DNA of 22,599 nucleotides, from the IMG/VR virus record IMGVR_UViG_3300030118_005341, positions 1 through 22,599 of that record; one strand, 5' to 3'. The DNA comes from a virus. The notes under the pieces were generated by a model, which saw only the letters and a list, made by a program, of their open reading frames with translations, did no database searches and was not told where the DNA came from. The stretch's first letter is position 1. Each line of letters opens with the position of its first letter. Of the stretch, positions 1 to 22,599 are shown in pieces. The translations under genes were made by a program, and so were the position numbers.

Positions 1-2
1 AC

Positions 3-686
3 TGGCGTCGTAATTACTTTCCACAGTACAAGGCAAGTCGTCGTAAGTCTCGCGAAGATTCTGATTTTGATTGGGGTGAAGCGTTTCGTATTCTTCAGCT
101 TGTACAAGATGAAATCAAACAAAACTTTCCTTATCATGTTATCAAAATTGACGAATGCGAAGCAGACGATATTATTGGTACACTATGCGAAAACTCACAA
201 GAGTTTGGTCAGTATGAAGACATAATGATTGTATCTGCTGATCATGACTTTAAACAACTACAAAGATATGATAACGTTTCACAGTTTTCTCCTTTAACAA
301 AAAAGTACGTGGAAGAAAGTCATCCACGCCAAAATTTGAAACTTAAAATATTACAGGGTGATGGTGGTGATGGCGTACCAAACGTGCTATCAGATGACAA
401 CGTATTTGTAGAAGGTCGTAGACAAACACCACTTTCTAAGAAGAAGAAAGAAGCAATACTTAGAGATCTTGGTGAAGGCGAATTACTATATGCCGCTTCA
501 TGGTATCGTAATTACTGTCGTAACGAAACACTGATCGATCTTACTAAAACTCCAGATCGACTCAAAGAAAAGATCTTAGAAGAATATAAAAATCAAGATC
601 CTTGGCATAATAAAGGTCTGGTGTTTCCATATCTTATAAATAAAAATATGAAACAGCTGATTGAATCCGTGGAGGAATTTGTATAA
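3..686 (+). CDS. rnh: T4 RNase H-like 5'-3' exonuclease / flap endonuclease, 5' end missing
   Basis: The gene is open at the left edge; 227 residues remain of a family of about 305 in T4, so roughly the first quarter is missing. T4 RNase H removes RNA primers and flaps during lagging-strand synthesis. Visible family signatures run in the T4 order: WRRNYFPQYK near the start, the metal-binding block ECEADDIIG, then SADHDFKQLQ, QFSP.TKKYV and ILQGDGGDGVPNV with its acidic residues. The matches to T4 RNase H (WRRDF, YEANDHIA, SSDGDFTQL, ILKGDKKDNV) come from memory of that protein. The stop overlaps the next start as TAATG, which suggests coupled translation. Identification is firm; only the N-terminus is unseen. 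Confidence 0.93.
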   Translation, partial: WRRNYFPQYKASRRKSREDSDFDWGEAFRILQLVQDEIKQNFPYHVIKIDECEADDIIGTLCENSQEFGQYEDIMIVSADHDFKQLQRYDNVSQFSPLTKKYVEESHPRQNLKLKILQGDGGDGVPNVLSDDNVFVEGRRQTPLSKKKKEAILRDLGEGELLYAASWYRNYCRNETLIDLTKTPDRLKEKILEEYKNQDPWHNKGLVFPYLINKNMKQLIESVEEFV

Positions 687-1111
687 TGGATTTAGATGTA
701 TTTGAAGTGCTTGAAAAAGCAGCAAAACAAAGAACTAAAGCTAAAAAAGTAGAAGTTCTTAAACAAAATGAAAGTTGGCCATTAAAGGATATCATACGTG
801 GCTCATATGATTCTACTATCGAATGGGATATTCCAGCAGGAGATCCACCTTACACAGCCTCGCCAGCACATATGCACCCAGCAAGTCTTTTAAGAGAACA
901 TAAGAAATTTGTTTACTTTGTCAAAGGTACTCGTGCAAACAAATCTATTCCTAAGTTTAAACGAGAAAGAATATTTTTAGAAATTATTGAAGGCGTACAT
1001 CCATCAGACGCAAAACATGTAATTGACATGGTAAACAAAAGGCCCATTAAAAATCTTACGAGGCCGATTATAGAGGAGGCTTTTCCTGGTCTTTTACGAG
1101 ATAACCTTTAA
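686..1111 (+). CDS. conserved phage protein, DUF6433-like
   Basis: This 141-residue protein has a predominantly helical, charged N-terminus (about residues 1-25), a central IPAGDPPYTAS segment, and a C-terminal part with KRERIFLEIIEGVHPSDAK (93-111) and EEAFPGLL. This pattern (LP.G.PPY, then a RE..F...LE...P.DA block, then a FP.LL tail) fits the DUF6433 family of T4-like marine phages as I recall it; its function is unknown to me. A GGAGG ribosome binding site precedes the ATG, and the start overlaps the rnh stop, so the two are probably co-expressed. A strong terminator follows 33 bases after the stop, making this the last gene of its transcript. Confidence 0.75.
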   Translation: MDLDVFEVLEKAAKQRTKAKKVEVLKQNESWPLKDIIRGSYDSTIEWDIPAGDPPYTASPAHMHPASLLREHKKFVYFVKGTRANKSIPKFKRERIFLEIIEGVHPSDAKHVIDMVNKRPIKNLTRPIIEEAFPGLLRDNL

Positions 1112-1144
1112 AAGTCTACTGATTTACATTTTAACTCTAACTTC

Positions 1145-1175
1145 AGGGTGTGCATCAATTTGTACACTCTTTTTT
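1145..1175 (+). terminator. intrinsic terminator after the rnh unit
   Basis: The sequence at 1145-1153 pairs with 1162-1170 over nine base pairs (two of them G-U in RNA), with an eight-base loop ATCAATTT and a run of six T at 1170-1175. Its place just after a stop codon and before a gap fits factor-independent termination. It is the only hairpin plus T-run that I could find in the window. Confidence 0.75.
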
Positions 1176-1190
1176 CATAAGGTACTATTA

Positions 1191-1361
1191 ATGAACGCTC
1201 AAATCGACAGATTAGTCAAAGACTCAGCCGAATTAGAAATATACGCCAAAAAGCTAGTAAAGAAAGGCGAAGAAAACAGAGCACAGAAAATTTTAAAGAA
1301 ACGAAACTTTATAGAGCAACAAATAACGTACTTACATGGACCTAAACTAAATTCAATATAA
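1191..1361 (+). CDS. small hypothetical protein, lysine-rich helix
   Basis: This 56-residue frame starts with ATG at 1191, with a weak TAAGG about nine bases upstream, and ends with TAA. The product is very basic and looks entirely helical: Lys/Glu-rich with heptad-like hydrophobics (IDRLV, LEIYAKKLV, AQKILKKRNFIEQQI). It lies alone between the terminator at 1145-1175 and the promoter at 1378, with no promoter of its own that I can see, so it may depend on read-through. I recognise no family. Codon use and a clean start support a real gene, but length and position leave doubt. Confidence 0.55.
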   Translation: MNAQIDRLVKDSAELEIYAKKLVKKGEENRAQKILKKRNFIEQQITYLHGPKLNSI

Positions 1362-1377
1362 GAAGAAAAAATAATCG

Positions 1378-1406
1378 TATACAAACTTCTTAAACTATGT
1401 TATAAT
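1378..1406 (+). promoter_or_regulatory. sigma70-like promoter of the shared phage family (variant -35)
   Basis: TATACA at 1378-1383, 17 bases, TATAAT at 1401-1406, preceded by CG as in most other members. The spacer shares the block CT.AAA.TATG with those at 17357 and 18014. Transcription should start near 1413, leaving a leader of about 40 bases before the gene at 1454. The -35 deviates in one base from the TTTACA of the other six sites. Confidence 0.6.
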
Positions 1407-1453
1407 TACTTATTGAATCAAACAATTAATGATGAAGCTATAATATCCGGATT

Positions 1454-2062
1454 ATGAATATATTTGTACTTGATAATGACCCAGTAATTGCTGCACAAAT
1501 GATGTGCGATAAACATATACCTAAGATGATTGTAGAATCAGCACAGATGTTGTGTACTTCTCATCGTTTACTTGACGGTAAGGAAATGAAACGTCCTTCG
1601 AAATCGGGTAAAAGAATGGTAAAGTACTGGGATCTATACGAAGGATCAGACGATCTTGAAGCTGAATTACTCTACTATGCCGCTGTACATACAGGCCATC
1701 CTTGTACTGTATGGACTATGAAATCAGAAGCCAATTATCGATGGCATTGGCAGCATCTACATGCTCTCTGCGACGAGTATACATATAGGTATAGTACAGA
1801 AAAAGAACCATACAAAACTCATAAGACTCAAAGAGAAATACTTTGGGCTATTCAAGCACCTCCAAGAAATATTCCGAAAGGTGGTTTGACAGAGTTTGCT
1901 CAGGCCATGAAGATGTATCCTGAATGTATGGTTCCTGGTAACGCTGTAAAGGCTTATCAAAACTATTACCATGTCGCAAAACATTTTGCTAAATGGGAAA
2001 AAGGTCGACCAGCTCCTGACTGGTGGAAAGGATACCAAGGTGCCGAAGTACACGCTGCGTGA
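1454..2062 (+). CDS. conserved phage protein of unknown function (MNIFVLDNDP family)
   Basis: This 202-residue protein is rich in His, Trp, Tyr and Cys. It opens with NIFVLDNDPVIAAQ, followed by MMCDKHIPKM (17-26) and ESAQMLCTSHRLLDG, then HTGHPCTVW, NYRWHWQHLHALCDEY, and near the end FAKWEKGRPAPDWW. I recognise this arrangement (LD.DP, CDKH..KM..E.AQ.L, HPC..W, LCDEY.YRY) as a family widespread in marine T4-like phages, but I know no established function. The clustered His, Cys and Asp residues could bind metal; this is only an inference. Transcription probably comes from the promoter at 1378. The ribosome binding site is weak. The 3' end overlaps the next gene by 23 bases. Confidence 0.75.
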   Translation: MNIFVLDNDPVIAAQMMCDKHIPKMIVESAQMLCTSHRLLDGKEMKRPSKSGKRMVKYWDLYEGSDDLEAELLYYAAVHTGHPCTVWTMKSEANYRWHWQHLHALCDEYTYRYSTEKEPYKTHKTQREILWAIQAPPRNIPKGGLTEFAQAMKMYPECMVPGNAVKAYQNYYHVAKHFAKWEKGRPAPDWWKGYQGAEVHAA

Positions 2063-2273
2063 TATAAAAACAAATGAGACATGGGATGTGACATGTTCTT
2101 GGAACGAGTTGCAGACCATACTTGATGAGATGCCTGATGTTGTAAAGGAACTCTCTACACCCGCATTTTGTGGTAATACCATGTCTAATCTTCGTCGAGC
2201 TGGCAGTGGTTGGCAAGACGTGTTGAATGGCATAAAGAAAAATTCCGGGGCTGGCAATAAAATTAAAACATGA
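2040..2273 (+). CDS. small conserved phage protein, FmdB-like without zinc ribbon, GTG start
   Basis: I place the start at GTG 2040, which gives (M)PKYTLRDIKTNETWDV, because related marine phage proteins begin MPTYTF..., and because AAAGGA lies seven bases before this GTG. The 77-residue product has an N-terminal beta-like segment, a middle WNELQTILDEMPDVVKEL helix, and an AFCGN...GSGWQDVLNGIKK end that resembles the G(F/W)K..L..I tail of the family. The Cys pairs of true FmdB zinc ribbons are absent; only two isolated Cys remain. The role is unknown. An upstream ATG at 1971 would give a longer form overlapping the previous gene by 92 bases and is less likely. The stop overlaps the next start as ATGA. 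Confidence 0.65.
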   Translation: MPKYTLRDIKTNETWDVTCSWNELQTILDEMPDVVKELSTPAFCGNTMSNLRRAGSGWQDVLNGIKKNSGAGNKIKT

Positions 2274-2422
2274 GACGCGGTAAAAAGAAGTCTAAATCTG
2301 AATATATAAAGATTCGGATAGGCCAATTAAGAGAAGATGCAAGTAAAGCATCCGACGATCATGATAGAAAATGGTACTATAGATTGATACAAGAACTCAA
2401 ATGGGTTGATGAACATGAGTAA
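2270..2422 (+). CDS. small hypothetical basic protein
   Basis: This 50-residue frame starts with an ATG that overlaps the previous stop (ATGA) and runs into the PhoH gene by 14 bases. The product opens with a very basic stretch (MRRGKKKSKSEYIKIRIGQL) and continues as a probable amphipathic helix with DDHDRKWYYRLIQELKWV. It fills exactly the space between two firmly placed genes, which is the main argument for it. I recognise no family; small basic proteins of this shape are often nucleic-acid binding, but nothing here proves this. Confidence 0.6.
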   Translation: MRRGKKKSKSEYIKIRIGQLREDASKASDDHDRKWYYRLIQELKWVDEHE

Positions 2423-3092
2423 GGCGAAAGCAAGATATGAAGATCTTTTTGAATTTGAACCGCAAACTACAAACCAAGATAAAGCATGGAACGCGTGGGA
2501 TGATGGTGATAATCTCGTACTTGCTGGTTCAGCTGGTACTGGCAAAACTTTTGTTGCGTTATACTTGGCATTGGAATCGGTTCTCGAGCGAGAGACGCCT
2601 TATGATAAATGTATTATTGTCCGATCGGTTGTCCCTACGAGAGACATGGGATATTTACCAGGTACGATAGAGGAAAAGAAGGAAGTATTTGAAACGCCAT
2701 ACAAAGCAATTTGCAACGAGCTTTTTGGTGATAATGCAACTTATAATAAAATGGTGAATAGTCATCAATTAGAGTTCACAACTACATCATTTATTCGTGG
2801 TTTAACTATAGATAATAGTATAATAGTTGTTGATGAGATGCAAAATCTTAATTTCCATGAGCTCGATTCTGTAATCACACGAGTAGGTAATAATTGCAGA
2901 GTCATATTTAGCGGAGATTATCGACAGTCTGATTTTAAAGATGAAGCTGAGAGAGATGGCATACAAAGATTTTTGAGAATTATTGAGCAGCTAAAAAATT
3001 TTAGTGTGATTACTTTTGGATGGTCTGATATTGTAAGGTCAGATTTTTTGCGCGATTACATTATGACAAAAGAAATGTTAGGAATAAAGTAA
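2409..3092 (+). CDS. phoH: PhoH-like P-loop ATPase
   Basis: The product (227 residues from ATG 2409; ATG 2415 is an equally possible start giving MSKAKARYEDL) carries Walker A GSAGTGKT near residue 40-47, IVRSVVPTRDMGYLPGT, a Walker B VVDEMQN near 140-146, and the sensor-like block IFSGDYRQSD. This order is that of the PhoH family and of its short form common in marine phages. PhoH proteins are cytoplasmic ATPases related to superfamily 1 helicases; bacterial phoH responds to phosphate starvation, but the role in phages is unsettled. No clear ribosome binding site precedes either start. The stop overlaps the next start as TAATG. Confidence 0.9.
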   Translation: MNMSKAKARYEDLFEFEPQTTNQDKAWNAWDDGDNLVLAGSAGTGKTFVALYLALESVLERETPYDKCIIVRSVVPTRDMGYLPGTIEEKKEVFETPYKAICNELFGDNATYNKMVNSHQLEFTTTSFIRGLTIDNSIIVVDEMQNLNFHELDSVITRVGNNCRVIFSGDYRQSDFKDEAERDGIQRFLRIIEQLKNFSVITFGWSDIVRSDFLRDYIMTKEMLGIK

Positions 3093-3487
3093 TGTTGAGA
3101 TGGACACCAGCAATTATCGCGATATTTATGGTCATTATGGCCATATTAAACAGCGAAGCATTTTCAGAAGATTTAGGAGCAAAGGCTTATTTGTTCAACA
3201 AACCGGTTTTGTGTGGATCGACCATGCAAGAATCTATGGATATGCTGTCGCAGATTAAAAGTGACGGTATGAAACCACTTATGTGGTTTACAGGTAATTC
3301 TTTCAATGGTGATCAGTCAAAATTCTTTTCTGATGTTTTTGTTTTATATGATCCTACAGATCAACAAATAACTATTGTTGAAAGACAATACAGTGGTTTC
3401 ACTTGTGTATTGTCAGGTGGTACTGGTTCTATTGAATTTGGTACGCAAGAAATAAAAGACATCCTTGGATGGAATGATATACCATGA
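3092..3487 (+). CDS. hypothetical secreted or membrane-anchored phage protein
   Basis: The 131-residue product begins with a positively charged residue and a hydrophobic stretch (about residues 5-19, PAIIAIFMVIMAIL), then NSEAFS, which fits a signal peptide cleaved near 23-25 or an uncleaved anchor. The remainder looks like a small beta-rich domain with Cys41 and Cys105 that could form a disulphide in the periplasm, and a YDPTDQQITIVERQ segment followed by CVLSGGTG. I recall similar exported proteins in cyanophages and pelagiphages, all without known function. AGGA lies eight bases before the start. It overlaps phoH by one base and the next gene by four. Confidence 0.7.
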   Translation: MLRWTPAIIAIFMVIMAILNSEAFSEDLGAKAYLFNKPVLCGSTMQESMDMLSQIKSDGMKPLMWFTGNSFNGDQSKFFSDVFVLYDPTDQQITIVERQYSGFTCVLSGGTGSIEFGTQEIKDILGWNDIP

Positions 3488-3747
3488 AGTACTATATACT
3501 TATAGTTATGATGGCTGGACCAGGAGAGTTTATAGAGCATCAACTCTATGATCAAATGCCTTTTGATAACGTAAGTGACTGCCAACATTTTAGTTCAACA
3601 TATTGGCAAAAACTTACAAGTTTAGCTGAGATGAAACATCAAAGGGAATGGGCTAACATGTTTTGCATTCCAGAGCGTAAGACTGAGAATGGACCCATAC
3701 AAGATAATGAATACATAAGGATGATTTTGAATGAAGAGGGTATTTAA
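3484..3747 (+). CDS. small hypothetical protein with hydrophobic N-terminus
   Basis: The 87-residue product begins MKYYILIVMMAG, a short hydrophobic run that could be a weak export signal, followed by a polar domain with Cys33 and Cys61, ELIDQ-like acidic segments and an acidic C-terminus. The start overlaps the stop of the preceding exported protein (ATGA), which suggests coupled translation and possibly a shared job in the envelope. The 3' end overlaps the nuclease gene by 17 bases. No family is recognised. Confidence 0.6.
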   Translation: MKYYILIVMMAGPGEFIEHQLYDQMPFDNVSDCQHFSSTYWQKLTSLAEMKHQREWANMFCIPERKTENGPIQDNEYIRMILNEEGI

Positions 3748-4408
3748 ACATGAAGAGCTGGATATCGGATACGATGATTTGGTTGCAGACACACGGGAAA
3801 CTGGTAGGGTATATGTTGCTCCTGATGGTTCTCGTTATCCTAGCGTCACAACAGTACTAGGTATACTCAGTGAAGACTCCATCAGGGAATGGAGACAACG
3901 AGTCGGCGAAGAAGAAGCGAATAAGGTTAGCCATCGAGCTTCTAATCGCGGTACTGCTGTACATAGCGTTATTGAAAAGTACTTAAGAAATGAAGATACA
4001 TCAGACAATCTCCCTCATATTAAGCAAAGCCTTGCGAATTTGCGGCCAATTCTTGATAAATCTATCGGAAAAATCTTTGGCCTCGAAACTGCTCTTTATA
4101 GTCGCCATCTTGGTATGGCTGGTCGTTGTGACTGTATAGCTGAATGGAATGGCGTACCGTCGATTATCGATTTCAAAACGTCTAGACGCATCAAAAAGAA
4201 AGAGAATATTGCTAGCTACTTTGCTCAAGCGTCGGCGTATGCCATCATGTTCGAAGAACGTACAGGCCTGGCGATACCGAACACGGTAATCGTTATGGAC
4301 GTCGACGATAATCACCCTCTTATATTTGAAGAACATCGCGATAACTTCGTTGAACTTCTACTCTCCACAAAAAAAGAATATGACAGACGTAAACTTTTTT
4401 CACATTAA
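3731..4408 (+). CDS. PD-(D/E)XK exonuclease, RecB/Cas4-like
   Basis: This 225-residue protein has the motifs of the RecB-type nuclease family: RGTAVH (73-78), GLE around residue 119, GRCD with Asp134, IIDFKTS with Asp147 and Lys149, and the QxxxY motif Gln166-Tyr170 (QASAY). The N-terminal segment ..GYDDLVADT...GRVYVAPDGSRYPSVTTVLG is typical of the copy found in marine T4-like phages, where it is annotated as an exonuclease. It probably degrades or trims DNA ends in recombination or host DNA breakdown; the exact role is not established. AAGGA lies nine bases before ATG 3731. It is the last gene before the promoter at 4442, without an obvious terminator. Confidence 0.87.
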   Translation: MKRVFKHEELDIGYDDLVADTRETGRVYVAPDGSRYPSVTTVLGILSEDSIREWRQRVGEEEANKVSHRASNRGTAVHSVIEKYLRNEDTSDNLPHIKQSLANLRPILDKSIGKIFGLETALYSRHLGMAGRCDCIAEWNGVPSIIDFKTSRRIKKKENIASYFAQASAYAIMFEERTGLAIPNTVIVMDVDDNHPLIFEEHRDNFVELLLSTKKEYDRRKLFSH

Positions 4409-4419
4409 TTAAAAAAAAA

Positions 4420-4432
4420 TCACTTTAAGTGA
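4420..4432 (+). promoter_or_regulatory. palindrome TCACTTTAAGTGA upstream of promoter, candidate operator
   Basis: A 13-base inverted repeat flanked by A-tracts (nine A before, eight A after) ends exactly nine bases before the -35 at 4442. A near-identical palindrome sits at the same distance before the promoter at 19628. No T-run follows on the + strand, so it is not a terminator of the upstream gene. Binding of a regulator, or an UP-like effect of the A-tracts, is inference. Confidence 0.5.
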
Positions 4433-4441
4433 AAAAAAACG

Positions 4442-4470
4442 TTTACATTTACCTCCGAATAGTATATAAT
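4442..4470 (+). promoter_or_regulatory. sigma70-like promoter driving the nucleotidase/glycan unit
   Basis: TTTACA at 4442-4447, 17 bases, TATAAT at 4465-4470, preceded by AAAACG. The spacer reads TTTACCTCCGAATAGTA and departs from the GAAAGTAT block of its relatives in the middle. The following leader has an AAGGAG ribosome binding site before ATG 4493. Since I see no further promoter of this family until 17357, it may drive almost 13 kb. Confidence 0.8.
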
Positions 4471-4492
4471 AGTACTATAAAGGAGCTAAATT

Positions 4493-4669
4493 ATGAATTA
4501 TGAAGTCGAAATCTTAGAAGCGCAAGAATTAGCTTGCACATACTATAACATTCCAAGACGTAAGTTTGTAGAGCTGGCAGCAGAGCACTATCCAAGAAAT
4601 GCTTATCTGTTTCACGTTGCTATACGTTTTTACGATGAAATTCAAACTGATATGATGGAGATTGCATAA
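4493..4669 (+). CDS. small hypothetical protein
   Basis: This 58-residue frame begins at ATG 4493, seven bases after a perfect AAGGAG, directly downstream of the promoter at 4442. The product is a helical, acidic protein (EVEILEAQELACTYYNIP, RRKFVELAAEHYPRN, VAIRFYDEIQTDMM). The stop overlaps the next start as TAATG. First place behind a strong promoter suggests early, high expression, as for many small phage proteins that act on the host, but nothing in the sequence tells its target. Confidence 0.75.
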   Translation: MNYEVEILEAQELACTYYNIPRRKFVELAAEHYPRNAYLFHVAIRFYDEIQTDMMEIA

Positions 4670-4953
4670 TGCGTATCAAAGGTGCTATGACTATTTTACA
4701 TAAACGTGCTGATTATTTCGGAGTTACTTTTAGAGAACTCATTGATATGTACGAATCAGATAGTCCGATGAAAATTGAAAACGAAACTGCTCGTCATATC
4801 GAAGCATATGAGGTCTACAAAAGAGACCAAGGATTTGTCTGGTCTGGTCTGCTTGGCTATAAGTGGGTTACTGTTGAACAAAGCTTTGCTATCTACAAAA
4901 TATGGAGAGGCGAAGGCTACCAATTAGATTTGTTTAAGGAGAGTATAATATGA
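4669..4953 (+). CDS. hypothetical protein
   Basis: The 94-residue product is mixed helical with several aromatic residues: an N-terminal basic segment (MRIKGAMTILHKRADYFGVTF), an acidic middle, and a C-terminal part WSGLLGYKWVTVEQSFAIYKIW. The N-terminal HKRADYFGVTFRELIDMYE resembles in outline the CTYYNIPRRKFVELAAEHY segment of the preceding gene product, so the two may be distant relatives; this is a visual impression only. GGAG lies about eight bases before the start, and the stop overlaps the next start as ATGA. No family is recognised. Confidence 0.7.
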   Translation: MRIKGAMTILHKRADYFGVTFRELIDMYESDSPMKIENETARHIEAYEVYKRDQGFVWSGLLGYKWVTVEQSFAIYKIWRGEGYQLDLFKESII

Positions 4954-5483
4954 TTTATATGGATATGGATGGAGTGATTGCTGACTTCTTTGGTGGACTT
5001 GAAAACAAATTTGGAGTCGATCATTGGAAAAGTTTAAGTTGGAAAGAAGAAGTCTTTGGTAAACTTAAAGGTACCGATTTCTTCAACAGGATTCCATGTT
5101 TTCATGAAGACGGTCGAAATCAGTCTTTTAGAATCCTTGAATTTGTAAAGCATGTTGCCTGGGAAAATGAAATCGATTGGGGCATCTGCTCTTCTCCTCT
5201 TCGTGGTGATGAATACAACTCAGCGTACTGGAAACGTGTATGGCTAGAACGTATGGATTTCATGCCAGATGATGTAAATAACTGTGTCTTTACTTCAAAC
5301 AAACCTCAATACGCTTGGAGTTACAAAGATCTACTTCCAAACGTTCTAATCGACGACAAACCACAAAACATCAAGACTTGGAGAGATGCTGGTGGTATTG
5401 GTATCCGTTTTCAAGCAAATGAAGACGATATTGATTATCTCGAATGGGAATTACTTGAAGCAATGAAGGAAAGATACGAATGA
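4950..5483 (+). CDS. HAD-family 5'(3')-deoxyribonucleotidase
   Basis: The 177-residue product shows all four HAD motifs of the NT5C type: DMDGVIADF with nucleophile Asp5 and acid Asp7, a Ser in GICSSP (81-82), Lys118 in TSNKPQYA, and LIDDKPQNI with Asp135 and Asp136. Such enzymes remove phosphate from deoxynucleoside monophosphates in the cytoplasm, and phage forms are thought to tune the dNTP pool during replication. Length fits the family. AAGGAG lies eight bases before the ATG, and the start overlaps the previous stop (ATGA). The substrate cannot be read from the sequence. Confidence 0.85.
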   Translation: MIYMDMDGVIADFFGGLENKFGVDHWKSLSWKEEVFGKLKGTDFFNRIPCFHEDGRNQSFRILEFVKHVAWENEIDWGICSSPLRGDEYNSAYWKRVWLERMDFMPDDVNNCVFTSNKPQYAWSYKDLLPNVLIDDKPQNIKTWRDAGGIGIRFQANEDDIDYLEWELLEAMKERYE

Positions 5484-5728
5484 ATTATATAGAGTTACTG
5501 AATCTAAGAACTGAGTTTGAAGATATTATCAAAGACTTCAATATGGGTTGTCAGGTTATGCAAGGACATTCTGCGTCCGATATAAATACAGTTGAGTGGT
5601 TTATAGAGCATGGACACAGGTCTAACTCTCTTCGTAATGGTTTCGATAAGGCAATGACAATTGCCAAAACTATTAAGGAGTACTCAGATGGCTGCACAGA
5701 AGAGATTAGAAGCCGGGAGTCAGTATGA
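5480..5728 (+). CDS. small hypothetical protein
   Basis: This 82-residue product has an N-terminal helix (NYIELLNLRTEFEDIIKDF) and a central segment QGHSASDINTVEWFIEHGHRSNSLR with three His, then an amphipathic helix FDKAMTIAKTIKEYSDG. AAGGA lies nine bases before the start, which overlaps the nucleotidase stop (ATGA). Its last 41 bases overlap the EF-hand gene in another frame. No family is recognised. Confidence 0.65.
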   Translation: MNYIELLNLRTEFEDIIKDFNMGCQVMQGHSASDINTVEWFIEHGHRSNSLRNGFDKAMTIAKTIKEYSDGCTEEIRSRESV

Positions 5729-6026
5729 GCATTTTGATAAAGATGGTGATGGAATAGTAAGTGATGAAGAATTTGCGCTCGAACGTGAAATGATGAGAGC
5801 AGATAACGAAGATAAAAAAGAAGATCAAATCCGTCGTATGGCGTGGTTTGCATTGTGGGGAATGTTATTATATCCAAGTGGTATATTAGTAACAGCAATG
5901 CTTGGATACGATATGGCGGCAAATCTTATTGCTGATATTGCTCCAACATATTTTGTTGCCATCTCAGCCTTGGTTGCAGCATTCTTTGGCGCCACAGCTT
6001 ATACAAAAGGAAAAATTGGCAAATAA
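5688..6026 (+). CDS. membrane protein with a single EF-hand
   Basis: I choose ATG 5688 because AAGGAG lies seven bases before it; this gives 112 residues. Residues 17-28 form a canonical 12-residue EF-hand loop (DKDGDGIVSDEE) that should bind calcium. A charged linker follows, then two probable membrane helices at about 51-73 and 80-105, and a basic tail. The EF-hand would lie on the same side as the tail if both helices cross. Similar EF-hand plus two-helix proteins occur in marine T4-like phages as I recall, without known function. It ends directly against the first glycosyltransferase gene, so calcium sensing at the membrane next to glycan enzymes is possible but unproven. Confidence 0.75.
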   Translation: MAAQKRLEAGSQYEHFDKDGDGIVSDEEFALEREMMRADNEDKKEDQIRRMAWFALWGMLLYPSGILVTAMLGYDMAANLIADIAPTYFVAISALVAAFFGATAYTKGKIGK

Positions 6027-6806
6027 ATGAAGCGATTGATATACCAGGTTTACACTGGTAAGCCTTCTAGATTATACGACCATTGTACAAACTCAGTTAA
6101 AGATTATTGTAAAAAATATAATATTGACCATATTGTACAACGTCAACCTATTATGATGATAAAACCCGATGTTTTCAGAACAGATCGAAGCAAGGAGTCA
6201 TACGAAAAATACGGTGGCTTCTTGCCTATCTATGAAAAAGAAAACGCATTCGATTATTGGGATCGATACGATCAGATCTGTATCATAGATGCGGATATCT
6301 GGATCAGACCAGAATCTCCAAATATATTTGAACACACAAGCGTAAACGCTGATTTTTCTGGTGTGATTGAAGCTTCTATGCCAATTTTACCTTGGTATGA
6401 AGAAAAAATAGCAAACTATTCTCGCATGCAGTACGGTCCTTTAAAAGATTATTGGAAACCTCAAGGTAAAACTGGTTATCCTTTTATGAACATGGGATTA
6501 ATGATGATGAATAAATCTATTACAACTTATCTTCATGGTGATTCAGGTAAACAGTTTATTCAGAGATCTGAGTTTAAAGATTTTGTAGACGGTATAGGTC
6601 CATGGAAGTGGTCAACTGATCAAACACTACTTAACTACTGGATATATAAAGAAAAGATGACAGTTAAAAATTTAGACTGGAAATGGAATGCAATGTATAC
6701 AGCGGTAAAAAATGTAAAAGAAGCTTATTTCGTTCATTTCTTTTTAAAAGATAAACTGCCTAATAAAGGCGAAAATGTAGAACAGTTGATGAAAGACGTG
6801 GAATGA
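6027..6806 (+). CDS. GT-A glycosyltransferase, GT8-like (cassette gene 1)
   Basis: The 259-residue protein shows the features of a metal-dependent GT-A glycosyltransferase: DAD at 88-90 in CIIDADIWI, which would hold the metal and nucleotide sugar, FMNMGLMMMN (153-162), STDQTLLNYW (196-205), DWKWN (217-221) and a late VHFF with His237 as possible second metal ligand. The same order recurs in the genes at 12875 and 13594, so these are paralogues. Donor and acceptor sugars are unknown. The ATG follows the stop of the EF-hand gene with no gap. Confidence 0.8.
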   Translation: MKRLIYQVYTGKPSRLYDHCTNSVKDYCKKYNIDHIVQRQPIMMIKPDVFRTDRSKESYEKYGGFLPIYEKENAFDYWDRYDQICIIDADIWIRPESPNIFEHTSVNADFSGVIEASMPILPWYEEKIANYSRMQYGPLKDYWKPQGKTGYPFMNMGLMMMNKSITTYLHGDSGKQFIQRSEFKDFVDGIGPWKWSTDQTLLNYWIYKEKMTVKNLDWKWNAMYTAVKNVKEAYFVHFFLKDKLPNKGENVEQLMKDVE

Positions 6807-7768
6807 AACGCGGAATGAGATCAGTATTTAATAAAAGTGTTTGTGTAATAGGCGGAGCAGGTTTTTTAGGATCACATCTTGTTGATAGGTTATTAGAGTC
6901 ATATGAGTGTGAAGTACTTGTACTTGATAATCTAATATCAGGAAGAAGAAAGCATATCAATGCAAAAGCAACATTTAAATATTTTGATATAAGAGATGAC
7001 GCAAATGATCTTGCAAAAATATTTAAAGACCACAATATTGAATATGTTTTTAATTACGCAGCTGAACCTTACATACCAGAATGTTTTCAAAGGCCAGCTC
7101 ATTTCTTTGATATTAATGCTACAGCTGTATTAAAGGTACTTACAGCATGCGAAAAAGCTGAAGTTAATGGGTTACTACAAGTTTCTTCAGCTGAGATATA
7201 CGGCAACATGAAAGGTAAAATTAAAGAAACAGATCCAGTAGAACCGCATTCTACGTATGGAGTTTCTAAACTTGCAGCTGACGGACTCGTACAGGTCAGA
7301 TGGAAAGAAGCAAAAACCCCTGCGATCGCAATGAGACAATTTAATTGTGTAGGTGAAAGAGAAACACATGAGTACGTAATCCCAGAAATCATCTCGCAAC
7401 TGAACAAATCAAATACTGTAAGACTTGGTAATAATTCATTTAGAGATTTTCAGTATGCTGGTGACGCAGTAAGAATGGCTATACATCTTCTTGAATGTGG
7501 CGAGTTTGGCGAGGTGTATAATATGGGTAGCGAAGAAGGTATCAAGATATACGATCTTGCTCATCTCATAGGTAATTTAATGGGCCACAATGAAGTTAAT
7601 ATTGAAGTGGATGAAGCTCGTGTAAGACCATGGGAAATATGGCATCTACAATCTGATAACACAAAACTTTACAAAGCTATCGACAGCAGACCAAAAGTTA
7701 AGCTGGAAGAGGCGCTTCAAAGAACAATAGATTATTTTAAAGCAAATGATTGTAAATGGGATTGGTGA
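6803..7768 (+). CDS. NAD-dependent sugar epimerase/dehydratase (extended SDR)
   Basis: This 321-residue protein has the extended short-chain dehydrogenase fold: GGAGFLG (17-23) for NAD binding, LDNLISG, YAAEPYIPECF, VSSAEIYG with the catalytic Ser, YGVSK with catalytic Tyr and Lys, SFRDFQYAGDAV, and a late RPWEIWHLQSD. Family members act on nucleotide sugars as 4-epimerases or 4,6-dehydratases; which of these applies I cannot decide. The next gene is a sugar aminotransferase, so the pair probably makes a nucleotide-linked amino sugar in the cytoplasm. The start overlaps the previous stop (ATGA); Met5 is a possible alternative start. Confidence 0.87.
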   Translation: MKRGMRSVFNKSVCVIGGAGFLGSHLVDRLLESYECEVLVLDNLISGRRKHINAKATFKYFDIRDDANDLAKIFKDHNIEYVFNYAAEPYIPECFQRPAHFFDINATAVLKVLTACEKAEVNGLLQVSSAEIYGNMKGKIKETDPVEPHSTYGVSKLAADGLVQVRWKEAKTPAIAMRQFNCVGERETHEYVIPEIISQLNKSNTVRLGNNSFRDFQYAGDAVRMAIHLLECGEFGEVYNMGSEEGIKIYDLAHLIGNLMGHNEVNIEVDEARVRPWEIWHLQSDNTKLYKAIDSRPKVKLEEALQRTIDYFKANDCKWDW

Positions 7769-8748
7769 TGCAACCTTATGAAAGACTCGAAGTAGAATAC
7801 GCAAAACACACAAAAGTTGACCATGCCTGTGTCACAAACACCGGTACAGCGGCGCTTCATCTCGCGATTGAAGCGCTCGAATTACCTTATGATACTGAAA
7901 TTATCGTACCACAATTTACAATGTATGCTAGCGGTCTTGCTGTTTACTATGCAAGATTAAAACCTATCTTTATAGATTGTGATGAAAATCTTCTAATAAA
8001 TCTTGATGAGGTTGAAAGGTGGTGTGCAAAGAGCCCAAAAACTCGAGTGCTTATGGTTACTCATGTTTATGGCCGTCTTGTAGATATGGATCGTGTAATG
8101 GACATTGCTCAAAAATATGATTTAAGAGTAATTGAAGACGCGTGTGAAGCTCAAGGCGCGACATGGTATGGAGATCCAATAGGATCTTTCGATATCGGCT
8201 GTTTCTCATTTTATAGAAATAAAATTATACATGCTGAAGAAGGTGGTATAATAACTTCAAATGATAAAGAACTCATAGAAAAGGCTCGTGATATGAGATC
8301 TATGAGCTTTGGTGAAACGCATGATTATTATCATAAGCGTATTGGTTTCAATTATCGTTGTACAAATTCACAGGCTGAAATGGCACTTAAAAGTCTCGAG
8401 CATGTAGAATATAATTTAGCGGCTCGTAAAAATATATGTGGAATATGGAATAAAAAAGTTCCTGTAATATACAGAAGGCCTGATAACCGTGAATCTGTTT
8501 GGGTTTACGATATGCGACATAAGAATGCTGATGCTGTTGTGAAACGTCTTAAGGAACTTGGCATACCTGCTCGTCATTCATTTAAACCTTTATCTCTACA
8601 GCCATTGTTTAAAAGTGCTGGATGGAGGTCTTCTGAAATGGCAGCAAAGATGAGTCAAGAAGTATTCTATGTCAACGTACACCCAAAACAATTTGCAAAT
8701 ATTTATGATATGATAAAAACTACAGTGGAAGTTATGGATGAACTTTAA
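7768..8748 (+). CDS. DegT/DnrJ/EryC1-type PLP sugar aminotransferase
   Basis: From ATG 7768 (overlapping the previous stop as TGATG; 7756 is an in-frame alternative) the product has 326 residues. Signatures are TNTGTAALHLA (23-33), VPQFTMYAS, EDACEAQGA (123-131) with the cofactor-binding Asp124, and SFYRNKIIHAEEGGIITS, where Lys152 should be the PLP lysine. Such enzymes transfer an amino group from glutamate or glutamine to a keto sugar. Members usually have 360-400 residues, so this one is on the short side. It works most likely on the product of the upstream SDR enzyme. Confidence 0.87.
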   Translation: MQPYERLEVEYAKHTKVDHACVTNTGTAALHLAIEALELPYDTEIIVPQFTMYASGLAVYYARLKPIFIDCDENLLINLDEVERWCAKSPKTRVLMVTHVYGRLVDMDRVMDIAQKYDLRVIEDACEAQGATWYGDPIGSFDIGCFSFYRNKIIHAEEGGIITSNDKELIEKARDMRSMSFGETHDYYHKRIGFNYRCTNSQAEMALKSLEHVEYNLAARKNICGIWNKKVPVIYRRPDNRESVWVYDMRHKNADAVVKRLKELGIPARHSFKPLSLQPLFKSAGWRSSEMAAKMSQEVFYVNVHPKQFANIYDMIKTTVEVMDEL

Positions 8749-9550
8749 AATTATAACTACATTTAAAGATGCAATAAGAAAAGTACCAGCCGATCTCAAT
8801 CAATTAAACGATAAAGCAAGAAGACATTGGTTAAAAAATGGCGATGAAACTATCAGCCACGGCATGAGGTTTGCGCAACAGGCGGAGAAATATTTACCAA
8901 ACAACGCAACTTTACGCGTATACTACGAAGGCGAAAATCTACCTGAAAGTACTTCAAAAGTTGAATTTGTACCGCATGTATATGAAGCTGTAGAAAAATT
9001 TAAAAGTATTTCTAAAGATCGCTATATTAAAAAGAAACAGAGTTATTATACATGGGATGAAGAGAAAAGAATCAACCGTAAAAATTACGATTATGAATTT
9101 GAAGCTGTAAGATTTTGCCATCCTCCTTTGTCATTGATTGATTGCTACAGTAAAATCAAAGAGAGATATTTAGTATCAGTTGATGCTGACGTTTTTATAC
9201 ACGAAGATATTCCAGAAGATTTCTTTCCATCGCTGGTAACAGAACCTGCTTGCACATACTTTTTAAATCGTGCACCACACAAACATATGGAAAGCGGTTT
9301 TATTATATGGGATTCTCAAAATCCTTTTTACAGAAGATGGTTTAGTCTGTATAGAGGCATGTATGAAGGAGGAAAGATATATAATTTGTATGATGGTTGG
9401 ACAGATTGCCACGCGTTTGACAAAGTAAATAACGACCTTATAAAAGAAGGTATGAGAACAGTTCACATTGCAAGTCATCAAGCGAATAACGTATGGGAAG
9501 TTTCTCCTCTTCAAAAATACATAAGTCATTATAAAGGCAGTGCAATATGA
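8738..9550 (+). CDS. putative GT-A glycosyltransferase (cassette gene 4)
   Basis: The 270-residue protein carries a DAD motif (149-151) in LVSVDADVFIHED, followed by a MESGFIIWD block (184-192) and WTDCHAFD (221-228), which take the places of the NGG and DQ blocks of the GT8-like genes. The N-terminal half is charged and shows the start NFKIITTF typical of a first beta strand. It is less like 6027, 12875 and 13594 than these are to each other. Substrates are unknown. GGAAG precedes the start, and the gene overlaps the aminotransferase by 11 bases. Confidence 0.72.
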   Translation: MNFKIITTFKDAIRKVPADLNQLNDKARRHWLKNGDETISHGMRFAQQAEKYLPNNATLRVYYEGENLPESTSKVEFVPHVYEAVEKFKSISKDRYIKKKQSYYTWDEEKRINRKNYDYEFEAVRFCHPPLSLIDCYSKIKERYLVSVDADVFIHEDIPEDFFPSLVTEPACTYFLNRAPHKHMESGFIIWDSQNPFYRRWFSLYRGMYEGGKIYNLYDGWTDCHAFDKVNNDLIKEGMRTVHIASHQANNVWEVSPLQKYISHYKGSAI

Positions 9551-10224
9551 GAGCAAGAATAGTATACATTAAAGGTCATGAGGACAGCGAAAAACAAGCG
9601 AAACAGGCTTTTAGTTCTTTTAAACTTTACGGTTGGGAAGCAAAGGCAAAAGCAGGTCATACCAAAGAAAGTATTGAAACTGATCTAGAAATTATTGAAG
9701 GAAGTCGCCTTCACGACTTTAAAAGAGAGAACAAAAATCGCTATCTTACAAAAGTTGCTTGCGCACATAATCATATAGACTTTTGGCATAAAGTTGTTGA
9801 AGAAGATGAGCCAATGGCTTTTATAGAACATGATGGCGTATGTACTATGGAATGGAATAACGATTGGGAATTTGATGAGTATCTAATTCTCAACGCTGAA
9901 TGGGTATTTCAACCGCCGAATAAACTAGCACTCCAACAATTTAAAGACTTTTCGTGGTCGAGTTTTGGTGTATGTGACATGCCAGAAAATTATCCACTGT
10001 TATACTATAAAGAAAATATCTGGAAAGGTTCAATGATGGCTCCGGGTACGGGCGCGTACGCGCTCACGCCGCTTGGCGCTCAAAAATTAATTCACGCTGT
10101 TGAAACATATGGCTTTGATCAGTCAGATTACATGATAAATTCTTATAACGTTAAGATGCAGTATATTATGCCAAGTCCGGTAAAATTCAATACTGTTAAT
10201 TTAAGTACTTCATACGGACTATAA
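9547..10224 (+). CDS. GT25-like glycosyltransferase (cassette gene 5)
   Basis: The 225-residue protein resembles family GT25 (LPS beta-galactosyltransferase type): ACAHNHIDFW (71-80) at the place of the usual SH..LW block, FIEHDG with EHD at 94-96 where the family mostly has EDD, and GTGAYALTPLGAQKLI (167-182), the typical G..AY.....A..L block. Genes 14729 and 15412 share this arrangement and the EHD variant. Family members act at the membrane on lipopolysaccharide cores in bacteria; here the acceptor is unknown. The start overlaps the previous stop (ATGA). Confidence 0.75.
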   Translation: MRARIVYIKGHEDSEKQAKQAFSSFKLYGWEAKAKAGHTKESIETDLEIIEGSRLHDFKRENKNRYLTKVACAHNHIDFWHKVVEEDEPMAFIEHDGVCTMEWNNDWEFDEYLILNAEWVFQPPNKLALQQFKDFSWSSFGVCDMPENYPLLYYKENIWKGSMMAPGTGAYALTPLGAQKLIHAVETYGFDQSDYMINSYNVKMQYIMPSPVKFNTVNLSTSYGL

Positions 10225-10225
10225 T

Positions 10226-10714
10226 ATGAAAACAATTGCACATAACAATATTGTTTATCCAGGTTTTCAAGAAGAAGGTAATGCCGCTCAGTTTGCTCTT
10301 CCTTTCGCCAAACATTTGTGTAAAGGCGATGGTCTTGATATTGGCTGTTCAAAAGAAGAATGGGCCTTTCCAGGCGCTCAAATGATTGACATTGAGTTTG
10401 ATGACGAATGGCATGCTATGAATTTGCCTGACAAAAAGTACGATTACATTTTTTCTTCTCATTGTTTAGAACATATTAACGATTGGGCTGGCACTCTTGA
10501 TTATTGGGGTCAACACTTAAAACCTTATGGCGTAATGTTTCTATATCTTCCTCATTATTCACAGACCTACTGGAGACCATGGAATAATCGTAAGCATGTA
10601 AATGCTCTCAGTCCTGGAATTCTGCAGGACTATTACAGGGCTCGAGGTTATAAACATCCTTGGTGTACTGGTGCTGATTTAAACAATTCTTTCTATGCGG
10701 TTGCGGTAAAATGA
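10226..10714 (+). CDS. class I SAM-dependent methyltransferase
   Basis: The 162-residue protein has motif I GLDIGCS (36-42), an acidic strand-2 residue in MIDIEFD, and YDYIFSSHCLEHI (72-84), the pattern of Methyltransf_11/23 enzymes. It is short because the usual N-terminal extension is missing. In a glycan cassette it probably methylates a sugar hydroxyl or amino group, but the substrate cannot be read. The ATG comes one base after the previous stop, and its TGA overlaps the next start. Confidence 0.8.
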   Translation: MKTIAHNNIVYPGFQEEGNAAQFALPFAKHLCKGDGLDIGCSKEEWAFPGAQMIDIEFDDEWHAMNLPDKKYDYIFSSHCLEHINDWAGTLDYWGQHLKPYGVMFLYLPHYSQTYWRPWNNRKHVNALSPGILQDYYRARGYKHPWCTGADLNNSFYAVAVK

Positions 10715-11445
10715 TAACTTTGGAATGTCCTCACAATCCAAAAAATCTTGGCGACGCTATTGATTGTATCTTTCTAGGTAACGCAATTAGTAAAATAGAA
10801 AAGACCCGAGTGAATATAAGAATAAAACATCCTGACCAAGGAATATTAAACGAAGTGATAAGATTCGCTGATGTTATTATTGGTAAAGAAAAATTAGGAG
10901 ACGTTTTAACTTTTCATAATAACACTACAGCTGGCAGGATGCTTTACCATAAATATTCTTCTAAAATTAAAAATATACCAAGATCTACGTGGCATCGTAA
11001 CGAAAAGTTTACTTTGCCAGATAAATTTGTAACAGCTCAATGGGACGCTCAACAAATATATCGCGACGTTAGAAAATATGACAAGGACAAAGCAGATAAA
11101 ATAGAACAAAAATATATCGATGAAGGATACGAGATCATAAGAGTTGGTGGAGAAGGCGAATACAAAAGACTCATTGATATAATGTATCTTATGCAAAGGG
11201 CAGATTATCATATTGGTGCTGAGTCAGGTATGATGCACCTCGCTAAATTTTTTATGGATTGCAATCGACTTCATATATACAGAAACATACAAAGAAGAGA
11301 AGAACAACGTTTTCCTGATGGATGGGATGTGTCTTGGATGGGTAGAGAAATGCTTAGAAGAGGTATGAGACTTAATTTAAAGTACGAATACAATAAGGAA
11401 CAAGAAGAATATTTTAAAGATGTGAGTGTATTCCATGATAAGTAA
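10711..11445 (+). CDS. GT9-like (heptosyltransferase-type) glycosyltransferase
   Basis: The 244-residue protein has an N-terminal P-K-N-LGDAIDCIFLGNAI (10-26) like the G.GD....P loop of GT-B family 9, and a C-terminal block LMQRADYHIGAESGMMHLAK (160-179) that matches the A...IG.DSG..H.A donor-binding signature. GT9 enzymes add heptose or related sugars to LPS from ADP sugars. The length is below the usual 320-350 residues, so the fold is trimmed. A second GT9-like gene lies at 12096. The start overlaps the preceding stop (ATGA), with little room for a separate leader. Confidence 0.7.
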   Translation: MITLECPHNPKNLGDAIDCIFLGNAISKIEKTRVNIRIKHPDQGILNEVIRFADVIIGKEKLGDVLTFHNNTTAGRMLYHKYSSKIKNIPRSTWHRNEKFTLPDKFVTAQWDAQQIYRDVRKYDKDKADKIEQKYIDEGYEIIRVGGEGEYKRLIDIMYLMQRADYHIGAESGMMHLAKFFMDCNRLHIYRNIQRREEQRFPDGWDVSWMGREMLRRGMRLNLKYEYNKEQEEYFKDVSVFHDK

Positions 11446-12109
11446 ACATATTTTTGATCAAAACAATTGGTCGCAAGATCGTTACTATTCGAATATTCTG
11501 TTCAATTCGCAGGGTATACATCAGCCAACCGGTCATTATAAAACAAATCCAGCCACAGAGCAATTTGAAGAAATCAAACCGTATCTGGCAACATGGCGCA
11601 AACGAAACGCATTGGATATTGGTGCAAGATGGGGTTCATTTACTGTACAACTTCATAAGTTTGGCTTTGAACACGTTTATATGGCTGAAATGCGAGATAT
11701 GCATTTTGCTGGTATTTCATACAATGTTGATATGAGCAGAGCAACTCTTTATCCTCATCCAATTATGGATCAGTCAGGATTTATTTCTCGTTCAGGTAAA
11801 TGGATAAGTGACCGAGAAAAAGGTAACATACCATGTTATTCGATAGACGATATGAATGTAAACAATGTTGATTTTATAAAAATAGACGTAGATGGACCAG
11901 ACAGATTTGTACTCGCGGGTGCTAAAAATACTATAGAAAAATGGAAACCTGTTATCTACATTGAATATGGGTCTGAACAAATAATATGGGAAAAGAAACT
12001 TAATAATTATGATTTGAAAAGAAAAGATCTCATACCAGACGGTTATGATTTTATTGAATGCGAAGTTGAATCTAATAATATGATATTGGTGCCAAATGGG
12101 TCTCGGTGA
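11435..12109 (+). CDS. FkbM-family methyltransferase
   Basis: From ATG 11435 the product has 224 residues (an in-frame GTG at 11426 is less likely). It shows ALDIGARWG (59-67) as the SAM-binding motif, an AEMR acidic block, CYSIDDMNVNNVDFIKID (134-151), DGPDRFVLAGAKNTIEKWKP and IEY (176-178). The order SIDD, DFIK(I/L)DV(D/E)G, VL.GA...I....P....E is diagnostic of FkbM enzymes, which put methyl groups on oxygen atoms of sugars and polyketides. It is likely to finish the glycan. It overlaps the gene before by 11 bases and the next by 14. Confidence 0.82.
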   Translation: MISKHIFDQNNWSQDRYYSNILFNSQGIHQPTGHYKTNPATEQFEEIKPYLATWRKRNALDIGARWGSFTVQLHKFGFEHVYMAEMRDMHFAGISYNVDMSRATLYPHPIMDQSGFISRSGKWISDREKGNIPCYSIDDMNVNNVDFIKIDVDGPDRFVLAGAKNTIEKWKPVIYIEYGSEQIIWEKKLNNYDLKRKDLIPDGYDFIECEVESNNMILVPNGSR

Positions 12110-12908
12110 CGACATAATGTTTCTTGGCGAGGCTGAGAGAATATACAATCAGACAGGAAAAACAATCAGACCAGTCGCTGACAGCGGTAAGTCTGTTTTT
12201 TATAAGAACGTACCATGGTTGTACGAAGGCGGTGAGATCTCTGTAAACGCTCGAGATACAGACAGAAAAACAGATATACATATAAAATATTACGAAAAAG
12301 GCCGTGAAAAAACTTTACTTGGAGAAAGGATGGTTTTTCGTGCCTATCAGCCAAAACCTTTTCGCGTTAGGCTTACGCACTACGAAATGGATTGGGCTCG
12401 TACTACTCTTAGTAATCATAATGTAAAAGATGAATTTCTTTTAATTAATCCAGATTACAAGGACAGTTTCTACTCGAGCAATAAAAACTGGGGATTTAAC
12501 AAGTACCAAGAATTAACTACAATGCTCAGTAAAGATTATCATGTTGTGAGAATACAACCTGGTGGTAAGTATAAAGAGCCACCTTTAAAAGACGCAACTA
12601 ATATTAAGTCAGAAGACGTGAGAAAGTCAGTTGCAATAATGAGTCTTGCCTCAGGTGCGGTTGGCTACGATGGGTTGATGAATCATGTTACAGCGGGATT
12701 TAAGATACCTATGGTTGTAATATGCGGTGGACTAGTAGATGAAAGTATTGTTGGTTACGAAACAAGTGAATATATAAAATATGATCATCCACAAACTCCT
12801 TGTGGTGCAAGATACGATTGTCCACATTGTTTAGAAGCGAATGAAAAAATTACAGTTGATATGGTTTACAAAAAATGTCACAAACTCTTTTATTACAAGT
12901 TTCTGTAG
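12096..12908 (+). CDS. GT9-like glycosyltransferase lacking the first strand
   Basis: This 270-residue protein starts directly with MGLGDDIMFLGEAERIY, the GLGD loop of GT9, without the beta strand that normally precedes it; an in-frame stop at 12081 rules out a longer form. Later blocks are LLINPDYKD (115-123), WGFNKYQEL (132-140), SLASGAVGYDGLMNHVTAG (183-201), where the family has A...VG.D....H.A, and a C-terminal CGARYDCPHCLEAN (236-249) with four Cys, known from the tail of related enzymes. Whether the shortened N-terminus is active is unclear. It overlaps the next gene by 34 bases, the longest overlap in the cassette. Confidence 0.72.
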   Translation: MGLGDDIMFLGEAERIYNQTGKTIRPVADSGKSVFYKNVPWLYEGGEISVNARDTDRKTDIHIKYYEKGREKTLLGERMVFRAYQPKPFRVRLTHYEMDWARTTLSNHNVKDEFLLINPDYKDSFYSSNKNWGFNKYQELTTMLSKDYHVVRIQPGGKYKEPPLKDATNIKSEDVRKSVAIMSLASGAVGYDGLMNHVTAGFKIPMVVICGGLVDESIVGYETSEYIKYDHPQTPCGARYDCPHCLEANEKITVDMVYKKCHKLFYYKFL

Positions 12909-13597
12909 GTAACACGTACGGTTATGTCTACCGTAAAGAAGACAGCCCTCAAGCTTTGGCAGCCGCAAAGGAATTTGAAAATGCGTGCATGCCTTCTGTC
13001 AGAAGATACTGTGAAAAGCATGGATACGATTATCAACTTATAACAGAGTATCCTACAGATATTGACATACTGTTTTTTAATAAAAGCACTAAAGGCACTG
13101 ATTACGACTACAGTGGCGGTGGTAAAAATAAATGCTCCACATTAATACGTTATCTCAATATGGATCAAGACTACGATCAAATAGTAACTCTTGATAATGA
13201 CGTATGGATTCCTGACTGGGCAGAACCTTTACCTGAAATTAAAGGCCACATGGCTGTACAAGACAGAGGTAAAGTATGGAACGCACCTCATCATGGCAAG
13301 TTTGTAAATGGTGGTGTACAAATGGTCGATAGAAAAACTGGTAAAAGTTTAAAAGATTTTGTCTTGGATAAATGTAAAAAGAAAATAGTACCTTCACCTC
13401 ATACAGATCAAGCTTATATGAACGAATGGCGATCTCAAAATCCTTTACAGTCACATGTGATTGACGATAAATGGAATTGGATGGTTGATTGTCATGGCAG
13501 AAGATTTGAATATAGAGACTGCAATTTTGTACATTATGCTGGATGGGGAGGCAGAGGCATCTTTGTAGACGATTTGGCTATGGGTGTTATCAAATGA
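12875..13597 (+). CDS. GT-A glycosyltransferase, GT8-like (cassette gene 10)
   Basis: The 240-residue protein has VTLDNDVWI with DND at 107-109 in place of DXD, FVNGGVQMVDRK (143-154), HTDQAYMNEW (176-185), DKWNW (198-202) and FVHYAG with His220. This is the same order of blocks as in 6027 and 13594. A flexible Gly-rich segment YDYSGGGKNKCS lies before the DND and probably binds the nucleotide. Substrates are unknown. It begins inside the end of the GT9-like gene, and its stop overlaps the next start as ATGA. Confidence 0.8.
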   Translation: MSQTLLLQVSVGNTYGYVYRKEDSPQALAAAKEFENACMPSVRRYCEKHGYDYQLITEYPTDIDILFFNKSTKGTDYDYSGGGKNKCSTLIRYLNMDQDYDQIVTLDNDVWIPDWAEPLPEIKGHMAVQDRGKVWNAPHHGKFVNGGVQMVDRKTGKSLKDFVLDKCKKKIVPSPHTDQAYMNEWRSQNPLQSHVIDDKWNWMVDCHGRRFEYRDCNFVHYAGWGGRGIFVDDLAMGVIK

Positions 13598-14334
13598 AGA
13601 ATCTGGTATTTCAGTACTATATTCCGTACGAAGCAAATGACGCTCATATGGGTGGTATTGAGATGCCTGTATGGGCTGAATTCGGATCTAAGTCAGCCCA
13701 AAAATACGCTCGAGCCTGCAAGGCTGATTATATACTTTCTCATGAAAGATATTTTAAACATTTAGATCCAAGACTTGATGCATTGAGAGTAATATACGAT
13801 CCTTATTTTGATCAGTTTGATAAAGTACTTTCGATAGATTTAGATATTCTTTTAAAAACAAAAATAAACATATTTGATATTGTAACTGGTGATGTTGGTA
13901 TGGCTCATGAAATGGGTATACATGATGGTAGATCCGCTGAATGGATGACAAAGGTTATGGATTCTCCAGGATACGAACGTGGTATTATAGCTTACGGTAA
14001 AAAACTGTTTGGTAAATCATGGATGTTTCCTAAATCAGAGCTGTATCCTGACGACAGATTTAGATACATGAATGGTGGAGTACAAGTTTGGTCAAGAGAA
14101 GGCAGATTCAAGGCTCGTGAATTGTTTACTTCAGTTGATGAATACTATATGCATACAAGATATACAGAACAAATGTATATTAATCTGCAACTTTCAAATC
14201 CTGAATTTGATGTAACAGAATTAGACTGGAAATGGAATAGTTTAGCGACAAGACATTGGAAGATAAATTTCCCTAAAGGGAAGTTTTTACATTTCATCAA
14301 CGCAACAAAGCATCAGATGCCGAGGTTTGCATGA
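13594..14334 (+). CDS. GT-A glycosyltransferase, GT8-like (cassette gene 11)
   Basis: I choose ATG 13594, which overlaps the previous stop (ATGA) and gives MKNLVFQYYIPYE, a natural first strand; an upstream ATG at 13543 would add a Cys/Arg-rich tail with no counterpart in the paralogues. The 246-residue product has SIDLDILL with DLD at 82-84, YMNGGVQVWS (158-167), TEQMYINLQ (191-199), LDWKWN (210-215) and FLHF with His233. It is closest to 6027 and 12875. Sugar donor and acceptor cannot be told. Confidence 0.8.
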   Translation: MKNLVFQYYIPYEANDAHMGGIEMPVWAEFGSKSAQKYARACKADYILSHERYFKHLDPRLDALRVIYDPYFDQFDKVLSIDLDILLKTKINIFDIVTGDVGMAHEMGIHDGRSAEWMTKVMDSPGYERGIIAYGKKLFGKSWMFPKSELYPDDRFRYMNGGVQVWSREGRFKARELFTSVDEYYMHTRYTEQMYINLQLSNPEFDVTELDWKWNSLATRHWKINFPKGKFLHFINATKHQMPRFA

Positions 14335-14732
14335 TCACTATCATATGTAAAATGACTTCTTCATATGTGTTTGAAAATTATTGGGTACCTTTGATATGTA
14401 AACATCGTGATGTTTATTTTATTTTTACTGATACTAAATATCTTACAAGACCACAGATGAACGATTGGTCAAATGTTTCTTTCTCTTTAGTTGATGAAGT
14501 GCAAGATGTTGTAAAGTTGGCTCCTACAAAGGTTGTTTATATTACAAACGCAAATGAGATACCAACTTACGAACTAATGTTAAGATTCCGTAAGCCGCAG
14601 CCTGGTCTTGTACCAAAGATACATAATACAAATAGAGACAGTAAATCTTTTACTGTACTACAAGATAATTACCAAGGCGAAACAACTTGCCAACATAAGA
14701 TTATTAATGATGTGACGACATACGAGATATGA
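14331..14732 (+). CDS. cassette protein of unknown function
   Basis: The 133-residue product starts with a hydrophobic strand MITIICKM and alternates beta-like segments (VYFIFTD, KVVYITN) with helices, which looks like the first half of a Rossmann-type fold. No DXD, SAM motif or other catalytic signature is visible. ATGA overlaps join it to the genes on both sides, so it is certainly translated with the glycan enzymes. It could be a shortened glycosyltransferase or an accessory subunit; both are guesses. Confidence 0.65.
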   Translation: MITIICKMTSSYVFENYWVPLICKHRDVYFIFTDTKYLTRPQMNDWSNVSFSLVDEVQDVVKLAPTKVVYITNANEIPTYELMLRFRKPQPGLVPKIHNTNRDSKSFTVLQDNYQGETTCQHKIINDVTTYEI

Positions 14733-15415
14733 AAGCTTTTATAATTTGTGACATTGAAAATCCTGTTTCTATTAATGCTGCAAATCGCTGTCTGGATTCG
14801 CTTCATAACAGCGATGTGGACGTGAAATACATACAGCAAACATGTCCTGAAACTTTAAAAGAAGATCGAAAGCAATTTGACAGTATTAAATGGAGTTACC
14901 CTTTAAATGATTTTCGAAAAGTTGATGAGAGTGGTATGACGCTACGAGGTTACAGAGCTCAAAGTCTTCAAAAAGTTTTTGCATGTACGATATCACACGC
15001 TCGTCTGTGGTTGCAATCCGTAGAATTACAAGAAGAGATTATGATACTTGAGCACGACGCATTATTTACTCGTAAATTTATTCCTTTTGAATGGGAAGGA
15101 GGAGTTTGCGGTCTTAACGATCCAAGAGGTGCTACACATTCAGCTCAGTTGTTTCATGAAAAGGTATCAAAAAATAAAGGAGTTCAAAATACTCCATGGG
15201 TAAAAGATGAACTTGCAATGCCTCAAGGTTTGGCTGGTAATTCAGCTTATATTATCAAACCAGCATTTGCTAAAAAACTTATAGATAAATTAAAAGAAAA
15301 AGGCGGTTGGCCAAACGATTCTCTTATGTGTAAACAATTTTTTCCTGACCAGCTTAAAGTTGTTTATCCATACTTTACAAAGGTTCAAGGAATACAATCA
15401 ACGACAACAACATGA
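14729..15415 (+). CDS. GT25-like glycosyltransferase (cassette gene 13)
   Basis: The 228-residue protein shows CTISHARLWLQS (86-97), MILEHDALF with EHD at 108-110, and GLAGNSAYIIKPAFAKKLI (167-185), the three landmarks of GT25, again with EHD for the common EDD. A late WPNDSLMCKQFF block fits the family's donor or acceptor loop, and the C-terminus QGIQSTTTT resembles the Q....ST end seen in these enzymes. It has exactly the length of the next gene product, with which it forms a tandem pair. Overlaps of four bases join it to both neighbours. Confidence 0.78.
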   Translation: MKAFIICDIENPVSINAANRCLDSLHNSDVDVKYIQQTCPETLKEDRKQFDSIKWSYPLNDFRKVDESGMTLRGYRAQSLQKVFACTISHARLWLQSVELQEEIMILEHDALFTRKFIPFEWEGGVCGLNDPRGATHSAQLFHEKVSKNKGVQNTPWVKDELAMPQGLAGNSAYIIKPAFAKKLIDKLKEKGGWPNDSLMCKQFFPDQLKVVYPYFTKVQGIQSTTTT

Positions 15416-16098
15416 TCAAACCTTATATTATAACAATGATGGAAAATGACTTGTCTTTACAGGCAGCGAAAAGGTGTATTAAATCTGCCTCAAAATTTGG
15501 ATACTATCCTGAAATATTCAATGCAATTACTCCTGAAAATATGCCAAGAGAAATCTTTGTAAAAGAAGATTTAAAGACAAGTCATTTTACAGTCAACTCT
15601 GTTTATTCAAGAATGGAACCTTCAATGTGCTGTTTCTTGTCACACAGAGAATTATGGAAAAAGTCCTTTCTTGATAACAAATCAATTATTGTTTTAGAGC
15701 ATGATGCGGTATTTAAAGACAAAATACCTAACAGCGCAATGATGCATAAATTTGTAAATCTCGGTAAACCAAGTTACGGTAAGTTTAGAAAACCCGTGGC
15801 TGGTGAAGGCATATACAATCTCTTTTCAAAAGAATCTGGTTATCTTCCAGGTACTCACGCTTATATGGTAACACCTGAAGCAGCAAAAGAATTACTACAA
15901 AAAGCAAAAACACATCCAGCTCCTGCAGATTTATTTTTAAACAGAGATTTCTTTCCGTGGATCATGGAAGCTTATCCATGGCCTATCGAAGCTGATGATC
16001 GATTTACTACAATACAAAAGATTGAAGGTTCAGTCGCAAAACATTCTTTTAACAGAGAATATATAATTGAAAATGTAGAGCGAAAATGGAAAAGATAA
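15412..16098 (+). CDS. GT25-like glycosyltransferase (cassette gene 14)
   Basis: This 228-residue protein has CCFLSHRELW (73-82), IIVLEHDAV with EHD at 96-98, and LPGTHAYMVTPEAAKELL (145-162). The order matches 14729 and 9547. A block ADLFLNRDFF follows at the place of WPNDSLMCKQFF in its neighbour. The two tandem genes have equal length but clearly different sequences, so the duplication is old or they were gathered separately. It ends with a basic tail overlapping the next gene by 13 bases. Confidence 0.78.
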   Translation: MIKPYIITMMENDLSLQAAKRCIKSASKFGYYPEIFNAITPENMPREIFVKEDLKTSHFTVNSVYSRMEPSMCCFLSHRELWKKSFLDNKSIIVLEHDAVFKDKIPNSAMMHKFVNLGKPSYGKFRKPVAGEGIYNLFSKESGYLPGTHAYMVTPEAAKELLQKAKTHPAPADLFLNRDFFPWIMEAYPWPIEADDRFTTIQKIEGSVAKHSFNREYIIENVERKWKR

Positions 16099-16754
16099 AA
16101 CTAAATTATGAAAACTGTGTAATTACTGGATTTGATAGTAAAGCAGAATGGATGTTTGAATGGTGGGTACATAATATGCGTGTTCATTCTCCGCGTACTA
16201 AAGTTCTCGTCTGCGATTTTGGTATGTCAGAAGAAATGAAAAACCGTGTCATCGGTCCCGTCATGGATTTAACAGGAACGCCAGATAAAGGGTGGTTCAA
16301 TAAACCCATTGCGATGATTAATTCACCCGCAAAGAAAACAATATGGATAGATATTGACTGTGAAATCAAAGCAAGTGTTGAACCTTTATTTAAACTACTT
16401 GAACCAAATAAACTTGCTATGGTTGAAGATAAGCCATGGACTAAGAGAAGAGGCGAACTTTGGCATAATTCAGGAGTTGTTGGGTTTATTGGCAAACCTA
16501 ACATTTTACATCAATGGTGTAATGCAATACGCCAAAATCCTGAAGTTGGAGATCAGGAAGTTTTACACAGTATACTGAATCCTATTACAAAGATGACATA
16601 CATCAAAGATTTGCCTTTTGAGTGGAATGTAATGAGACTTGCGACAGATCATGATGATTATAACGGACCCATAAAAATTCAACACCATACTGGAGAAAAA
16701 GGTAAAGATAAAATTAGAGGTCTAATGGAAATACGGAGAGTGATTAATGGCTAA
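16086..16754 (+). CDS. putative GT-A glycosyltransferase (cassette gene 15)
   Basis: The 222-residue protein has a DID motif (89-91) in TIWIDIDCEI, a WHNSGVVGF block (126-134) in place of the NGG block, VGDQEVLHSIL (154-164) in place of TDQ, and LPFEWN (176-181) in place of DWKWN. It thus keeps the GT8-like order but in its own version. Near the end, IQHHTGEKGKDKI could supply the His metal ligand and a basic phosphate-binding loop. The start lies inside the end of the GT25 gene. Confidence 0.75.
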   Translation: MEKIKLNYENCVITGFDSKAEWMFEWWVHNMRVHSPRTKVLVCDFGMSEEMKNRVIGPVMDLTGTPDKGWFNKPIAMINSPAKKTIWIDIDCEIKASVEPLFKLLEPNKLAMVEDKPWTKRRGELWHNSGVVGFIGKPNILHQWCNAIRQNPEVGDQEVLHSILNPITKMTYIKDLPFEWNVMRLATDHDDYNGPIKIQHHTGEKGKDKIRGLMEIRRVING

Positions 16755-17352
16755 GGCAGTACACGTTATTGGCAACGGTGACACAGCTTTATTTTATCAG
16801 AAAGAACCAAGAAAAGGACTGAAGTTATGCTGCAATGTACCACCCTTTGAAATATACGACATGTATGCGACATGCATAGTTGACTATAAGATGATGTCTG
16901 TTATAGATGCAGGACAAGCTTTACCGCCTGGAGAATGGATTTGTGGTGTAAGACCAAAACACTACTGCGAAACCCATCCACGATTTCACATGCGTATCGC
17001 AAATCGTATCAAAGAATTTTACACAAAACTACCAAAGTATGCCGCTAATTATACTGATTTTAATTGTGGTCATTTTGCCGCTTACTATGCTGCTGAAAAA
17101 TTAAAGGCTGAAAGAATACATCTATGGGGATTTGATTCAATATTCGATTTCAATCTACGTAGCTACACAGATCTTGTTATCAATTCAGATCGTGGTAACA
17201 TGAACAATAATAGACTGACTACAAACTGGCGGCCATTATGGAAAGGTATGTTTTACGATTTCAAAAATATAGAATGGGTATTACATCACATGCATGATAA
17301 GATAAAATTTAACGTGCCAGACAATGTAAAAATTATTGTTGAAACAAAATAA
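16747..17352 (+). CDS. conserved cassette protein, possibly DUF115/MAF-like
   Basis: The 201-residue protein begins AKAVHVIGNGDTALFY, a Rossmann-like strand and loop, followed by LCCNVPPFEIYDMYATCIVDYKMM (given here only in part: LCCNVPPF and VDYKMM), NYTDFNCGHFAAYYAAEKL and IHLWGFDSIFDFNLRSYTD. The GNG loop, the VD block and the late (W/G)GFD block recall the DUF115/MAF_flag10 family, which includes sialyltransferase-like and flagellin-modifying proteins. This link is tentative. I recall close relatives in marine phages. GGAGAG lies seven bases before the start. It closes the cassette, with the promoter at 17357 starting four bases after its stop. Confidence 0.65.
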   Translation: MAKAVHVIGNGDTALFYQKEPRKGLKLCCNVPPFEIYDMYATCIVDYKMMSVIDAGQALPPGEWICGVRPKHYCETHPRFHMRIANRIKEFYTKLPKYAANYTDFNCGHFAAYYAAEKLKAERIHLWGFDSIFDFNLRSYTDLVINSDRGNMNNNRLTTNWRPLWKGMFYDFKNIEWVLHHMHDKIKFNVPDNVKIIVETK

Positions 17353-17356
17353 AACG

Positions 17357-17385
17357 TTTACATTTATCTGAAAGTATGATATAAT
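17357..17385 (+). promoter_or_regulatory. sigma70-like promoter giving a probable leaderless transcript
   Basis: TTTACA at 17357-17362, 17 bases, TATAAT at 17380-17385, preceded by AAAACG. The spacer contains CTGAAAGTATGA and differs from that of the promoter at 18014 in one base. The ATG of the next gene begins at 17392, only six bases after the -10, which is where transcription should start. Confidence 0.82.
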
Positions 17386-17391
17386 AGATCT

Positions 17392-17820
17392 ATGATAAAT
17401 TTTAGTATATCAGGCGGCAGTCGCAAAGAAATGAATTTAGTACACGATGCATTTTATTTTGCCTTAAAAGAACTTATGCCTCGTAAAAGAAATCTTCTGA
17501 TAGATTTTAAAATTGCTGATATACCTGGCGACGCGGATGCGTATCACTGTTGTATTGATAAAGGCGAACATGAGATCGAGATACAAAAAGGCCTGATCGA
17601 AGAAGACTTCGTTTCTGCAATCTTTCATGAAATGGTACATGTAAGACAGCATGAACGTGGTATATTGAAAGACCACGGTATTCGTAAAGCTTGGAAAGGC
17701 GAAGAGTACGTTGGCATATACGATACAACTGAAACATATATGAACTTACCATGGGAAGAAGAAGCTTATCGCTTACAAGAGGAGATGTATACAAAATGGA
17801 TCCAGACATCGACATCATGA
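17392..17820 (+). CDS. putative zinc metallopeptidase, HExxH type
   Basis: The 142-residue protein contains FHEMVHVRQHE with HExxH at 79-83, and LPWEEEAYRLQEEM, where Glu123 or Glu124 would be the third zinc ligand. The spacing (HExxH, then W...Y, then PWE.EA some 35-40 residues later) is that of a small gluzincin-like family I know from T4-like phages; targets are unknown. The N-terminus MINFSISGGSRKEMNLV seems complete. There is no room for a ribosome binding site in a transcript from the promoter at 17357, so the mRNA may be leaderless; Met14 is a fallback start. It overlaps the next gene by 25 bases. Confidence 0.75.
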   Translation: MINFSISGGSRKEMNLVHDAFYFALKELMPRKRNLLIDFKIADIPGDADAYHCCIDKGEHEIEIQKGLIEEDFVSAIFHEMVHVRQHERGILKDHGIRKAWKGEEYVGIYDTTETYMNLPWEEEAYRLQEEMYTKWIQTSTS

Positions 17821-17975
17821 AACGCCAAATGGCTGAAGAAGTAAAAGAAAAATATACTCTTTATGAAAAAATACGGATACTTAACGAAAGAGTAGATGAT
17901 CTTCAACGTCGCAATGCTATACTCGAACGAAGGTGTAACGAGTTGACCGCAAAAGTAAATATACCATCTTATTAA
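17796..17975 (+). CDS. small coiled-coil protein
   Basis: From ATG 17796 (GAGGAG lies 11 bases upstream; an in-frame start at 17751 would overlap more) the product has 59 residues. Residues from about 10 to 52 form an almost unbroken helix with heptad pattern (MAEEVKEKYTLYEKI, ILNERVDDLQRRNAIL, CNELTAKV), so it probably makes a dimeric coiled coil. No family is recognised. It ends just before an A-rich stretch that leads to the promoter at 18014. Confidence 0.65.
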   Translation: MDPDIDIMKRQMAEEVKEKYTLYEKIRILNERVDDLQRRNAILERRCNELTAKVNIPSY

Positions 17976-17980
17976 AAAAA

Positions 17981-18004
17981 GTGAAAAAAATTCAAAAAAA
18001 GTGA
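17981..18004 (+). repeat. two A-tract GTGA repeats upstream of promoter
   Basis: AAAAAAAGTGAAAA occurs twice, with GTGA at 17981-17984 and 18001-18004, 20 bases apart. The second GTGA ends exactly nine bases before the -35 at 18014, the same distance as the palindromes at 4420 and 19606; with TCA at 17992 it forms a degenerate version of them. It may be a weaker binding site or an UP-like element. Confidence 0.45.
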
Positions 18005-18013
18005 AAATAATTG

Positions 18014-18042
18014 TTTACATTTACCTGAAAGTATGATATAAT
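18014..18042 (+). promoter_or_regulatory. sigma70-like promoter
   Basis: TTTACA at 18014-18019, 17 bases, TATAAT at 18037-18042, with CTGAAAGTATGA in the spacer. Preceded by A-rich repeats. Transcription should start near 18049; an AGAGGAG ribosome binding site follows at 18061-18067 before ATG 18074. Confidence 0.83.
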
Positions 18043-18073
18043 ATATAGAGAGATATTTTTAGAGGAGCAAAAA

Positions 18074-18232
18074 ATGAAAAAAGTTATCGATCATTTCAAA
18101 ATTACAACTTATTATTCAGATGGTGATGTTCACGAAACTATTCGCCATACTCGTGAAGGTCTTGCCGCTTGTATCAAAAACATTTGGAAAGACAAAAGTC
18201 TTGTTCGTTTTACCGTTGAGGAGGTTGTATAA
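18074..18232 (+). CDS. small hypothetical protein
   Basis: This 52-residue frame has a strong ribosome binding site (AGAGGAG, six bases before ATG) and lies first behind the promoter at 18014. The product (MKKVIDHFKITTYYSDGDVH, then ETIRHTREGLAACIKN, IWKDKSLVRFTVEEVV) looks like two beta strands, a helix and a final strand. Its stop overlaps the next start (TAATG). No family is recognised; promoter-proximal position suggests high expression. Confidence 0.75.
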   Translation: MKKVIDHFKITTYYSDGDVHETIRHTREGLAACIKNIWKDKSLVRFTVEEVV

Positions 18233-18519
18233 TGGAAAAAGCTTTACACGATTATATCATGGCACAGCGCAAAGAAGCTGAGGAGTATTCAAAGCAGCCA
18301 GGTTGCTGGATGGGTATGATGCCACATCCAGAAGAGTTTGTCTACTGGTCAAGTCGTGTTCCTTCTGGAACTCTTAAAGAGCTTCTTCGTGTTGAGTTGG
18401 AAGAGTCGGCATATTACATCACTGCCGATCGTTGGAGCAAATCGGCTGCTCGTTCTCTTGATTTCCATAACTGGACCGATGAGAAACTCGAAGCTCATAT
18501 AGAAAGGATGAGCAAGTAA
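18232..18519 (+). CDS. hypothetical protein
   Basis: The 95-residue product is acidic and helical, with a Trp-, Met- and Pro-rich middle (QPGCWMGMMPHPEEFVYWSS) and amphipathic helices on both sides. GAGGAGG precedes the start at good distance, and both ends overlap neighbours as TAATG, so translation is coupled. I do not recognise it. Its codons are visibly richer in G and C than those of the glycan cassette. Confidence 0.7.
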   Translation: MEKALHDYIMAQRKEAEEYSKQPGCWMGMMPHPEEFVYWSSRVPSGTLKELLRVELEESAYYITADRWSKSAARSLDFHNWTDEKLEAHIERMSK

Positions 18520-18740
18520 TGTTACCGTTCGGTCGTCTATTGCATACCTATCAAGGGTGGTCTTATCGTGTAGAGGACGATCAAGACCCATATGATGGAA
18601 CGGTAAAAAAGACTCATTGTATGGTAGATCCAAAAGGTGTGCATCATTGGGAGTTTGATGAATTATGTAGTCCATACGAAATCGCGTCAGATAAAATGAT
18701 AGAAGATTTTGTGGCCTACAAGAGTTTCCAGCGGGGTTGA
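18519..18740 (+). CDS. hypothetical protein
   Basis: This 73-residue product (LPFGRLLHTYQGWSYRVEDD, HCMVDPKGVHHWEFDELC, SDKMIEDFVAYKSF) is rich in His, Trp and acidic residues, with two Cys that could bind metal together with the His pair; no known motif is complete. AAGGA lies about nine bases before the start. The last five codons lie in the 5' arm of a nine-base-pair inverted repeat (18726-18734 with 18767-18775), so the end of this gene is probably part of an RNA structure. Confidence 0.65.
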   Translation: MLPFGRLLHTYQGWSYRVEDDQDPYDGTVKKTHCMVDPKGVHHWEFDELCSPYEIASDKMIEDFVAYKSFQRG

Positions 18741-18977
18741 GCAACTTAGCTCCTCTCTCAGCTCCTCCGCTGGAATCCTATAGTCGAGTGAGTATAAACA
18801 CGGTTAAGCCTGTTAACGACTATAAATAAAGATACAGGTGGGATAAGGGCAATCCCTCAGTAGAAACCCTTACAACAATGGAGATCGCACCCAGCATTTA
18901 TATACTGGCTCTGCTAAATTTTCAAAGGGTGATGCCTCAATCCATCCGCGGTGGTCAACGGTTAGCCACCAACTAAC
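18726..18977 (+). ncRNA. candidate structured RNA or long leader, no coding capacity
   Basis: From 18741 to 18989 I see no credible gene: all frames are broken by stops. The stretch is richer in G+C than most of the window (112 of 240 bases at 18721-18960 by hand count) and full of pairing segments: 18726-18734 with 18767-18775 (nine pairs), 18779-18786 with 18817-18824 (eight pairs, TATAGTCG/CGACTATA), 18840-18844 with 18852-18856, whose loop 18845-18849 can pair with 18867-18871 to make an H-type pseudoknot, 18888-18892 with 18927-18931, and two mutually exclusive hairpins just before the next ribosome binding site: 18950-18955 with 18965-18970, or 18961-18965 with 18973-18977. It may be a separate small RNA or the leader of the gene at 18990. 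No known RNA class is recognised. Confidence 0.45.
18821..18828 (+). promoter_or_regulatory. possible T4-type late promoter TATAAATA
   Basis: TATAAATA is the complete late promoter consensus of T4. Here it lies outside genes, so that a transcript would begin near 18835, just before the possible pseudoknot, and run into the gene at 18990. Two other copies (635 and 5581) lie inside genes, so chance occurrence is quite likely in AT-rich DNA. Confidence 0.25.
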
Positions 18978-18989
18978 TTAGGAGTTAAA

Positions 18990-19202
18990 ATGTTAGAAGG
19001 TACTTTAGTATTCATGTGGCTGTTCAGTTTAGCAGAACGTGAATTTCTCGACGAAAAATTAAAGTGGAACGCAAAAGGTTACAATTATTGGAATCAAATC
19101 GAGTGTCGTGCTCCAGATCCTAATGCAAAGTCGATTGTAATCACAACACCGATAGGAAACGAATACGTATGCTTCAAACAAATGAACGTGAAACTTCAAT
19201 AA
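18990..19202 (+). CDS. small hypothetical protein downstream of the structured region
   Basis: The 70-residue product begins MLEGTLVFMWLFSLAEREF, a short hydrophobic segment that could enter the membrane only once and weakly, then DEKLKWNAKGYNYWNQIECR and a beta-rich end KSIVITTPIGNEYVCFKQM with two Cys. TAGGAG lies six bases before the ATG. The long structured leader upstream, with alternative hairpins ending next to the ribosome binding site, suggests post-transcriptional control. No family is recognised. Confidence 0.65.
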   Translation: MLEGTLVFMWLFSLAEREFLDEKLKWNAKGYNYWNQIECRAPDPNAKSIVITTPIGNEYVCFKQMNVKLQ

Positions 19203-19345
19203 AGTTTTATGACTTTATAATTATATCACCCTTTGCTTGGATTATAAGCCAATCAGTCTTACATGGTAATCCATTTTGGCTTATGATTGGCTATGTCTTT
19301 TTTCTACAGTATGCATATAAAAGGAGAGAGTACGTAAATGGATGA
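19169..19345 (+). CDS. possible small membrane protein
   Basis: This 58-residue frame fills the gap between two surer genes, overlapping the one before by 34 bases and the next by eight. The product has two hydrophobic segments (FYDFIIISPFAWIISQSV, then FWLMIGYVFFLQYAY), a short turn SVLHGNPF, and a basic end YKRREYVNG, which fits two membrane helices with both ends in the cytoplasm. The ribosome binding site is weak (AGGAAA about ten bases away). Against it stands a nine-base-pair inverted repeat at 19244-19284 inside the frame, which could mean that the stretch acts as RNA instead. Confidence 0.5.
   Translation: MLQTNERETSIKFYDFIIISPFAWIISQSVLHGNPFWLMIGYVFFLQYAYKRREYVNG
19244..19284 (+). 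repeat. nested inverted repeat
   Basis: ATAAGCCAA (19244-19252) pairs perfectly with TTGGCTTAT (19276-19284); inside it ATGG (19263-19266) pairs with CCAT (19271-19274). No T-run follows. It lies in the possible small membrane gene, upstream of the gene at 19338. Confidence 0.5.
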
Positions 19346-19601
19346 TTTAGATTTCGATTTTGGTTTTACCGCTGTCGATGAGACAGAACTTAAAGCCGTA
19401 AAACAAGCAAAAGATACAGTTGAGAAATTAGATACTGGTCTCAACGTCACTCAAGATAAGCTTGATAAGTTGTACAATGCAATTCAACCGCTGTTAACAA
19501 ACCTAAAAAAGAACCCTGAAAAAGAATATATTTTATGGCCTAATCGTATTGAGAAGGTTGATCAGTTTGAAGATATGCTGAGAAAGATTTATAATTCATA
19601 A
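19338..19601 (+). CDS. conserved marine T4-like phage protein (DFDFGF...YILWPNR family)
   Basis: This 87-residue acidic protein starts MDDLDFDFGFTAVDETELK, continues with a long helical middle (TVEKLDTGLNVTQDKLDKLY, NAIQPLLTNLKK) and ends with NPEKEYILWPNRIEKVDQF. I know this arrangement (FDFGFT near the start, LDKLY..I.PLL..L..NP.K.YI.WP.R...I..F at the end) as a frequent small protein of T4-like marine phages; its function is unknown to me. AAGGAG lies at good distance before the ATG. It is followed by the palindrome and promoter at 19606-19656. Confidence 0.78.
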   Translation: MDDLDFDFGFTAVDETELKAVKQAKDTVEKLDTGLNVTQDKLDKLYNAIQPLLTNLKKNPEKEYILWPNRIEKVDQFEDMLRKIYNS

Positions 19602-19605
19602 AAAA

Positions 19606-19618
19606 TCACTTAAAGTGA
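19606..19618 (+). promoter_or_regulatory. palindrome TCACTTAAAGTGA upstream of promoter, candidate operator
   Basis: A 13-base inverted repeat differing by one base from the one at 4420 and, like it, ending exactly nine bases before the -35 (19628). Preceded by six A. There is no T-run after it on the + strand. Same sequence and same phase at two promoters argue for a protein-binding site. Confidence 0.5.
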
Positions 19619-19627
19619 AATTAAACG

Positions 19628-19656
19628 TTTACATTATGCTGAAAATAGTTTATAAT
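19628..19656 (+). promoter_or_regulatory. sigma70-like promoter
   Basis: TTTACA at 19628-19633, 17 bases, TATAAT at 19651-19656, preceded by AAACG, with CTGAAAATAGTT in the spacer. The 37 bases from the -35 on (19628-19664) match those of the promoter at 21815 in 35 positions. GAGGAG lies before ATG 19687. Confidence 0.83.
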
Positions 19657-19686
19657 AGATTAGGTGTTAATTTTGAGGAGCATACT

Positions 19687-19956
19687 ATGGCACAAATGAA
19701 TATCACAAAAGACATGACAACTAAACAACGTTTAGCTGTTCTTCGTCGTCACTCTAAAAAATTCAATAAAAAGCTACAACGTAATCAACGTGTACGTAGG
19801 ACTGAAACAGAGTCTTATTTACCGTACGGCTATCCTGCATCGAAAGGTTATGATGATGTCAATATTAATGCGTGGACTGATGCTCCGCAGTATGCGGAAA
19901 AATATTATGGTGATCGTATGCGCGATACCGTTAGCCATGATAACGATTGGAACTAA
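19687..19956 (+). CDS. small hypothetical basic protein
   Basis: I choose ATG 19687, six bases after GAGGAG; the longer frame from 19615 would run through the promoter. The 89-residue product has a very basic N-terminal half (TTKQRLAVLRRHSKKFNKKL, QRNQRVRRTETE), suggesting binding to nucleic acid, and an acidic, Tyr-rich end (YGYPASKGYDDVNINAWTDA, AEKYYGDRMRDTVSHDNDW). No family is recognised. Its C-terminal part overlaps the start of the next gene. Confidence 0.7.
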   Translation: MAQMNITKDMTTKQRLAVLRRHSKKFNKKLQRNQRVRRTETESYLPYGYPASKGYDDVNINAWTDAPQYAEKYYGDRMRDTVSHDNDWN

Positions 19957-20206
19957 AGCAGAACTTGGTCAAGAATGCCGATACGAACGTATTATCGATG
20001 TTGACAAACACGGTAATACAAAAGGCAGACAGACATATCACTGCAAAACAGCTCCAAGAGAAGTTGTAACGAAAACAGAATATGTGAAAGTGAGAACGTG
20101 CATGTCAAAACTTCTATTTGGTTTCGATTGCGAAGAGTATACACCAGAAGGCGATCAAGCCGCTAGTGTATTAGAAGCTGCACTGAGTTTAGGGTTGATA
20201 AGATGA
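19892..20206 (+). CDS. hypothetical secreted protein
   Basis: I choose ATG 19892 because it gives MRKNIMVIVCAIPLAMITIG, an ideal signal peptide with basic start and hydrophobic core, probably cut after TKA; the total is 104 residues. ATG 19907 and 19937 are alternatives. The rest has four Cys (QECRYERI, TYHCKTAP, VRTCMSKL, FDCEEYTP) that could form two disulphides in the periplasm, and an Ala/Leu-rich end. The start lies 65 bases inside the preceding gene, without a clear ribosome binding site, so the exact start is uncertain. It begins a run of four exported proteins. Confidence 0.6.
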   Translation: MRKNIMVIVCAIPLAMITIGTKAELGQECRYERIIDVDKHGNTKGRQTYHCKTAPREVVTKTEYVKVRTCMSKLLFGFDCEEYTPEGDQAASVLEAALSLGLIR

Positions 20207-20328
20207 TTAAGTTATTAGTTGGATTTATTTTAGGTGTTTGCACTATAGTGTTTTTTCCAGATGCACTATCGTGGTTTGTTGATTCTGGAATACGTGATAC
20301 AATGATTGAAAGATTGGAGACATTATGA
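20203..20328 (+). CDS. tiny single-helix membrane protein
   Basis: This 41-residue frame overlaps both neighbours as ATGA, exactly filling the space. The product starts MIKLLVGFILGVCTIVFFPD, a clear membrane helix with one Lys on the cytoplasmic side, followed by ALSWFVDSGIRDTMIERLE, probably an amphipathic helix outside. I recall similar tiny proteins (MK..LGF.LGV....) in cyanophages, of unknown role. Length is very small, but the joined start and stop make it convincing. Confidence 0.7.
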   Translation: MIKLLVGFILGVCTIVFFPDALSWFVDSGIRDTMIERLETL

Positions 20329-20558
20329 GAAATATCATTTTAGCAACAGCTGTCGTGTTTGCCTTATCAGGTACTGCACAAGCAAATGTAATTATTAATG
20401 AGTACGTGGATATGAAACGTGACTTTGAAGAAAGCATGCAACACAGTCGAGATCAGCTTGAACGCAATAAAGAACAGATTCGCGGCTTGTTTCTAAGAAT
20501 CAAAGGTATTGTTACCACCACTACAGAAAAATTAAATGAGTTGAATAATGGACAATAA
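20325..20558 (+). CDS. small exported coiled-coil protein
   Basis: The 77-residue product has a signal peptide or anchor (MRNIILATAVVFALSGTAQA, likely cut after AQA) and then one long charged helix (EYVDMKRDFEESMQHSRDQL, ERNKEQIRGLFLRIKG) ending in TTTTEKLNELNNG. It should act in the periplasm. The topology, an N-terminal hydrophobic segment with periplasmic coiled coil directly before a lipoprotein gene, recalls phage spanin pairs, but a clean cleavage site argues against an inner-membrane spanin. Overlaps of four and eleven bases join it to both neighbours. Confidence 0.7.
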   Translation: MRNIILATAVVFALSGTAQANVIINEYVDMKRDFEESMQHSRDQLERNKEQIRGLFLRIKGIVTTTTEKLNELNNGQ

Positions 20559-21243
20559 ATATCTCGCACTTCCTGTTATCGCGTTACTTGGCGCATGCGC
20601 AAAAGAAGTACCACCTGATTCTGCTATGACTCAACAAGAGTATGAATATAAAACAGCTCAAGTTGAAAAGCAAATCGACATGATGCCTAAATGGTTTACA
20701 GCAATTCCAAGTGAAGAAAACGCTGTGCACGCGGTTGGTACTGCGATTACGCCTGATATGCAACTTGCCGTCGATATCGCTACACTTTCTGCCAAGACAA
20801 CTCTTGCAGATCGTATCGATTCAAAGCTTCGTTCTCAAATGAAAACGTTTAAAGCAAAACTTGGCGCTGATGACTTTACAAATGAACTTGCTCATGAGTT
20901 TGAACAAGCAACAATCAATATCATTGCAGATGCTGATGTCGCAGGTTATCGTGTAAAAGAATCAGCTATCGTACCAAATGGTACACAGTATCGCGCTTAT
21001 GTTCTTCTTGAATATACTGATAACGAAGCGTCAAAGATCTTAAAAAATCGTGTTGCACGTGACAAGATGCTAATGTCTAAGTTACAGGCAAAAAGCGCAT
21101 GGGCTGAACTGAACAGTCGTGTCGATAAAATGAATGACGATGAACTTAAAGAAATGAGTATCATTGTTGATGCCATTAACGACTTACCTGTTCATACACC
21201 AGCTCCAAGTCCTGATGCTAAAATTAAACGTTTACAAGACTGA
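20548..21243 (+). CDS. LPP20-type lipoprotein
   Basis: The 231-residue product has a lipoprotein signal: hydrophobic LALPVIALLGAC with lipobox LGAC and Cys17 as the lipidated residue, so it should be anchored in the outer membrane. The domain that follows, MPKWFTAIPSEENAVHAVGT (45-64) and AVDIATLSAKTTLADRI, then an AYVLLEYTD segment, is the pattern of the LPP20 family (PF02169), known from bacterial envelope lipoproteins. A long helical, Lys-rich segment follows, and the tail is Pro-rich. Its role in a phage is unknown: host surface alteration or lysis are candidates. The promoter at 21231 lies in its last codons. Confidence 0.8.
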   Translation: MDNKYLALPVIALLGACAKEVPPDSAMTQQEYEYKTAQVEKQIDMMPKWFTAIPSEENAVHAVGTAITPDMQLAVDIATLSAKTTLADRIDSKLRSQMKTFKAKLGADDFTNELAHEFEQATINIIADADVAGYRVKESAIVPNGTQYRAYVLLEYTDNEASKILKNRVARDKMLMSKLQAKSAWAELNSRVDKMNDDELKEMSIIVDAINDLPVHTPAPSPDAKIKRLQD

Positions 21244-21259
21244 GAAAGTATTATATAAT
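21231..21259 (+). promoter_or_regulatory. sigma70-like promoter inside the end of the lipoprotein gene
   Basis: TTTACA at 21231-21236, 17 bases, TATAAT at 21254-21259, preceded by AAACG; the spacer has GAAAGTAT at the same place as the promoters at 17357 and 18014. Transcription should start near 21266, so the ATG at 21261 would not be in the transcript, whereas that at 21273 would. Confidence 0.75.
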
Positions 21260-21272
21260 TATGATAGGTAAT

Positions 21273-21500
21273 ATGTCTGGCGATCGAATGACTTCTGTTC
21301 GAGTATTTGAAGGTGAACTACATAGAATGAAAATGCTACGTAAATATCATCTGCAAGAACCTTACACCACCGAAGAAAAGATCGTCAGGCGATATCTGCA
21401 AGAACGTATTAACAGCATGACTATGAAAGGCTACAAACATGACTATGCATTTAGTGAGAGGAATGACAACAACAAGCACGAAGAAACGGAAGGCTCGTAA
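21273..21500 (+). CDS. small hypothetical protein
   Basis: I prefer ATG 21273 because the promoter at 21231 should start transcription near 21266, after the in-frame ATG 21261; read-through transcripts from upstream could still use 21261. The product has 75 residues, with a basic helical part (VRVFEGELHRMKMLRKYHL, EEKIVRRYLQERINSMTMKG) and a polar tail NDNNKHEETEGS. No family is recognised. It overlaps the next gene by 62 bases if that starts at 21439, the longest overlap in the window. Confidence 0.6.
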   Translation: MSGDRMTSVRVFEGELHRMKMLRKYHLQEPYTTEEKIVRRYLQERINSMTMKGYKHDYAFSERNDNNKHEETEGS

Positions 21501-21780
21501 AAAAACAGCTGCCATTATCGAAGAAGAGCGCAAAATGGCTAAGTTGCTTCAACGTGTCGGCTACGAAAAAAGTTCTTCATATCGTGCTCCCATGCCTGAT
21601 TATACAACCGTGCGCGTAGCACCTACGTCCGATAAAGTTGGCAATGGCTATGCAAAACCTCAAAAGCGGTATACAGGTGACGAGCTTGCGGGTATCGGTG
21701 TTTTACACAAATCAAATATGGTACCAATTCGTAAAGACAGCAATGCGGCTAAAGAAATTGCTACTATGCGGAGAAACTAA
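21439..21780 (+). CDS. conserved phage protein (YTGDELAGIG..HKSN family)
   Basis: From ATG 21439, eight bases after AAAGG, the product has 113 residues; ATG 21463, giving MTTTSTKKRKARKK, is an alternative. After the basic start comes a helix IIEEERKMAKLLQRVGYEK, then TSDKVGNGYAKPQKRYTGDE and LAGIGVLHKSNMVPI, ending AAKEIATMRRN. The end (YTG..L.GI...HKSN.VP......A..I..MRR) is one I recall from many marine phages of different tail types; the function is unknown. Possibly nucleic-acid binding because of the basic N-terminus. Confidence 0.72.
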   Translation: MTMHLVRGMTTTSTKKRKARKKTAAIIEEERKMAKLLQRVGYEKSSSYRAPMPDYTTVRVAPTSDKVGNGYAKPQKRYTGDELAGIGVLHKSNMVPIRKDSNAAKEIATMRRN

Positions 21781-21803
21781 TCTTTTCACATCGTAAAAAG
21801 ATT
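21779..21803 (+). other. hairpin after stop codon
   Basis: AATCTTTT (21779-21786) pairs with AAAAGATT (21796-21803) around a nine-base loop. It begins in the stop codon of the preceding gene and lies 11 bases before the -35 at 21815. Only TTTC-like bases follow, so termination would be weak at best; it could instead protect the mRNA end. Confidence 0.35.
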
Positions 21804-21814
21804 TCAAAAAATCA

Positions 21815-21843
21815 TTTACATAATGCTGAAAATAGTTTATAAT
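21815..21843 (+). promoter_or_regulatory. sigma70-like promoter
   Basis: TTTACA at 21815-21820, 17 bases, TATAAT at 21838-21843, with GCTGAAAATAGTT in the spacer as at 19628. The bases before the -35 (AATCA) lack the AAACG of the others. AGGAGAG lies before ATG 21873. Confidence 0.82.
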
Positions 21844-21872
21844 AAATTAGGCTACATTTTAGGAGAGTTATC

Positions 21873-22599
21873 ATGCCAATGACAAAGCGTAAAAAGAAAA
21901 AGATTCCTTCACGTGCAAGAAGCGGTATCGGTGCAGCGCCTTACGATAAAGGTATCGATCCTGTACTTAATTACTTTCATTTTGAAGTTGAACGTAAGGA
22001 TCTTATTTCTGCGATTAAGACTTACGTGAAAACAAATCAGTCTAAAGACAATGTAAAATACATCAACGCATGTCCTGAATATAAATTCTGGAATGCGACT
22101 CATCATTGCGGGACAGCCGCTTATCTTACACATACGAATGAGATGAATGATAGAGTCTTGTATTGGAAGAACGCTCTTCACAATTACATTGATCAGCTGG
22201 TTGAGATTGGCAAAAAGCTTTATTTTGAAAAACAAGCCATAGCAAAAGATTCAGCTAATGTTGTATCTTTATCTCCTATGGAAAGACTACAAAGAAAAGT
22301 ATCCGCCACTATTATGCAGGATCTTCTTGATCTTGAAGACGGTTGGATTGCAGGAGAAAGATCCTATATTGATTTGTATGCTCTATTTAAGAAACATGGA
22401 CTATCTGCGTCTGCGACTGCAGCTGTCCGTGAGATAGTTGAAGGATGGTTATTAGATTATGAAGATGCGTACCATAAGCGGTGCCCAGACGCCGTTGAAG
22501 GTTACTCGCATTTGAAAAGACCTGAACTCAACTATCGTATCAAAGCCTGTCAGGCAATGCTCTCCGATCTGGACAGGCTTAAGTCCGCTGCGAAGGCAA
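21873..22599 (+). CDS. conserved marine phage protein, 3' end missing
   Basis: The frame starts at ATG 21873, five bases after AGGAGAG, and stays open to the end of the window (242 residues seen). It begins with a basic segment TKRKKKKIPSRARSG, followed by a region with VLNYFHFEVERKDLISAIK and PEYKFWNATHHCGTAAYL, a long helical part, and EGWLLDYEDAYHKRCPDA with VEGYSHLKRPELNYRIKACQ. The EGY.HLK.PEL block and the helical end I recall from conserved proteins of cyanophages and pelagiphages, usually named hypothetical. The many helices and the basic ends suggest a scaffold or DNA-linked role, but this is open. Confidence 0.7.
   Translation, partial: MPMTKRKKKKIPSRARSGIGAAPYDKGIDPVLNYFHFEVERKDLISAIKTYVKTNQSKDNVKYINACPEYKFWNATHHCGTAAYLTHTNEMNDRVLYWKNALHNYIDQLVEIGKKLYFEKQAIAKDSANVVSLSPMERLQRKVSATIMQDLLDLEDGWIAGERSYIDLYALFKKHGLSASATAAVREIVEGWLLDYEDAYHKRCPDAVEGYSHLKRPELNYRIKACQAMLSDLDRLKSAAKA

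Follow-up and report, generated by a model that had tools for sequence, protein, structure and literature searches.

A probable noncoding phage RNA, not previously catalogued, with a conserved M4–D2 core in marine viruses

The window, by which we mean the whole 22,599-nt stretch of viral DNA analysed here, contains an intergenic region between an ORF at 18519–18740 and a second, 70-residue ORF (Table 1). On the plus strand of 18741–18989 the longest reading frames comprise merely 24–32 amino acids and indels among relatives are not multiples of three, which bears out the initial annotation in regarding it as free of genes. The GC enrichment noted there was also confirmed, at 0.43 over 18501–19000 compared with approximately 0.36 typical for the window. 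No family was found for the downstream ORF, which is probably co-transcribed with the RNA rather than its defining partner. ARAGORN and Rfam revealed no tRNA or tmRNA in the window, nor were the tRNA-like domain and tag reading frame of a tmRNA found in it.

Table 1. Positions, in the window, of the RNA modules and of associated signals
Feature	Position	Strand	Description
Sigma70-type promoter TTTACA-17-TATAAT, extended -10	18014–18042	+	11/12 consensus matches; strong, early-type; upstream of the operon of the RNA
P1 hairpin	18726–18775	+	Perfect 9-bp repeat 18726–18734/18767–18775; compensated in relatives
PK1	18779–18842	+	Helix TATAGTCG/CGACTATA (18779–18786/18817–18824), small hairpin, crossing helix
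T4-type late promoter consensus TATAAATA	18821–18828	+	Inside PK1 region
PK2	18840–18871	+	GGG 18840–18842/CCC 18854–18856, crossing AAGGG 18845–18849/CCCTT 18867–18871
M4 hairpin	18887–18916	+	GCA/TGC then CCAG..TATA..CTGG, then conserved GCTCTGCTNAAT
D2 two-hairpin module	18926–18972	+	Last 47 nt; R2 match 45.3 bits, E 6e-11
Downstream ORF	18990–19202	+	70 aa; SD GGAG 18981–18984

Screening of the whole window against Rfam 15 at the gathering threshold gave no matches. A search of the region against Rfam, which the initial annotation had proposed, was extended to E = 10 and produced nothing within 18726–18972; the sole match in a relaxed scan of 18400–19300 was to RAGATH-19 (E 8.2), which lies outside the RNA and represents noise. 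Two relatives (L041 and L059) and 18 D2 loci likewise matched no Rfam family at the gathering threshold, and relaxed thresholds yielded only noise. The minimum free energy of folding (z = -1.66, 11 of 200 shuffles being equally good) is weak on its own and was dropped as stand-alone proof, so that the case for structure rests on comparison with relatives.

Both perfect inverted repeats that had been pointed out, of 9 and 8 bp, are present and form the stems of P1 and PK1. The P1 stem, TTCCAGCGG..CCGCTGGAA, is extended by GG/CT and GAGC/GCTC; by eye, P1 is a hairpin of about 15 bp closed by GAGC/GCTC and bearing a conserved loop, CTCCTCTCTC. On its 5' side it reaches into the final codons and the stop of the preceding ORF, again as described initially. 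In L016 the entire stem is replaced by the compensated pair TTCCGACAATG/CATTGTCGGAA. Within PK1, the small hairpin pairs GTG with CAC (18788–18790/18799–18801) and the crossing helix joins CCTG (18809–18812) to CAGG (18835–18838). Hairpin and crossing helix are 100% paired, with compensatory changes (CCTC/GAGG in L005, CCGG/CCGG in L062). The H-type pseudoknot suspected at PK2 is real in that both of its helices are kept in relatives: GGG/CCC is paired in 100% of cells, with compensatory change, and AAGGG/CCCTT in 72.5%, some relatives using other registers. D2 consists of AGGGT, a GATG/CATC stem with loop CCTCAATC, a CGCG linker, and a GGTGGT/GCCACC stem with loop CAACGGTTA. Pairing of the P1 loop CUCCUCUCUC with a GGAG preceding M4 was considered and rejected; GGAG is found in 16 of 20 elements with P1 compared with 4 of 10 without it, a weak association which kinship of the loci could produce.

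Relatives were gathered with a 28-mer from the repeat and with the proteins of the flanking and neighbouring genes, and three covariance models (R1, R2 and R3, whose E-values are rough) were employed; R3 matches the window at 18887–18923 with 53.2 bits (E 4e-11). A degenerate pattern of the 3' half matched 47 stretches. The search of marine viral metagenomes that had been advised was productive: the arrangement seen in the window, with M4 just 5' of D2, recurs in some 30–31 distinct marine viral loci. When cultured phages were searched by BLASTN with the window region, no match appeared, and the copy at 46561–46647 in cultured phage Melnitz, which infects Methylophilales strain H5P1 and in which the modules are in the opposite order, was detected by covariance model only. 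Compared with L001, identity is 100% in P1 and PK2, 97% in M4 and 98% in D2, versus 59% in the spacer at 19602–19688 and 67–94% in the flanking ORFs; conservation is therefore higher in the helices of the RNA than in ordinary spacer. Modules of the 5' half can be exchanged, PK1 being swapped for a smaller pseudoknot-like element in seven relatives (L008, L014–L015, L017, L019, L021 and L023) and missing in three (L013, L020 and L022).

Covariation was assessed against shuffled and slid controls. The alignment of the 3' half (M4 plus D2) has 95.2% of cells paired and 41 double-changed, compared with 11.0 after shuffling; the pseudoknot alignment 92.1% and 30 (10.4 shuffled); and the M4 alignment 41 double-changed cells (16.5 shuffled). 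Kinship inflates covariation relative to shuffles; slid controls retain kinship, yet they too were far lower in every test. Rather than the uncompensated breaks that would speak against an RNA fold, every main helix shows compensatory changes. Together with the absence of an Rfam family and the many homologues in marine viral metagenomes, this strong covariation upholds the initial proposal of an undescribed, highly structured phage RNA.

A second primary-sequence pattern, which does not include M4, found D2 in at least 120 viral stretches. Since these copies were picked by primary sequence, pairing of their stems is an independent test of structure. Among the matches listed there are 68 distinct copies, 65 of which possess the full first stem (4/4 pairs, in one case 3/3) together with a second stem of no fewer than 6 bp; the stems are absent from the other three (L118, L123 and L169), which behave like fortuitous matches. 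An alignment of 33 sequences, picked for one loop register of hairpin 2 with hairpin 1 playing no part, has 100% of cells paired and 125 double-changed, compared with 32.5 after shuffling, and G-U pairs occur at covarying positions. Sequence is conserved in the loop of hairpin 1, the linker and the loop of hairpin 2. Mutual information also connects three positions of D2, namely base four of AGGKU, the final base of stem 1 and the opening base of loop 1, which tentatively suggests that the AGG of D2 may pair with NCU of loop 1 as a small pseudoknot.

The order and spacing of the two core modules vary. M4 lies 5' of D2 in the window, about 50 nt 3' of it in Melnitz and L132, and elsewhere 320–400 nt 3' of it with a gene between, the distance being about 320 nt in L112, L126, L133, L155 and L170; in L025 and L028 D2-like matches are found 5' of M4 as well. 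Since the two modules stay together in either order, it is suggested that folding brings them into contact or that both are recognised jointly. At many D2 loci M4 is not found in the vicinity, and the RNA may accordingly vary in extent from lineage to lineage. A split RNA acting from two distant loci was dropped as an explanation, M4 having not been found elsewhere in the D2-only contigs tested. In L028 (IMGVR_UViG_3300021335_000011, 8184–8966) a 260-aa ORF, which by eye resembles FkbM-type methyltransferases, lies inside the element near D2 and M4. A group I intron was considered on account of this gene and of the P3/P7-like crossing helices, and was dropped as its guanosine-binding core was not recognisable by eye and Rfam gave no match.

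Model R2 finds exactly one copy of D2 in each of seven long viral contigs of 48–160 kb (G002, of 160 kb, and G003–G008) and one in phage Melnitz. The remaining isolates tested, among them HTVC008M, Mosig, T4 and several cyanophages, had no D2. Among 59 bacterial genomes the only match was to a phage contig binned in an Opitutia MAG, the remaining 58 being without D2; this contig (L092, NZKY01000163.1) is nearly identical to L005/L007 around the element and appears to be mis-binned. In L076 the element and its tRNA-Gly are present twice, inverted (1625–1710, plus strand; 9525–9610, minus strand), possibly an effect of assembly or of a terminal repeat.

The genes around D2 are diverse; their names rest on sequence recognition of the translated proteins or, for Melnitz, on the annotation of the record. 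D2 is flanked by tRNA genes on both sides in L104, L148 and L165, lies beside a permuted tmRNA in L146, L151 and L156, follows gp32 in L110 and L130, separates gp45 from gp44 in L106 and L138, is near hsp20 in L073 and L157, and precedes gp33 in Melnitz. The RNA is also located between tRNA-Leu and tRNA-Gly genes, before tRNA-Arg and after tRNA-Trp. In total, 23 of 97 D2 loci have a tRNA or tmRNA no more than 200 nt away, as against 9.4% of positions drawn at random from these loci, and all 23 are on the same strand as the tRNA or tmRNA; the window copy is not near either. D2 shares its strand with the downstream ORF in 82 of 92 cases. A permuted tmRNA is close to D2 in about 17 contigs. Such tmRNAs are common in this collection (L047, L050, L081, L107, L111, L112, L115, L117, L129, L132, L133, L144, L146, L150, L155, L156, L163, L168, L170, L181 and L190), many of them near D2. 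The RNA is carried by many ocean viruses of bacteria, usually in single copy and often adjoining tRNA genes, and it moves between unrelated loci.

Of the 24 elements in which M4 lies upstream, 16 carry the late promoter motif TATAAATA 81–122 nt 5' of D2, a spacing which holds even where the intervening modules differ; at a background of 0.05 per 260 nt, about one occurrence is expected among 24 elements. By itself the motif is not unusual in the window. A T4 late promoter consensus of this type is named for Melnitz in its description (PMC9004378). The motif is present in 20 of 30 window-type elements; of the ten that lack it, nine are next to a tRNA gene. These counts come from related, non-independent sequences and are indicative only. 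The simplest reading, equally indicative, is that tRNA-adjacent copies would be co-transcribed with the tRNAs and others from their own late promoter. A promoter-like sequence of about 40 nt (TTTACA..TATAAT) recurs in the window at 4432, 17346, 18004, 19618, 21220 and 21815, these probably being early promoters.

By analogy, the RNA fits a phage stable RNA in its manner of working, and it matches none of GOLLD, ROOL, T4 rnaC/rnaD or manA. GOLLD and ROOL (PMC12286853) are likewise phage or prophage RNAs without known function which are often near tRNA islands, as are 23 of the 97 D2 loci though not the window copy itself; in GOLLD the 3' region is conserved and the 5' region variable, and ROOL is marked by prominent pseudoknots. 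The RNA in the window is much smaller (about 250 nt, with a core of about 85 nt), and the models for both gave no match in the window or the scanned D2 loci. The manA (RF01745) and wcaG (RF01761) RNAs (PMC2864571) resemble it in occurring in marine T4-like phages and in combining several hairpins with a pseudoknot; in cyanophage S-CREM1 they lie within a tRNA cluster, and in L146 D2 is 5' and manA 3' of the tmRNA. Their models gave no match in the window up to E = 10, and S-CREM1 has no D2. In that phage (L225, OP535465.1, 9745–10643) tRNA genes flank the wcaG, manA and abiF RNAs; although both bear a cis-regulatory label, manA and wcaG occupy a tRNA island.

T4 rnaC and rnaD (species 1 and 2) are comparable as small RNAs encoded at the end of a tRNA cluster in a T4-like phage. 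Models R1–R3 do not match them (T4 70908–71171), the weak T4 matches (E 0.12–0.25) being elsewhere in the genome. T4 rnaD (L097, 1554–1672) contains TGATGCCCTCTTACATC, resembling the D2 stem-loop TGATGCCTCAATACATC; homology on the strength of this look-alike (TGATGCC..ACATC) was rejected as unsupported by the covariance models. In Melnitz a permuted tmRNA (RF04321, RF01849) and a glutamine riboswitch directly adjoin D2, whereas D2 and M4 are separate sequences outside both Rfam models. For that stretch, the passages of PMC9004378 consulted mention nothing beyond the tmRNA and the riboswitch.

The initial annotation had seen, in two competing hairpins directly before the Shine-Dalgarno element, the layout of a riboswitch or translational switch. 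The RNA would then be a cis-acting leader that controls translation of ORF 18990–19202 and serves as 5' UTR in a late mRNA whose start is at about 18835. A T4-type late promoter motif does precede the PK2-M4-D2 part, and two observations favour a leader and count against a trans-acting RNA: in the lineage of the window the RNA always ends 15–23 nt before an SD, and several of the downstream genes look alike. We nevertheless regard a leader as unlikely, because the downstream gene changes from locus to locus and the competing hairpins lack conservation. Only a minority of relatives have GTTAG/CTAAC exact in that place, the SD is unpaired and outside D2, and the region of the RNA has no terminator at which exclusive structures could form. 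The neighbours range from tRNA-Leu/tRNA-Gly, tRNA-Arg, tRNA-Trp and tmRNA to gp32 and gp45/gp44; instead of one fixed gene or pathway, tRNA genes, gp33, gp44, hsp20 and unrelated ORFs follow, and in L052 and L029 the RNA is succeeded by tRNA-Gly or tRNA-Arg and no ORF.

That D2 could be a terminator, or a processing or stability signal ending operons and tRNA or tmRNA precursors, appears quite improbable. D2 often directly follows a stop codon, tRNA or tmRNA, and in the gp32 loci it comes last ahead of a convergent gene; at least five T follow 11 of about 95 copies, a terminator-like feature which again counts against a trans-acting RNA. D2 is, however, single-copy per genome whereas terminators and processing signals recur, its loops and linker show a sequence conservation that termination does not require, and in the window it is followed by no T run or terminator call. 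A DNA-level element, such as an origin or packaging site with its inverted repeats extruded as DNA hairpins, would agree with one copy per genome and with frequent proximity to the replication genes gp32, gp44, gp45 and gp33, but is very hard to reconcile with G-U pairs at covarying positions of D2, with covariation of the crossing pseudoknot helices and with an orientation that tracks transcription.

We therefore favour, with a probability of roughly 0.6, a noncoding phage RNA from a hitherto uncatalogued class, with an M4 and D2 core and a replaceable 5' half, that acts in trans; it looks free-standing rather than a switch for the neighbouring gene. Hairpin M4 and the two-hairpin module D2 would constitute the conserved 3' core, and the 5' half would be made up of replaceable elements, the hairpins and H-type pseudoknots of P1, PK1 and PK2. 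Transcribed with tRNA or tmRNA genes, or elsewhere from its own late promoter, the RNA would then probably be trimmed to a discrete, stable form acting in trans during infection. Because it accompanies tRNA and tmRNA genes, our first guess at its target is the translation or RNA-turnover machinery. The broader proposal, in which D2/M4 is a widespread marine phage RNA acting in trans on the translation or RNA-decay machinery of the host, single-copy, site-moving and with domains that may be permuted or split by genes, is tentative and in our estimation falls just short of even odds. Directly supported here are the fold, the single D2 copy in eight wholly searched D2-bearing records, the movement and the swap in order of M4 and D2; the many D2 loci without M4 and the absence from the related isolates tested count against a trans-acting RNA.

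These results give some abundant viruses of the ocean an RNA class that is both uncatalogued and strongly supported. The covariance models and the pattern permit annotation of the RNA in existing genomes, and since cultured phage Melnitz carries D2/M4, the element is testable in at least one isolate. To our knowledge, no function has been firmly established for the small phage RNAs beside tRNA genes, such as T4 rnaC/rnaD, GOLLD and ROOL. A compact, single-copy and movable module of 47 nt offers a tractable entry to the function of small phage RNAs.
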